This document shows, one piece after another, positions 1 through 53,965 of a stretch of DNA of 53,965 nucleotides. Below the pieces are notes generated by a model. It was not told where the DNA came from. It saw only the letters and a program-made list of their open reading frames with translations, and did no database searches. Made by a program: the position numbers and the translations under genes. This DNA comes from Arhodomonas aquaeolei DSM 8974 (lineage in GTDB: Bacteria > Pseudomonadota > Gammaproteobacteria > Nitrococcales > Nitrococcaceae): NCBI RefSeq assembly GCF_000374645.1, contig NZ_KB894819.1, forward strand, positions 1-53,965, given 5' to 3'. Numbering within the stretch: the first letter of the stretch is position 1; each line of letters opens with the position of its first letter.

Positions 1-70
1 GGGTAGAGGCCTTCCTTCCCGTCCGGTAAGGACCGCACGCGCCGGGCTGCCGGGAGCACACCACCATCCC

Positions 71-153
71 GTAGATCGGGCACGGCCGAAGGCCGTGCGC
101 GACATCTTCGGTGACCGACCCGGGATGTCGCACGCCTTCGGCGCACGACCTAC
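71..153. repeat. BIME: two inverted GTAG-type REP palindromes (copy 1)
   Basis: The left element begins GTAGATCGGGCACGGCC and can fold on itself (CACGGCC with GGCCGTG). The right element at 127-153 ends CGCACGACCTAC and is in opposite orientation, so the pair forms a larger inverted structure. It belongs to the same family as the elements near 6.9, 16.4-16.9, 45.1 and 53.9 kb. The 5-prime GTAG next to a palindrome is typical of REP elements mobilised by RAYT transposases. Confidence 0.8.
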
Positions 154-282
154 GCCATGCCCTGGCCGCCGTCGCGATGCGTGCCGGCCCGCGTGGCACC
201 CCGTGCGCCGGTGGGTAGAGGCCTTCCTTCCCGTCCGGTAAGGACCGCACGCGCCGGGCTGCCGGGAGCACACCACCATCCC

Positions 283-365
283 GTAGGTCGGGCACGGCCG
301 AAGGCCGTGTGCGACGTCTTCGGTGACCGACCGGGGATGTCGCACGCCTTCGGCGCACGACCTAC
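283..365. repeat. BIME: two inverted GTAG-type REP palindromes (copy 2)
   Basis: Second copy of the inverted pair, inside the second 212-bp unit. The left element starts GTAGGTCGGGCACGGCC and the right one (339-365) ends GGCGCACGACCTAC. Compensatory-looking differences from copy 1 leave the stems intact. Confidence 0.8.
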
Positions 366-480
366 GCGATGCCCTGGCCGCCATCGCGATGCATACGGCC
401 GGCGTGGCACCCCGTTTGCCGGGGAGCGGGCGGCGGTCGCCGGCTGCCACAGCGGCCGGCCTGTCGGGGAGCGTCCTGCC

Positions 481-507
481 CCCCTCGCCCCTTGCGGGAG
501 AGGGGGA
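481..507. repeat. CCCTCTCCC-type hairpin repeat
   Basis: CCCCTCGCCCCTTGCGGGAG followed by AGGGGGA forms a hairpin. Similar elements occur near 16.93, 17.96, 18.26 and 18.39 kb. It ends about 10 bases before the stop codon of the minus-strand GTPase gene and has no T-tract, so it is not a standard terminator. Confidence 0.55.
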
Positions 508-515
508 AACGACCC

Positions 516-1808
516 CTACCCCCCGCGCAGCGTCCGGCGGATGTCCTCCTTTGCCTGGGCCAGCAGGGACTCCGTGTCGACGCCGTCGATCACCGCCTCC
601 ACCGCACGCTTGGGGCCGGACTCGCCCCAGCTGCCGCCACGGCGGAAGTAGTCCTCCGCCACGCGCCCGAGGATCCAGGTGCTGGCGTAACCCACCGCGC
701 CCTGGGCCGAGGCGGTGAGCGCCGTCGCCGCGCCGCCGGTGCCGAGCTTGGCGAGGGAGGCGAACAGGTTGACGCTCCACACCGCACCCAGCAGGGCGGA
801 GAGCTGGCCGATGATCACCGCCACCAGCCTGCCGGCCTCGCGCCGGGTCACCGGCAGGCCGTAGACCCGGCCCAGGTGAAAGACCAGGGTCACGTCCAGC
901 GCCGCCGCGCCGGCCAGGTCCGCCACCGGCACCGGGTTGACCGCCACCGCCACGCCCTTGCCCAGGGCGTACGCGTCGGTGACGCGCCGGGCGACGCTGC
1001 GGCGCAGCTCGGTGATTCGCGCCGCCACACGATCGCTGACACGGCTGGCGAACAGGCCCGCGTTGAGTGCCGCGAGGGCCTTGCCCTCCGCCTCGACCAC
1101 CGCCCAGAGCCGGTCCGCCAGGTCGGATACGGCCGCCGGCGGGCGCTCGCGGCGCTCGGTCTCACTGCCGTCCGGGGCGACCACGACGACACGTCTTGGT
1201 GCCGGGTCGGCGGCGCAGGCGATGACGTTCTCCGCCACCACCAGGCCGGCGGCGTGCTCGCGCAGCCGGGCCAGCAGTCGGTCGCGCTCGTCGTCGGTAT
1301 ACCGGTCGGCCTTGTTGAGGACCAGGATCACCGGGCGGCGCTCGGCGCAGACCACCTCCAGGGCCCGGCGCTCCGCGCGGGTGAGGTCGCCGTCGGCGAC
1401 GAACACCACCAGGTCCGCCGAGGCTGCCGTGCGCAGGGCGGTCGCCTCGCGCGCCTCGCCGGCGATCTCCTCCAGGCCCGGGGTGTCGTAGAGGAAGCAA
1501 TGGCCGTCGTCGCTGGCCCGCCAGATCGCCCGGTCCGCGGCCAGGGTCTCGCCGTGGAGGGCGCTGGTGGTGAACGCGGCACGCCCCAGCAGGGCGTTGA
1601 GCAGGGAGGACTTGCCGGCGCTCACCCGGCCGACAGCGGCGATGTAGATGTGCCCGTGCTCCAGGCGCTCGAGCATCTCGGCGACGGCCCGGTACTCGCC
1701 GTCGAGCTCGGTGCGCACCGCCTCGGGCACACGGCGGTCGGCGAGCAGCGCCTCCAGGCTCTCGCGGACCTGCAGCAGCGCGGTATCCTCGCCCGCCGGC
1801 GGGGGCAT
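516..1808 (-). CDS. DUF697-type GTPase (Era-like G domain)
   Basis: A 430-residue protein with a complete G domain: P-loop GRVSAGKS (60-67), DTPG (108-111) and NKAD (165-168). The C-terminal half starts NPVPVADLAGAAALDV and matches DUF697-type membrane-associated domains found in YcjF-like GTPases. I chose the ATG at 1808 because GGGAGG sits 7 bases upstream; an in-frame upstream ATG would run into the preceding gene. It follows a second GTPase with the same architecture after 34 bases, so the two are probably co-transcribed behind ptrB. The cellular target is unknown. Related proteins act at the inner membrane in stress or envelope functions, but that is family knowledge and is not shown here. 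Confidence 0.85.
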   Translation of the reverse strand: MPPPAGEDTALLQVRESLEALLADRRVPEAVRTELDGEYRAVAEMLERLEHGHIYIAAVGRVSAGKSSLLNALLGRAAFTTSALHGETLAADRAIWRASDDGHCFLYDTPGLEEIAGEAREATALRTAASADLVVFVADGDLTRAERRALEVVCAERRPVILVLNKADRYTDDERDRLLARLREHAAGLVVAENVIACAADPAPRRVVVVAPDGSETERRERPPAAVSDLADRLWAVVEAEGKALAALNAGLFASRVSDRVAARITELRRSVARRVTDAYALGKGVAVAVNPVPVADLAGAAALDVTLVFHLGRVYGLPVTRREAGRLVAVIIGQLSALLGAVWSVNLFASLAKLGTGGAATALTASAQGAVGYASTWILGRVAEDYFRRGGSWGESGPKRAVEAVIDGVDTESLLAQAKEDIRRTLRGG

Positions 1809-1842
1809 CGCGGTGTCCTCCCGCGAGGCCGCGTCGGCGGAC

Positions 1843-3315
1843 TCATCCGTCCCGCTTCGGCGCCTCGCTGTCCAGCGCCACGCGGGCAAGCGAGCGCGCA
1901 GGCGTTCCCATATCCTCACGCAGGGTCTCCTCGAAACGTGCCAGGGCGTCGTCGGCGGCGAGCTCGCCACGGTCCTCCAGGGACACGATCAGCGCCCGCC
2001 CGGCAGTGCGGAACAGCAGCCCGTAGGCCACCGCGTGGACCGCGCCGCCAGCCAGCGTCCCCACGCCGGGGAAGGCCTTGAGGGCGTTGCCGGCGACGCC
2101 GAGCAGCAGTGGTGTCACGGTGTGCGAACGCCGGCGAACCCCGGCGATGAAGCGCTCCACACCGACCTCGCGCCAGTCCGCCTCGTACAGGGTGCACAGC
2201 TCCCGGACCATGCCCGCGGCCAGGCCGCCCTGGATGACGAGGTCGCTGCCCGGCGCCACCGCGGCCATGGCACCCACCACGGCGCGGCGGGCGTAGCGGC
2301 TGACCATGGCCTCCGCGGCGTCGCGGCGGTGGGCCTGCACGGCGCCCTCCAGCTTGCGCGCGGCGAGCAGCAGGACCGCCCGGTCGCGACCGGCGCCCAG
2401 GCCGTCACGGTCGACCGCGTGCTGGAGCACCCGGCGCAGCCGGCGCACGTCCGGAGGCCGTTCGCGCTGTTCCTCGCGCTCATGGCCGTCACTGTCCCTG
2501 ATAATCACGGTCTCGGCGCCCCCGGCGATGACCGGTACGATCTCCGTCGACGCCCCAAAGCGCTCGCCGAGGCGGGCGCGGATCGCCTCCAGCTCCGACG
2601 GCTCGTAGCGGTCCGCCTTGTTCAGCGCCACCACCAGGGGCTTGTCGAGGGCGCGTACGGCGTCCAGTGCCTGCCATTCCTCGCGCGTCAGGTCGCCCTC
2701 GGCGACGAATACCACCACGTCCGCCCTGCCGGCCTCGTCGGTCGCCGTCCGGTCCAGGCCGGCAACGGGATCGGACAGGCCCGGCATGTCGGTGAGCACG
2801 AGGCGGTCGCCCCCGGCGTCCCGCCACTCATAGTGGACCACGTCGCGAGTCGTGCCACCGAGCACATCGGAGTCCGCCGCCGCGCCCGGTGCCAGGGCGC
2901 GGATAAGGGCCGACTTGCCGCTGCTCACGCTGCCGAACACCGCGACGTGCACACTGCCGGCCTCACGGCGCCGATCCAGCTCGTCCAGCTCCGTGCGCAC
3001 GGCGGCCATGTCGGCGCCCGCTTCCGCCCAGGTGGCCGCGCGGGCGCGCAGTCCGGCCTCGTCCGGCACCGAGCCGTCCCGGGCCGGCGGCGCCGGCACC
3101 CGCAGCGTTCGCCACACCGCCCAGCCGGCGGCGGCGAGCACGGCCAGCCCCACTGCGATCACCACCACGCGCACGACCAGTGGCTCGTCGGCCAGCCGGG
3201 CCTTGAGCGCGAGGAGCTGATTGCCCGCGAGCAGCAGCACGGTGGCGACGACGAGGAGCACCACGGCCAGGACCAGCCAACGCCAGCGTGCGACGACCGT
3301 CGCGAGGCTCGTCAT
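1843..3315 (-). CDS. Membrane-anchored DUF697-type GTPase
   Basis: A 490-residue protein with two N-terminal membrane helices (about 12-30 and 47-67). These are followed by a G domain with P-loop GSVSSGKS (128-135), DMPG (176-179) and NKAD (232-235), and a hydrophobic C-terminal DUF697-like segment. The start ATG lies 6 bases after the ptrB stop codon, so translation is likely coupled. The downstream gene encodes a second, shorter GTPase without the N-terminal helices. The pair resembles the tandem YcjX/YcjF-like arrangement, but here both members keep intact nucleotide-binding motifs. Function is unassigned. Confidence 0.85.
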   Translation of the reverse strand: MTSLATVVARWRWLVLAVVLLVVATVLLLAGNQLLALKARLADEPLVVRVVVIAVGLAVLAAAGWAVWRTLRVPAPPARDGSVPDEAGLRARAATWAEAGADMAAVRTELDELDRRREAGSVHVAVFGSVSSGKSALIRALAPGAAADSDVLGGTTRDVVHYEWRDAGGDRLVLTDMPGLSDPVAGLDRTATDEAGRADVVVFVAEGDLTREEWQALDAVRALDKPLVVALNKADRYEPSELEAIRARLGERFGASTEIVPVIAGGAETVIIRDSDGHEREEQRERPPDVRRLRRVLQHAVDRDGLGAGRDRAVLLLAARKLEGAVQAHRRDAAEAMVSRYARRAVVGAMAAVAPGSDLVIQGGLAAGMVRELCTLYEADWREVGVERFIAGVRRRSHTVTPLLLGVAGNALKAFPGVGTLAGGAVHAVAYGLLFRTAGRALIVSLEDRGELAADDALARFEETLREDMGTPARSLARVALDSEAPKRDG

Positions 3316-3321
3316 AGCCGG

Positions 3322-5400
3322 TTACTCGATCCCCAGCGCCCGGAGGATGAACGCGTAGCGCTGCGCCACCTCCTCCAGATACTGGAAGCGCCCACCGGGA
3401 CCGCCGTGACCCGCGCTCATGTTGGTACGCAGCACCAGCGGGGCGTCGCCGGTGGCGCGGGCACGCAGCCGCGCCACCCACTTGGCGGGCTCCCAGTAGG
3501 TGACCCGCGGGTCGGAGACACCCGCGGTCACCAGCAGCGGCGGGTAGGCCTGCTCCGCGACATTGTCGTAGGGCGAGTACGAGAGGATGCGGAAGTACGC
3601 GGTCTCGTCGTCCAGGGGATTGCCCCACTCCGGCCATTCCGGGGGCGTGAGCGGCAGGGTCTCGTCGAGCATGGTATTGAGCACGTCCACGAAGGGCACG
3701 TCCGCCACCGCCGCACCGAAAAGCTCGGGGCGCTGGTTGAGCACGGCCCCCACCAGCATGCCACCGGCGCTGCCGCCGTGGGCGATCAGACGGCCACGGC
3801 CGGTACGGCCCTCGCCGATCAGCGTCTCGGCGCTGGCGATGTAATCGCTGAAGGTGTTGGGCTTGTCCGCCATACGGCCCTCGCGGTACCAGCGGTAGCC
3901 GCGCTCCATGCCCCCGCGCACGTGGGCGATGGCGTAGGTCACGCCGCGGTCGACCAGCGACAGGCGGTTGGGGCTGAACGAAGGCAGATCACTGATGCCG
4001 TAGGCCCCGTAACCATAGAGCAGCAGCGGCGTGTCCGGCCCCGGCGGACAGTCGCGGCGATGGAACAGCGACACCGGCACGGCCTCGCCGTCCGGCGCCA
4101 GCGCGGTCAGCCGCTCGCTGACGTAGGCCGCCGGATCGTGCCCGGAGGGCACCTCCTGGCGCTTGCGCAGGGTCCGCGTGCGCGCGGCCATGTCGTAGTC
4201 GTAGACCTCGGCGGGCGTCGTGAACGAGCTGTAGGCGAAACGCAGGGTGTCCGTGACGAACTCGAAGCCCGCGGACAGGCCCACGCTGTAGCAGGCCTCC
4301 GAAAACTCGATGGCGTGCTCGGCGCCGTCCTCCAGGCGGTGGACGACGATCCGCGGCACCGCGTCCTGGAGCTCCTGGCGCACCAGGTAGTCCCGGAACA
4401 GCAGCATGCCCTGGATGAGCCGGCCGGGCTCGTGGGCGACCAGCGTGCGCCAGCGCTCGGGGGCGTGGTCATCGAGCGGCGCGGTGCAGATGCGGAAGTC
4501 CTCGGCGTCCCCGGCATTGGTGAGGATGTACCAGGCCTCGCCCCGGTCGGCGATACCGTACTCCGTGCCGGCGCGACGCGGCGCGAATACCGTGGGCCTG
4601 GCGGAAGGATCGTCCGCTGGGAGGTAATAGACCTCCGAGGTGGTGTGGTCGTGACTGTCGATGAGCAGATAGCGCCCGCTCTCGGTCTTGTCCACGCCCA
4701 GGAAGAATCCGGCGTCCTGCTCCTCGTAGACCAGCGGATCCGGGCCCCGCTCGCCGAGGGTGTGGCGGTGCACCCAGCGGGAGCGGTGATCACCGTCGAT
4801 ACGGGTGTAAAGCAGCGTGCACGAGTCCGCGGCCCACACGAAGCTGGCATTGCAGTCGCCGATACGGTCCGGGAGGTCCTCGCCGGTCTCGAGGTCGCGC
4901 ACCCGGATCTCGAAGACCTCGGCGCCGGCGGCGTCGACGGCGTAGGCGAGATAGCGGTGATCGGGGCTGTGCTCCACCCCGCCGAGGCGGAAATACGCCG
5001 CATCGGCGGCCTCCGCGTCGCCATCGAGCAGCACCTGTTCACTGCCCCCGGCATCGCGCCGGCACAGCAGCGGGTGCTGGCCCCCCTCGCGGTACCGGCT
5101 GTAGTAGTACCAGGGCCCGTCGCGCAGGGGCACGGAGGCGTCGTCCTCGCGGATTCGCCCGCGCAGCTCGGTGAACAGCGCGGATTCCAGCCCCCGGGTG
5201 TCCGCGGTCACGGCATCCGCGTAGGCGTTCTCGGCGACCAGGTACTCGCGGATCGCCGGGTCCAGGCGATCCGGATCGCGCATGGCCTCGCGCCAGTCCG
5301 GGTCGCGCAGCCACGCGTACTCGTCGATCCGGGTGTGGCCATGGTGGGAGATCTCTACGGGGCGGCACAGGGCCACCGGCGGGACGGGCCGGTCCGGCAC
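3322..5400 (-). CDS. ptrB: Oligopeptidase B (prolyl oligopeptidase family serine peptidase)
   Basis: A 692-residue cytosolic peptidase that cuts short peptides after Arg or Lys. The N-terminal part is a beta-propeller-like region beginning with the DEYAWLRDP signature. The C-terminal hydrolase domain carries GGSAGG (Ser about 545), Asp about 630 in GVSDPR and His about 665 in SAGHGG. The 35-residue Asp-His spacing equals that of E. coli OpdB, which is 686 aa. The start is GTG, with GAGGAG about 6 bases upstream. It is first in a minus-strand operon with two GTPase genes. The protein is complete and unremarkable. Confidence 0.95.
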   Translation of the reverse strand: MPDRPVPPVALCRPVEISHHGHTRIDEYAWLRDPDWREAMRDPDRLDPAIREYLVAENAYADAVTADTRGLESALFTELRGRIREDDASVPLRDGPWYYYSRYREGGQHPLLCRRDAGGSEQVLLDGDAEAADAAYFRLGGVEHSPDHRYLAYAVDAAGAEVFEIRVRDLETGEDLPDRIGDCNASFVWAADSCTLLYTRIDGDHRSRWVHRHTLGERGPDPLVYEEQDAGFFLGVDKTESGRYLLIDSHDHTTSEVYYLPADDPSARPTVFAPRRAGTEYGIADRGEAWYILTNAGDAEDFRICTAPLDDHAPERWRTLVAHEPGRLIQGMLLFRDYLVRQELQDAVPRIVVHRLEDGAEHAIEFSEACYSVGLSAGFEFVTDTLRFAYSSFTTPAEVYDYDMAARTRTLRKRQEVPSGHDPAAYVSERLTALAPDGEAVPVSLFHRRDCPPGPDTPLLLYGYGAYGISDLPSFSPNRLSLVDRGVTYAIAHVRGGMERGYRWYREGRMADKPNTFSDYIASAETLIGEGRTGRGRLIAHGGSAGGMLVGAVLNQRPELFGAAVADVPFVDVLNTMLDETLPLTPPEWPEWGNPLDDETAYFRILSYSPYDNVAEQAYPPLLVTAGVSDPRVTYWEPAKWVARLRARATGDAPLVLRTNMSAGHGGPGGRFQYLEEVAQRYAFILRALGIE

Positions 5401-5533
5401 GGCAAGCTCCTCGGCTGGGGAGTGAATGGCAGCTTTTCAGATTAACACTAACCCGCCTGCGCGTATCGCCGCCGCGGCGGGACGCGCCCTTCGGCGGGCA
5501 TGACCGGCACTGCGTCCACCGGCGACCGAATTG

Positions 5534-5562
5534 TGGACAAAGTGATGAGCGGCGGCCATAGT
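5534..5562 (+). promoter_or_regulatory. Candidate sigma-70 promoter of the PilZ gene
   Basis: TGGACA, 17 bases, CATAGT, placed 33 bases upstream of the PilZ start codon. Both hexamers are imperfect, so this is tentative. Confidence 0.35.
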
Positions 5563-5594
5563 GAATCTGGGATTGAATCGCATGGAGACGGGGA

Positions 5595-5939
5595 ATGCGT
5601 GATGCCAGGCGACGGCCGCGTGATGTCGTCGGTCAGTTCTTTCCAATCCATCACCGGGAGACCGGGGAACTGGTGGGCTATCTCACGGACGTCAGCGTCG
5701 ACGGCGGCATGCTGGAGGCCCACGAGCCGCTGGACAGCGGCGAGGTATACCCGCTGGAGCTGGCGCTGGAGACGCCGGTGGAGGGCACCGACCGGATCGC
5801 CTTCGATGCGCGCTGCGTATGGACGCGCAAGGAGCGGAACGCGGTCTTCCACCGGGTGGGCTTCGAGCTGGTGAGCGACGACGATACGGTGCGCCAGCAG
5901 CTGCGGGCGGTGGCGGAGCACTTCCGGCTCGATCCCTGA
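5595..5939 (+). CDS. Small single-domain PilZ protein
   Basis: A 114-residue protein with an N-terminal RRRPR (R5xxxR9) and DVSVDGG (D32xSxxG37). These are the two conserved motifs with which PilZ domains bind cyclic di-GMP. The rest is a compact beta-rich domain with no other module, so it is a free-standing c-di-GMP adaptor. An out-of-frame ATG 13 bases upstream makes the chosen ATG (after ACGGGGA) the only workable start. It stands alone between ptrB (divergent) and the slyD-like gene. The partner cannot be told from context. Confidence 0.85.
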   Translation: MRDARRRPRDVVGQFFPIHHRETGELVGYLTDVSVDGGMLEAHEPLDSGEVYPLELALETPVEGTDRIAFDARCVWTRKERNAVFHRVGFELVSDDDTVRQQLRAVAEHFRLDP

Positions 5940-6059
5940 GCGTCACCGCCGGGCCCGTGCCGGCCCACCATTCGTCGGTGCGAAAACAGCGCGATTTGGG
6001 CTGCGCCTGCCGTGACAGTTACAGTGTGCGGTCAACACACTCGATGCCCAGAGGTTGAT

Positions 6060-6527
6060 ATGCAGATTTCCAAGGACAAGGTCGTCGCCATCGACTATAC
6101 GCTGAAGGACAACGATGGCGAGGTCCTTGACGCCTCCCCCGAGGGGCAGCCGCTTCAGTACCTCCATGGTGCCGGCAACATCATCCCCGGGCTGGAGAGC
6201 GCGCTCGAGGGCAAGGCCGCGGGCGACGACGTCTCCGTGACCGTCGAGCCGGCCGAGGCGTACGGTGAGCGCGACGACCGTCTCCAGCAGGAAGTCCCGA
6301 TGGAGATGTTCCAGGGCGTCGACAAGGTCGAGCCGGGCATGCGCTTCCAGGCCCAGACCCAGGCCGGCACCCAGGTCGTCACCGTGGCCGCCGTGGACGG
6401 CGAGACGGTCACCGTGGACGCCAACCATCCCCTCGCGGGCCAGACCCTCAACTTCGAGGTCAAGGTTTCCGAGGTGCGCGAGGCCACCGACGAGGAGCTG
6501 GAGCACGGCCACATCCACGAGGAGTGA
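6060..6527 (+). CDS. slyD: FKBP-type peptidyl-prolyl cis-trans isomerase, SlyD-like
   Basis: A 155-residue cytosolic prolyl isomerase and chaperone. It begins MQISKDKVVAIDYTLKD and contains YLHGAGNIIPGLE followed by the insert-in-flap domain and NHPLAGQTL, the SlyD order of elements. The tail is short (HGHIHEE) and lacks the long metal-binding His/Cys extension of E. coli SlyD, so a nickel-delivery role is doubtful. The internal ATG at 6060 is preceded by GAGG; the frame is open 16 codons further up but without a ribosome site. A strong terminator follows, so it is monocistronic. Confidence 0.93.
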   Translation: MQISKDKVVAIDYTLKDNDGEVLDASPEGQPLQYLHGAGNIIPGLESALEGKAAGDDVSVTVEPAEAYGERDDRLQQEVPMEMFQGVDKVEPGMRFQAQTQAGTQVVTVAAVDGETVTVDANHPLAGQTLNFEVKVSEVREATDEELEHGHIHEE

Positions 6528-6560
6528 GCCGACACGCCCCGGCCTGCGGCCGAATACCGA

Positions 6561-6591
6561 AACCCGCCGACGACAGCCGGCGGGTTTTTTT
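6561..6591 (+). terminator. Rho-independent terminator of the slyD-like gene
   Basis: AACCCGCCG and CGGCGGGTT form a perfect 9-bp stem with an 8-base loop, followed directly by a run of seven T. Confidence 0.93.
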
Positions 6592-7050
6592 GTTGGCTTC
6601 TCCTGGCCCCGCGGTCGCGTGGGCCGGCAGCGGACAGCGGGCCTGGCGGCGCCACGGCCCGCAAACGCCCTCCCCGCCCCGGCGATCGCCGGTCGCCCTC
6701 GCGCCATCGGCCTACCGTCGAAACGACCAGCCAAGGCGATTTGCGGGGTATAGGGTGTCTGGTGCCTGACGACGCCGGAACAGGTGGGGACGGGGTTGCG
6801 CATGGCCACGACCAGGGCGGCCATCCCGGCCATCCCGCAAGGGGGCGCCTGCCGGGAAACCCGCTAGCGCTGTAACTCCCGTAGGTCGACTGCTCAGGGC
6901 AGCCGACATTTCCGGTGCCGCAAGGCGGGGTGTTGGCTGCCAGGAGCAGCCAACCTACAACCGGCCCCTTCACGAGCATCTTGCAAGGGGTGCCTGCCGG
7001 CAAACCCGCTAACGCTCCATCCGGATGCCGGCCTACTCGCAAGGGGGACG
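6592..7050. other. Gene-free stretch with REP elements and a short duplicated motif
   Basis: No gene is supported here. Besides the REP pair at 6881-6958 there are two diverged copies of one motif: CGCCTGCCGGGAAACCCGCT near 6847 and TGCCTGCCGGCAAACCCGCT near 6991, each preceded by a CAAGGGG-like run. They flank the REP pair, so the whole segment looks like a composite repeat island between convergent genes. Confidence 0.6.
6881..6958. repeat. REP pair, GTAG/CTAC family, second stem type
   Basis: The left element starts GTAGGTCGACTGCTCAGGGC. The right element at 6932-6958 (GTTGGCTGCCAGGAGCAGCC, then AACCTAC) is in opposite orientation. The stem differs from the 71-153 type (GGCTGC/GCAGCC instead of CACGGCC/GGCCGTG), but the GTAG/CTAC ends are the same. 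Identical or near-identical copies lie at 16831 and 53917. Confidence 0.75.
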
Positions 7051-7467
7051 TCAGATCCGGCCGTCCGCCACCGCGGCGAGCACGTCCTGCCAGGTCACGA
7101 TCCCCACCAGCGTCTCGCCGTCCACCACCGGCAGGCTCCCCACGCCACGCCCGCTCATCCGCCGCGCGCACTCGCGCAGATCGACGTCCGCGATGATCGT
7201 CTCCGGCACCCGGGTCATGATCTGGTGGATCGGCCGGCGCAGGGTGAAGCGGTCGCGGTCGCGCTCCGCGGCGGTGTGCGTGAACGGGCTCAGGCTGCGG
7301 AGCACGTCGCCGTCGGAGACCAGCCCCACCAGCCGGTAACGCCCGTCCACGATGGGGATATGCCGCACGCGGTGGTTGCGACAGAGCTCACGGGCAAGCT
7401 CCACGCTGTCGTCGCCAGTCAGCGTGAACATCCGCCGGGTCATGACGTCCGCGGCAGTGAGACTCAT
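7051..7467 (-). CDS. CBS-domain pair protein
   Basis: A 138-residue stand-alone Bateman module with CBS1 at about 1-60 and CBS2 at about 75-138. Each repeat has the hydrophobic strand plus G-D-x-L/V signature (LVGLVSDGDVL and LVGIVTWQDVL). Such pairs bind adenine nucleotides or S-adenosyl compounds and act as regulators. The ATG overlaps the stop codon of the isochorismatase-like gene (ATGA), so it is the last gene of a translationally coupled four-gene operon. The ligand and target are unknown. Confidence 0.88.
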   Translation of the reverse strand: MSLTAADVMTRRMFTLTGDDSVELARELCRNHRVRHIPIVDGRYRLVGLVSDGDVLRSLSPFTHTAAERDRDRFTLRRPIHQIMTRVPETIIADVDLRECARRMSGRGVGSLPVVDGETLVGIVTWQDVLAAVADGRI

Positions 7468-8009
7468 CGCAGGAAACGGCGACTGACCTCGCGGAAGACG
7501 TCGGTGCCCGCACGCTGGAGCCACTCGAAGGCGACCATCTCCCGGCTGACCACCTGCACGCCCAGGGCGCGGATGCGGTCGAGGGCGAGGTCGCGATCCC
7601 GGGGATTGCGCGAGCCCGCGACATCCCCCGCCACGAAGACCTCGTAGCCCGCGTGGTGCAGGCCGAGGGCAGTCTGCAGCACGCACACGTGTGCCTCGAT
7701 GCCGCAGATCACCACCTGCCGGCGGCCGGCACCGGCGACGAGATCGTGGCAGGCGGGCTCGTCCGCCGCGGAGAAGGCGGTCTTCTCCGCCACGGCCTCC
7801 GGGGCGAGGTAACGCCCGAGCTGGTCGACGGTCCGCCCCAGCCCCCTGGGATACTGCTCGGTCGCCAGCACCGGCACGCCGACCTCGCCGGCCACGCCGA
7901 TGAGCCACTCGATCCCGTCCACCACGTTGCCATGGTCATGGATGGCGGGCACGAGACGCTCCTGGACGTCCACCACCAGGAGTACCGATTCCGGTGCACG
8001 TATCAGCAT
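7464..8009 (-). CDS. Isochorismatase-like cysteine hydrolase
   Basis: A 181-residue Rossmann-type hydrolase with the family triad visible: Asp14 in LLVVDVQE, Lys76 in AEKTAFSA and Cys109 in GIEAHVCV. It resembles the YcaC/MES-type branch. The substrate, probably an amide or a vinyl ether, cannot be told from the sequence. The ATG follows GGAGGAGAGGG closely, and that Shine-Dalgarno lies inside the end of the DUF3565 gene. It sits between DUF3565 and the CBS gene with overlaps on both sides. Confidence 0.88.
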   Translation of the reverse strand: MLIRAPESVLLVVDVQERLVPAIHDHGNVVDGIEWLIGVAGEVGVPVLATEQYPRGLGRTVDQLGRYLAPEAVAEKTAFSAADEPACHDLVAGAGRRQVVICGIEAHVCVLQTALGLHHAGYEVFVAGDVAGSRNPRDRDLALDRIRALGVQVVSREMVAFEWLQRAGTDVFREVSRRFLR

Positions 8010-8242
8010 TGTTCCCTCTCCTCCCGGTCATCGCGGGCATCGCGCTCCCGTGCCCGCGCACACCAGCCACAATCGACCCGGCGCCCGAGCATCGCGCGCC
8101 GGCCGGTCTCCGTCGTCACCCACGGCCGGTTCTGCCATGGTGGCAGGTGCCGCACGTGCTGGGTATGACCGCAGGCCAGCTCCATCACCCAGTGGCCCTC
8201 GGCGTCCCGGCGGAAACCGCGCACCGTGGCCGCATGGTTCAT
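8003..8242 (-). CDS. DUF3565 zinc-ribbon-like small protein
   Basis: A 79-residue protein with the DUF3565 core GHWVMELACGHTQHVRHLPP followed by WQNRPWV and a C-terminal CGWC. C24, H26, C58 and C61 are likely metal ligands. Members are sometimes annotated as pressure-regulated proteins; the biochemical role is unknown. The start overlaps the thioesterase stop (ATGA) and the end overlaps the isochorismatase-like start by 7 bases, so its level is tied to both neighbours. Confidence 0.85.
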   Translation of the reverse strand: MNHAATVRGFRRDAEGHWVMELACGHTQHVRHLPPWQNRPWVTTETGRRAMLGRRVDCGWCARARERDARDDREEREQC

Positions 8243-8658
8243 GCCGTGCCCGCCTCCCGCGGCGGTATCGAGTACGTGGCCGTCACGTGGGCCACGGCCT
8301 GGTCGTCGCCCTCCGAGAATACGGTCACCTCCCCCACCGCGAGGCGTTTGCCGAGCTTGAGCATGCGCGCCTCGGCGATGAGATCGCGCACCGGCGGCCG
8401 GCGCAGGAAATTCGCATTGAGGTTGGTCGTCACCGCCTGGGCCACCGGTCCGAGATTGGCCAGGATCGCCACGTACAGCGCCGTGTCCGCCAGCCCCATC
8501 ATGGTCGGCCCGGAGACCGTACCCCCGGGGCGCAGATGCTCATCGCCGACGGCGAGGCGCAGCCGGGCCGTGAGCGGCCCCACCGTCTCCACCCGTCCGT
8601 ACCCCTGGGGGAAATGCTCCGCGAGAAAGGCCTGCACGGCCGGCAAGTCCATCTCCAT
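8239..8658 (-). CDS. PaaI-like hotdog-fold thioesterase
   Basis: A 139-residue single hotdog domain with the family stretch GGTVSGPTMMGLADTALY near residues 45-62, which forms the acyl-CoA thioesterase active-site helix. The start has a near-consensus AAGGAGGT ribosome site. It is first of four overlapping genes. It probably hydrolyses an acyl- or aryl-CoA, but nothing in the operon identifies which. It is divergent from the DUF2189 gene across a 122-bp promoter region. Confidence 0.87.
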   Translation of the reverse strand: MEMDLPAVQAFLAEHFPQGYGRVETVGPLTARLRLAVGDEHLRPGGTVSGPTMMGLADTALYVAILANLGPVAQAVTTNLNANFLRRPPVRDLIAEARMLKLGKRLAVGEVTVFSEGDDQAVAHVTATYSIPPREAGTA

Positions 8659-8780
8659 CGTCTACACCTCCTTACTGCCGGCATGTTACGACGCCGACGC
8701 GGCCATGCGCGAGACCTTCCGCTGCCGTACCGGAGAGTGCTATGACAACACTACAACAACGACGGAAGGAGGAACCCGCC

Positions 8781-9536
8781 ATGGACGAGCATACCGATAA
8801 CGACACCGGTACCACCGAGGACTGGATCCCGGAGCCGCGCCGGCTCGCGGCCACCGCACCGCTGACCTGGGTGTGCCTCGGATGGCGCGACTTCCGCGCC
8901 GCGCCCTTCGAGAGCCTGACGTTCGGCCTCCTCGTCACCCTGATCGGGGTAATCATCGCCGCGGGGAGCTGGATCAGCGGCAACCTGCTGATCCTGTACG
9001 TGACCGCCGGCGGGTTCCTGCTCGTGGGCCCGCTGATCGCCTTCGCCCTGTATGCCACCAGCCGGGCGCTCGAGCAGAGCCAGCCCCCGTCGGTGCGCAT
9101 CTGCCTGCGCAGCATGCGGGCGAACCTGAGCAACCACGTAATCTTCGCGCTGGTGCTGCTGGTGCTCTTCCTGCTCTGGGCCCGTGCCGCTGCCATGGTC
9201 CACGTGTTCTTTCCCGCCATGGCCGAGCCCGGCTGGCGCTCCTGGGTGCCGTTCCTGGGCATCGGCAGTGCCGTGGGCGCGGTCTTCGCGGCGCTGGGGT
9301 TCGCCGGCTCGGCGTTCTCGCTGCCGATGATGATGGACCGCGGCACGGACGTGATCACGGCCGTGATCACCAGTTTCCGCGCGGTGCTGTCGAACCGCGC
9401 CGCGATGGCGGTGTGGGCGGCCCTGATCGTCGCCGGCGTGATGATCGGCTTCGCCACCGCCTTCATCGGCCTGGCAGTGACCGTACCGGTACTCGGCTAT
9501 GCCACCTGGCACGGCTACCGCGCAACGCTGGCGTAG
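8781..9536 (+). CDS. DUF2189 integral membrane protein
   Basis: A 251-residue inner-membrane protein with about six hydrophobic helices. The N-terminus is hydrophilic and acidic, followed by VCLGWRDFRAAPFESLTFG, the DUF2189 family opening. I prefer the ATG after AAGGAGGAACCCGCC; an in-frame ATG 13 codons upstream has no ribosome site and would include that sequence in the coding region. No enzymatic motif is present. Relatives often sit near cytochrome c or respiratory genes, but not here. Function is unknown. Confidence 0.85.
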   Translation: MDEHTDNDTGTTEDWIPEPRRLAATAPLTWVCLGWRDFRAAPFESLTFGLLVTLIGVIIAAGSWISGNLLILYVTAGGFLLVGPLIAFALYATSRALEQSQPPSVRICLRSMRANLSNHVIFALVLLVLFLLWARAAAMVHVFFPAMAEPGWRSWVPFLGIGSAVGAVFAALGFAGSAFSLPMMMDRGTDVITAVITSFRAVLSNRAAMAVWAALIVAGVMIGFATAFIGLAVTVPVLGYATWHGYRATLA

Positions 9537-9786
9537 CGGGCCACGGTGAGCGCCCTTCGGACGTATCCGGCACCTGCTCACGGATGACACCAGGGCGTTA
9601 GCCCTGGCGATACGGAACACGGATCACGTCGCACGCGGCCGTTCGTGGCCTGCAGCATTTCGATATCGTGGGCAGCCCGGCGGGCTCCCGGACGGTCGGC
9701 CGCTGACAGGCAGCCGCCCTACGGGGAGGCCCCGCGGCGAAGCTGTGCGACAGCCCGGAACGAGCGACGGGGAAGGCGGACCGGGC
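9537..9786. other. Intergenic stretch with no supported gene
   Basis: Only a short hairpin is seen (CCAGGGC, GTTA, GCCCTGG at 9590-9607, no T-tract), possibly the weak end of the DUF2189 transcript. A minus-strand open frame across this part has no ribosome site and crosses the small-RNA terminator, so I do not call it. Confidence 0.5.
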
Positions 9787-9815
9787 AAAAAAATGCCGGC
9801 CCGTGAGGGCCGGCA
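9787..9815 (-). terminator. Rho-independent terminator of the candidate small RNA
   Basis: On the minus strand TGCCGGCCC, loop TCAC, GGGCCGGCA gives a perfect 9-bp stem followed by seven T. No protein gene lies directly upstream of it, and the porin copy further up has its own terminator at 10014-10038. Confidence 0.9.
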
Positions 9816-9929
9816 GCACGAGAGCTACGGGGAAATAGGAGACGCGCCCGCTGCAAGGACACCCACCCAGGTCAGCAGCGGGCGCGCGGGATGAGTCGAG
9901 GCGAACTGCCACCAATCCCCGATCTCTTC
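9787..9929 (-). ncRNA. Candidate structured small RNA, about 143 nt, oxygen-regulated
   Basis: The segment has its own promoter (CATAAT -10) and FNR/ANR-type box upstream and a strong terminator at its end, without a credible reading frame. Between them is a perfect 12-bp stem, CGCGCCCGCTGC with GCAGCGGGCGCG (9843-9886), with a 20-base loop. The stretch between this stem and the terminator reads UCUCCUAUUUCCCC, unpaired and complementary to AGGAG-type ribosome sites, as expected for a seed region. The T7 tail would suit Hfq binding. The architecture recalls FnrS-type small RNAs, but I recognise no sequence family. The neighbouring porins are natural candidate targets. Confidence 0.55.
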
Positions 9930-9935
9930 CCGGGA

Positions 9936-9980
9936 ATTATGGAAACATCCCGGGGATGCCGCCGCCTTGATCCAGGTCAA
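9936..9980 (-). promoter_or_regulatory. FNR/ANR-type box and -10 element
   Basis: Minus strand: TTGACCTGGATCAA (9967-9980) matches the FNR consensus TTGAT-N4-ATCAA with one substitution. CATAAT (9936-9941) follows 25 bases after the box. A start near 9929 puts the box centre at about -44, close to the -41.5 of class II FNR promoters. No -35 hexamer is present, as expected for activator-dependent promoters. On the plus strand nothing downstream of the box could be its target. Confidence 0.6.
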
Positions 9981-10013
9981 CGAGCACGCATTGGGTGTAT
10001 CGGCTGCGCACGC

Positions 10014-10038
10014 AAAAAGCCCCGGCGCCAGCCGGGGC
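10014..10038 (-). terminator. Terminator of the truncated porin gene
   Basis: Minus strand: GCCCCGGC, loop TGGC, GCCGGGGC, then five T. It lies 34 bases beyond the porin stop codon. Confidence 0.88.
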
Positions 10039-10071
10039 GAATGTCATCGATCTCGTTGTTGTTGTTATGCC

Positions 10072-11076
10072 CTAGAAGACGTACTGGGCCGCCACGGAGA
10101 TGCGATTCGCGTCGCCGCGATCGTCGCCGTTCATGTCGTCGGCGCTGTAGTACGCGTACTCGATGCCGTAGGTGACGCGCTCGACCGGCTGCCACATGTA
10201 GTTCAGGAAGGCGTTCTCGTGGACCTCGTCGGTGCCGGCCTCCTCGGCGTCGTCGATGTCGGTACGGCCGTAGGAGAGATTGATCGTCCCCGGCCCGGCG
10301 TCGACGCTGACGCCCACGGTACCGCCCCAGGCACCGACGGTCTCGAGATCGCCGCCGTCCCAGTAGGCGTCCGGGGCACCGGAGCGGTAGAGGTAGCTGC
10401 CCGCGCCGTCGAGGTAGTTGATCGCGCCGTGCACCGAGACGGCACCGAAGTCGTAGGAACCGGCGGCGAAGGCGCCGTAGCCCGTGACGTCGTCGTTCTC
10501 GCCCGCGTCCTCGACCTGGCGCACCAGACCGGCAAACGAGTAACCGAAGTTACCCGCGTTGCCCTCATAACGCGCGGTGAAGGCAGGCAGGCTGTCCTTC
10601 GCGCCCGTGGCGCCGGCGGGTGCCGAACCGTCGCCGTCGGCGATCTCGGACTGCGGGTCCTCGACGGCGACGGAGAAGTCGCCCACGGTGTAGCGGAACT
10701 GCGCCAGGCGGGACTGATAGCCGGCGTCACCCGCCAGGCCGCCGAAGTCGATCTTCGGCGTGGTCCCCACGAAGCTGTTGTAGTTGGACCACGTCTGGCC
10801 GGCGAGCAGCCCGTTCCAGGTGCCGTAGGCGTGGCGCAGCCGGAAACTGCCCCCGCCGTTGCCACGGAAGTCACCCTCGATCCGGGTCACCAGGTCGCTG
10901 CCGGACATGTCGGTCGCCGTCTGGAAGCCGATGCGGCTCTGGCTCGCATCGAGGTCCGTATAGCCGTCCGGGGCATCGTCGTCATCCGTCAGCCCGGCGA
11001 ACCCGCCACCGGTGGCGTCGCCGATGTTCTCGTCGAAATCGTACGACATTCCTCCTGGGTTCTGAACGATGCGCAA
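10072..11076 (-). pseudogene. DcaP-like porin copy lacking signal peptide and first strand
   Basis: Closely similar along its length to the intact porin next door, ending in the same SVAAQYVF outer-membrane C-terminus, with GFQTATDMSGSDLVTRIEGD and RLRHAYGTWNGLLAGQTW intact. Homology begins abruptly at MSYDFDE, which corresponds to residue 47 of the intact precursor, so the signal peptide and first beta-strand are missing. The open frame extends only nine codons further to a TTG. An AGGAGGA lies directly against the internal ATG (11049), too close for normal initiation. This looks like a deletion that fused the ribosome site to codon 47. The body has no stops or frameshifts, so the loss is recent or the product has another use. 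Confidence 0.7.
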
Positions 11077-11101
11077 TCATCCGCTGTGCCGGGGCTCCCC
11101 T

Positions 11102-11135
11102 GTTGCAGCAGAGCAACAACCGTTGCACAACGGTT
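11102..11135. promoter_or_regulatory. Two adjacent palindromes upstream of the truncated porin
   Basis: GTTGC-N6-GCAAC (11102-11117) is followed at once by the perfect 18-bp palindrome AACCGTTGCACAACGGTT (11118-11135). The first motif recurs upstream of the intact porin (12752-12767, GTTGCAGAAACGCAAC), which suggests binding sites of a shared regulator. The rest of 11077-11305 is an A/C-rich to purine-rich leader with no gene. Confidence 0.5.
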
Positions 11136-11305
11136 TAAACGTAAATGAAACCAACATGAAATACAACAGCCATATTACAACCCGTCGCCAACATCCGCTG
11201 AGCGGACGACGGCACCGGCCGGCAGGACACCACCGCTGAGGGACAGATAAAGAGACGGAAAAGAAGAGAGAGACGGAGAGAGAGCAGGACGGAGGACCGG
11301 AAACG

Positions 11306-11337
11306 AAAAAGGCCCCGATCCGGGACGGATCGGGGCC
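11306..11337 (-). terminator. Terminator of the intact porin gene
   Basis: Minus strand: GGCCCCGATCCG and CGGATCGGGGCC form a 12-bp stem with a 3-base loop, followed by five T. Confidence 0.93.
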
Positions 11338-11378
11338 TTCAGCGACGATTCTGCAATCGTCAGCGCTATGCAGCGTCC

Positions 11379-12518
11379 TTAGAAGACGTACTGCGCGGCG
11401 ACGGACACGCGGTTCGCGTCCGCGTCATCACCGTTGTCGGCCTCGGTCTTCCAGTAGGAGTACTCGATGCCGTAGGTGACGCGCTCGACCGGCTGCCACA
11501 TGTAGTTGAGGAAGACGTTCTGGTTGGTCTCCGGCGTGGTGTAGCCCGCGCTGCTCACGTCGTCGGAGTCGTCGACCTCCACACGGCCATACGAGAGGTT
11601 CACCGTACCCGGACCCGCGTCGGCACTCACGCCCACGCTGCCACCCCAGGCACTGACGGTCTCGAGGTCGCCGTCGGCCTCGATGTAGGCGTCGGGCGCG
11701 TTGAAGTCACTGTAGCCGGACTGGTAGAGGTAGCTGGTCGCACCGTCGACATAGTTGACCGTGCCCTGGAAGGAGAAGGCACCCATGTCATAAGAACCGG
11801 CGACGAAGCCACCGTAACCCATGGCGTCGTCGTTCTCCTCGGCGTCCTCGATCTGCCGGACGATACCGGCGACGGAGTAGCCGAAGCGACCCTGGGAACC
11901 CTCGTAACGGGCGGACAGCGCCGGGAGGGAGTCCTTCTTGTAGTCGTCGCTCGTACCACCGGCAGCCTGGGAGTAGATGTTGGTCTGCGGATCCTCGAGG
12001 GCGACGGAGAAGTCGCCGATGGTGTAACGGAACTGGGCCGTGCGCAGCTGGTAGCCGGCGGTGCCCGCCAGGCTGTTGAAGTCCAGCGTCGCGGTGTTGC
12101 CCACGAAGCTGTTGTAGTTCGACCAGGTCTGACCGGCCAGGACGCCGTTCCAGGAACCGTAGGCATGACGCAGGCGGAAGCCGCCACCGCCGTTGCCGCG
12201 GAAGTCGCCCTCGATGCGGGTCACGAGGTCGCTGCCTTCCATGTCGGTGCTGGTCTGGAAGCCGACGCGGCTCTGGGTCGCGTCAATATCGCTGTACCCA
12301 TCGGCGTCCTCGTCGTCGACCAGGTTGCCGAAGTTGCCCTGGGTCGCGTCGCCGAGCTGCTCGTCGACGTCGTAGGACATCTTGCCGATGGCGTAGCCGT
12401 AAATGGACACGGTGGTGTCACCGGCCTGGAAGTCCACGGCCGCGGCCTGACCGGCGGCGGCCAGCGCCAGGGCGGAGACGGTGCCGATCGCGGCACCCTT
12501 GATGATATGACGAGCCAT
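11379..12518 (-). CDS. DcaP-like outer-membrane porin
   Basis: A 379-residue precursor. The signal peptide MARHIIKGAAIGTVSALALA, then AAGQAAA, is cleaved around A27, followed by VDFQAGDTTVSIYGYAIGKM. The body has the DcaP-family features RVGFQTSTDMEG, LVTRIEGDFRGNGGGGFRLR, HAYGSWNG and AGQTWSNYNSF, acidic loops, and a terminal SVAAQYVF recognised by the BAM complex. The start ATG has AGGAGGGAG 7 bases upstream; an in-frame ATG 11 codons earlier covers that site and is rejected. DcaP-type porins form trimers that pass dicarboxylates and other anions, but the substrate here is unknown. It is monocistronic, with its own terminator and a truncated paralogue downstream. Confidence 0.93.
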   Translation of the reverse strand: MARHIIKGAAIGTVSALALAAAGQAAAVDFQAGDTTVSIYGYAIGKMSYDVDEQLGDATQGNFGNLVDDEDADGYSDIDATQSRVGFQTSTDMEGSDLVTRIEGDFRGNGGGGFRLRHAYGSWNGVLAGQTWSNYNSFVGNTATLDFNSLAGTAGYQLRTAQFRYTIGDFSVALEDPQTNIYSQAAGGTSDDYKKDSLPALSARYEGSQGRFGYSVAGIVRQIEDAEENDDAMGYGGFVAGSYDMGAFSFQGTVNYVDGATSYLYQSGYSDFNAPDAYIEADGDLETVSAWGGSVGVSADAGPGTVNLSYGRVEVDDSDDVSSAGYTTPETNQNVFLNYMWQPVERVTYGIEYSYWKTEADNGDDADANRVSVAAQYVF

Positions 12519-12972
12519 GCTGACTCCCTCCTGATAGCGGTTTGCGTTCAAAACGATCAGATTGCACTGCTGTTGTTTGCGTGCAACACGCCAGGTCCGT
12601 CACCCGACAGAGGGGAGTATAGACCAAGAGGTTCACCTTTTTGCAACATCTTTCTTCGCATTTTGGTGTAATTCGTTGCGCTGACACCACACCCCAACCC
12701 CGAAACGTTACGGACGGTTACAGGCTGCCCCACTGACTCCCCTCGCCTGCTGTTGCAGAAACGCAACCATCGCGGGCACCCGCCGGCCATCGGACACGCC
12801 CGGCATGGATTGCGATATCGGTGACAGGCTTTAGAATCACGGGTTTGGCTCCGGCCGGGGCGCGTGCGGCGACGGCACGCGGGGGCCAGCACCGGCGGGA
12901 CGTCCCGGGCGGGCGTGGCGCTGGGGCCATGGTCTATAACGATTAAGACGACAGTGTTAGGGGGTTCCGCCC
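12519..12972. promoter_or_regulatory. Porin / liv intergenic region with TGTTGCA motifs
   Basis: A gene-free region between the porin and livG, which diverge. It holds the porin promoter (12616-12646), several TGTTGCA-like heptamers in either orientation (near 12589, 12641 and 12751) and the dyad GTTGCAGAAACGCAAC (12752-12767). On the liv side a possible -10 TATAAC lies at 12935-12940. The A/T-rich part (12620-12690) contrasts with the surrounding GC. Confidence 0.5.
12616..12646 (-). promoter_or_regulatory. Probable porin promoter
   Basis: Minus strand: TTGCAA, then TATACT 19 bases later. With GCAAAA as the -35 the spacing is 17. The predicted leader is about 90 nt up to the porin start, and the -35 overlaps one TGTTGCA motif, so a regulator bound there would affect initiation. 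Confidence 0.45.
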
Positions 12973-13749
12973 TTGATTACCATCGACAACGTCTCGAAGG
13001 CCTTCGGCGGCCTGAAGGCGGTGCAGAACGTCTCGTTCGAGGTCGAACGCGGCAGCATCACCGGCCTGATAGGCCCGAACGGCGCCGGCAAGAGCACGCT
13101 GTTCAATATCGTCGCCGGCCTCATCCCGCCGGACAGCGGCCGGATCACCCTCGAAGGCACGGACATCACCGGCATCCCCCCGCACCGCCTCTTCCACATG
13201 GGGCTGGTTCGCACCTTCCAGATCCCCCACGAGTTCTCCCGCATGACCGTGCGCGAGAACCTCATGGTGGTGCCGGCGGGTCAGTCCGGTGAGAACCTCT
13301 TCAATGCCTGGTTCCGCTGGGCCCGGGTGCGGCGCGAGGACAGCCGGGTGCTCGAGCAGGTCGAGGAGGTGCTGGACTTCCTCGAGATCGGCCACGTCGC
13401 CGACGAGCTCGCCGGCAACCTCTCCGGCGGCCAGAAGAAGCTCCTCGATCTCGGCCGGGCGATGATGACCGACGCCAAGGCCGTGCTCCTCGACGAGCCC
13501 GGCGCCGGCGTCAACCGCACGCTGCTCGGGCGCATCTCCGCCGCGATACAGCGACTGAACACCGAGCGCGGCTATACCTTCTGCGTCATCGAGCACGACA
13601 TGGACCTGATCTCCACACTCTGCGAGCCGGTGCACGTCATGGCCAACGGGGAGCTGATCGCCTCCGGGCCGATGGCGGAGCTGCGCCAGAACGAACAGGT
13701 CCGCGAGGCCTACCTCGGCGGCGGCGTGAGCGGGAGGGCAGGCGAGTAA
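12973..13749 (+). CDS. livG: Branched-chain amino acid ABC transporter ATPase LivG
   Basis: A 258-residue ATPase of the high-affinity branched-chain (or polar) amino acid importer. Walker A is GPNGAGKST (34-42). The signature LSGGQKKLLDLGRAM, Walker B AVLLDEPGAGVN and the switch His in CVIEHDMD are all present. The start is TTG, chosen because the family N-terminus (ITIDNVSKAFGG) begins right there and a G-rich run precedes it. Its stop overlaps the livF start by one base. The order G-F-H-M puts the ATPases first, unlike E. coli livKHMGF. Confidence 0.93.
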   Translation: MITIDNVSKAFGGLKAVQNVSFEVERGSITGLIGPNGAGKSTLFNIVAGLIPPDSGRITLEGTDITGIPPHRLFHMGLVRTFQIPHEFSRMTVRENLMVVPAGQSGENLFNAWFRWARVRREDSRVLEQVEEVLDFLEIGHVADELAGNLSGGQKKLLDLGRAMMTDAKAVLLDEPGAGVNRTLLGRISAAIQRLNTERGYTFCVIEHDMDLISTLCEPVHVMANGELIASGPMAELRQNEQVREAYLGGGVSGRAGE

Positions 13750-14456
13750 TGACTATGCTTCTCGAGGCGAGCGGGCTGTACGGCGGCTACGGTGGCGTCG
13801 ACATCCTCAACGGGACGAACCTCACCGTCGGCGACGACGAGATCGTGGTGATCGTCGGGCCCAACGGGGCGGGCAAATCCACGGCCATGAAGGCGGTCTT
13901 CGGCCTGCTTCATGTCCGCCAGGGGCATGTGCGCTACCGGGGCGACGACATCACCAACGCCCGCCCTGAACAGATGGTGCGCCGGGGCATCGCCTACGTG
14001 CCCCAGGAACACAACGTCTTCCCGTCGATGAGCGTGCGCGAGAACCTGGAGATGGGGGCCTACCTCATGTCCGGCGATATCAGCGCGCGCATGGAGCGGG
14101 TCTTCGGCCTCTTCCCCAAGCTCAGGGAGCGGCGCCATCAGCAGGCCGGGCTGATGTCCGGCGGCGAGCGCCAGATGGTCGCCATGGGCCGGGCGCTGAT
14201 GATCGAGCCGAGCCTGCTGATGCTCGACGAGCCCACCGCGGGCCTCTCGCCGCTGCTCATCGACGAGACCTTCGAGCGGATCCGCGAGATCCGCGATCTC
14301 GGCATCGGGGTGCTGATGGTAGAGCAGAACGCCAAGCAGGCGCTCGCCATCGCCGACCGCGGCTACGTGCTGGCCACCGGCCGCAATCGCTACGAGGATA
14401 CCGGCCCGAACCTCCTGGCGAACCAGGAAGTGGCCGAGATGTTCCTGGGAGGCTGA
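13749..14456 (+). CDS. livF: Branched-chain amino acid ABC transporter ATPase LivF
   Basis: A 235-residue partner ATPase with Walker A GPNGAGKST (37-45), signature SGGERQMVAMGRALM, Walker B LLMLDEPTAGLSP and the downstream VEQNAKQAL typical of LivF. It pairs with LivG as a heterodimer under the LivH/LivM membrane domains. The start overlaps the livG stop (TAATG), and livH begins 5 bases after its stop. Confidence 0.94.
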   Translation: MTMLLEASGLYGGYGGVDILNGTNLTVGDDEIVVIVGPNGAGKSTAMKAVFGLLHVRQGHVRYRGDDITNARPEQMVRRGIAYVPQEHNVFPSMSVRENLEMGAYLMSGDISARMERVFGLFPKLRERRHQQAGLMSGGERQMVAMGRALMIEPSLLMLDEPTAGLSPLLIDETFERIREIRDLGIGVLMVEQNAKQALAIADRGYVLATGRNRYEDTGPNLLANQEVAEMFLGG

Positions 14457-14461
14457 CCCCG

Positions 14462-15331
14462 ATGAACGAGATCGTCCAACTGCTCATCTACGGCGTGGTG
14501 CTGGGCAGCATCCTGACCATGGGCGCCATCGGCGTGTCCATGATCTTCGGCATCCTGCGCTTCGCCCACTTCGCCCACGGCGACTTCATGACCCTGGGCG
14601 CCTACATCGGCCTGGCGTTCATCTCCGCCTTCGGGCTCTCGCCCTGGTGGGCGCTGCCCTCGGGGATGATCGGCATGGCCGCCGTGGCCGTACTCATCGA
14701 CAAGGTTCTCTACCAGCGCATACGGCGCACCCAGCCGGTGATCCTGCTGATCTCCTCGTTCGGCATGGCGCTGGTCATCCGCGCCGCGGTCCAGCTCATC
14801 TGGGGCTCGGACAACCAGTCCTACGCCAAGGGCATCCAGTTCCCGTGGCGGCTGGACATCCTCGGCGGACTGCGGATCAAGCCGGACCACGTCTGGATCG
14901 TGCTCATCGCCTTCGCGCTGGTGGTGGCGGTACACCTGTTCCTCACGCGCACGAAGATGGGCAAGGCCATGCGCGCGATGTCCGACAACATGGACCTCGC
15001 GCTGATCACCGGCATCCCCGCGGAGCGCGTGATCACCTGGACATGGGTCATCGGCGGCGGGCTCGCCGCGGCCGCGGGCGTGTTCCTCGGCATCGACACG
15101 CGGCTCTACCCGGTCATGGGCTGGACGGCACTGCTGCCGGTGTTTGCCGCCGCCATCCTCGGCGGCATCGGCCGGCCCTACGGCGCCATCGCCGGCGGCA
15201 TGGTCATCGGCATCGCCATGGAGATGTCGACCCTGGTCATCCCCGCCGCCTACAAGCCCGCCGTCGCCTTCGCGATCATGGTCGTGATGCTCGTCGTCCG
15301 CCCGCAGGGCCTGTTCAAGGGGACGCTGTGA
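14462..15331 (+). CDS. livH: Branched-chain amino acid ABC permease LivH
   Basis: A 289-residue inner-membrane permease of about eight helices. It has the LivH opening GVVLGSILTMGAIGVSMIFG, then ILRFAHFAHGDFM, and the cytoplasmic coupling segment GKAMRAMSDNMDLALITGI. The central HGDFM/GAY region is intact. The stop overlaps the livM start. No regulatory feature is seen inside the operon, so the four genes should be made as one message. Confidence 0.93.
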   Translation: MNEIVQLLIYGVVLGSILTMGAIGVSMIFGILRFAHFAHGDFMTLGAYIGLAFISAFGLSPWWALPSGMIGMAAVAVLIDKVLYQRIRRTQPVILLISSFGMALVIRAAVQLIWGSDNQSYAKGIQFPWRLDILGGLRIKPDHVWIVLIAFALVVAVHLFLTRTKMGKAMRAMSDNMDLALITGIPAERVITWTWVIGGGLAAAAGVFLGIDTRLYPVMGWTALLPVFAAAILGGIGRPYGAIAGGMVIGIAMEMSTLVIPAAYKPAVAFAIMVVMLVVRPQGLFKGTL

Positions 15332-16284
15332 TGGAACTCTCCGGCTTTTCCGCCTATCTGGTTTCCTTCCTCACCTTCGCGGGCATCTACGCGGTGCTCG
15401 CGCTGGGCCTGAACATGCAGTGGGGCTTCACCGGGCAGTTCAACATCGGTGTCGCCGGCTTCTTCGCGGTGGGTGCCTACACCACCGCGATCCTCACCAC
15501 CCCCGGCAGCCCGGCGTATCTCGGCGGCTTCGGCATGCCCTTCCTCGTTGGTCTCGGCGGGGCGGTGATCACCTCCAGCATCATCGGCGTCATCATCGGC
15601 CTGATCACCGCAAGGCTGAGAACGGACTACCTCGCCATCGCCACGATCGGCATCGCCGAGATCATCCGGCTGTTCCTCAAGAACGAGGACTGGCTGACCA
15701 ACGGCGTGCGCGGCATCCCCGCCGTGCAGCGGCCGTTCGCGGACACCGCGCTGGACTCGCCGCTCACCTACCTGCTGGTCGTGGCGCTGTTCGTCGTCGG
15801 CGTCTACTTCCTGGTCGAGCGGGCCTATGTCTCCCCCTGGGGCCGGGTGCTCCGCGCGATCCGGGAGAACGAGCCGGCCTCCGCCGCCGCCGGCAAGGAC
15901 ATCGCCCGCTTCCGGCTGCAGGCCTTCGTGGTCGGCTCCGCGATCATGGGCCTTGGCGGCGGTCTGTACGCCCACTTCTTCGGCTTCGTCAGCCCCGAGG
16001 CATTCCGGCCGCTATACGGCACCTTCCTCATCTGGGTGATGCTCATCGCCGGCGGCAGCGGCAACAACCGGGGCGCCATCCTCGGCGCCGTGATCGTCTG
16101 GGGCCTGTGGTCCGGCACCGAGATGCTCACCGGCATGCTGCCCTCCGAGTACTCCACCCAGGCGGCGGCCCTGCGCGTGCTGCTCATCGGCGCACTGCTC
16201 CAGGTCATCCTGGTCACCCGCCCGGAGGGCATCCTCCCGGAGAAGGCACCACGGCTCATTGCACGTCGGCGGGATAAACAGTAA
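15331..16284 (+). CDS. livM: Branched-chain amino acid ABC permease LivM
   Basis: A 317-residue inner-membrane permease with QWGFTGQFNIGVAGFFAVGA near the N-terminus and the coupling motif GRVLRAIRENEPASAAAGKD, both diagnostic of LivM. The length is near the core LivM size without an N-terminal extension. The ATG overlaps the livH stop (GTGATGG). The frame is open far upstream across livH, but that is a shadow. It is the last gene of livGFHM; no intrinsic terminator is visible before the REP island that follows. Confidence 0.92.
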   Translation: MELSGFSAYLVSFLTFAGIYAVLALGLNMQWGFTGQFNIGVAGFFAVGAYTTAILTTPGSPAYLGGFGMPFLVGLGGAVITSSIIGVIIGLITARLRTDYLAIATIGIAEIIRLFLKNEDWLTNGVRGIPAVQRPFADTALDSPLTYLLVVALFVVGVYFLVERAYVSPWGRVLRAIRENEPASAAAGKDIARFRLQAFVVGSAIMGLGGGLYAHFFGFVSPEAFRPLYGTFLIWVMLIAGGSGNNRGAILGAVIVWGLWSGTEMLTGMLPSEYSTQAAALRVLLIGALLQVILVTRPEGILPEKAPRLIARRRDKQ

Positions 16285-16390
16285 AGGCGGGGGCCGTGTT
16301 AGGCGGCCGAGGGCGGGGCGTACAATGCCACGGACGGCACCCCCCGGCCCCTATGGGTTCAGGCTGAGCCGGCGTTCGGCTCACGTGGAC

Positions 16391-16489
16391 GTTGCACGCC
16401 TTCGGCGCACAACCTACCAGGGAGTCGCCACCCCCCTCGCAAGGCGCGAACGCGGGTAGGTCGTGCACGGCCACGGGCCGTGTGCGACA
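16391..16489. repeat. REP pair, CTAC-out then GTAG-in orientation
   Basis: GTTGCACGCCTTCGGCGCAC then AACCTAC (16391-16417), and GTAGGTCGTGCACGGCCACG with the complementary half GGGCCGTGTGCGAC (16456-16489). The orientation of the pair is the reverse of that at 71-153. Confidence 0.75.
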
Positions 16490-16631
16490 TCCCCGGAACC
16501 GCCCGATTCAATTCGCAAAGAGTCCTCCGACCGGCACGCACCACGCTTCTCCGGCTTCACGTGAGAGGGCCCCGTGACACCGCATCCGCGGCCCGGCTCA
16601 CTGCGCCGGCCCCTCCCCGGTTCGGCCCGGG

Positions 16632-16716
16632 GACGTTGCAGGCCTTCCGCGCCCAACCTTCCTGCCGGCCAACGCCCCCTCGGGTAGGTCGTGCACGGCC
16701 GCAGGCCGTGTGCGAC
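16632..16716. repeat. Degenerate and intact REP copies
   Basis: A decayed copy (GACGTTGCAGGCCTTCCGCG, then CCCAACCTT, at 16632-16660) is followed by an intact one starting GTAGGTCGTGCACGGCCGCA (16684-16716). Confidence 0.65.
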
Positions 16717-16830
16717 GGCCGCCCACAACGTCGGGGGCATCGCGCGCCAAGGGCCGTGACCATGCCCGTCCACGTCCGTCCGCTTTCGAGCGGGGGGCGG
16801 GAGACGCAGAACACCGGCCCCACGACACGT

Positions 16831-16857
16831 GTCGGCTGCCGGGAGCAGCCGACCTAC
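16831..16857. repeat. REP element, GGCTGC stem type
   Basis: GTCGGCTGCCGGGAGCAGCC then GACCTAC: a 9-bp stem ending in CTAC, the same type as at 6932 and 53917. Confidence 0.75.
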
Positions 16858-16925
16858 GGGACCCACCCTGCACCCGGCGGAACAGCGCCGTAACATCGTT
16901 TGTCGCCGGCAAACGCCCGTCCGGG

Positions 16926-16966
16926 CCCTTCTCCCTTCACGGGAGAGGGGTTGGGGAGAGGGCCCC
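16926..16966. repeat. CCCTCTCCC-type hairpin repeat
   Basis: TTCTCCCTTCACGGGAGAGG followed by GGTTGGGGAGAGGGC. It is nearly identical to the copy at 18387-18429. It lies about 60 bases before the fluoride riboswitch. Confidence 0.7.
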
Positions 16967-17026
16967 GCCGCGACGGGGATTCCCCCGGCGCACACGCGAC
17001 GGTATCCTTGTCCTCCGACGACACAC

Positions 17027-17085
17027 GCGGAGATGGCTCCCCTCCCCGAACCGCTCCAGCGGAGCTGATGGGACCTGAACACTGT
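17027..17085 (+). promoter_or_regulatory. Fluoride riboswitch (crcB motif) controlling crcB
   Basis: GGAGATGGCTCCCCTCC, then GAACCG, then the hairpin GCTCC-AGC-GGAGC, then TGATG. These are the conserved blocks of the crcB RNA in the right order and spacing, closely matching the Pseudomonas syringae aptamer as I recall it. It lies about 55 bases upstream of the crcB start. No terminator follows. Instead GGACCTGAACA (17071-17081) can pair with AGGTCC or TGTTCA at the ribosome site (17120-17140), which suggests translational control. The pairing scheme is my inference; the aptamer identity is strong. Confidence 0.92.
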
Positions 17086-17139
17086 TAATCCCCGTGACGG
17101 CACACGTCCGTCCCGGGTCGCCGACAGGAGGTCCTGTTC

Positions 17140-17532
17140 ATGCCGTGGATTTCGATGGCCGCCGTGGGCGGCGGCGCCGCGCTGGGTGCGTGGTGCCGCT
17201 GGGCACTCGGGGCCTGGCTCAATCCCTACTTCCCCTCGCTGCCCCTGGGCACCCTCGCCGCGAACCTGTGCGGCGGCCTACTCATCGGCCTGGCACTGGA
17301 GCTGTTCTCGCGCACGACGGCCGTGCCACCGGAGTTCCGACTGATGGTGGTGACCGGCTTTCTTGGGGCGCTGACCACGTTTTCGACGTTCTCTGCGGAA
17401 GTGGTCACGGCGCTGCGCCGCGCCGATTATCTCTGGGCCTCCGCCGCGGTGGGCCTCCATGTGCTGGGCAGCCTGCTGCTCACCGCGATGGGTATGGCGC
17501 TGGTCTTCTGGCTGTTCCGGGTGAACGCGTGA
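17140..17532 (+). CDS. crcB: Fluoride exporter CrcB (Fluc)
   Basis: A 130-residue four-helix membrane protein that works as an antiparallel dimeric fluoride channel. Visible signatures are R20 in GAWCRWALG, N42 in AANLCGG and GFLGALTTFSTFSAE (73-87) with the pore-lining TTFSTF. A strong GACAGGAGG site precedes the ATG and is embedded in a short self-complementary stretch (AGGA-GG-TCCT). It follows a fluoride riboswitch and is followed after 17 bases by a DUF190 gene, so both are probably induced by intracellular fluoride. Confidence 0.96.
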   Translation: MPWISMAAVGGGAALGAWCRWALGAWLNPYFPSLPLGTLAANLCGGLLIGLALELFSRTTAVPPEFRLMVVTGFLGALTTFSTFSAEVVTALRRADYLWASAAVGLHVLGSLLLTAMGMALVFWLFRVNA

Positions 17533-17549
17533 ATCCGACGGAGGGAACC

Positions 17550-17876
17550 ATGAACGGTGAACGACTGACCTTCTTTGTGCACGAAAACCGCCGGCTTCAC
17601 GGCAAGCTGCTATACCGCTGGCTCCTCGACACCGCGCAGGATATGGGGCTGCACGGCGGCTCGGCATTCCGGGCAATCGCCGGCTTCGGCCGGCACGGCG
17701 TGCAGCATGAGCAGCACTTCCTGGAACTCGCCGGCGACGTGCCGGTGGCGGTGATGTTCGCGCTGTCCACCGATCAGGTCGACGCCCTGCTTTCGCGGGT
17801 CTCCGACGAAGGCGTGCCGCTGTTCTACATGCGCACGCCCGCTGAGTACGGGGTGATCAACGGCGGCAAGGGCTAA
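17550..17876 (+). CDS. DUF190 (PII-like) protein in the fluoride operon
   Basis: A 108-residue DUF190 protein starting MNGERLTFFVHENRRLHGKL, with the conserved GLHGGSAFRAIAGFGRHG and a C-terminal GVINGGKG. DUF190 proteins adopt a PII-like ferredoxin fold. They commonly neighbour crcB and are thought to respond to small ligands; a role in fluoride export is suggested by context only. The ATG has GGAGGG about 5 bases upstream. It is the second and last gene of the riboswitch-controlled unit. Confidence 0.88.
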   Translation: MNGERLTFFVHENRRLHGKLLYRWLLDTAQDMGLHGGSAFRAIAGFGRHGVQHEQHFLELAGDVPVAVMFALSTDQVDALLSRVSDEGVPLFYMRTPAEYGVINGGKG

Positions 17877-17960
17877 CGCCGGACGAACGGGACCGGGGCA
17901 CACCGCGGCCCGCGGCCCGGACCAGGCAGACCGATGCCTGACAGGGATCCCGGCGGGCTT

Positions 17961-18079
17961 CCCCTCTCCCCTGCCCCTCTCCCGCAAGGGGAGAGGGGAA
18001 CAGAAGACCGCGCCTACTCCCCCGTTCCGGCTAACCCGCGAAACCACGCCATTGCACCGCTCACCACCGGCAGATAAGT
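17961..18079. repeat. CCCTCTCCC repeat with 120-bp flank, copy 1
   Basis: Starts CCCCTCTCCCCTGCCCCTCT and continues through AGACCGCGCCTACTCC and GGCTAACCCGCGAAACC to CCATTGCACCGC. A copy about 90% alike starts 300 bases further on; the IS256-type remnant lies between the two. Confidence 0.8.
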
Positions 18080-18080
18080 A

Positions 18081-18260
18081 GTGCGCGGAATTATGTGCAG
18101 ACGCTAGAGCGAGGTGAGCGGCCGTGGTATTCGGGTTGGTTAACCGACCACCTGAATCCCCTTGGGAGGGCGAAGCCATGGCCACTCACACTCGAAAGGC
18201 TACTGCGGGCGGCGAGGCGCTGGACGCATTACTTGGCGAGGACCGGGATCTGCTGCGGCC
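18081..18260 (+). mobile_element. Left-end remnant of an IS256-family insertion sequence
   Basis: Between the two CCCTCTCCC repeat copies lies a segment with GGAATTATGTGCAGACGC near its left edge, resembling IS256-family terminal sequences, followed by a leader and the first 28 codons of a transposase. The right part of the element is gone, cut exactly where repeat copy 2 begins. The left boundary is approximate. Confidence 0.5.
18178..18260 (+). pseudogene. IS256-family transposase, N-terminal fragment
   Basis: The ATG follows GGGAGGGCGAAGCC. The reading frame gives MATHTRKATAGGEALDALLG then EDRDLLRP, which matches the N-terminus of proteobacterial IS256-type transposases (ALDALLAED-DLLRP as I recall it). 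The expected continuation LVQ-LQEVLEAEM is replaced by the low-complexity PPSPLTPLPQGERG encoded by the repeat. It cannot be functional. Confidence 0.6.
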
Positions 18261-18380
18261 CCCCTCTCCCCTGACCCCTCTCCCGCAAGGAGAGAGGGGA
18301 ACGGAAGACCGCGCCTACTCCTCCGTCCCGGCTAACCCGCGAAACCGCGCCATTGCACCGCGTATCACCGACAGATGCTC
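18261..18380. repeat. CCCTCTCCC repeat with 120-bp flank, copy 2
   Basis: Second copy of the 17961-18079 repeat, truncating the transposase fragment. The shared part ends near CACCGACAGAT. The remainder of 17877-18568 carries no gene. Confidence 0.8.
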
Positions 18381-18386
18381 GCTAAG

Positions 18387-18429
18387 CCCCTCTCCCTTCA
18401 CGGGAGAGGGGTTTGGGGAGAGGGCTCCC
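18387..18429. repeat. CCCTCTCCC-type hairpin repeat
   Basis: CCCCTCTCCCTTCACGGGAG followed by AGGGGTTTGGGGAGAGGGC. It is the same variant as at 16926-16966. Confidence 0.7.
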
Positions 18430-18490
18430 ACCCGGTATCCGCGGACAGGACGTTCGCCTTTATCTACGATGACGTCGGGGCGTGAACGAC

Positions 18491-18516
18491 AAAGACCCCG
18501 GCACATGGCCGGGGTC
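18491..18516 (-). terminator. Terminator of the branched-chain amino acid binding protein gene
   Basis: Minus strand: GACCCCGGC, loop CATGT, GCCGGGGTC, then TTTGT. The stem is strong and the T-tract short. It lies about 50 bases beyond the stop codon. Confidence 0.75.
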
Positions 18517-18568
18517 TGTCGGTGCGGATCCAGCCCTGACACGGGCCGCCACAGCGGCGGCGCGTGTA

Positions 18569-19783
18569 TTACATCGAGGGCTCGAAGACCTTCTTGGTCA
18601 CGATCTCGCCGTCCTCGAACGCCCAGTGGGCGAAGGTGCCGGGGACATCGCCGTTCTTGTCGAAGTTGATCGACCCGGAGGCGCCCTCGTAGTCGATCTC
18701 CTTGCCCTGCTCCAGGAGCTTCACGGCCTTGTCGAACTCACCCGGATAGACCTTCTCGCCGGGCGGGTTGGCGATGTCGCGGAGATTGTCCCGGATCGCC
18801 GTGCCGTCCACGGAACCGGCCTTCTGGGCGGCCAGGGCAATGGCATAGACCGCGTCATAGGCGGTGTCCATGTACGGCTTGGGCGGACGCTCGCCGAACT
18901 CCTCCTGGTAGGCGGAGTCGAAGTGCTTCGCCCCCGGGGCATCCTCGCGCGCCTGCGGCGCGGTGCCGATGGAGCCGTTGAGATACTGTGCGCCGAGGTT
19001 CTCGACCAGCTCCGGCGCCTTGAGGCCATCGGAGAGCACGAAGTTCTGGAAGTAACCGCCCTCCAGCGCCTGGCGCAGGATGGTCTGGCCGTTCTGCGGG
19101 TAACCGATCAGCACCAGCGCATCGGCACCGCCCGCGGCCGCCTGCTGGAGCTCGCCACGATAGGCGGGCTGGCCCTGCTCGTAAGCCACCATCCCGGTGA
19201 CGCTGCCGCCGCCATCCTCGAACGCGGACTTGAAGTTCTCCGCCAGGCCCTTGCCGTAGTCGTTGTTGATGTAGATGACGCCGACGCTGCCGTAATCCTT
19301 CTCGTGGGCGATCTGCGCGAGGGCGACGCCCTGGAAGGCGTCCGAGGGCACGGTACGGAAGAGGTAGTCGCCGTCATCCAGGGTCGTGATCACCGGCGAG
19401 GTGGACGCGCCGCTGATCTGCGGGATCTTGTTCGACTTGGACACGCTCTGGGCCACCGGGATGGTGACGCCGCTGGAGAGCGCACCGACGAAGGCGCTCA
19501 CGCCCTCGATGCTGGCCAGCTTCTGGGCGGCATCCACGCCGGCCTGCGGCCTGGTCTGGGTGTCGCCCGACTTGATCTCGACGTCCTCCCCGAGCACGCC
19601 CCCGGCGGCGTTGATCTCCTTGGCGGCCAGCTTGATGCCGTTCAGCGACGGCCCGCCGTAGGACTGCAGGTCGCCGGTCAGCGGCACCAGCGCACCGATC
19701 TTCAGCGGCTGGGCCATGGCCGTGGCACTCGCGACGAGTGCCAGCGCCGAGACCGCGCCGATTATCTGTTTCTTGAGCGTCAT
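18569..19783 (-). CDS. Branched-chain amino acid ABC transporter substrate-binding protein (LivK-like)
   Basis: A 404-residue periplasmic type I binding protein. The signal peptide MTLKKQIIGAVSALALVASA is cleaved around ATAMA/QP, then LKIGALVPLTGDLQSYGGPS opens the Leu/Ile/Val-binding fold, with YGSVGVIYINNDYGKG in the middle. The start has CAGGAGAG upstream. It is the only binding protein near livGFHM, but it lies on the opposite strand 2.3 kb beyond livM, past the fluoride genes and the IS remnant. It is presumably the partner of that transporter and separately regulated. Confidence 0.92.
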   Translation of the reverse strand: MTLKKQIIGAVSALALVASATAMAQPLKIGALVPLTGDLQSYGGPSLNGIKLAAKEINAAGGVLGEDVEIKSGDTQTRPQAGVDAAQKLASIEGVSAFVGALSSGVTIPVAQSVSKSNKIPQISGASTSPVITTLDDGDYLFRTVPSDAFQGVALAQIAHEKDYGSVGVIYINNDYGKGLAENFKSAFEDGGGSVTGMVAYEQGQPAYRGELQQAAAGGADALVLIGYPQNGQTILRQALEGGYFQNFVLSDGLKAPELVENLGAQYLNGSIGTAPQAREDAPGAKHFDSAYQEEFGERPPKPYMDTAYDAVYAIALAAQKAGSVDGTAIRDNLRDIANPPGEKVYPGEFDKAVKLLEQGKEIDYEGASGSINFDKNGDVPGTFAHWAFEDGEIVTKKVFEPSM

Positions 19784-19893
19784 GGCAACAGCTCTCCTGT
19801 TTTTCTGCCGGTCTTCGTTGTGATCCCCGCCCGTAGCCCCGGCGCGAGGCCTTTATGGAGCATACCCACGCACCTGGGGGCGTGCAAAACGCC

Positions 19894-22053
19894 CTACGCG
19901 GCGTGGAAGGGCCGCTGCCGAGAGGCACGGCCCTCCAGCCCCGGAGCCGGCTCGAAGCGTGCCCCGTGCGGGCGGTAGCGCTCAAGCCACCAGTGCACCC
20001 CGCCGGCCCCCAGACTATCAATATAGCGGAAAGGGCCGCCGCGAAAAGGCGGAAAGCCGATTCCGTACACCGCCGCGATGTCACCGTCCCGCGCATTGCT
20101 GAGCACCCCCTCGTCGAGGCAGCGCACGGCCTCGTTGAGCAGCATGCCCACGGTGCGCTGGACGATCTCGTCGTCGCCGGCGAGGCGCTGACGGTGCACG
20201 CCGAGCAGCTCGTAGACGTTCTCGTCGACCTCGCTGCCGCTGCGCCGGCCGCCGTAGCGGTAGAAGCCGCGCCCGGACTTGCGCCCGAGCCGGCCGTCGT
20301 CGATCATCCGCTGCGCCGCGTCGGTGGGGCGCATGCGCTCGCCGTAGGCCTCGTGGAGCACCGTGGCGACGTGGGCGCTGACGTCCAGGCCCACCTCGTC
20401 GAGGAGCTTGAACGGCCCCACCGGGAAGCCGAAACGCACCAGCGCGCCGTCCACGTGGTGGATGGCCACGCCCTCGGTGACCAGGTGGATGGCCTCGTTG
20501 ATGTAGGGCGCGAGGATGCGGTTGACGTAAAACCCCGGGGTATCGCCGACCACCACCGGCGTCTTGCCCTGGGCCCGGCCGACGGCGACGGCGGTGGCGA
20601 CGACCGCCGCATCCGTGCCGGCGTGGGGGATCACCTCCAGCAGCGGCATGCGTTCCACCGGCGAGAAATAGTGCATGCCGATGACGTTGCCGGGCCGCTG
20701 CGCCGCCTCGGCGATGCGGACGATGGGCAGCGACGAGGTGTTGCTCGCGATGATGGTCTCCGGCGGGGTCACCGCCTCCACGGCCTCGACGGTGCGGTGC
20801 TTGATCCCGAGCTCCTCGGGCACCGCCTCCACCACCAGCCCGACGCGGCCGAAACCGGTAAGCGCCGGGGTCGCGGTCACCCGACGGCTCACCTGCCCCG
20901 CCTCGTAGGCGCTCAGGCGACCGCGGCGCCGGCGCCGGCGGACCTCGTCGTGCGCGTGGCGCATGCCCCGGGAGAGCCCCTCGGTGGAGACGTCGTAGAG
21001 GCGGACCGGCAGCCGGGCCCGGGAGGCGGTCACGAACGCGATCCCCGCCCCCATCAGGCCGGCGCCGAGCACGGCGGTCCGCTCCACGGCGCGCGGCTCC
21101 GCCTCGGCACCGGTGTCCTTCTTCATGGCGGTGGTGGCGAAGTAGATCCCGGCGAGCTCACCGGCCTCGGGGGTCATCGCCAGCTCGCCGAAGGCCCGCG
21201 CCTCCGCCGCCAGCCCCTCGGCCATGCCCCGCGCCAGACCGGTGCGCACGCACTCGATGATGCGCGGCGGCGCGGGATAGTTGCCGTGGGTACGCCGGCG
21301 GACGCTCTCCTGCGCCCGGGAGCAGACGACGGCCCGCCCGAGGGGGTTGCGCGCCAGCACCGCATGCAGGAGGCGGGCGCGCCACCCGGCGCGCCGTCGG
21401 CCGCGCCCGGCATGCAGCGCCTCGACACGCTCGACGGCGACGTCCTCCAGGATGTCGGCGGGCACGGCCTCGTCCACCAGGCCGCTGCGGGCGGCAGAGC
21501 GCGCACTCACCTGGCGGCCGGTGAGCATCATATCCAGCGCCAGCGGCAGCCCCACCAGTCGCGGCAGCCGCTGGGTGCCGCCGCCCCCGGGGAGCAGCCC
21601 GAGCTGGACCTCCGGCAGGCCGAGCCGGGTATGGCCGGCATCGGTGCAGATGCGGGCATGGCAGGCCATGGCGAGCTCCAGCCCGCCACCGAGGCAGACG
21701 CCGTCGATCGCCGCCACCACCGGCACCCGCAGCCCGGCGAGCCGGTCGAACACCCGCTGGGCGGTGTGCGAGACCGCCGTGGCCTCCTCGGCGCTCTCGC
21801 AGGCGCGGATCATGCCGATGTCCGCGCCGGCGATGAACGAGCCCGGCTTGGCGCTGATGAAGATCAGCCCGCGCAGGCCGCCATCGGCGGCGACCTCGTC
21901 GAGGATATGCCCGGCGGCGTTCACGGCATCGCCGCCGAGGGTGTTCTGGCTCTGCCCGGGGCAGTCGATCCACACCCGGGCGATACCGTCGTCCCGGCGC
22001 TCCAGGCGCAGGGGGGCGGGTGTGTCCGTTGCCTGTTCCATCGTCTCCGTCAT
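19894..22053 (-). CDS. fadJ: Fatty acid oxidation complex alpha subunit (FadJ-type)
   Basis: A 719-residue bifunctional enoyl-CoA hydratase / 3-hydroxyacyl-CoA dehydrogenase. The hydratase half has GSFIAGADI, the glutamates E126 (GGGLELAMA) and E148 ([12 protein letters not shown]) and GGTQRLPRL. The dehydrogenase half has the NAD-binding [11 protein letters not shown] (about 330-340), ASNTSSLPI, and H461/E473 in [14 protein letters not shown]. The ATG overlaps the fadI stop (ATGA), so both beta-oxidation subunits are made together. An unusually arginine-rich stretch ([20 protein letters not shown]) replaces the usual lysine-rich helix, in line with high GC. Confidence 0.94.
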
Positions 22054-23366
22054 GCCGCCTCCAGCACCATCGCCGCCGCCAGTCCGCCGGCGGCGCAGGC
22101 CGTGGTCAGTGCGGTGCCGCCGCCGCGGCGGCGCAGCTCCCGCAGGGTCTGGACGATCATTCGCGCCCCGGTCGCGGCGAAGGGGTGGCCGAAGGCGATG
22201 GAGCCGCCGTTGACGTTGACCCGCTCCCAGTCCACCTCGCCGATGGGGGCGTCGCGCCCGAGCCAGTCCCGGGCGAAATCCGGGTCGTCCCAGTACTGCA
22301 GGTTCGCCAGGGTCTGCGCGGCGAAGGCCTCGTGGATGTCGACGAGGTCCATGTCCGCGAGCGTCAGGCCGGCGCGGTCCAGGGCCAGGGGCGTCACGTG
22401 GCTCGGGCCGATGAGGGCGTCGCGGAACGGGTCCACGGCACAGAAGGCGGAGGTGCGGATGAAGCCCAGCGGCTCATAGCCGAGCGCCCGGGCGCGGTCG
22501 GCACGCATGAGCACCAGCGCCGCGGCACCGTCGGTGAGCGGGGTCGAGTTGCCGGCGGTCACCGTACCGTGGCGGCGATCGAAGGCCGGTCGCAGCCCGG
22601 CGAGGCTCGCCTCCGAGGCGTCGGCGCGGATGGTGTTGTCCCGGTGGATATGCGCCTGCTCCCGCCCGGCGAAGGCGTGCATGACCTCGCCGTCCAGCCT
22701 GCCGGCCTCCCAGGCGGCGTGGGCGCGCTGGTGTGAGCGCACCGCGAAGGCATCCTGGGCCTCGCGACCGACGCGATGGGTCTTGGCCATCTGCTCGGCG
22801 ATCTCGCCCATGCCGAGACCGGTGGTGTAGTCCCGCACGGCGGGCGGCTTCGGCGCCAGATCCCGCGGGCGCACGCCCGAGAAGGCCCCGAGCCGGCCAC
22901 GCCAGTCCTTCGCCCGCGAGGCGCGGAGCAGCGCCGCGGCGAGCCGTCGGCTGACGCCGATGGGCAGCACCGAGGCCGAGTCCGCCCCGCCGGCGATACC
23001 GGCCTCGATCTCGCCGCGGGCGATGGCCGCGGCCACGTCGGCGGTGGTCTGGAAGCTGGTGGCACAGGCGCGGGAGACGCTGTAGGCGTCCGTGGTCACG
23101 GGCAGACCTGCGCCGAGGACCACCTCGCGGGCGATGTTCGGCGCCTCCGGGCGGATGATCACCTGGCCGAAGACCAGCCGCTCCACCACCGCCGGATCCA
23201 GGTCCATGCGGGTGACCAGCTCGTTGACGACCATCGTCCCCAGGGCCACGGCGTCGGTATCGGCATACGCGGTGAGCTGCCGCGCGAAGGGGGTGCGCAA
23301 GCCGTCCACCACGGCGACGCGGTCGTCCCGGCGCCGGCGTCTGCGCGTACTGCTGCTCGCTGCCAC
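22050..23366 (-). CDS. fadI: 3-ketoacyl-CoA thiolase (FadI-type)
   Basis: A 438-residue thiolase, the beta subunit of the fatty acid oxidation complex. It has the nucleophile C101 in [21 protein letters not shown]394 in [16 protein letters not shown] and C424 in TTACAAGG, a complete thiolase site set. The N-terminus [15 protein letters not shown] precedes the conserved [13 protein letters not shown]. The start is GTG with GGGAGG 5 bases upstream. It is first gene of fadI-fadJ, and an 18-bp palindrome lies just upstream of its start. Confidence 0.94.
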
Positions 23367-23384
23367 ACTGGCCTCCCGATTCGC

Positions 23385-23402
23385 CCATACGCTTGCGTAT
23401 GG
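23385..23402. promoter_or_regulatory. Palindromic operator candidate upstream of fadI
   Basis: CCATACGC-TT-GCGTATGG, a perfect 8+8 bp inverted repeat 19 bases upstream of the fadI GTG and 43 bases beyond the MocR gene stop. Size and symmetry suit a TetR-family repressor site. The sequence does not match the E. coli FadR or PsrA consensus as I know them. Confidence 0.5.
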
Positions 23403-23445
23403 AAAGCTTCGCCGCCCACCGGCGGCGTGTCAACTCCGCCCCGCC

Positions 23446-24843
23446 TTACAGGGTCGCGCCGCCCCGCCCGGGCCCGCGCTCGAGCACGCGGCGCACCCGG
23501 GCGAGCCCCTCGGCCACCCGCTCGCGCGCGGCCGGTGCACTGATCGCCAACCGTACCGCCTGCGGTACCGGATGGCGACCCACGGCGAAGGGTTCACCGG
23601 TCTTCAGGCGCACGCCCTCGGCAGCACACGCGCGGGCGAACTCGTCGGCCCGCCAGGGCTCGGGCAGGTGGAGCCAGACATTGAATCCATACGGCTGCGC
23701 GGCAAACGCCAGACCCTGGAAGTGCTCGGCGACCAGGGCCTGGCGGGCGGCGATCTCCTCGCGCTGCCGCCGGGCCAGCTCGTCGGCCGCGCCCGAGTCG
23801 ATCCAGCGGCACGCCGCCTCCGCGTTCAGCGGCGGCGCCATCCAGCAGTTGCCCCGCAGGGCCTGGGCGACGTCGTCGAACCAGCGCGGCGGCGCCTGCA
23901 CCAGCCCCACCCGCAGGCCGCCGGCGAGGACCTTGGAGACCCCGGTGATATGGATGACCCGCTCCGGCGCCCGGTCCACCAGCGCGCTCGGGCGCTCCGC
24001 CGCGGCCACCAGGTGCACGGCGTCCTCGATCACGGCGACGTCGTGGCGCCCGGCCACCGCCAGCAGCTCGTCACGCCGGTGCCCCGGGATCACCTCGGCG
24101 GTCGGGTTGTTCTGATCCGGCGTGAGATAGACCGCGCGCACAGCGTGCTGGCGGCAGGCGGCCTCCAGCGCGCCCGGCTGTACACCCTCGCCATCGCTCG
24201 CCAGCGGCAGGTGCCGCAGCCCCAGCCCGCGGGCGGCGGCGATCATCCCGGGATAGACCAGGCCCGCCGAGGCCACCGTCTCGCCGGGCCGGGCGACAGC
24301 CTGCAGCGCCATGTTGAGCCCGTGCAGCGCGCCGAGGCAGATCAGGCTGTGCCCGGCATCGATGCCGTAGCCCCAGCCCCGCAGCCAGCGGGCCAGCTCG
24401 GTTCGGTGACGCGGCAGCCCGGCCTCCGGGTGATAGCCGAGACACTCGGCGAGCGCCGCGTCGTCACCGGCCAGGTCGCGCAGGGCGTCGGCCAGCGCCG
24501 GCGTGCGGCCCATGGGCACAGGGAAGGCGAGACCGAAGTCGATGTCACCGTCCTCCGCCGCCGGGGCGACGCTGAACCCCTGCCCGGAGCCGTCCTGCGG
24601 CGAGCGGACGTACGTCCCGCTGCCCACCCGCGCACTGACCAGTCCGCGCCGCTCCGCCTCCGCATAGCCCCGCGTGACCGTGCCGACGGTCACGCCAAGG
24701 GCATCGGCCAGCGCGCGATGGGTGGGCAGCCGGTCGCCGACGGCCAGCTCGCCGGCAGCTACCGCCCGGGCAACGGCCTCGGCGATGGCCCGGTAGCGGG
24801 GGCCGGCGTGATCGGAGAGATCGGGCACCCAGATTGTCTTCAT
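23446..24843 (-). CDS. MocR-subfamily GntR regulator with aminotransferase domain
   Basis: A 465-residue protein. The N-terminal winged helix (about 15-80, ALADALGVTVGTVTRGYAEA) is followed by a class I aminotransferase-like domain with the PLP lysine in ITGVSKVLAGGLRVG. The downstream ATG (MKTIWVPD) is used because the upstream 26 codons are A/T-rich and run through the likely operator. MocR regulators typically control a divergent gene in response to PLP or amino acids; here that is the alaX-like/lysE pair, with direct repeats in between. The helix-turn-helix and fold-type I parts are both complete. Confidence 0.9.
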   Translation of the reverse strand: MKTIWVPDLSDHAGPRYRAIAEAVARAVAAGELAVGDRLPTHRALADALGVTVGTVTRGYAEAERRGLVSARVGSGTYVRSPQDGSGQGFSVAPAAEDGDIDFGLAFPVPMGRTPALADALRDLAGDDAALAECLGYHPEAGLPRHRTELARWLRGWGYGIDAGHSLICLGALHGLNMALQAVARPGETVASAGLVYPGMIAAARGLGLRHLPLASDGEGVQPGALEAACRQHAVRAVYLTPDQNNPTAEVIPGHRRDELLAVAGRHDVAVIEDAVHLVAAAERPSALVDRAPERVIHITGVSKVLAGGLRVGLVQAPPRWFDDVAQALRGNCWMAPPLNAEAACRWIDSGAADELARRQREEIAARQALVAEHFQGLAFAAQPYGFNVWLHLPEPWRADEFARACAAEGVRLKTGEPFAVGRHPVPQAVRLAISAPAARERVAEGLARVRRVLERGPGRGGATL

Positions 24844-24886
24844 TACAAAAATCTTCTTTACATCAGAAAGTTGGCGATTATTCTCT

Positions 24887-24918
24887 ATTTGTATCGGTTT
24901 AATTGATGAAATTGTATC
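24887..24918. promoter_or_regulatory. Direct repeats, probable MocR operator
   Basis: ATTTGTATC (24887-24895) and AATTGTATC (24910-24918) repeat head to tail with 23-bp spacing, about two helical turns. MocR regulators such as PdxR bind direct repeats in divergent promoters. The surrounding 120 bp is clearly A/T-rich against the genome. Confidence 0.5.
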
Positions 24919-24961
24919 CATTTACCGAAAAATTGTCACTATTGCTCACTGGAGAACCGGG

Positions 24962-25684
24962 ATGAACACGCCGACCCCGACACGCCGCCGCTTCGAGCAG
25001 GACGCCTATCGCCGCGACGGACAGGCGCGGGTCGTCGCGGTCACCGAACGGGGCATCGTGCTGGACGAGACCGGCTTCTATGCCGAGGGCGGCGGCCAGC
25101 CGGGTGACACCGGCACCCTGCAGACCGCCGCGGGCGCGACCCTGCGGGTGACGGACACCCGCTACCTCCCCGGCCGGCTGCGTATCGGTCACCAGGTCGC
25201 GGACCCGGGCAACCTGCAGCCCGGGGACACGGTTGCCTTCGTGATCGACTGGGCCCGCCGGTACCGCCACATGCGCATGCACACCGCACTGCACGTGCTC
25301 TGCGCCCTGGTCGACGCGCCGGTCACCGGCTGCGCGATCCACGCCGGGCGCGGGCGCATCGACTTCGACCTGCCGGAATCCGGCCTGCGCCGGGAGGACC
25401 TCGACGCCGCACTCCAGCGCGTGATCGGCGAGGACCGTCCTGTCCATGCCCGCGAGGAGGACGGCGCCCGGGGCGGCGAATACACGCGCCGCGCCGCCCC
25501 GGGCGAGGGGGACACGCTGCGCGTGGTCACCATCGACGGGCTCGACCGCCAGCCCTGCGGCGGTACCCATGTGCGGGCCACCGGCGAGCTCGCGGGCATC
25601 CGCGTGGCCCGGATCCACAAGAAGAGCCGGCGCGCCCGGCGCGTGGCGCTGATCGACGAGGCCGCGACGGAGGTGGCGGAATGA
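24962..25684 (+). CDS. Alanyl-tRNA editing protein (AlaX-like)
   Basis: A 240-residue trans-editing protein related to the second additional domain of alanyl-tRNA synthetase, which clears mischarged Ser- or Gly-tRNA(Ala). It has TGFYAEGGGQPGDTG near the N-terminus and the zinc site H107/H111 (MHTALH) with C199/H203 (PCGGTH). The start has GGAGAACCGGG upstream. It overlaps the lysE-family gene by 4 bases and is divergent from the MocR regulator, which suggests amino-acid-responsive expression. Confidence 0.9.
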   Translation: MNTPTPTRRRFEQDAYRRDGQARVVAVTERGIVLDETGFYAEGGGQPGDTGTLQTAAGATLRVTDTRYLPGRLRIGHQVADPGNLQPGDTVAFVIDWARRYRHMRMHTALHVLCALVDAPVTGCAIHAGRGRIDFDLPESGLRREDLDAALQRVIGEDRPVHAREEDGARGGEYTRRAAPGEGDTLRVVTIDGLDRQPCGGTHVRATGELAGIRVARIHKKSRRARRVALIDEAATEVAE

Positions 25685-26274
25685 CCCTGGAGAACGCCCT
25701 CGCCGCCGCGCTGTTCGCCTTCGCCCTGTCCGCCACGCCGGGGCCGAACAACGTCATGCTCACCGCCTCCGGCGCGCGCTTCGGCCTGCGCCGGACCGTG
25801 CCGCACCTGCTCGGCGTGACCGCGGGCTTCGGTGCGCTCACCGCAGCGGTGGCGCTGGGGCTGGGCGGGCTGTTCGAGCACTACCCCGCCGTGCACACGG
25901 CGCTGCGCTGGATCGGTGCGGCCTACCTGCTCTATCTCGCCTGGCGCATCGCCACGGCGGACCCGGCCGGCCACGGCGCGCGCGCCCGTCCGATCCGGTT
26001 CACGGAGGCGTTCGCGTTCCAGTTCGCCAACCCCAAGGTATGGGTGATGGGCATGACCGCGGTGGCCCTGTTCACCGCCCCGGGCGACGGCTACGCGCTC
26101 TCCGCGGCGGTGGTGATCGCCATCTGCATGGCGATCAACCTGCCGTGCGTGTCCCTGTGGGCCTGCTTCGGTACCGCGATCGGCCGCTGGCTCGGCAGCC
26201 TGCGCGCGCGCCGGCGGTTCCAGTGGGTGATGGGCGGGCTGACCGCCGCCTGTGTCGGGCTGGTGGCATTCTGA
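25681..26274 (+). CDS. LysE/RhtB-family amino acid exporter
   Basis: A 197-residue inner-membrane protein of about six helices, with the family signature FALSATPGPNNVMLTASGAR at residues 13-32 and FANPKVWVMGMT in the middle. It overlaps the alaX-like gene (ATGA). With a tRNA editing protein and a MocR regulator it forms a unit that could relieve excess of a near-cognate amino acid such as serine, glycine or cysteine; this is inference. A GC hairpin without T-tract (about 26300-26320) separates it from the convergent Slp gene. Confidence 0.9.
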   Translation: MTLENALAAALFAFALSATPGPNNVMLTASGARFGLRRTVPHLLGVTAGFGALTAAVALGLGGLFEHYPAVHTALRWIGAAYLLYLAWRIATADPAGHGARARPIRFTEAFAFQFANPKVWVMGMTAVALFTAPGDGYALSAAVVIAICMAINLPCVSLWACFGTAIGRWLGSLRARRRFQWVMGGLTAACVGLVAF

Positions 26275-26319
26275 TCGTCTCACAGACGGGTCGCGCGGGA
26301 GCCGGAGCGCTCCGGCGGC

Positions 26320-26811
26320 TCAGTCGCTGAACATGGGACGGCCGGGCAGGTGAAACCGTATCGGCTCGCGCTGCGGATCGCGCTCCCGGGGCCAGGCGTA
26401 CACGGCCTCGGCCGCCACCCGGGGCCAGCGGCTCCGCCAGTCTCCGATGCGCACATCCACGAAACCGGTCACCGCGCCGCGCACGGTCACGCGCCGCCCC
26501 GGGGCATAGGCATCGGAGGACAGCTCACGCCCGCTGACGGCCAGGAAACGGCCGCCGGCCTCGCCCCAGTAGACGTTCGGCCGCTGCCGGCCGCGGAGCG
26601 GGAAGGCGAGTATCTCCAGGCGGGTCCCCGCCCCCTCGGGATGCCGGTCGACGACGCGACCGCCCCAGACCACCTCGCGGCCGACGGCGTCACCGCTGCC
26701 GGCCAGGGCCACGGGCAGGGGCTCGCGCGTCGCCCCCGCCTCGCGCACCGGCCCCGCCGCACAGCCGGCCAGCACGCCGGCGAGCAGGGCGGCGGCGGCC
26801 GCACGCCTCAC
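26320..26811 (-). CDS. Slp-family outer-membrane lipoprotein (second of two)
   Basis: A 163-residue lipoprotein precursor. The GTG start overlaps the stop of the preceding Slp gene (GTGA) and gives a short signal sequence, RRAAAAALLAGVLAGCAAGP, with lipobox LAGC. The body has VVWGGRVVDRHPEGAGTRLE, RFLAVSGRELSSDAYAPGRR and VTVRGAV, matching the Slp (starvation/stationary-phase lipoprotein) fold. It is paralogous to the upstream gene. A longer reading with an upstream ATG would hide the signal sequence. Confidence 0.85.
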   Translation of the reverse strand: MRRAAAAALLAGVLAGCAAGPVREAGATREPLPVALAGSGDAVGREVVWGGRVVDRHPEGAGTRLEILAFPLRGRQRPNVYWGEAGGRFLAVSGRELSSDAYAPGRRVTVRGAVTGFVDVRIGDWRSRWPRVAAEAVYAWPRERDPQREPIRFHLPGRPMFSD

Positions 26812-27320
26812 CACGCAGGGCAGCCCCACGGGTAATGGCAGTCCCACCAGCCGGGATACCATCCCGGCGGCGGCGCCGGCGGCGGCCGCTCGGACCAGAG
26901 TTCGTGGCCGCCGACCTCAACCACGGGATAGCGATAGGGATAATCCCCCACCGTGCGCACCTCGATGCCCGTGACCCGGCCGGTGACGGTAACCTCCTCT
27001 CCCGGGGCGTAGACCACCGGGTCGAGGAAGCCGTCGAAACGCGCGAGGAAACGCCCGCGGCTCGCGGACGCGGGTTCCGGCCGGGCACTGCTGTCCAGCG
27101 GGTGCTCGACCACCGCCAGGCGGGTGGCGTCCTCGCCGTTGATCACCTCCGCAACCTCCCCGCCCCAGAGCACCCGCGTGCCGGTATACCGCTCGGGCTC
27201 GGCACGGACATCCGCCGGCGTCGGCGACGCGGCGGGCGCGTCCTGCAGGGATTCCGGCACACTGGCGCAGCCACCGAGTATGACGGCGGATGCGACGACG
27301 ATGGCGAACAGCTGGCGCAT
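26808..27320 (-). CDS. Slp-family outer-membrane lipoprotein (first of two)
   Basis: A 170-residue precursor, MRQLFAIVVASAVILGGCAS, with lipobox LGGC. It is followed by the Slp core VLWGGEVAEVINGEDATRL and GRFLARFDGFLDPVVYAPGE. The C-terminus is Pro/Trp-rich (PPPAPPPGWYPGWWDCHYPW), which the paralogue lacks. GGGAGGGGCGGG precedes the ATG. It is probably anchored in the inner leaflet of the outer membrane; the role is unknown, and E. coli Slp is stress- and stationary-phase-linked. Confidence 0.88.
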   Translation of the reverse strand: MRQLFAIVVASAVILGGCASVPESLQDAPAASPTPADVRAEPERYTGTRVLWGGEVAEVINGEDATRLAVVEHPLDSSARPEPASASRGRFLARFDGFLDPVVYAPGEEVTVTGRVTGIEVRTVGDYPYRYPVVEVGGHELWSERPPPAPPPGWYPGWWDCHYPWGCPAW

Positions 27321-27387
27321 GATCCCGCCCCTCCCTGAGTGGCGCCTGTCTGCTCTTGGACCCGGGACGAAACAGGCGCGTTCCCCG

Positions 27388-27416
27388 AGTATAGCGCCGC
27401 CGCGGCGGGCTCAGTC
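27388..27416 (-). promoter_or_regulatory. Candidate promoter of the slp pair
   Basis: Minus strand: GACTGA, 17 bases, TATACT. The -10 is good and the -35 poor; the -35 overlaps the carbonic anhydrase stop codon. Confidence 0.35.
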
Positions 27417-28052
27417 GCCGATGGGATCCATGCGGTAGATGCGGCCGATCTCGCCCGGTCCGCGCACGCTCACCGACAGGTCGTTCACCCGCCCGTCGAC
27501 GAGCCCGTAGACCCAGCCGTGCACCGCCAGGGTCTGCCCGCGTGCCCAGGCATTCTGGACGATGGTCGTGTAGCAGACGTTGCGCACCTGCTCGACGACG
27601 TTGAGCTCGCAGAGCCGGTCGGTACGCCGCTCCTCGTCCTCGATCGCGTCGAGCTCCGCCTCGTGGAGGTGATAGACGTCCCTGATGTGTCGCAGCCAGT
27701 TGTCGATCAGGCCGAACTGCCGGTGCCCCATGGCGACACGGACCCCGCCACAGCCGTAATGACCGGTGACGATGATGTGGCGCACGTGCAGCACCTCCAC
27801 GGCGAACTGCAGCACCGACATGGCATTCATGTCGCTGTGCACCACCACGTTCCCCACGTTGCGGTGCACGAACAGCTCCCCGGGCATCAGGTCGACGATG
27901 TCGTTGGCGGGCACGCGACTGTCCGAGCAGCCAATCCAGAGGTAGTCCGGATTCTGCTGGCGTGCCAGCCGGGAAAAGAAATCCGGCTGCTCGCTGGACA
28001 GCCGCTCCGACCAGCGCCGGTTGTTCTCGAGAAGATCGAGGATGTCGCTCAA
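27411..28052 (-). CDS. can: Beta-class carbonic anhydrase
   Basis: A 213-residue zinc enzyme interconverting CO2 and bicarbonate. Counting from the TTG at 28052, the ligands fall at C42, D44 (CSDSR), H98 and C101 (GHYGCGG), the same numbers as in E. coli Can. That supports TTG with GGAGCGGG upstream as the start, rather than an ATG 21 codons earlier that abuts the LysR stop without a ribosome site. It lies next to a LysR regulator and the DabBA bicarbonate pump, so it fits an inorganic-carbon module. Confidence 0.93.
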   Translation of the reverse strand: MSDILDLLENNRRWSERLSSEQPDFFSRLARQQNPDYLWIGCSDSRVPANDIVDLMPGELFVHRNVGNVVVHSDMNAMSVLQFAVEVLHVRHIIVTGHYGCGGVRVAMGHRQFGLIDNWLRHIRDVYHLHEAELDAIEDEERRTDRLCELNVVEQVRNVCYTTIVQNAWARGQTLAVHGWVYGLVDGRVNDLSVSVRGPGEIGRIYRMDPIGD

Positions 28053-28115
28053 AACACCCGCTCCGGTGACGACACGGTCATTTACCGCAAGATAACAGAC
28101 AGGGGAGCGGGGCAT

Positions 28116-29009
28116 TCATTGATCGGAAGGGGTTGCGAGCGTGTCGAGCAGCTCGCGCACCAGCGGGTTCGGGAACTGCCGGCGCTGGAAGATCGCGTAG
28201 AAGCGCTCGCGCACCTCCGGCACGCGACAACGCTCGACCAGCCGGCCCGAATTCAGCTCGTCACGTATCACCACCGGCGGGACCAGCGCATAGCCGGTGC
28301 CCTCACGGGCGACCAGGCGCAGCATGGCCATGTCATCCACCTCGGCGAGCACCACGGGCCGCACGCCCGCGAACTCCAGCAGCCGGTCGAAGCTCGCCCG
28401 GACCCCGCTCTCGAGGCTCGGCAGCACCAACGGCAGACCGTCCAGATCGTCCGGGAAACGCAGCGGCGTCGTCCCCGAAGCGGCGGGACCGACGATGCTG
28501 ATGGGCTGGCTGTCCACCAGCTGGCTGTACCAGTCCGACCCCGCATCGCGGGGCACCGGCTCGTTGGACAGGACCAGATCGAGGGCGTGCGTCTGCAGCC
28601 CGGCGAGCAGCTCGTCGCGCCCCGCCGAGCGGATCACGAGCTCGATGTCGTCCCGGTGGATGAGCGGGCGGAGCAGCTCCAGCTGGAAGTTGCGTGACAG
28701 CGTCGTCAGCGCGCCGACCCGCAGGATACGCCGGCGGGTCCCGGCGCCACCCCGCAGCGTGCTCACGAGCTCGGCACCCGCCGCGAAGACGGTGTCCGCG
28801 TAGTCGAGCGCGATGCGCCCGGCCTCCGTCAGCTGGAGCCGCCTGCCCGCACGTTCGAACAGGGCGTGACCGAGCTGTTCCTCCAGCCGTCGGATCTGCA
28901 CCGACAGCGCCGACTGCGACACATGGAGCCGCGACGCGGCCGCCGCGACGCTGCCCTCGTGTGCCACCGCCCAGAAATAGCGCAGGTGGTGATAGTTGAG
29001 CTGCTGCAT
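28116..29009 (-). CDS. LysR-family regulator, likely of the dab genes
   Basis: A 297-residue regulator with an N-terminal helix-turn-helix (about 18-40, GSVAAAASRLHVSQSALSVQ) and a C-terminal inducer-binding domain. The opening LNYHHLRYFWAVAHEGSVAA resembles the NhaR-like branch. It is divergent from dabB across 99 bp that contain an interrupted dyad (29011-29037). Control of DabBA, as for CbbR/CcmR-type LysR proteins in carbon uptake, is inferred from position. Confidence 0.9.
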   Translation of the reverse strand: MQQLNYHHLRYFWAVAHEGSVAAAASRLHVSQSALSVQIRRLEEQLGHALFERAGRRLQLTEAGRIALDYADTVFAAGAELVSTLRGGAGTRRRILRVGALTTLSRNFQLELLRPLIHRDDIELVIRSAGRDELLAGLQTHALDLVLSNEPVPRDAGSDWYSQLVDSQPISIVGPAASGTTPLRFPDDLDGLPLVLPSLESGVRASFDRLLEFAGVRPVVLAEVDDMAMLRLVAREGTGYALVPPVVIRDELNSGRLVERCRVPEVRERFYAIFQRRQFPNPLVRELLDTLATPSDQ

Positions 29010-29010
29010 A

Positions 29011-29037
29011 CCGTTCTATTTTATTTAACTAAAACGG
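29011..29037. promoter_or_regulatory. LysR-type dyad between the regulator and dabB
   Basis: CCGTTCTATTT, 5 bases, AACTAAAACGG: 9 of 11 positions are complementary, containing TTTTA-N6-TAAAA. It is placed directly upstream of both divergent starts, as is usual for a LysR autoregulatory and activation site. Confidence 0.5.
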
Positions 29038-29108
29038 GCAAACAATGAATTTTTTATCTCTCCCGGAGCTTGGTACAACGTCTCCGCACCCACGTCCGAG
29101 AGTACGCG

Positions 29109-30665
29109 ATGCCCGTTCAAGCCCTGCCCGCACTCGCCCCGATCGCCCTGGCCGCCGCGGCGGTCTTCGGCCTGCTACGCCCGGGCCGGCGCCCGCGGGG
29201 GGTCCCGCGCGGTGCGCAATCGGCGGCGCTCCTGGCCGTCGCCACAGCACTGGCCGCCGTGGGGGTGCTCGTGCATTACGGGCCGGCGACACTCGCCGGC
29301 ATAAGGCTGGACGTGGTCAGCGTGGCCCTGCTCGCCCTCGTCAGCCTCGTCGGCTGGATCGTCCTGCGCTATACGGCGACGTACATGGACGGCGAGGCCC
29401 GCGAGGGCGCGTTCACCGGCTGGCTGTGCGCCACACTCGCGTCGGTCATGGTGCTGGTGATCTCCGGGCACCTGCTCCTGCTCGTGGCGGCGTGGATCGC
29501 CACCAGCGTCTGCCTGCACCGGCTGCTGCTGTTCTATCCGCAACGGCGCCGGGCCCGGCTGGCGGCACGCAAGAAGTTCGTGATGGCCCGTCTCGGGGAC
29601 GCCGCCCTCTGCGGGGCGGCCGTGATCCTGGCTGTCGCCTGCGGCAGCGGCGACATCGCCGCGATCCTGGCCGCCGCAGGCACTGAGTCCGCCACCACGG
29701 CCATGCGCTGGGCGGCACTCCTGCTCGCCCTCGCCGCCGCGCTCAAATCCGCCCAGTTCCCGACCCACGGCTGGCTCACGGAGGTCATGGAGGCCCCTAC
29801 CCCGGTCTCGGCGCTGCTGCATGCGGGGGTGATCAACGCCGGCGGCTTCCTGCTGATCCGCTTCGCCGACGTCATCCTGCAGGCGCCGCTGGTCATGGCG
29901 GCACTGGTGGCCCTCGGGGGCTTCACCGCCCTGTTCGGGGCGATGGTGATGCTCACCCAGCCGGCGGTGAAGACCTCGCTCGCCTGGTCCACCGTGGGAC
30001 AGATGGGCTTCATGGTCATGCAGTGCGGCCTGGGCCTCTTCCCCCTCGCCCTGCTGCACCTGATCGCCCACTCGCTGTACAAGGCGCACGCGTTCCTCGC
30101 CTCCGGCTCGGGCGTCGATCAGGTCACCGCGGCGCGCCGGCCGGGCCCCGTGGCGGTACCGGGACTGACTGCGGTCGGCGGCGCCTTCGCCACGGCGCTC
30201 GCGACCTACATCGGTGTTGGCCTGCTGTTCGGACTCGAATCCAAGCCGCCCCAGGTGATCGCCCTCGGACTGATCCTGATCCTCGGCGTCGCCTACCTGC
30301 TGGCGCAGGGCTTCGCCGATCACGCACCCCGGGCACTCACCCGGCGCACATCGCTCTACGCCCTGGCGACCACGCTGGGTTACTTCGCCCTGCACGCGCT
30401 GACCACCGCGGCGACCGGGACCACTCTGCCACCGCCGCCCGCGCCCGGCCCGCTCGCGTGGGCGCTCATGGCCCTGGCGTTGATGAGCTTCGCCGCCGTG
30501 GCGGTGGCGCAGACGCTGTTCCCCCTCTGGGCCTGCCACCCTGCGGCGACCGGGCTGCGAGTCCATCTCTCGAACGGCCTGTACGCCAATGCCCTGCTCG
30601 ACCGGCTGCTCGGCGCCTGGGGCATGAACGACGACGTCCACGCACACCGGAGAACGACCTCATGA
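29109..30665 (+). CDS. dabB: DabB, ion-translocating subunit of a DAB inorganic carbon pump
   Basis: A 518-residue NuoL/MrpA-like membrane protein of about 13 helices. It has LKSAQFPTHGWLTEVMEAPT, then PVSALLHAGVINAGGFLLIR, the proton-channel signature, and the conserved HLIAHSLYKAHAFL. No other respiratory complex I or Mrp genes are nearby. The gene overlaps dabA (ATGA), the arrangement of two-gene DAB operons. The ATG at 29109 follows GAGAG; a TTG 13 codons earlier is less likely. It couples cation flux to the DabA CO2-hydrating subunit. Confidence 0.9.
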   Translation: MPVQALPALAPIALAAAAVFGLLRPGRRPRGVPRGAQSAALLAVATALAAVGVLVHYGPATLAGIRLDVVSVALLALVSLVGWIVLRYTATYMDGEAREGAFTGWLCATLASVMVLVISGHLLLLVAAWIATSVCLHRLLLFYPQRRRARLAARKKFVMARLGDAALCGAAVILAVACGSGDIAAILAAAGTESATTAMRWAALLLALAAALKSAQFPTHGWLTEVMEAPTPVSALLHAGVINAGGFLLIRFADVILQAPLVMAALVALGGFTALFGAMVMLTQPAVKTSLAWSTVGQMGFMVMQCGLGLFPLALLHLIAHSLYKAHAFLASGSGVDQVTAARRPGPVAVPGLTAVGGAFATALATYIGVGLLFGLESKPPQVIALGLILILGVAYLLAQGFADHAPRALTRRTSLYALATTLGYFALHALTTAATGTTLPPPPAPGPLAWALMALALMSFAAVAVAQTLFPLWACHPAATGLRVHLSNGLYANALLDRLLGAWGMNDDVHAHRRTTS

Positions 30666-33040
30666 ACATCGACAGCGGCAGCATCAACCGCGCCGCGGAA
30701 GACGCGGTCAGGGCCGTCCCGCCGTCCTGGCCGCTGACCGGGTGGATCGCCGTCAATCCCTTCGCCGGTCACACCGGGGACGACCTCGCCACCGCCATAG
30801 CGCGGCTGGAACGGGTGGCGGGCTGTGCGGTCACGCCCCCGAGGTCGTGGCACCTGGAGGCGATCCGCGACGGCCGCATCACCAACGGGGATCTCGAGGC
30901 CGCGCTCGCAGCGGCCCCGCCGCACTGGCGCTCCGTCACGGTCGAATTCCTGAAGGCCGCGACCGAGCAGCCGCGGCCGCGGCCGCTGCCGAGCGTTGCG
31001 GAGCTGGCCGCCAGGGCCTCCGGCACGGACTGGCCGGCCCTCATCGAGGAGCGTGTCGGTGCCTGGGCGTCCGCCTACTTCGACGAAGGACAGGCGCTGT
31101 GGCCCATGCCGCCGGCCCGGGACCCGTTCGTCTCCTGGCGGGAGACAGCCACGCGCGACCTCACCCCGGAGATCGCGGGGCTGCAGGGCTTCGCACGGGA
31201 GATCGCGGAAGGTCCGGCGACCGCGGAGACACTCCTCACGGCGGCCACACAATACCTCGCCGTACCGGAGCAGGCGCTGACCTCCTATTACCACCGGCTG
31301 CTCATGGACCTCGGCGGATGGGCGCAGCTGGCACGTTACCGCCTCTGGCGCGCCGAGCTGAACGACGACACGGACCGCACCGCGGTGGGGCTGCTGGCGG
31401 TACGAATGGCGTGGGAGCAGGCCCTGTTCCGGCACCACCGCGAGGCGATCGAGGCCGACTGGCGGGACGTCTGCGCCAGCCATGCCCGGCCGGTTTCCCC
31501 GCAGGAACGGCACATCGTCGACGCGCTGCTGCAGGACGCCGCGGAGCGCAGTGCCCAGCGCCGGCTGCCCGAACAGCTCACGCCGGACAGTCAGGCCAAC
31601 GACGACCGGCCGGACACCCAGGCCGTATTCTGCATCGATGTCCGCTCGGAGGTCTTCCGGCGCTGCCTGGAACGGGTCGCGCCGTCGGTACAGACGCTGG
31701 GCTTCGCGGGATTCTTCGGTCTGCCGCTGGCACACCGGGAGGCCGGCTCGCACCTCTGCGAGGCACGCTGCCCGGGGCTCGTGCCCCCGGCACTGGAGAG
31801 CCGCACACCGGAGACGGGCGGGACCGCCGGGCACTGGATCAGGGCGCGCGCGTCACGGGCGTGGAAGCGCTTCAAGCTCGCAGCCGTATCGTCCTTCGCC
31901 TTCGTGGAGTCGATGGGTCCCGTCTACGCCGGCAAGCTGCTGGGCGACAGCCTCGGTCTGCACCGGCGCCACCAGGGCGGCGCAGCCCCCGCCCCGGACA
32001 TTCCGGGTCTCGGCCCGGAGGAACGCGCGGAGACCGCCGAGTCCGTCCTGCGGACGATGTCGCTCACGAACAACTTCTCCCGACTGGTGGTCTTCGTCGG
32101 CCATGGCGCCGGGGTCACCAACAATCCGCACGCCGGCACGCTGCAGTGCGGCGCCTGCGGCGGACACGCCGGGGACGTCAACGCCAGGGCGCTCGCCGGC
32201 CTGCTCAACGACCCGGATGTCAGGGCGCGGCTGGCCGGGCGCGGCATACCGGTTCCCGCGGACACGCTCTTCGTGGGCGCGCTCCACGACACCACCTCGG
32301 ACCGGGTCATGCTCTTCGACGGTGACGCCCCGTCATCCGCGCACCGGGATGACCTGGCGAGGCTCGCGCAGCGGTTCGACACCGCCGGCGAACTCGCCCG
32401 CGACGAACGCGCGCGGCGGCTGCCCCGGGCCAGGCACGGGTCGGACGTGGCCGCCCGGGGCCGCAACTGGGCCGAGCTGCGCCCGGAGTGGGGCCTGGCC
32501 GGCTGCAGCGCCTTCATCGTGGCGCCGAGGCACCGCACCCGTGGCCGTGACCTCGGCGGCCGGGCCTTTCTGCACAGCTACGAATGGCGCGATGACGAGG
32601 GCTTCCGCGTCCTCGAGCAGATCCTGACGGCACCGGTCGTCGTGGCGAGCTGGATCAACCTGCAGTATTACGGCTCGACGGTGGCGCCGGAGACGTTCGG
32701 CGGGGGCAGCAAGGTCCTGCACAACGTCACCGGGGGTATCGGCGTGGTCGAGGGCAACGGTGGTGCGCTGCGTACCGGACTGCCCTGGCAGTCGGTACAC
32801 GACGGCGACCGACCCGCCCACCACCCCCTGAGGCTGACGGTGGTCATCGAGGCCCCGACGGAGGCCATAGACCGGGTCCTGCGGCGCCATGACGACGTCC
32901 GCGCGATGTTCGACAACCGCTGGGCGCACCTGCTGGCAGTGGACGAGTCCGGGCAGCTCGCCTGGCGTTACCACCGTGCCGGGCACTGGACGCGCTGGAC
33001 CGACGACCGGGACGCCGCCCCGGTCGCGGCCGCCGGCTGA
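30662..33040 (+). CDS. dabA: DabA, zinc-dependent inorganic carbon subunit (UPF0753/DUF2309)
   Basis: A 792-residue cytoplasmic protein that binds DabB and carries a beta-carbonic-anhydrase-like zinc site. The ligands are C324 and D326 (VFCIDVRSE), H481 (VGHGAGVTNNPHAG) and C496 (LQCGACGG). The His-Cys spacing of 15 equals that reported for Halothiobacillus DabA. It starts by overlapping the dabB stop. With DabB it should hydrate CO2 vectorially and accumulate bicarbonate. No RuBisCO or carboxysome genes are in view, so it may serve anaplerotic carboxylations. Confidence 0.93.
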   Translation: MNIDSGSINRAAEDAVRAVPPSWPLTGWIAVNPFAGHTGDDLATAIARLERVAGCAVTPPRSWHLEAIRDGRITNGDLEAALAAAPPHWRSVTVEFLKAATEQPRPRPLPSVAELAARASGTDWPALIEERVGAWASAYFDEGQALWPMPPARDPFVSWRETATRDLTPEIAGLQGFAREIAEGPATAETLLTAATQYLAVPEQALTSYYHRLLMDLGGWAQLARYRLWRAELNDDTDRTAVGLLAVRMAWEQALFRHHREAIEADWRDVCASHARPVSPQERHIVDALLQDAAERSAQRRLPEQLTPDSQANDDRPDTQAVFCIDVRSEVFRRCLERVAPSVQTLGFAGFFGLPLAHREAGSHLCEARCPGLVPPALESRTPETGGTAGHWIRARASRAWKRFKLAAVSSFAFVESMGPVYAGKLLGDSLGLHRRHQGGAAPAPDIPGLGPEERAETAESVLRTMSLTNNFSRLVVFVGHGAGVTNNPHAGTLQCGACGGHAGDVNARALAGLLNDPDVRARLAGRGIPVPADTLFVGALHDTTSDRVMLFDGDAPSSAHRDDLARLAQRFDTAGELARDERARRLPRARHGSDVAARGRNWAELRPEWGLAGCSAFIVAPRHRTRGRDLGGRAFLHSYEWRDDEGFRVLEQILTAPVVVASWINLQYYGSTVAPETFGGGSKVLHNVTGGIGVVEGNGGALRTGLPWQSVHDGDRPAHHPLRLTVVIEAPTEAIDRVLRRHDDVRAMFDNRWAHLLAVDESGQLAWRYHRAGHWTRWTDDRDAAPVAAAG

Positions 33041-33056
33041 TCCCCGCGACAGGGGA

Positions 33057-33803
33057 TCAGCGTCCGAACCCGGCGGCGACCTCGGCCCAGAGCCCGGCAT
33101 ACCCCCTGGCGGCGGCGCTGCGCGGGGCGAACGTCCCCACCGGTGCCTGCTCCAGGCCCATGCGCTCGACCACGCTGGCATAGGGGACCCAGCCGGCCAT
33201 CAGCCCCTCGAAGGCCGCGGGCGGCTCCGCCAGCCAGTCCCGGTGCAGACGGCGGCGGCGGTCCACCAGGCTGAAGAACGGGGAGAGCCGCCGGCGCACC
33301 GACTTCTTGCCGCCCAGGTGCTCGCGCATCTGCGTCCACGCCCGCAGTGACAGCGGGCTCGGCACCACCGGCACCAGCACCCGGTCCGCCGCCCGCGCGA
33401 CCTGCTCGGCGAAGCGGGACAGCCCCGGCGGGCAGTCCAGCACCACGAGCGCGTACTGCTCGGCGAACGGCTCCAGCAGCGTGCCCAGATGCTTGCGGGA
33501 ATCCGCGGTCCGGCGCAGCAGGTCGTCGAGCTCGTGGAGCGCCTGATCGGCGGGCAGCACGTCCACGTTGTCGTGGGGCGTGGGCCGCACCTCCCGCCCC
33601 AGCGGCGACTTGCCGCCGAGCAGCTTCTTGGCCTTGCGCTCGAAGCCGCCGTCGGCACCGAGATACCAGCTCGCTGCGCCCTGGGCGTCCAGGTCCCAGA
33701 CCAGCGTCGGCCAGCCGGCGCGTCCGGCCTCCCAGGCGAGATTGACGGCGGCGGCGGTCTTGCCGACGCCGCCCTTGAGGTTGTGCAGTGCCAGGATGTT
33801 CAT
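33057..33803 (-). CDS. Orphan ParA-family ATPase
   Basis: A 248-residue deviant-Walker ATPase with KGGVGKT (10-16), DLDAQG near 38 and VVLDCPPGL near 120. No ParB, helix-turn-helix partner or parS-like repeat adjoins it, so it is not the chromosome-partition ParA. It may position another cargo such as a chemoreceptor or enzyme assembly. It is convergent with dabA (16-bp gap). Its ATG overlaps the stop of a possible 37-codon ORF. Confidence 0.85.
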   Translation of the reverse strand: MNILALHNLKGGVGKTAAAVNLAWEAGRAGWPTLVWDLDAQGAASWYLGADGGFERKAKKLLGGKSPLGREVRPTPHDNVDVLPADQALHELDDLLRRTADSRKHLGTLLEPFAEQYALVVLDCPPGLSRFAEQVARAADRVLVPVVPSPLSLRAWTQMREHLGGKKSVRRRLSPFFSLVDRRRRLHRDWLAEPPAAFEGLMAGWVPYASVVERMGLEQAPVGTFAPRSAAARGYAGLWAEVAAGFGR

Positions 33804-33913
33804 GTCGCTCCGCGGCGTCCCGTACGAGTGCGTTCAGGGTGCCCACAACCTTGCCGAGCGGGGCGGCGCGGCCCGTGGGCAGCGATGCCCGGCGGCACGC
33901 GTTCTCCGGTCAT
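33800..33913 (-). CDS. Possible 37-residue small ORF coupled to parA
   Basis: The ATG has an ideal CGGAGGAGAG site 7 bases upstream. The frame runs 37 codons (MTGERVPPGIAAHGPRRPAR and 17 more residues, Arg- and Gly-rich) and ends in a TGA overlapping the parA ATG. No family is recognised. Another frame across the same DNA (PLGKVVGTLNALVRDAAERH) looks more protein-like but lacks a start, so a frameshifted remnant is an alternative. Confidence 0.35.
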   Translation of the reverse strand: MTGERVPPGIAAHGPRRPARQGCGHPERTRTGRRGAT

Positions 33914-33957
33914 GCGGCACTCTCCTCCGAGCGAATACCCCGCGGGAGGCGGAGCAT

Positions 33958-34863
33958 TCATCGGCCCTTGCGGGTCAGGCGCCAGTAGGCGCGCCAGCGC
34001 GCCACCAGCACATCGCCCTCCTCGGCGTATAGGCGCCGCCCGGTGGCAACGGCCCGACGCGTCAGCCGGGTACGGCGCCGCGAGACGGCCCGGACGATGG
34101 CGGCGCGGGTAGCGGCGGCGCCGAACAGCGCCGGCTCTTCAGCCATCAGCGCATGCATCACGGCCAGGTCGTGATCGTCGCCGAGGGCGTCGGACAGCCC
34201 CTTGAGGCACCGGCGCCGGGCCTCGAGCATCTCCGGCCAGCAGCGCTCGAACAGGCAGGTGTGGTACCAGTGGTCCTTCACCCGCTTGCGCCACTCGTGC
34301 AACCGCTCGTCGGTGATGCCCTTCTCCACCGCCGCCAGCGCGCGTGCGCCGTCGCCGAAGGTCCGGGCAAGGCCGCCGCGGAACAGCGCGAAGCCGTCCC
34401 GCGGCAGCGGCCAGTCGCTCAGCGCTGCCCGCGCATCGCCGAGGGATTGCCGGGCGGCGGCGACCGCGTCGGCATCCGCGCCCTGCCCCGCCGCGTCGGC
34501 ACGCGCCGCCAGCCGCTCACGCACCCGCTGCATCGCCGTACTGGAGAACCGGCGGGGCTCGTCGGCAACGAGGGCGTCCCAGCATTCCACCAGGGCCGCG
34601 GCATCGCGGATGCCCGACAGCCCCCGGGCAATGTCACGGTAACGGGTATTTTCGCTACCGAAACGCTTGCCCAGGTGCGGACGCACCAGGCGGACGACGG
34701 CGCGTATCTCCTTCAGCCGCTTGCGTGCCTCGTGCACGCCCTCGGCACCCCGGTCTCGGGGCAGGGCGAGTGCCTCGTCGGCACGCTGGATTCGGTCCTC
34801 GACGATCCGCCGGACCTCCTCGTCGGCGCCGCGACGTGGATCGATGCGATATCCGCTGCTCAT
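33958..34863 (-). CDS. CHAD-domain protein
   Basis: A 301-residue all-helical CHAD protein. It has EGVHEARKRLKEIRAVVRLV in the first helical repeat and LHEWRKRVKDHWYHTCLFE in the second. The conserved basic and His residues line a pocket that binds inorganic polyphosphate. GAAGGACAGG precedes the ATG. There is no fused CYTH (triphosphatase) domain and no ppk gene in the window. It may attach to polyphosphate granules. The upstream A/T-rich gap separates it from the divergent iron operon. Confidence 0.88.
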   Translation of the reverse strand: MSSGYRIDPRRGADEEVRRIVEDRIQRADEALALPRDRGAEGVHEARKRLKEIRAVVRLVRPHLGKRFGSENTRYRDIARGLSGIRDAAALVECWDALVADEPRRFSSTAMQRVRERLAARADAAGQGADADAVAAARQSLGDARAALSDWPLPRDGFALFRGGLARTFGDGARALAAVEKGITDERLHEWRKRVKDHWYHTCLFERCWPEMLEARRRCLKGLSDALGDDHDLAVMHALMAEEPALFGAAATRAAIVRAVSRRRTRLTRRAVATGRRLYAEEGDVLVARWRAYWRLTRKGR

Positions 34864-34961
34864 GGCCTGTCCTTCGCCCCGGTCATACCTCTCGTCGCAT
34901 TTTAACCATTTACGAGGGGCGCACTGTTACAGCGCAGCGCCGGGGGGTTCTTCCAGAGAAA

Positions 34962-34980
34962 CCGAATCGTTATCATCCTC
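34962..34980. promoter_or_regulatory. Weak Fur-box candidate before the iron-type operon
   Basis: The minus strand reads ATGATAACGATT, matching 10 of 12 central positions of the Fur consensus (ATGATAATCATT), but the flanks match poorly. It lies 40-58 bases upstream of the operon start codon. Confidence 0.3.
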
Positions 34981-35019
34981 AATCACGCTATTATCGATCC
35001 ACTGACGGAGGACGCCCCG

Positions 35020-35832
35020 ATGACCAACCGAACCGGCCGCACGCTCTGCGCCATCGCGACCGCGACCCTCGCCGCCGGCGCCCTGTTCAGCGGTGCCGCC
35101 CAGGCCGACGGTGAAGCCGGCGAACACGTCGAGGCGATGCACGAGCACATCGACACCTACGTCTCCGACGCCCGCGCCATGACCGAGACCGCCAGCGGCC
35201 TCGCCGATGCCTACGCCGGGGGCGAAGCAGCGGATCCCCAGGCCCTGATCGACAAATGGGAGTCCGTCAAGCTGCACGCCGCCATCGAGACCACCGCCGC
35301 CACGATCTACGCATCGATCTGGCAGGGCATCTACGGCGTCAAGGAGGCCATCGAGAAGGAGCGCCCGGACGAGGCCGTCCGCGAGCAGGTGGACGCACTG
35401 GATCACGCGCTCTGGCAGGGCGTGGGTGCCGTGCGCCTGGCCGCGATGCAGCAGAAGCGCGGCGGGGGGCCCGGCGGAGACGATGCGCGCGGGCACGTTG
35501 CCTCCGGGCCGGTGGCAACGATCGGAGAGATCGAACACAATCTCGACCGCGTTGTCGCCGAGTATGCCGAGGGCGAGACGAAGGAGGCCAAGGAGCTCGT
35601 GCACAGCACCTACATGGAGCGCTTCGAGGGCATCGAGGGACTGCTCATCGAGCAGGACGCCGAGCTCGTCGAGGCCCTGGAGAAGGACTTCAACGTGACG
35701 CTGCCCCGGCTCATCGACCAGGGCGCCGAGCTCTCCGAGCTCCGCGGGGCGGTGGACGCGATGAAGGAAAAACTCGAGCGCGCGGAGGGCCTCGCAGCCA
35801 AGGCGGGCGGGGACAAGGAAGAGGTGTTCTGA
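35020..35832 (+). CDS. Periplasmic helical protein of an iron-type operon
   Basis: A 270-residue exported protein with a signal peptide of about 29 residues (LCAIATATLAAGALFSGAAQ, then A/D). The mature part is helical and acidic. Its C-terminal half (YMERFEGIEGLLIEQDAELV, then a long amphipathic helix) resembles the extracytoplasmic domain attached to some bacterial FTR1-type iron permeases. It is the first gene of the ABC operon, two bases before the binding-protein gene. It may deliver or oxidise iron for the transporter, but no metal site can be pinned down. Confidence 0.65.
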   Translation: MTNRTGRTLCAIATATLAAGALFSGAAQADGEAGEHVEAMHEHIDTYVSDARAMTETASGLADAYAGGEAADPQALIDKWESVKLHAAIETTAATIYASIWQGIYGVKEAIEKERPDEAVREQVDALDHALWQGVGAVRLAAMQQKRGGGPGGDDARGHVASGPVATIGEIEHNLDRVVAEYAEGETKEAKELVHSTYMERFEGIEGLLIEQDAELVEALEKDFNVTLPRLIDQGAELSELRGAVDAMKEKLERAEGLAAKAGGDKEEVF

Positions 35833-35834
35833 TC

Positions 35835-36884
35835 ATGCAGCGGCGGCGATTCCTCCAGGCCCTGACGGCACTGGGCGTGATGGGCGGGCCCCTGCGGGCC
35901 CTCGCCGCCACCACGCCGGGGGCCGGCAGTGCCGCCCGCACCGCCGTGTCGGTGGACGAGCTGCCCCCGCTGGAGGGCGAGCTCACCGTCTACCTCGGCC
36001 GCGGCGAGGGCGGGCTCTACGAGAACGTGATGGACGCCATCCGCAAACGGAACCCGTCACTGACGCTGAACCTCCGGCGCGGCCCCTCGGCGGCGCTCGC
36101 CAACACGATCACCGCCGAGCACGAGGCCGGCATCCAGCGTGCCGACGTGTTCTGGGCGGTGGATTCGGGCTCACTCGGACTGGTGGCGGATACCGGCGCC
36201 GCCCGTCCGATCCCCGACGATATCCACGCCTTCCTGCGCCCGTCGTTCCGCTATCCGGGCTGGGCCCCGGTCACCGGGCGGGTCCGCACCCTGCCCTACA
36301 ACACCGAGCGGGTGGACCCGGCCGCCATCCCCGAGGACATCATGGCACTGCCGGAGACCGACCTGCGCATTGGCTGGGCACCGGCGTACGGCTCGTTCCA
36401 GTCGTTCGTCACCGCCATGCGCCTGACCGAGGGCGATGCCCGCACCCGGGAATGGCTGCGGGGGATGCAGGCCAGGGCCAGCAGCTACGCCGGCGAGCTC
36501 GGCGTGGTCATGGCCACCGAGCGCGGCGAGGTGGACCTGGGGCTCGCCAACCACTACTACACCCTGCGGCTGAAGGCGGGCATGCCGGATGCCTCGGTGG
36601 CACTGGCCTTCACCCGCGGCGACGCCGGCTCGCTGCTCAACGCCGCGGGCGCCATGGTGCTGAACCCCGGGGACACGGCCTTCAATTTCGTGCGCTACCT
36701 GCTCACGCGCGAAGTCCAGGGCTACCTTGCCCGCGAGGCCTACGAGATCCCGCTGGTCTCCGGCGTGGACATGCCCGAGGGCCTGCCGCCGCTGTCGCGG
36801 ATCCAGCCGCCGGACATGGACCTCACCCGGCTCTCGGAGCTCCAGCCCACGCTCGCCCTGATGCGTGACGTCGGGGTGCTGTGA
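35835..36884 (+). CDS. Fbp-like ferric iron ABC binding protein with Tat signal
   Basis: A 349-residue periplasmic binding protein of the iron/thiamine type II family. The N-terminus MQRRRFLQALTALGVMGG carries RRRFLQ and a weak hydrophobic core, so it should use the Tat pathway, meaning export after folding. The body has LTVYLGRGEGGLYENVMDAI, RADVFWAVDSGSL and ANHYYTLRLKAG; the Tyr pair could be iron ligands as in FbpA. The stop overlaps the permease GTG start. The substrate is inferred from family and context. Confidence 0.85.
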   Translation: MQRRRFLQALTALGVMGGPLRALAATTPGAGSAARTAVSVDELPPLEGELTVYLGRGEGGLYENVMDAIRKRNPSLTLNLRRGPSAALANTITAEHEAGIQRADVFWAVDSGSLGLVADTGAARPIPDDIHAFLRPSFRYPGWAPVTGRVRTLPYNTERVDPAAIPEDIMALPETDLRIGWAPAYGSFQSFVTAMRLTEGDARTREWLRGMQARASSYAGELGVVMATERGEVDLGLANHYYTLRLKAGMPDASVALAFTRGDAGSLLNAAGAMVLNPGDTAFNFVRYLLTREVQGYLAREAYEIPLVSGVDMPEGLPPLSRIQPPDMDLTRLSELQPTLALMRDVGVL

Positions 36885-38401
36885 GGCGGGCGCCGCTCTC
36901 CTATCCCCTGGCGGCGGTGGTTGCCGCGGCGGCACTGCTGCCGGTGGCGGTGCTGCTCTATCTGGGCGTGGGGGCCGGCCCGGCGCTGAGCCCCCGCGCG
37001 CTGGGCATCCTCGGCGAGACCGCCCTGCTCACCGGCCTGAGCGTCGCCGGCGCCGTGCTCATCGGCGTGCCGCTGGCCGTGGCGAGCGCCTGCATCGAGC
37101 TGCCCCTGCGCCGCTTCTGGCTCGTCGCCCTCACCGCCCCCCTGGCAATGCCCAGCTACATCGGCGCGTTCGCGCTGTTCGCGGCGTTCGGCCCGGGCGG
37201 CGAGATCGAGAACCTGCTGGGTCTCACCACACCGCCGGTACGGGGCCTGTGGGGCGCGGCGCTGGTCATGGCGCTTTACACCTACCCGTTCGTGCTGCTG
37301 ACCACGCGTGCCTCGCTGCGGGGGCTGGACGCCGGGCTCGTGGACGCCGCCCGGACCCTGGGCCTGTCCCTGCCCATGGCGCTGCTGCGCGTGGTGCTGC
37401 CGCGGGTGCGCAACGGCATTGCCGCGGGGGCGCTGCTGTCAGCGCTGTACACCCTCTCGGACTTCGCCACGCCGGCGATCATGCAGGTCGACACCTTCAC
37501 CCGGGTCATCTTCATCGAGTACAACGCGTTCGGCCTCTCCCGCGCCGCGCTGCTGTCGCTGCAGCTGCTGACCCTGGTCGCGGTGGTACTGTTCCTCGAA
37601 TCCCGCGTGGGCAGCGAGCGCGAGCGCCCGGGACGGCCGCTCAGCCTGCGCCTGCAGGCGCTGCCCACGACGGCGGTCCTGGTGCCCGCCGCGCTGGTGC
37701 TCGCCGCCGCGATCGGCCTGCCGCTGGCGGTCTTCGGGGCGTGGCTCGCGCGCGAGGGCACCGCCGGCTTCGACCCGGCAATCGCGCTGAATTCCGCCTA
37801 CACGGCCGCGCTGGCCGCGTTGGGCACGGTCATCATCGCCCTGCCGGTCGCCTACGCCGCCTCCGCCGGGCGTTTCGGCCGCGGCCTCGAACGGGTCACC
37901 TATCTGGGCTTCGGCATCCCCGGGATCGTCATGGGCACGGCTCTGGTCTACGTCGGCCTGCGCGTGCCCTTCCTCTACCAGACCCTGGCCCTGCTGATCC
38001 TCGCGTATATGCTACGATTCCTGCCGCTCGCGGTCGGCGCCGTACGCTCGACCAACGAACGCCTGGACCGCAACCTCGTGGGCGCGGCGCGCAGCCTCGG
38101 CGCCACACCGGCGGAGGCGTTCCGGCGCATCACCCTGCCGCTGACGCTGCGGGGGATCATCGCCGGTGCCGCGCTGGTGTTCCTGGAGGTCATGCGTGAG
38201 CTGCCCGCCACCCTGCTGCTGCGGCCCACCGGATTCGAATCCCTCGCTACGGAGCTGTGGCGGGTCTACGAGGCCGGCTACTTCGGCCGCGCGGCGGTCC
38301 CCGGGCTGCTGCTGGTGCTGGTCTCCGGGCTGGCGCTGCTGGTCATGACGGCGGGCGAGCAACGTATCGATAACGCACCGGCAAGAGACAGGCAACGCTG
38401 A
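36881..38401 (+). CDS. Fbp-like iron ABC transporter permease (fused double domain)
   Basis: A 506-residue inner-membrane permease containing two six-helix halves. Each half has a coupling motif: DAARTLGLSLPMALLRVVLP and GAARSLGATPAEAFRRITLP. This doubled layout is typical of FbpB/SfuB ferric-iron permeases. The GTG start overlaps the preceding stop, and the stop overlaps the ATPase ATG (TGATG). Confidence 0.9.
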   Translation: MRRAPLSYPLAAVVAAAALLPVAVLLYLGVGAGPALSPRALGILGETALLTGLSVAGAVLIGVPLAVASACIELPLRRFWLVALTAPLAMPSYIGAFALFAAFGPGGEIENLLGLTTPPVRGLWGAALVMALYTYPFVLLTTRASLRGLDAGLVDAARTLGLSLPMALLRVVLPRVRNGIAAGALLSALYTLSDFATPAIMQVDTFTRVIFIEYNAFGLSRAALLSLQLLTLVAVVLFLESRVGSERERPGRPLSLRLQALPTTAVLVPAALVLAAAIGLPLAVFGAWLAREGTAGFDPAIALNSAYTAALAALGTVIIALPVAYAASAGRFGRGLERVTYLGFGIPGIVMGTALVYVGLRVPFLYQTLALLILAYMLRFLPLAVGAVRSTNERLDRNLVGAARSLGATPAEAFRRITLPLTLRGIIAGAALVFLEVMRELPATLLLRPTGFESLATELWRVYEAGYFGRAAVPGLLLVLVSGLALLVMTAGEQRIDNAPARDRQR

Positions 38402-39417
38402 TGCTGGCGGTTCGCGACCTCTGTGTCCGCTACGGGCGGACCACCGTCCTCGACGACGTGAGCTTCGAGCTCGATGACGGCGAGATCCTCACCCTGGTCG
38501 GCCCCACGGGCTGCGGCAAGACCACGACGCTGCGCGTGGTCGCGGGGCTGGAGCGCCCGGGTTCCGGGGCGCTGGAGATCGACGGCGTGCACATCGACCG
38601 CGACCGCTTCGTGCCCCCGGAAAAGCGCCGCACCGGCCTGGTGTTCCAGGACTTCGCCCTGTTCCCCCACCTCTGCGTGGCCGAGAACATCGGCTTCCGC
38701 GTGCGTGATCGCGCCCGGGTCACGCACTGGATGCGGGTGCTCGGTATCGAGCCGCTCGCCGATGCCTATCCGGACACCCTCTCCGGCGGCCAGAAGCAGC
38801 GCGTCGCCCTGGCGCGCTCGCTCGCCCACGAGCCGTCGCTGATCCTGCTCGACGAGCCCCTGTCCAACCTCGATGCCGCGCTGAAGGCGGAGCTGCGCTG
38901 GGAGATCCGGGCGGCACTCAAGGAGGCCGGTGTGGGGGCGCTGTGGGTCACCCACGACCAGGACGAGGCCCTGTCCATCGGCGACCGCGTGGGCATCATG
39001 CGCGCCGGCCGGCTGGAGCAGCTCGGCCCGCCGGAACAGTGCTTCAGCGCCCCCGCCAGCCGTTTCGTCGCGCAGTTCCTCGGCGAGGCGGTGTTCCTGC
39101 CCGGCGAGCGCCGCGGCGACGAGCTGCGGACCCTGCTCGGCGCCGGCACTGCCCGGGCCGGGGACAGCGGGGACGGCCCGGTGGACGTACTCCTGCGCCC
39201 CGACGACGTCACCCTGGCGGCCGACGGCGACACCAATGCCGCGGTCGAGTGGTCCCGCTACGAGGGCGGCACGCGGCTGTACGCGGCGCGCCTGGACGAC
39301 GGCCCGCTGCTCAAGGTCCGCACCAACCACGAGACCCACCTGGCCCCGGGGGAGCGGGTCAGCGCACGGATCACCGCCGGTCACCCCCTGGCCGCGTTTC
39401 CCCGCGAGTCCGCCTGA
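38401..39417 (+). CDS. Fbp-like iron ABC transporter ATPase
   Basis: A 338-residue ATPase with Walker A GPTGCGKTT, Q-loop LVFQDFALFPHL, signature LSGGQKQRVALARSL, Walker B LILLDEPLSNLDAAL and WVTHDQDEAL. It also has a C-terminal regulatory TOBE-like domain, as in FbpC. The LSNLDAAL form is common in the iron/spermidine/molybdate group. It is last in the four-gene operon. Its 3-prime end overlaps the convergent truC gene by 37 bases. Confidence 0.92.
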   Translation: MLAVRDLCVRYGRTTVLDDVSFELDDGEILTLVGPTGCGKTTTLRVVAGLERPGSGALEIDGVHIDRDRFVPPEKRRTGLVFQDFALFPHLCVAENIGFRVRDRARVTHWMRVLGIEPLADAYPDTLSGGQKQRVALARSLAHEPSLILLDEPLSNLDAALKAELRWEIRAALKEAGVGALWVTHDQDEALSIGDRVGIMRAGRLEQLGPPEQCFSAPASRFVAQFLGEAVFLPGERRGDELRTLLGAGTARAGDSGDGPVDVLLRPDDVTLAADGDTNAAVEWSRYEGGTRLYAARLDDGPLLKVRTNHETHLAPGERVSARITAGHPLAAFPRESA

Positions 39418-40169
39418 GCCCCGCCGCCCACCGGGCCGGTATCCGCCAGCAATCCGGACAGCGGCCAGCCGAGCGCGGCACAGACGTCCGCGAAGTCCGC
39501 GGCCGGCGACGCGGTGATCTGGCACGGCGTGCCGTCCACCGGGTGCGGGAAGGCGATACGCCACGCGTGCAGGAGCAGGCGGTGGCTGTCCAGGTGGTCA
39601 CGGAACAGCCGGTTGTGCGGCCCGTGGCCGTAGGTGGTGTCGCCGACCAGCGGGTGGTTCGCCCGCTCCATGTGACGACGGATCTGGTGCCGCCGCCCGG
39701 TGAGCGGGACGACGCGCACCAGCGAGTAGCGCGCGGCGGGATAGCGGTCCACCGGAATGGGCAGCTCGACAGTGGCGAGGCGCCGGAAGCGGGTCAGCGC
39801 CGGGCGCTTCTCGCCGCCCTTCTCCCGGGGGACCGGCCGGTCGACCTCGCCGGTCTCCGGCGCCCAGCCGCGGACCACGGCGAGGTAGTCCTTGGCGACG
39901 TCGCGGCCGCGGAACGACGCCGCGAGACGCCCCGCCACCGCCGGGGTCAGCGCGAACACCAGCACCCCGGAGGTCGCCCGGTCCAGGCGGTGCACTGGGT
40001 AGACCCGCTGGCCGAGGGCGTCGCGCACGCGCTGGAGCGCGACATCGCGCTCGCGGTCGAGCTCGGTGCGGTGCACCAGCAGGCCCGAGGGCTTGCTGAC
40101 CGCGACCAGCGACTCGTCACGGTAGAGGATGGTCACGGCGCGGGACGTCTCCGCGGTGGCGAGGCTCAC
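39381..40169 (-). CDS. truC: tRNA pseudouridine(65) synthase TruC
   Basis: A 262-residue RluA-family synthase with catalytic D63 in HRLDRATSGVL. The whole N-terminal run ILYRDESLVAVSKPSGLLVH and the late GRRHQIRRHMERANHPLVGD match TruC of E. coli (260 aa) rather than RluA, C or D. The start is GTG overlapping the ABC-F stop (GTGA). The 3-prime end overlaps the convergent ABC ATPase gene. Confidence 0.9.
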   Translation of the reverse strand: MSLATAETSRAVTILYRDESLVAVSKPSGLLVHRTELDRERDVALQRVRDALGQRVYPVHRLDRATSGVLVFALTPAVAGRLAASFRGRDVAKDYLAVVRGWAPETGEVDRPVPREKGGEKRPALTRFRRLATVELPIPVDRYPAARYSLVRVVPLTGRRHQIRRHMERANHPLVGDTTYGHGPHNRLFRDHLDSHRLLLHAWRIAFPHPVDGTPCQITASPAADFADVCAALGWPLSGLLADTGPVGGGAQADSRGNAARG

Positions 40170-42073
40170 CCGGCGTCCGCTTCCGCGGCCTCCAGCTCGG
40201 ACTCGGCCTCCATCCACTCGGCCTCGAGCTCGTCGTGGCGACGGCGGAGATCCCCCTGCTCGCGCAGCAGCTCGTTGAGCCGCTCCTTGCCGTCCGCCTC
40301 GTAGAGGGCCGGGTCCGCCAGCGCCGTCTCCAGCTCGGCGAGACGCGCGGAGGCGCGCTCGATCTCCCGGACCAGGCGCTGGACGCGATCCCGCAGCGGC
40401 TTCATCGCGCGGCGGCGCTCGGCGGCACGCTGGCGCTCGGCCTTGCGGTCCGCGGCGCTGCGCCCGCCGGCCGGGGTTTCCTCGGCGAGGCTCCGCCCGC
40501 CGCGGCGGCGCTCCGCCAGCCAGCCCTGGTAGGCCTGGAGGCCGCCGTCGAAGGGCCGCACGCCGCCGTCGGCGACGAGGAGGAAGTCGTCCACCGTGCT
40601 GTTGAGCAGGTGGCGGTCGTGGGAAACCGTCACCACGGCGCCGTCGAAGCCCTGGAGTGCCAGGGTCAGGGCGTGGCGCATCTCCAGGTCCAGGTGGTTG
40701 GTGGGCTCGTCGAGGAGCAGCAGGTTCGGGGCCTGCCAGACCAGCAGCGCCAGCACCAGCCGCGCCTTCTCGCCACCGGAGAGCGGCGCCACCGGCTCGG
40801 TGGCCTGGTCACCGTGGAAGCCGAACCCGCCGAGGAAGTCCCGCAGGGTCTGCTCCAGGGCATCCGGCGCCAGCCGGGCCAGGTGCAGCACCGGGCTGGC
40901 CTCCGGGTCCAGCTGCTCGAGCTGGTGCTGGGCGAAGTAGCCCACGCGGAGGTTGCGCGCCCGGGTCATGCGGCCGGCGAGGGGCGCCATCTCGCCGGCA
41001 AGGGCGCGGATCAGGGTGGACTTGCCCGCCCCGTTGGGCCCGAGCAGACCGATGCGTCCGCCCGGACGCAGGCCGAGGTCGATACCGGAGAGCAACGGCG
41101 CCCCGCCGTAGCCCAGGCTCACGCCGTCCATGCTCAGCAAAGGATTCGCCGCCGCCGGCGGCTCCGGGAAGTCGAAATGGAACGGCGAGTCCACGTGGGC
41201 CGGCGCGATGCGCTCCATGCGCTCAAGCGCCTTGACCCGGCTCTGGGCGGCGCGGGCCTTGTTGGCCTGGGCGCGGAAGCGGTCGATGAAACGCTGGAGG
41301 TGGGCGATCTCGCGCTGCTGCTTCTCGTAGAGCGCCTGCTGCTGGGCCAGCCGCTCGGCGCGCTGGGTCTCGAAATCGCTGTAGCCGCCGCGGTAGAGCG
41401 TGAGCTGGCGGTGCTCGATGTGCACGATCTCGTCGACGACGGCGTCGAGGAAATCGCGGTCGTGGGAGATGAGCATGAGCGTGCCCGGGTAGGCGCGCAG
41501 CCACTGCTCCAGCCACAGCACCGCCTCCAGGTCGAGGTGGTTGGTGGGCTCGTCGAGGAGCAGCAGGTCGCTGCGGCTCATCAGCGCCTGGGCAAGGTTG
41601 AGCCTCACCCGCCAGCCGCCGGAGAACCGCGCGACGGGCCAGCCGTGCTGCTCGGCGGGGAAGCCGAGGCCGTCCAGCAGCTCGCCCGCGCGGGCGTGGG
41701 CGGTGTAGCCGGAGGCGTTCTCGTAGCGCGCATGGGCGCGTGCGATGGCCTCGCCGTCGTCACCGACCTCCGCCTCGGCCACGGCACGCTCCGCCGCCCG
41801 GAAGGCCGTATCGCCGTCGAGCACGAACTCCAGCGCCGGACGTTCCAGCGCCGGGGTCTCCTGGGCCATGTGGGCGATCACCCAGTCCCGCGGCACCGAC
41901 ATCTCGCCGGCGTCCAGCCCCATCTCGCCACGAAGCAGCGAGAACAGCGTGGACTTGCCGGTGCCGTTGGCACCGACGAGCCCGATCTTGTGGCCGGCGT
42001 GGATGGTCACACCGGTGTACTCGAGCAGCGGCTCGGGGCCGCGACGCAGGGTGATGTCACGCAGGCTGATCAT
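40166..42073 (-). CDS. yheS: ABC-F family ATPase (YheS-like)
   Basis: A 635-residue soluble tandem ATPase acting at the ribosome. Site 1 has GANGTGKST, FSGGWRVRLNLAQAL and LLLLDEPTNHLDLEAV. The inter-domain linker is rich in Q, R and K (QQALYEKQQREIAHLQRFID). Site 2 has GPNGAGKST, LSGGEKARLVLALL and DEPTNHLDL. A C-terminal coiled coil follows (about 540-630). Length and linker match YheS (637 aa). The ATG at MISLRDITLRRG is the family start; the frame is open further upstream without meaning. truC is coupled downstream. Confidence 0.93.
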   Translation of the reverse strand: MISLRDITLRRGPEPLLEYTGVTIHAGHKIGLVGANGTGKSTLFSLLRGEMGLDAGEMSVPRDWVIAHMAQETPALERPALEFVLDGDTAFRAAERAVAEAEVGDDGEAIARAHARYENASGYTAHARAGELLDGLGFPAEQHGWPVARFSGGWRVRLNLAQALMSRSDLLLLDEPTNHLDLEAVLWLEQWLRAYPGTLMLISHDRDFLDAVVDEIVHIEHRQLTLYRGGYSDFETQRAERLAQQQALYEKQQREIAHLQRFIDRFRAQANKARAAQSRVKALERMERIAPAHVDSPFHFDFPEPPAAANPLLSMDGVSLGYGGAPLLSGIDLGLRPGGRIGLLGPNGAGKSTLIRALAGEMAPLAGRMTRARNLRVGYFAQHQLEQLDPEASPVLHLARLAPDALEQTLRDFLGGFGFHGDQATEPVAPLSGGEKARLVLALLVWQAPNLLLLDEPTNHLDLEMRHALTLALQGFDGAVVTVSHDRHLLNSTVDDFLLVADGGVRPFDGGLQAYQGWLAERRRGGRSLAEETPAGGRSAADRKAERQRAAERRRAMKPLRDRVQRLVREIERASARLAELETALADPALYEADGKERLNELLREQGDLRRRHDELEAEWMEAESELEAAEADAG

Positions 42074-42218
42074 GGCGCGGCAATGTACCCGGGCTGGGCG
42101 CGGATTCAAAGTAACCGGACATGACACCTGAAAACCGGGGCGATGCGCAACCCGTGCTAGGTTCCCGGGCATTGGCGTCCACGGCGTCAATAACAACCCA
42201 TTAGAAAGGAGCCAAACC

Positions 42219-43091
42219 ATGTGGAAGCGTCTTGCCGGCATTGCCGCCGCAACGGCCATGGCCGCGGGGATCGCCGCACCGGCGACGGCCGCCGACGAGC
42301 CGGTCACCATCGGCTGGGCCGCGTGGTCGAGCAACGAGATGACCACCAAGATCATCGCTCACGTGCTCGAAGAGAAGATGGACCAGGACGTGGAGCTGGT
42401 GCAGACCGACATCGCGCCGCTCTACCAGGGCGTGGCCAACGGCGACGTGGACGTGATGACCGTCGTGTGGCTGCCCTCCACCCACTCGGACTACATGGAC
42501 AAGGTCCGCGATGACGTGGTCAACCTCGGGTTCATCTACGACCACGCCAAGCTGGGCTGGGTCGTGCCGAGCTACGTCCCGGAGGACAAGATCGACTCCA
42601 TCGACGACCTCTCCGACCCCGAGGTGCGCGACAAGCTCGACGGCACCATCACGGGCATCGATCCGGGCGCCGGCCTCACCCGCCTGTCCAAGAAGGCGAT
42701 CAAGGACTACGGCCTCGACGACTACAACCTCCAGCTCTCCAGCGGCGCCGGCATGACCGCCGCGCTCAAGCGCGCCATCGACCGCAAGGAGTGGATCGTG
42801 GCTACCGGCTGGAGCCCGCACTGGATGTTCGGCGCCTTCGACATCCGCTACATCGACGATCCGAAGGGTGTGCTCGGCTCCTACGAGCGCGTGCACAAGA
42901 TCGCGCGCAAGGGCTTCTACCAGGACAACCCCGAGGTCGCCTCGATGCTCGCGCGGGTGTGGATGCCCATCGACGATCTGCAGAGCGCCATGTACGAGGC
43001 GCGCCAGACCTCCTACGAGGAAGCCGCCGCCAAGTACGTGGAGAACCACCCCAAACGGGTGAACTACTGGATCACCGGCCGGATGGAGTGA
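42219..43091 (+). CDS. Orphan glycine betaine/proline-type ABC binding protein (OpuAC family)
   Basis: A 290-residue periplasmic protein. The signal peptide MWKRLAGIAAATAMAAGIAA, then PATA/ADEP, is followed by VTIGWAAWSSNEMTTKII. The Trp-rich elements GWAAW, VVWLPSTHSDY and ATGWSPHWMF would form the aromatic cage that binds quaternary ammonium compounds in ProX/OpuAC. No permease or ATPase adjoins, so it must work with a transporter encoded elsewhere. AGAAAGGAG precedes the ATG. It suits an organism needing compatible solutes. Confidence 0.9.
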   Translation: MWKRLAGIAAATAMAAGIAAPATAADEPVTIGWAAWSSNEMTTKIIAHVLEEKMDQDVELVQTDIAPLYQGVANGDVDVMTVVWLPSTHSDYMDKVRDDVVNLGFIYDHAKLGWVVPSYVPEDKIDSIDDLSDPEVRDKLDGTITGIDPGAGLTRLSKKAIKDYGLDDYNLQLSSGAGMTAALKRAIDRKEWIVATGWSPHWMFGAFDIRYIDDPKGVLGSYERVHKIARKGFYQDNPEVASMLARVWMPIDDLQSAMYEARQTSYEEAAAKYVENHPKRVNYWITGRME

Positions 43092-43099
43092 TCCGCGCG

Positions 43100-43122
43100 C
43101 CCGGCCCCGTCACGGGGCCGGG
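43100..43122. terminator. Shared hairpin between convergent genes
   Basis: CCCGGCCCCG, TCA, CGGGGCCGGG: a perfect 10-bp stem. The three loop bases are the (complemented) stop codon of the DUF2007 gene. No T-tract is present on either side, so it may act as an RNA 3-prime stabiliser rather than a true intrinsic terminator. Confidence 0.45.
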
Positions 43123-43421
43123 CTCCCGCAGCGCCAGCACGCCGCGAACTGTCCCTCGACACGCTCACCGCAGCCCGGACACACCCACGCCGGCCCGTCC
43201 GAGTCGTGGTTGGACAGCACCTCGTCGATGAGCCGCCGGGCCACGGCCTCGTCCTCGTCCCGCTCCACCCAGAGCTGGGGCCAGACCTCCGTAGGCGGCA
43301 GGTCGCCCACCCCGCCGCCGAGGTAATAGTTGCGCACCATGCACACGATGCCGCGCCCACGGAGCACCTCCGCAAGGTGGCCGACGATCAGCGGGTCGCT
43401 GTCGGTATAGACGCGTTGCAT
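43110..43421 (-). CDS. DUF2007 protein with C-terminal zinc ribbon
   Basis: A 103-residue protein. The N-terminal DUF2007 domain (MQRVYTDSDPLIVGHLAEVL, WPQLWVERDEDEAVARRLID) is a ferredoxin-like putative signal-transducing module. It is followed by a CPGC-x(n)-CWRC zinc ribbon. It starts 6 bases after the stop of the gamma-glutamylcyclotransferase-like gene, so the two are co-transcribed. Function is unknown. Confidence 0.85.
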   Translation of the reverse strand: MQRVYTDSDPLIVGHLAEVLRGRGIVCMVRNYYLGGGVGDLPPTEVWPQLWVERDEDEAVARRLIDEVLSNHDSDGPAWVCPGCGERVEGQFAACWRCGSPAP

Positions 43422-43427
43422 GGCGAC

Positions 43428-43988
43428 TCAGGGCAGGTGGTAGCCATGATCCGGATGCCACCCGGGCATCGCCTCGAGCAGGCGCTCGTTTTTCGCCCGG
43501 CGTGCCGGGTCCGGGTCGTCGCCGGCGGCAACGGCCCCGATCGCCGCGACGTAGTCGCCGGGGAAGCCCTGCCATCGCGCCCCGTGCCAGACGAGGTCGC
43601 GGTACCAGGCGAACGGCCGGCCATGGGGATCGACATGGCTGGTCACGGCGGTGTAGAGGAAGACCATGCGGGGCTCGCCGCCCAGGGTGAGCGTCTCCGT
43701 GCGGACCTCGTAGCCCCCGGGGCCCAGGCCCTCGATGTCGTCGAGCACCGGGATCTCGTCGTCGGCCATGGCGTAGACCACGCCGTGCACACGATCCGCC
43801 GCCTCGCCGGTGCGGTGCGCGTCCGCCTTGGCGGAGCCGTCACCGTCGCTGCGCTTGTGGAAGCGCAGGCGATAGCCGGACAGGGTCGCGGTGCCGAGCT
43901 GCCGGCACTGCGGCGTGCGCAGCCCCAGGCGCAGGGGATGCAGGTTCGACCCGTAGGCGAAGTAAAGATTGGTGCCGCGCTCGCTCAT
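43428..43988 (-). CDS. Gamma-glutamylcyclotransferase-like protein
   Basis: A 186-residue GGCT-fold protein. YFAYGSNLHPLRL gives the substrate-binding YGSN loop (12-15), and E86 in LDDIEGLGPGGYE is the expected catalytic acid. Such enzymes release 5-oxoproline from gamma-glutamyl compounds; the exact substrate is not evident. GGAGAGGG lies just before the ATG. An upstream in-frame ATG would run into the promoter of the divergent DUF815 gene. Confidence 0.87.
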   Translation of the reverse strand: MSERGTNLYFAYGSNLHPLRLGLRTPQCRQLGTATLSGYRLRFHKRSDGDGSAKADAHRTGEAADRVHGVVYAMADDEIPVLDDIEGLGPGGYEVRTETLTLGGEPRMVFLYTAVTSHVDPHGRPFAWYRDLVWHGARWQGFPGDYVAAIGAVAAGDDPDPARRAKNERLLEAMPGWHPDHGYHLP

Positions 43989-44085
43989 GCCCTCTCCGGA
44001 TGCCGGAGGCCCGCCGCCAGGGCCGCCGTGATGTGCCAGAATGGATCGCCCGTCGAGTCTGACAGAACACGAGGAACGCAGCCAC

Positions 44086-44958
44086 ATGGACCCCACCGCC
44101 CGCCTCGCCGACGCCCTGGAGCAGCTGCTCGAACGCCTCGACCCCGTCCTCCCGCCCGCCACCGCGGCACCCGACTGGGACGCGAGCGTCGCGTTCCGCT
44201 GGCGTCACCGCAATAGCCACGGCTACCTCGAGCCGATCGACCATCCGCAGGAGCTGCGCCTGGGGAACCTGCGCAACATCGACCGCCAGCGCGACGAGCT
44301 CCAGCGCAACACGCGGCAGTTCCTGGCCGGCCTGCCGGCCAATAACGCCCTGCTCTGGGGCTCGCGGGGCACGGGCAAGTCGTCGCTGGTCAAGGCGCTG
44401 CTCACCGAGCACGCCGGCGAGGGGCTGCGGGTAATCGAGGTCGACGCCCACCACCTGGTGGACCTGCCGGACATCGTGGCCCTGCTCCACGACCGCCCGG
44501 AGCGGTTCGTGATCTTCTGCGACGACCTCTCCTTCGAGGCGGACGACGCCAGCTACAAGGCGCTCAAGGCGGTGCTCGACGGCTCGCTGGCCGCCGCCCC
44601 GGCGAACGTGCTGGTGTACGCGACCTCCAACCGCCGCCACCTGCTGCCGGAGTACATGGCCGACAACGAGCAGGCGCGCAACGTCGACGGCGAGATTCAC
44701 CACGGCGAGGCGGTCGAGGAGCGCATCTCGCTGTCCGAGCGCTTCGGCCTGTGGCTGTCGTTCTACCCCTTCGACCAGCAGCGCTACCTGGACATCTGCT
44801 TCGCCTGGCTGGAGACGCTGGGCGCCGACACCCGCGACGAGGAGGCGGTGCGCGCCGAGGCACTGCGCTATGCCCTCGCCCGTGGCTCACGCAGCGGCCG
44901 TGTCGCCTGGCAGTTCGCCCGCGACCACGCCGGGCGCACGGCGCTCGGCGGCGAGTGA
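44086..44958 (+). CDS. DUF815 AAA-type ATPase
   Basis: A 290-residue ATPase with Walker A WGSRGTGKSSL (91-101), Walker B-like FVIFCDDLSFE, and the DUF815 stretch VLVYATSNRRHLLPEYMADN plus LSERFGLWLSFYPFDQQRYL. The family is related to DnaA-like and MoxR-like AAA proteins, with unknown substrate. I prefer the ATG after GAGGAACGCAGCCAC over one 15 codons upstream. It stands alone; a REP island follows. Confidence 0.87.
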   Translation: MDPTARLADALEQLLERLDPVLPPATAAPDWDASVAFRWRHRNSHGYLEPIDHPQELRLGNLRNIDRQRDELQRNTRQFLAGLPANNALLWGSRGTGKSSLVKALLTEHAGEGLRVIEVDAHHLVDLPDIVALLHDRPERFVIFCDDLSFEADDASYKALKAVLDGSLAAAPANVLVYATSNRRHLLPEYMADNEQARNVDGEIHHGEAVEERISLSERFGLWLSFYPFDQQRYLDICFAWLETLGADTRDEEAVRAEALRYALARGSRSGRVAWQFARDHAGRTALGGE

Positions 44959-45047
44959 AGGCACCCCGGATTCAGGGCAGCAGTTCTCACTACGGTGCGC
45001 CGTCCGGCTGAATGCGTCTCAGGCGCGCACGAACCGGCCGGCGAGAC

Positions 45048-45074
45048 GTCGCACGCCTTCGGCGCACGACCTAC
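45048..45074. repeat. REP element, CACG stem type
   Basis: GTCGCACGCCTTCGGCGCAC then GACCTAC. It is identical in sequence to the copies at 127-153, 339-365 and 45175-45201. Confidence 0.8.
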
Positions 45075-45148
45075 CCGAACTCTCGCACGCCTGCACGGTC
45101 ATGGCGGGACATCAGCTGCATGTGGCGGGGGACACGGCGGCGGATCAT

Positions 45149-45246
45149 GTAGGCTGGCTGCTCCTGGCAGAGACGTCGCACGCCTTCGGCGCACGACCTA
45201 CCCGCGCCTTCAGGTAGGTCGTGCACGGCCGCAGGCCGTGTGCGAC
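45149..45246. repeat. Cluster of three REP elements
   Basis: GTAGGCTGGCTGCTCCTGGC (GGCTGC stem type) is followed at 45175-45201 by GTCGCACGCCTTCGGCGCAC then GACCTAC. At 45214-45246 comes the opposite-facing GTAGGTCGTGCACGGCCGCA with its closing half. Both stem types occur side by side here, showing that they belong to one mobilisable family. Confidence 0.8.
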
Positions 45247-45334
45247 AGCGCCGCTGCCCCGGGGAGCAGGGGGCGGCGTCAGCCCTGGACCGTCGTCAAG
45301 CCGGCACGCATTGCCACGACGAGGGTTGCCGGAC

Positions 45335-46651
45335 TCAGAGCATCTCGCTGGCGTAGTCCGCCAGCCGCGAGCGCTCGCCGCGCTGCAGGGTGATGTGGCC
45401 GGCGTGGGGCCAGCCGCGGAAGCGGTCGACCACGTAGGTCAGCCCCGAGGTGGTGCCGGTAAGGTAAGGGGTATCGATCTGGGCGATGTTGCCCAGGCAG
45501 ACGACCTTCGTGCCCGGCCCGGCACGGGTGATCAGGGTCTTCATCTGCTTGGCGGTGAGATTCTGGGCCTCGTCGAGGATCAGGTACCGGTCGATGAACG
45601 TCCGCCCGCGCATGAAGTTGAGCGAGCGGATGCGGATGCGGCTCTGGAGCACGTCCCGGGTCGCGGCCTGCTGCCAGCCACCGCCGTCGGGCCCGGAGAG
45701 CACCTCCAGGTTGTCCATCAGCGCCCCCATCCAGGGGGTCATCTTCTCCTCCTCGGTGCCCGGCAGGTGGCCGATGTCCTCGCCGATGGACACGGTCGCG
45801 CGGGTCATCACGATCTCGCGGTAGCGCGCATCGTCGAAGGTCTGAGCCAGGCCCGCGGCGAGCGCCAGCAGGGTCTTGCCCGTGCCCGCCGGCCCGAGCA
45901 GGGTGACGAAGTCCACTGCCGGATCGAGCAGCAGGTTGAGGGCGAAGTTCTGCTCGCGGTTGCGGGCGTGCACGCCCCACACCGATTCACCCCCGGCACG
46001 GTAGTCCTTCAGCGGCGCCAGCGTGGCGCGGCCGGCCTCGTCCACGGTGCTGACCACCGCCTCGCGCTCGCCGGTGTGGACGCACTCCCGCGGCGCCAGC
46101 GGCGGCTCGCCGGAAGGCGCCACCGCCGTGCCGCCCTCGCCGGGCCACTCGTCGAGGCCGCGCACGCCGGTGTAGAGCAGGTCGACGTCGTCCAGGACCT
46201 GGTCGCTGTGATAGTCCTCGGCGCGCAGGCCGGCGACGGTCGCGCGAATGCGCAGGTTGATGTCCTTGCTGACCAGCACGACGGTATGGCCGGCCAGGCG
46301 CTCGCGCAACGCCAGCGCGGCGGCGAGGATGCCCTCGTCGCCGGACTCGGTGCCGTCGCGCAGGAAGAACAGCCGCCCGGCCGGGGCCGCGCCCACCGCG
46401 GCCTGCGCCAGCACCAGCCCCTCGGCCAGCTCCGCGGGGCCGGCGTCGGCGAGCAGCGTGTCCAGGAAACGGCTGACCTGGCGGACGTTGCGCGCCTCCT
46501 CCGAGACCCCGCGCTTGGCGTCGTCCAGTTCGCTCAGCACCACCACCGGCAGGTAGAGGTCATGCTCCTCGAAACGGAACAGCGCCGCCGGGTCGTGCAT
46601 CAGCACCGAGGTGTCGAGCACGTAGGCCCGGGGCTGATCACTCGCCGTCAT
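45335..46651 (-). CDS. PIN-PhoH fusion protein (PhoH2-like RNA helicase/nuclease)
   Basis: A 438-residue protein. The N-terminal PIN nuclease domain (YVLDTSVLMHDP with D13, LPVVVLSELDD) is joined to a C-terminal PhoH ATPase with Walker A GPAGTGKTLLALAAG (about 250-264) and YLILDEAQNLT (about 355). PIN-PhoH proteins are ATP-dependent RNA helicases/RNases. The ATG lies inside the end of bcp (14-base overlap), so the two are co-transcribed, an association not found in E. coli. Confidence 0.92.
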   Translation of the reverse strand: MTASDQPRAYVLDTSVLMHDPAALFRFEEHDLYLPVVVLSELDDAKRGVSEEARNVRQVSRFLDTLLADAGPAELAEGLVLAQAAVGAAPAGRLFFLRDGTESGDEGILAAALALRERLAGHTVVLVSKDINLRIRATVAGLRAEDYHSDQVLDDVDLLYTGVRGLDEWPGEGGTAVAPSGEPPLAPRECVHTGEREAVVSTVDEAGRATLAPLKDYRAGGESVWGVHARNREQNFALNLLLDPAVDFVTLLGPAGTGKTLLALAAGLAQTFDDARYREIVMTRATVSIGEDIGHLPGTEEEKMTPWMGALMDNLEVLSGPDGGGWQQAATRDVLQSRIRIRSLNFMRGRTFIDRYLILDEAQNLTAKQMKTLITRAGPGTKVVCLGNIAQIDTPYLTGTTSGLTYVVDRFRGWPHAGHITLQRGERSRLADYASEML

Positions 46652-47117
46652 GGAGCGCCTTCGCCGCCGCCAGTGCCTCCTCGGCGTGCCCCTTCACCTT
46701 CACACCGCGCCATTCGCGGCGGAGCACGCCGTCGGCGTCGATGAGGAAGGTGCTGCGCTCCACGCCCATCACGCGCTTGCCGTACATGTTCTTCTCCTTG
46801 ATCACGCCGAAGAGGGTGCACACGCCCTCGTCCTTGTCCGAGAGCAGCGGGAAGGGGAAGTCGTACTTGTCGCTGAAGTTCTGCTGCGCCTTCGGGCCGT
46901 CGCGGGAGACGCCGACCACCAGCGTATTCGCCGCGGCAAACGCGTCGTGAAGGTCGCGGAAGTCCTTGCCCTCCTGGGTACAGCCCGGAGTGTTGGCCTT
47001 GGGATAGAAGAACAGCAGCACCTGCCGGCCGCGGCAGCCGGACAGCCGGAAGGCGGTGTCGCCCGTGGCCGGGCGCTCGAAGTCGGGGACGGGACGGTCA
47101 ATCTCGATATCGGACAT
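46638..47117 (-). CDS. bcp: Thioredoxin-dependent peroxiredoxin Bcp/PrxQ
   Basis: A 159-residue peroxiredoxin with the peroxidatic cysteine C46 in FFYPKANTPGCTQEG. The resolving cysteine found five residues later in E. coli Bcp is absent (TQEGK instead of TVQAC); the only other cysteine besides active-site C46 and C28 is in DEGVCTLFG. It may thus resolve through another cysteine or work as a 1-Cys enzyme. The start has consensus AGGAGG. It lies between gcvR and the phoH-like gene. Confidence 0.92.
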   Translation of the reverse strand: MSDIEIDRPVPDFERPATGDTAFRLSGCRGRQVLLFFYPKANTPGCTQEGKDFRDLHDAFAAANTLVVGVSRDGPKAQQNFSDKYDFPFPLLSDKDEGVCTLFGVIKEKNMYGKRVMGVERSTFLIDADGVLRREWRGVKVKGHAEEALAAAKALHDGE

Positions 47118-47208
47118 CCGGGAACCTCCTTTCGCCTGGCGATCACGTCCATCCCGATCATAGGGAATCGCGCCGCGGGGAGCACGCCGGCGGCGCACCG
47201 GCCGCCGC

Positions 47209-47742
47209 TCAGGCCTTGGCCGGCTCGATGATCGCGTCCAGGTTGAGCTCGTCGCAGAAGTCCATGAACTCCTCGCGCAGCCGCGCGATCTGCATGCGCG
47301 CCGGCACATCGACGGTCATGCGCACGGAGAACATGGGGGTGCCGGTATACACCGCGGTGTAGGTCGTCGTCGCCAGATCGCGGATATCGATCTCGCGCAC
47401 CGAGAAGAAGTTCGAGAGCTGGTGCACCACCCCGCCCTGGTCCATGCACACCACCTCCACCGCATAGGGCAGGAGCTCGCCGCCGCGGCGGCTGCGTGCG
47501 GTGCGCCGTGTCTGCACGGTCAGCGACAGGCGCCGCTCGAGGCTCGGCAGCGTCGCCTCCAGCTTGGCGAGCTGGTTCCAGCGCCCCGAGACCAGCACGA
47601 TGGCGGCGAACTCGCCGCCGAGCACGGTCATGCGGCTGTCCTCGATATTGCAGCCCGCGTCCGCCACCAGCCGGGTCAGCTCGTCCACCAGGCCGGGACG
47701 GTCCTCACCGAGCGCCGAGATAACCAGGAGACTGTTGTGCAT
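47209..47742 (-). CDS. gcvR: Glycine cleavage system regulator GcvR (two ACT domains)
   Basis: A 177-residue protein with two ACT domains: NSLLVISALGEDRPGLVDEL at the N-terminus and YAVEVVCMDQGGVVHQLSNF in the second half. In E. coli GcvR binds glycine and GcvA to repress gcvTHP. Position next to bcp and divergent from dapA matches E. coli. The ATG (MHNSLL) is preferred to a GTG 17 codons earlier because the ACT fold starts at once, although its ribosome site is weak. No gcv genes are in the window. Confidence 0.88.
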   Translation of the reverse strand: MHNSLLVISALGEDRPGLVDELTRLVADAGCNIEDSRMTVLGGEFAAIVLVSGRWNQLAKLEATLPSLERRLSLTVQTRRTARSRRGGELLPYAVEVVCMDQGGVVHQLSNFFSVREIDIRDLATTTYTAVYTGTPMFSVRMTVDVPARMQIARLREEFMDFCDELNLDAIIEPAKA

Positions 47743-47808
47743 GATGCTGGGATTTTCCGTGCGCGGTGGAACAACGGCGTCCGAGTGTAGCACGCGCCCG
47801 GTGCTTGC

Positions 47809-47837
47809 TTGTCACACCCCGGCACCGTCGCTACTAT
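47809..47837 (+). promoter_or_regulatory. Sigma-70 promoter of dapA-bamC
   Basis: TTGTCA, exactly 17 bases, TACTAT. Transcription should start near 47844, giving a leader of about 31 nt. This is the best promoter match in the window. Confidence 0.72.
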
Positions 47838-47874
47838 GCGGCCTTTATCGGGTTCCAGCGGGGAGATCGCGCAA

Positions 47875-48750
47875 ATGTTCCGCGGCAGCATGGTGGCTCT
47901 GGTCACGCCGATGCACGACGACGGCTCGGTGGACGAGGCGGCGCTGGAGCGGCTGGTGGAGTTTCACATCGCCAACGGCACCGACGCCATCGTCGCCGTC
48001 GGCACCACCGGCGAGTCCGCCACCCTCGACTACGACGAGCACTGTTACGTGATGCGCCGGGTGGTGGAGATGGTTCAGGGGCGTACCGTGGTCATCGGTG
48101 GCACCGGCGCCAACTCCACCTGGGAGGCGGTCAAGCTCACCCGCTGCGCCATGGAGGGCGGCTGCGACGCGGCCCTGCTGGTGACCCCGTACTACAACAA
48201 GCCGACGCAGGAAGGGCTCTACCAGCACTTCCGCACCGTCGCCGAGGACGTCCCGATCCCGCAGCTCATCTACAACGTCCCCGGGCGCACCGCCTGCGAC
48301 ATCCTGCCGGACACCGTCGACCGCCTGGCCGATATCTCCAACATCGTCGGCATCAAGGAGGCCACCGGCAGCGTCGAGCGCGCCCAGGAGCTGGTGGAGC
48401 GCTGCGGCGACCGCATCGACGTGTTCTGCGGCGAGGACGCCAAGAACCTCGCGCTCATGCTCGTGGGCGCCAAGGGCGCGATCTCGGTGACCGCCAACGT
48501 CGCCCCGCGCCAGATGCACGAGATGTGCGCAGCGGCGCTGCGCGGCGACCGCGAGGAGGCCGAGCGCATCGACGCGCGGCTGGCGGCGCTGCACAAGGCG
48601 CTGTTCGTCGAGACCAACCCCATTCCGGTCAAGTGGGCGGTACAGCAGCTCGGGTTCATCGGGCCCGGCATCCGTCTGCCCATGACGCCGCTTTCCGAGC
48701 AGCACCACGAGACGGTGCTGCAAGCGATGAAGCTCGCGGGCTGCCTGTGA
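47875..48750 (+). CDS. dapA: 4-hydroxy-tetrahydrodipicolinate synthase
   Basis: A 291-residue lysine/diaminopimelate pathway enzyme. It joins pyruvate and aspartate semialdehyde through a Schiff base on K161 (VGIKEATG), with T44/T45 (GTTGES), Y133 and R138 (IYNVPGRT) all at E. coli numbering. The ATG after CGGGGAGATCGCGCAA gives the family N-terminus FRGSMVALVTPM. bamC follows with overlap or 5-base spacing. Complete and typical. Confidence 0.97.
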   Translation: MFRGSMVALVTPMHDDGSVDEAALERLVEFHIANGTDAIVAVGTTGESATLDYDEHCYVMRRVVEMVQGRTVVIGGTGANSTWEAVKLTRCAMEGGCDAALLVTPYYNKPTQEGLYQHFRTVAEDVPIPQLIYNVPGRTACDILPDTVDRLADISNIVGIKEATGSVERAQELVERCGDRIDVFCGEDAKNLALMLVGAKGAISVTANVAPRQMHEMCAAALRGDREEAERIDARLAALHKALFVETNPIPVKWAVQQLGFIGPGIRLPMTPLSEQHHETVLQAMKLAGCL

Positions 48751-48755
48751 AAAAC

Positions 48756-49808
48756 ATGAATCGTTCCCTCGCCCTCACCGCCGCCGTTGCCCTGACGGTC
48801 ACCCTGTCCGGCTGCAGCTGGTTCGGCTGGGGCGATGACGCCCCGTCGTCGCAGTCCCGGATCGAGCAGCTCCAGCTGCCGCCGGATCTCACCAGGGATC
48901 AGGCTTCCGGAAGCATGCTGATCCCCGAAGACGGCGTGGCGACCGCCCGGGGCGGCAACAACGCCGTCCTGCCCCAGCCGGACTCGGTCACCGTCCAGCG
49001 CGCCGGCGACGACCGCTGGCTCAACGTCAGCGCACCGCCGAAGAAGGTCTGGCAGTGGGTGTCCGACTTCCTCGACCACCAGGGCGTGAAGAAGGCCCGC
49101 AGCCAGCCCGCCGTCGGCATCGCCGAGACCGAGTGGCTGTTCACCAATAAGCCGGTGACCGGCGGCGTATTCGCGCCGACCCTGCCCGGCCCCGAGGACG
49201 CCACCGTGGCGGATCGCTACCTCATCCGCGTCGAGCCCGGCCGCGAGGCGGACTCCGCAGAGGTATTCGTCGCCCACCGCCGGGTACGGCGCGAAGGCGA
49301 CGGCTGGACGCTGGCCGGCAACGACCCGTTCCTCGAAGCGGAGTTCCTGCGCAGCATGCTCGTCTACTTCGGTTACGCGCAGGAACGCAGCCACGAGGCG
49401 GTCGCCGCGGCGAGCGCGACCCAGCCCCAGGCCAACGTGACCCGCGTCGACGGCGCGCCGCGCCTGGTGCTCGGCAATGACTTCTTCAATGCATGGCGCC
49501 GCGTCGGCCTCGCCCTCGATCGGGCCGGCTTCACCGTGAGCGACCGCAACCGCAGCGATGGCATCTACTACGTCCGCTACGACACCAAGGCGGAGACCGG
49601 GGCGGAACCGCCGGAGGAGGGCTTCCTGGAATCCTTCGCCTTCTGGCGGGACGAGCCAGTGCCGGATACCGTGCGGACCTACCGCGTCGTCCTCGACAGC
49701 GCCGACGGCGAGACCCGGGTGCGGGTCGAGGCGGACAAAGCGGACACCACCGCTGATCCGGAGATCGTCGAGCGGATGCTCTCCCTGATCGCGGAGCAGC
49801 TGCGCTAG
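48756..49808 (+). CDS. bamC: Outer-membrane assembly lipoprotein BamC
   Basis: A 350-residue lipoprotein precursor with signal RSLALTAAVALTVTLSGC (lipobox LSGC, lipidated C20). It is followed by an unstructured N-terminal segment (SRIEQLQLPPDL) that binds BamD, then two helix-grip domains (about 95-200 and 225-345). A GTG three codons upstream overlapping the dapA stop is an alternative start. The order dapA-bamC is conserved with E. coli; here purL rather than purC follows. Confidence 0.92.
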   Translation: MNRSLALTAAVALTVTLSGCSWFGWGDDAPSSQSRIEQLQLPPDLTRDQASGSMLIPEDGVATARGGNNAVLPQPDSVTVQRAGDDRWLNVSAPPKKVWQWVSDFLDHQGVKKARSQPAVGIAETEWLFTNKPVTGGVFAPTLPGPEDATVADRYLIRVEPGREADSAEVFVAHRRVRREGDGWTLAGNDPFLEAEFLRSMLVYFGYAQERSHEAVAAASATQPQANVTRVDGAPRLVLGNDFFNAWRRVGLALDRAGFTVSDRNRSDGIYYVRYDTKAETGAEPPEEGFLESFAFWRDEPVPDTVRTYRVVLDSADGETRVRVEADKADTTADPEIVERMLSLIAEQLR

Positions 49809-49824
49809 CGCGGCGCCCCGCGTC

Positions 49825-49855
49825 GCCGGGGCGTACCCTTCCGGTACGCCCCGGC
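49825..49855 (+). terminator. Strong hairpin after bamC
   Basis: GCCGGGGCGTACC and GGTACGCCCCGGC form a perfect 13-bp stem with loop CTTCC. No T-tract follows, so it is more likely a pause or 3-prime protective structure than a full terminator. Confidence 0.45.
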
Positions 49856-49879
49856 GCAGGACAAGCCGATCAACAGCCG

Positions 49880-49901
49880 GGGGGCCATCGTGCCCCCTTT
49901 T
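49880..49901 (+). terminator. Intrinsic terminator or attenuator just before purL
   Basis: GGGGGC, loop CATCGT, GCCCCC, then TTTT. It ends 21 bases before the purL ATG. An outer pairing GCAGG-ACAA (49856-49864) with TTGT-CG-CCTGC (49900-49910) can enclose it. It may end the bamC transcript or attenuate purL. Confidence 0.6.
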
Positions 49902-49922
49902 GTCGCCTGCAGGGCCACACCC

Positions 49923-52900
49923 ATGCTGCAAATTACCGGTAACCCCGCCCTCTCCGAGTTCCGCATCGAGCGCCTCCTCGGCGACCTCGCTCCAGGGACC
50001 CCAGCCCTTACAGGCCTGTCCGCACGCCACGTGCACTTCGTCGACACCGATTCGGCACTGGACGAGCAGGAGCGCGCGGTCCTGGAGGCGCTGCTCGACT
50101 ACGGCGAGCCCGGCCCGGATACCGCCCGGGCGGACGAGATCCTGCTGGTCGTGCCGCGCCTGGGCACCATCTCGCCATGGGCCAGCAAGGCGACCGATAT
50201 CGCCCACAACTGCGGGCTCACCGGGATCCGGCGGATCGAGCGCGGCGTGCTCTGGAACATCCAGCTCGCCGACGGCGCCACGCTGGACGCCGGCGCCCGC
50301 GCCCGGCTGCTCGCCGCGCTGCACGACCGCATGACCGAGTCCGTGCTCGCCGGCCCGGACGAGGCGGCGGCGCTGTTCACCCGGCACGAACCGCGCCCGG
50401 TGGTCACCGTCGACCTGCTCGGCGGCGGCCGCGACGCGCTGGTGCACGCGGACGCCGAGCTGGGCCTGGCCCTGGCCGAGGACGAGATCGACTACCTGGT
50501 GGAGAGCTACGGCACCCTCGGGCGCAACCCCACGGACATGGAACTCATGATGTTCGCCCAGGCGAACTCGGAGCACTGCCGCCACAAGATCTTCAACGCG
50601 GACTGGGTCATCGACGGCCAGCGCCAGCCGCAGTCGCTGTTCGCGATGATCCGGGCCACCCACGAGGCCCGCCCCGAAGGCGTCCTCTCCGCGTACAGCG
50701 ACAACGCCGCGGTCGCCGCCGGCCATCCGGCGCAGCGGTTCTTCGCCGACCCGGAGACCGGCGCGTACGCCCGCCACGAGGAGGCGGCCCATCTGGTCAT
50801 GAAGGTGGAGACCCACAACCACCCCACCGCGATCTCGCCCCACGCCGGCGCGGCGACCGGCGTGGGCGGCGAGATCCGTGACGAGGGCGCCACCGGCCGC
50901 GGCGCCCGGCCCAAGGCGGGACTCGCCGGATTCACCGTCTCCAATCTCCACCTCCCGGACGCCCCCCGGCCGTGGGAGAACGAGCCGGCGCGGCCCGGGC
51001 GCATCGCCCCGGCGCTGTCGATCATGATCGACGGCCCGGTGGGCGCGGCGAGCTACGCCAACGAGTTCGGCCGCCCCCAGCTCGCCGGCTATTTCCGCAG
51101 CTTCGAGCAGCGCGTGCCCGGCCCGGACGGCGAGGAGGTCCGCGGCTACCACAAGCCGGTCATGATCGCCGGCGGCATGGGCAACATCCGCGGGATGCAC
51201 GTCGACAAGGGCCGTGCCGTGGCCGGCGCTCCGGTGGTGGTGCTCGGCGGGCCCGCCATGCTCATCGGCCTCGGCGGCGGCGCCGCCTCGTCGGTGGCCA
51301 GCGGCGAGAGCGAAGAGGCGCTGGACTTCGCCTCCGTGCAGCGAAGCAACCCCGAGGTCGAGCGCCGCTGCCAGCAGGTGATCGACGCCTGCTGGGCCCT
51401 GGGCCGGGACAACCCCGTCGTCGCCATCCACGACGTGGGCGCCGGCGGACTGTCCAACGCCCTGCCCGAGCTCCTCGACGACTCCGGGCGCGGCGGGCGC
51501 ATCGAGCTGCGCACCGTCCCCAACGACGAACCCGGCATGTCGCCCATGGAGCTGTGGTGCAACGAGGCCCAGGAACGCTACGTCCTGGCCCTGGACCCGG
51601 ACCGTCTGGCCGCCTTCGAGGCGATCTGCGAGCGCGAGCGCGCGCCCTTCGCAGTGGTGGGCGAGGCCACCGACGACGCACAGCTGGTGGTCGGCGACGG
51701 CCACTTCGACAACACCCCGGTGGACATCCCCATGGAGCTGCTCCTCGGTAAGCCGCCGAAGATGCTCCGCGACGTCCATCACCACCCCTTCGCGAAACCC
51801 GCCCTCGGCCTCGAGGGCGTCGACGTCGCCGAGGCCGTGACCCGGCTCCTGCGCCTGCCCACGGTAGCCTCCAAGGAGTTTCTGATCACCATCGGCGACC
51901 GCTCCGTCACCGGCCTGGTGGCGCGAGACCAGATGGTCGGGCCCTGGCAGGTACCGGTGGCCGACGTCGCGGTGACCCTCGCCGACTACGACGGCTACAG
52001 CGGCGAGGCCATGGCCATGGGTGAGCGCCCGCCGGTGGCGGTGCTGGACGCGCCGGCCTCGGGCCGACTCGCCGTCGGCGAGGCCCTCACCAACCTCGCG
52101 GCCGCACCGGTCGACGACCTTCGTGACGTCAATCTCTCCGCCAACTGGATGGCCGCCGCCGGCCACCCCGGCGAGGACGCCCGGCTGTACGACACCGTCC
52201 GCGCCGTCGGCCGGCTGTGCACCAGCCTCGGCGTCACCATTCCGGTGGGCAAGGACTCCCTGTCCATGCGCACCGTGTGGGAGGACGGGGACGGCGAGCA
52301 CAGCGTGACCGCCCCGCTCACGCTGGTGATCTCCGCGTTCGCCCCGGTGGGCGACGCACGGCGGACCCTCACCCCCGAGCTGCGGCGGGACGAGGACGGC
52401 AGCGAGCTGCTGCTCGTCGACCTGGGCAAGGGTCGTAACCGCCTCGGCGGCTCCGCGCTGGCCCAGGTCTATGGCCGTATCGGTGATGAGACCCCGGACC
52501 TTGACGATCCCCGCGGGCTGGCCGCCTTCTTCGCCACCATCCAGCGCCTGAATACGGACGGCCGGCTGCTGGCCTACCACGACCGCTCCGACGGCGGGCT
52601 CTTCACCACCATCGCAGAGATGGCCTTCGCCGGGCGCACCGGTGTGGACCTCGACGTCGCCGGCCTCGACCGGGACCCGCTCGCGGCGCTGTTCAGCGAG
52701 GAGCTCGGCGCGGTGCTCCAGGTCTCCGCCGGCGAGATCGAGGCCGTTGAGGCCGCCTTCCACGAGGCCGGCCTGGGACACCACCTCCACCGCGTGGGCC
52801 GCCTGCGCGATGACCAGCACCTGCGCGTCACCGCCGGTGACCAGACGCTGCTCGACGAGCCCCGGGCCACGCTGGAACGGCTCTGGCGGGAGACCAGCCA

Positions 52901-53819
52901 CCAGATCCAGCGCCTGCGGGACAACCCGGCCTGCGCCGATGAGGCCCTCGCTACGGTGGACGACGACACCGACCCGGGCCTGAACGCCAGCCTCTCGTTC
53001 GCCCCCGCGGACGACATCGCCGCGCCGTATATCAACGAGGGCACCCGGCCCCGGGTAGCGGTGCTCCGCGAGCAGGGGGTGAACAGCCATACCGAGATGG
53101 CCGCCGCCTTCGACCGCGCCGGCTTCGAGGCCGTCGACGTGCACATGAGCGACCTCATGGCCGGACGCCACCGCCTCGCGGCCTTCCAGGCCCTCGCCGC
53201 CTGCGGCGGCTTCTCCTACGGCGACGTGCTCGGTGCCGGCGGCGGCTGGGCCAAGTCCGTGCTCTTCAATGAGCAGCTGCGCGAGGCATTCGCGGCGTTC
53301 TTCGAGCGCCCGGACACCCTCTCCCTGGGCGTGTGCAACGGCTGCCAGATGCTCTCCGCGCTACGCGAGCTCATCCCCGGCAGCGAGCTTTGGCCGCGGT
53401 TCGTGCGCAACCGCTCGGAGCAGTACGAGGCCCGGCTGGCGCTGGTGGAGGTGATGGACTCGCCATCGCTGGTGCTCGCCGGCATGGCCGGCTCCCGGCT
53501 GCCCATCGCGGTCGCCCACGGCGAGGGGCGCACCGTCTACGCCGCGGATTCCGGACCGCGCAAGGTGATGAGCGCCGGCCTCGCGGGGCTGCGCTACGTG
53601 GATAACCACGGCGAGACCACCGAGGCCTACCCCGTCAACCCCAACGGCTCCGCCCTGGGGCTCACCGGTTTCACCACCCGGGACGGCCGGGTGACCGTGA
53701 TGATGCCCCACCCCGAACGGGTCTTCCGGACCGTGCAGCACGCCTGGCACCCCACGAGCTGGGGCGAGGACGGCCCCTGGATGCGGCTGTTCCGCAACGC
53801 CCGCCGGGCGCTGGGATAG
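49923..53819 (+). CDS. purL: Phosphoribosylformylglycinamidine synthase
   Basis: A 1298-residue large-type PurL of purine synthesis that makes FGAM from FGAR, glutamine and ATP. The order is an N-terminal PurS-like domain, the synthase halves ([50 protein letters not shown]) and the C-terminal glutaminase with nucleophile Cys in LGVCNGCQM plus HPERVFR. It is near full identity in length to E. coli PurL (1295). The ATG ([19 protein letters not shown]) matches the family start. No strong ribosome site is seen, and a terminator-like hairpin lies just upstream. Confidence 0.97.
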
Positions 53820-53862
53820 CGTGCCTTCCCCCGCAATGGGGGAGGTGCCTGTCGCGATCGCA

Positions 53863-53943
53863 GATCGGCGGCTCCCGGCAGCCGACGTTTTCACTCCGGT
53901 GTAACGGCACCGGGATGTTGGCTGCCAGGAGCAGCCAACCTAC
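53863..53943. repeat. REP pair, GGCTGC stem type
   Basis: GATCGGCGGCTCCCGGCAGC then CGAC (53863-53887), and GTTGGCTGCCAGGAGCAGCC then AACCTAC (53917-53943). The second is identical to the copy at 6932-6958. Nothing else is seen after purL to the end of the window. Confidence 0.7.
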
Positions 53944-53965
53944 GTGATGCCCCATCCTGCGTCGT

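Follow-up and report, generated by a model that had tools for sequence, protein, structure and literature searches.

Between a plus-strand DUF2189 gene, which ends at 9536, and a minus-strand porin-like gene, which ends at 10072, Arhodomonas aquaeolei DSM 8974 has a gene-free gap. The question is whether this gap holds the gene of an oxygen-controlled small RNA, as a preliminary description of this DNA had proposed. We examined it in the window (the whole stretch of 53,965 nucleotides that was analysed), in the rest of the genome, and in the genomes of relatives. Along the minus strand of 9787-9980 we found an FNR-type box and the hexamer CATAAT, then a leader and a hairpin (12-bp stem, 20-nt loop), and finally a pyrimidine-rich linker and a terminator; every element named in the preliminary description is present at its position. 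An oxygen-controlled small RNA is also the best reading of the locus: Fnr is encoded, its boxes are enriched, and the unit has no ATG frame and a terminator of its own.

From the position of the -10 element, the transcript is predicted to start at 9931-9929 (minus strand) and to run to 9787 (9930-9787 for a start at 9930), giving a small RNA of about 143-145 nt. It contains no ATG frame. Frames starting with GTG, TTG or CTG end within 17 codons or pass through the terminator; the longest is a TTG frame of 105 aa (9915-9598) that crosses the terminator; it matched nothing in Pfam (E up to 1) or in plasmid records. On the minus strand, the intrinsic terminator consists of a 9-bp stem (9815-9794) with a 4-nt loop, followed by seven T (9793-9787), and was identified both from the fold and in a terminator scan, which gave two terminator-like sites in 9500-10150 against 0.3 expected. 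Since the upstream truncated porin has its own terminator (10038-10019, minus strand, from the same scan), the small RNA unit is separate from it. As in FNR/ANR-activated small RNAs, this is a non-coding unit with its own terminator.

The predicted promoter consists of the box TTGACCTGGATCAA (9980-9967) and, after a spacer of 25 nt, the -10 element CATAAT (9941-9936), which matches TATAAT in five of six positions, all on the minus strand. No -35 hexamer was seen at normal spacing, and a promoter scan gave no sigma-70-type site in 9500-10150; a missing -35 is as expected, because the promoter would be activator-dependent. Starts at 9931-9929 would put the centre of the box at -42.5 to -44.5. 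Among the 23 FNR-activated promoters of E. coli whose start is known, 19 have their site at -41.5 +/- 4 nt (PMC3688515, in the excerpts used here), a range that includes the box centre calculated here from a predicted start. For that predicted start, the unit has an FNR box at the Class II position before its -10 element.

The whole 3.96-Mb genome was searched with the box consensus TTGAYNNNNRTCAA, using the reversed pattern as control, and 19 sites were found against 2 for the control. Neighbouring genes were examined for 15 of the 19 sites. One box precedes ccoN (757 bits, cut-off 583), with a 21-nt spacer before GATAAT, compared with 25 nt at the candidate. The identical 14-mer TTGACCTGGATCAA occurs at C8:82250-82263, next to a gene of the NarK family (its 216 bits fall short of the cut-off of 312), and another box precedes the gene of a CCP/MauG di-haem protein; the neighbours of the remaining examined sites had, by eye, no evident link to oxygen. 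When a box was required to be followed by six T at 126-186 nt, the genome yielded only the candidate locus and a stretch of T within the NarK-type gene, with no match for the control. Fnr itself is encoded (283.5 bits against a cut-off of 228), at one of six Crp-type HTH loci, and a profile search found an Hfq gene above its cut-off. The sequence elements, the genes of the regulator and the chaperone, and the enrichment of the box are direct observations; the presence of Fnr and Hfq, the 19 boxes against 2, and the sites at ccoN and the NarK-type gene lead us to read the locus as an FNR-activated small RNA. Three further Crp/Fnr-type proteins (L189, L190 and L192), with N-terminal cysteines by eye, are candidate readers of such boxes.

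The RNA is predicted to fold with a z-score of -3.6, and none of 200 shuffles was as stable. Its main hairpin is a perfect 12-bp stem (arms at 9886-9875 and 9854-9843, minus strand) with a 20-nt loop. Perfect inverted repeats of at least 12 bp (loop 3-25) arose in two of 500 dinucleotide shuffles of 9537-10072. Such repeats occur at seven distinct places of the window (15 rows) compared with 0-2 rows per whole-window shuffle (n = 10), so that the hairpin by itself is not rare in real sequence. The linker that follows (TCTCCTATTTCCCC / UCUCCUAUUUCCCC; 9842-9829, minus strand) is the proposed seed. It had been described as single-stranded, and in the predicted ensemble for a start at 9930 this is true of one part only: UCUCCUAUU is mostly open (unpaired 0.71-0.96, its first U 0.15), whereas UCCCC is mostly paired, UCCCCG being unpaired at 0.11-0.19 and pairing mainly with the leader. 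Pairing is possible between the leader segment CGGGGA and UCCCCG, and the start base decides which minimum-energy fold results, the seed being closed for starts 9924-9929 and open for 9930-9935. We considered a leader acting as a built-in switch of the seed; of 1000 shuffled leaders, 313 did no worse in pairing with the linker, and we therefore do not claim such a switch, although the pairing remains a caution on the seed.

As a sequence of the anti-Shine-Dalgarno type, the linker could bind the start regions of many genes. We ranked possible targets by the duplex energy of the linker with the start regions of 46 window genes called by a GC-position heuristic; several of these calls are probably spurious, and single ranks are rough. 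The porins, which had been put forward as targets, do not stand out: the intact copy (start 12518) ranks 20th of 46 at -19.9 and the truncated copy 33rd of 46 at -14.9. Over all 46 start regions, the linker averages -18.6 against -18.9 for shuffled linkers, and 118 of 200 shuffled linkers are as good. As to the porins themselves, the copy next to the unit (10072-11076) has AGGAGG one base before an in-frame ATG and is 71% identical to its neighbour (11379-12551), to which it aligns only from residue 56; lacking the first 55 residues of its paralogue, it is probably a remnant. A long pyrimidine-rich tract lies on the minus strand at 11230-11300, just beyond the intact porin's terminator-like hairpin.

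Across the whole genome, the 14-nt anti-seed, allowing up to two mismatches, matched at 17 places including its own locus, against 10 for the reversed pattern. Among the 16 near-matches outside the locus, only C18:15243 falls by eye at a likely ribosome site, where 12 of 14 bases are complementary across AGGGAAAGAGGAGA; near several of the others there is an ATG or GTG, but these matches lie inside longer open frames. The first 60 residues of the protein at C18:15243 match HTH_3 with 21.1 bits, where the cut-off is 23. If the small RNA were FNR-activated, restricted to the genus and of recent origin, and its linker masked the ribosome site of this helix-turn-helix regulator, it would mean that loss of oxygen rewires a second regulator. 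We regard this version as very improbable: given 10 control matches against 17, chance explains the match at C18:15243 equally well, and it is a lead only.

Lack of conservation in relatives had been named among the findings that would refute the small RNA. In the set of relatives, A. aquaeolei is the only member of its genus. A DNA search of the 58 other genomes (59 with its own), a set with no second genome of the genus, found no homologue: every genome gave some match at E up to 10, and the best foreign match had an E of 2.9e-4 over 24 bases. We also built a covariance model, R1, from this one sequence given twice; because such a model reaches near relatives only, its failure to find homologues is a weak result. 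Of the same 59 genomes, 25, its own among them, gave R1 matches at E up to 1, in 33 rows altogether, and among 24 of these 33 rows a box of 9-10 of 10 letters within 200 nt upstream was present only at the own locus, the best foreign box having 8. Of four matches at E up to 0.01 in 369 genomes of the class, one is the candidate itself, and we saw no convincing homologue in the 368 other genomes, at least seven of which are also among the 58. The best foreign match (L211, 1501-1586; 39.3 bits, E 3.7e-7) lies in a distant genome of the class. It shows a stem, followed by the linker CUAUCCCCUC and a terminator, with no box of at least 8 letters in the stretch examined; it may be an analogue, or a distant relative with a different promoter. 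On 15 chosen loci (three of nine and 12 of 80 from two locus sets), R1 gave 13 weak matches, the best at 16.8 bits.

A scan for a looser form of the box plus a terminator in 119 loci and the window matched, besides the own locus, at L040, L047, L054, L099, L100 and L108; on reading, none of these six holds a like unit, though L100 has a terminator. In 54 genomes of the order, an FNR box followed by six T at 126-186 nt was found in 13 genomes, and at 85-145 nt in 10 genomes, each with one control match; by eye, many of these are T runs in genes, and none is like the RNA of the window. As for synteny, in Ectothiorhodospiraceae bacterium WFHF3C12 the DUF2189 gene is followed by a methyltransferase-like gene, with no such unit, and in genome G005 the porin is followed by an isochorismatase-like gene (both neighbours named by eye). 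Plasmid records contained no DNA match to the candidate. Conservation thus failed to appear in the genomes searched; since no second genome of the genus is among them, the absence of homologues is only weak evidence against the small RNA.

Our searches also brought up other RNA candidates in relatives. Four of the 14 g2 genomes of the family (G015, G017, G019 and G018; L219-L222, at about 1500-1640) share a conserved pyrimidine-rich candidate of about 58 nt, in which TATACT or TATAAT is followed, in most rows, by UUCUCUCUCUCCUCCUCUU, and which has a terminator containing eight T; an Rfam search at E up to 1 gave no match. An FNR-like box lies about 50 nt before the -10 element, within the last codons of the upstream gene in three of the four and overlapping its stop by four bases in the other; coding explains much, not all, of the conservation of this box. 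By their sequence, these look like FNR-linked small RNAs. Two genomes of family f4 carry CUCUCCUCC RNA candidates (L137, 1508-1573, and L142, 1524-1589) with weak matches to the Rfam family anti-hemB (32.5 and 27.3 bits, gathering score 49.5). Finally, at L216 and L218 (1500-1640), FNR-type boxes are followed by hairpin-like stretches and T runs within 85-145 nt; these are possible further FNR-linked short transcripts, by eye unrelated in sequence to the unit of the window.

We hold it to be probable, with a good measure of doubt, that the locus encodes a real, lineage-restricted, FNR-activated, base-pairing small RNA, an orphan without known target. The findings on the linker bear on its mode of action: a real Fnr-controlled small RNA might act through its G-rich loop or through a protein instead of the UCUCC linker, or the transcript might be young and non-functional. 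Three findings fit this account: at local start regions the linker pairs no better than chance, the genomes searched gave no convincing homologue, and UCCCC is largely paired with the leader. We nevertheless find it unlikely, given the open UCUCCUAUU near a strong terminator, which is the usual layout of base-pairing small RNAs. The identity of the regulator can be questioned too, as half-sites of the Crp/Fnr type are not specific to one regulator of the group, and several of the six Crp-type HTH loci have N-terminal cysteines by eye; a paralogue might read the box, with nitrate, NO or something else as the signal. This we consider quite improbable: the same 14-mer stands beside the NarK-type gene and a related box precedes ccoN, and such genes are typical of Fnr/ANR.

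The whole arrangement might also be an accident, in which a box and an inverted repeat, both stray, lie by a terminator of read-through RNA, with no dedicated transcript. Neither the box nor the terminator is likely to arise by chance, the parts stand in the correct order on one strand of a gene-free gap, and the porin upstream ends in a terminator of its own, all of which argues against an accident. A chance origin would agree with the lack of conservation among the genomes searched, with a spacer that, at 25 nt, is not optimal, and with the seven places in the window that have a perfect 12-bp inverted repeat. We give a chance assembly a slim prospect of being right.

For the FNR-activated small RNA that we prefer, we infer transcription, control by Fnr, use of Hfq, and repression through pairing. 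When oxygen falls, Fnr would bind the box at about -43 and activate the -10 promoter, which has no -35. The independent gene would then yield an RNA of about 144 nt with a 5' leader, a stable hairpin, a partly open pyrimidine-rich stretch and a Rho-independent terminator. Its UCUCCUAUU(UCCCC) would most likely pair with the purine-rich ribosome-binding regions of mRNAs unneeded at low oxygen and repress them; Hfq would probably take part, at the U-rich 3' end. If real, the candidate adds an FNR-controlled small RNA to a gammaproteobacterial family for which Ectothiorhodospiraceae bacterium WFHF3C12 is the nearest named relative among the genomes searched. A brief literature check showed, among the papers listed, none on small RNAs of this group. 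If real and without homologues, it would be an example of a fast-evolving output of FNR. The candidate alone opens no long-standing question; as a finding it is of an ordinary kind and has some worth as a candidate gene.

With respect to known families, a search of the whole window with Rfam 15, FnrS included, gave no match at gathering score, in line with the earlier statement that no known family is recognised; the best weak matches reach about half of that score. When 301 bases were searched permissively, 12 matches came out at E up to 10. Highest among them was ncS16 (RF02866; 25.4 bits, E 0.005, gathering 48), followed by Betaproteobacteria toxic sRNA (RF02278; 24.1 bits, E 0.007, gathering 50). 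Like the candidate, both have a pyrimidine-rich CUCC linker before a GC-rich terminator; several pairs of the first stem of these models are broken in the candidate, however, and that stem differs from its 12-bp stem. The match to sX13 was weaker (18.3 bits, short of the gathering score of 50). In the excerpts of PMC3771888 used here, the Xanthomonas sX13 directs C-rich motifs against G-rich ones close to starts; it carries three C-rich loops and is independent of Hfq. Its likeness to the candidate lies in the use of a C-rich motif against G-rich start regions, which for the candidate is a proposal.

The closest parallels in design come from small RNAs under FNR or Anr. The enterobacterial FnrS has its FNR site at -42.5 (PMC3688515) and represses genes that are dispensable without oxygen (PMC8139620), according to the parts of both papers used. 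FnrS and the candidate, with its predicted start, are both independent small RNAs with an FNR site at the Class II position, and the candidate's 12 permissive Rfam matches do not include FnrS. The Anr-controlled SicX of Pseudomonas aeruginosa is a low-oxygen small RNA with an Anr motif upstream and a Rho-independent terminator, and promotes ubiUVT translation (PMC10247376, from the sections used). On paper, the candidate is like SicX in its upstream box and its Rho-independent terminator; SicX acts on ubiUVT, whereas the candidate has no such known target. FnrS and SicX, as far as the parts of these papers describe them, make small RNAs driven by FNR or Anr a known kind, and on paper the candidate would work like them.
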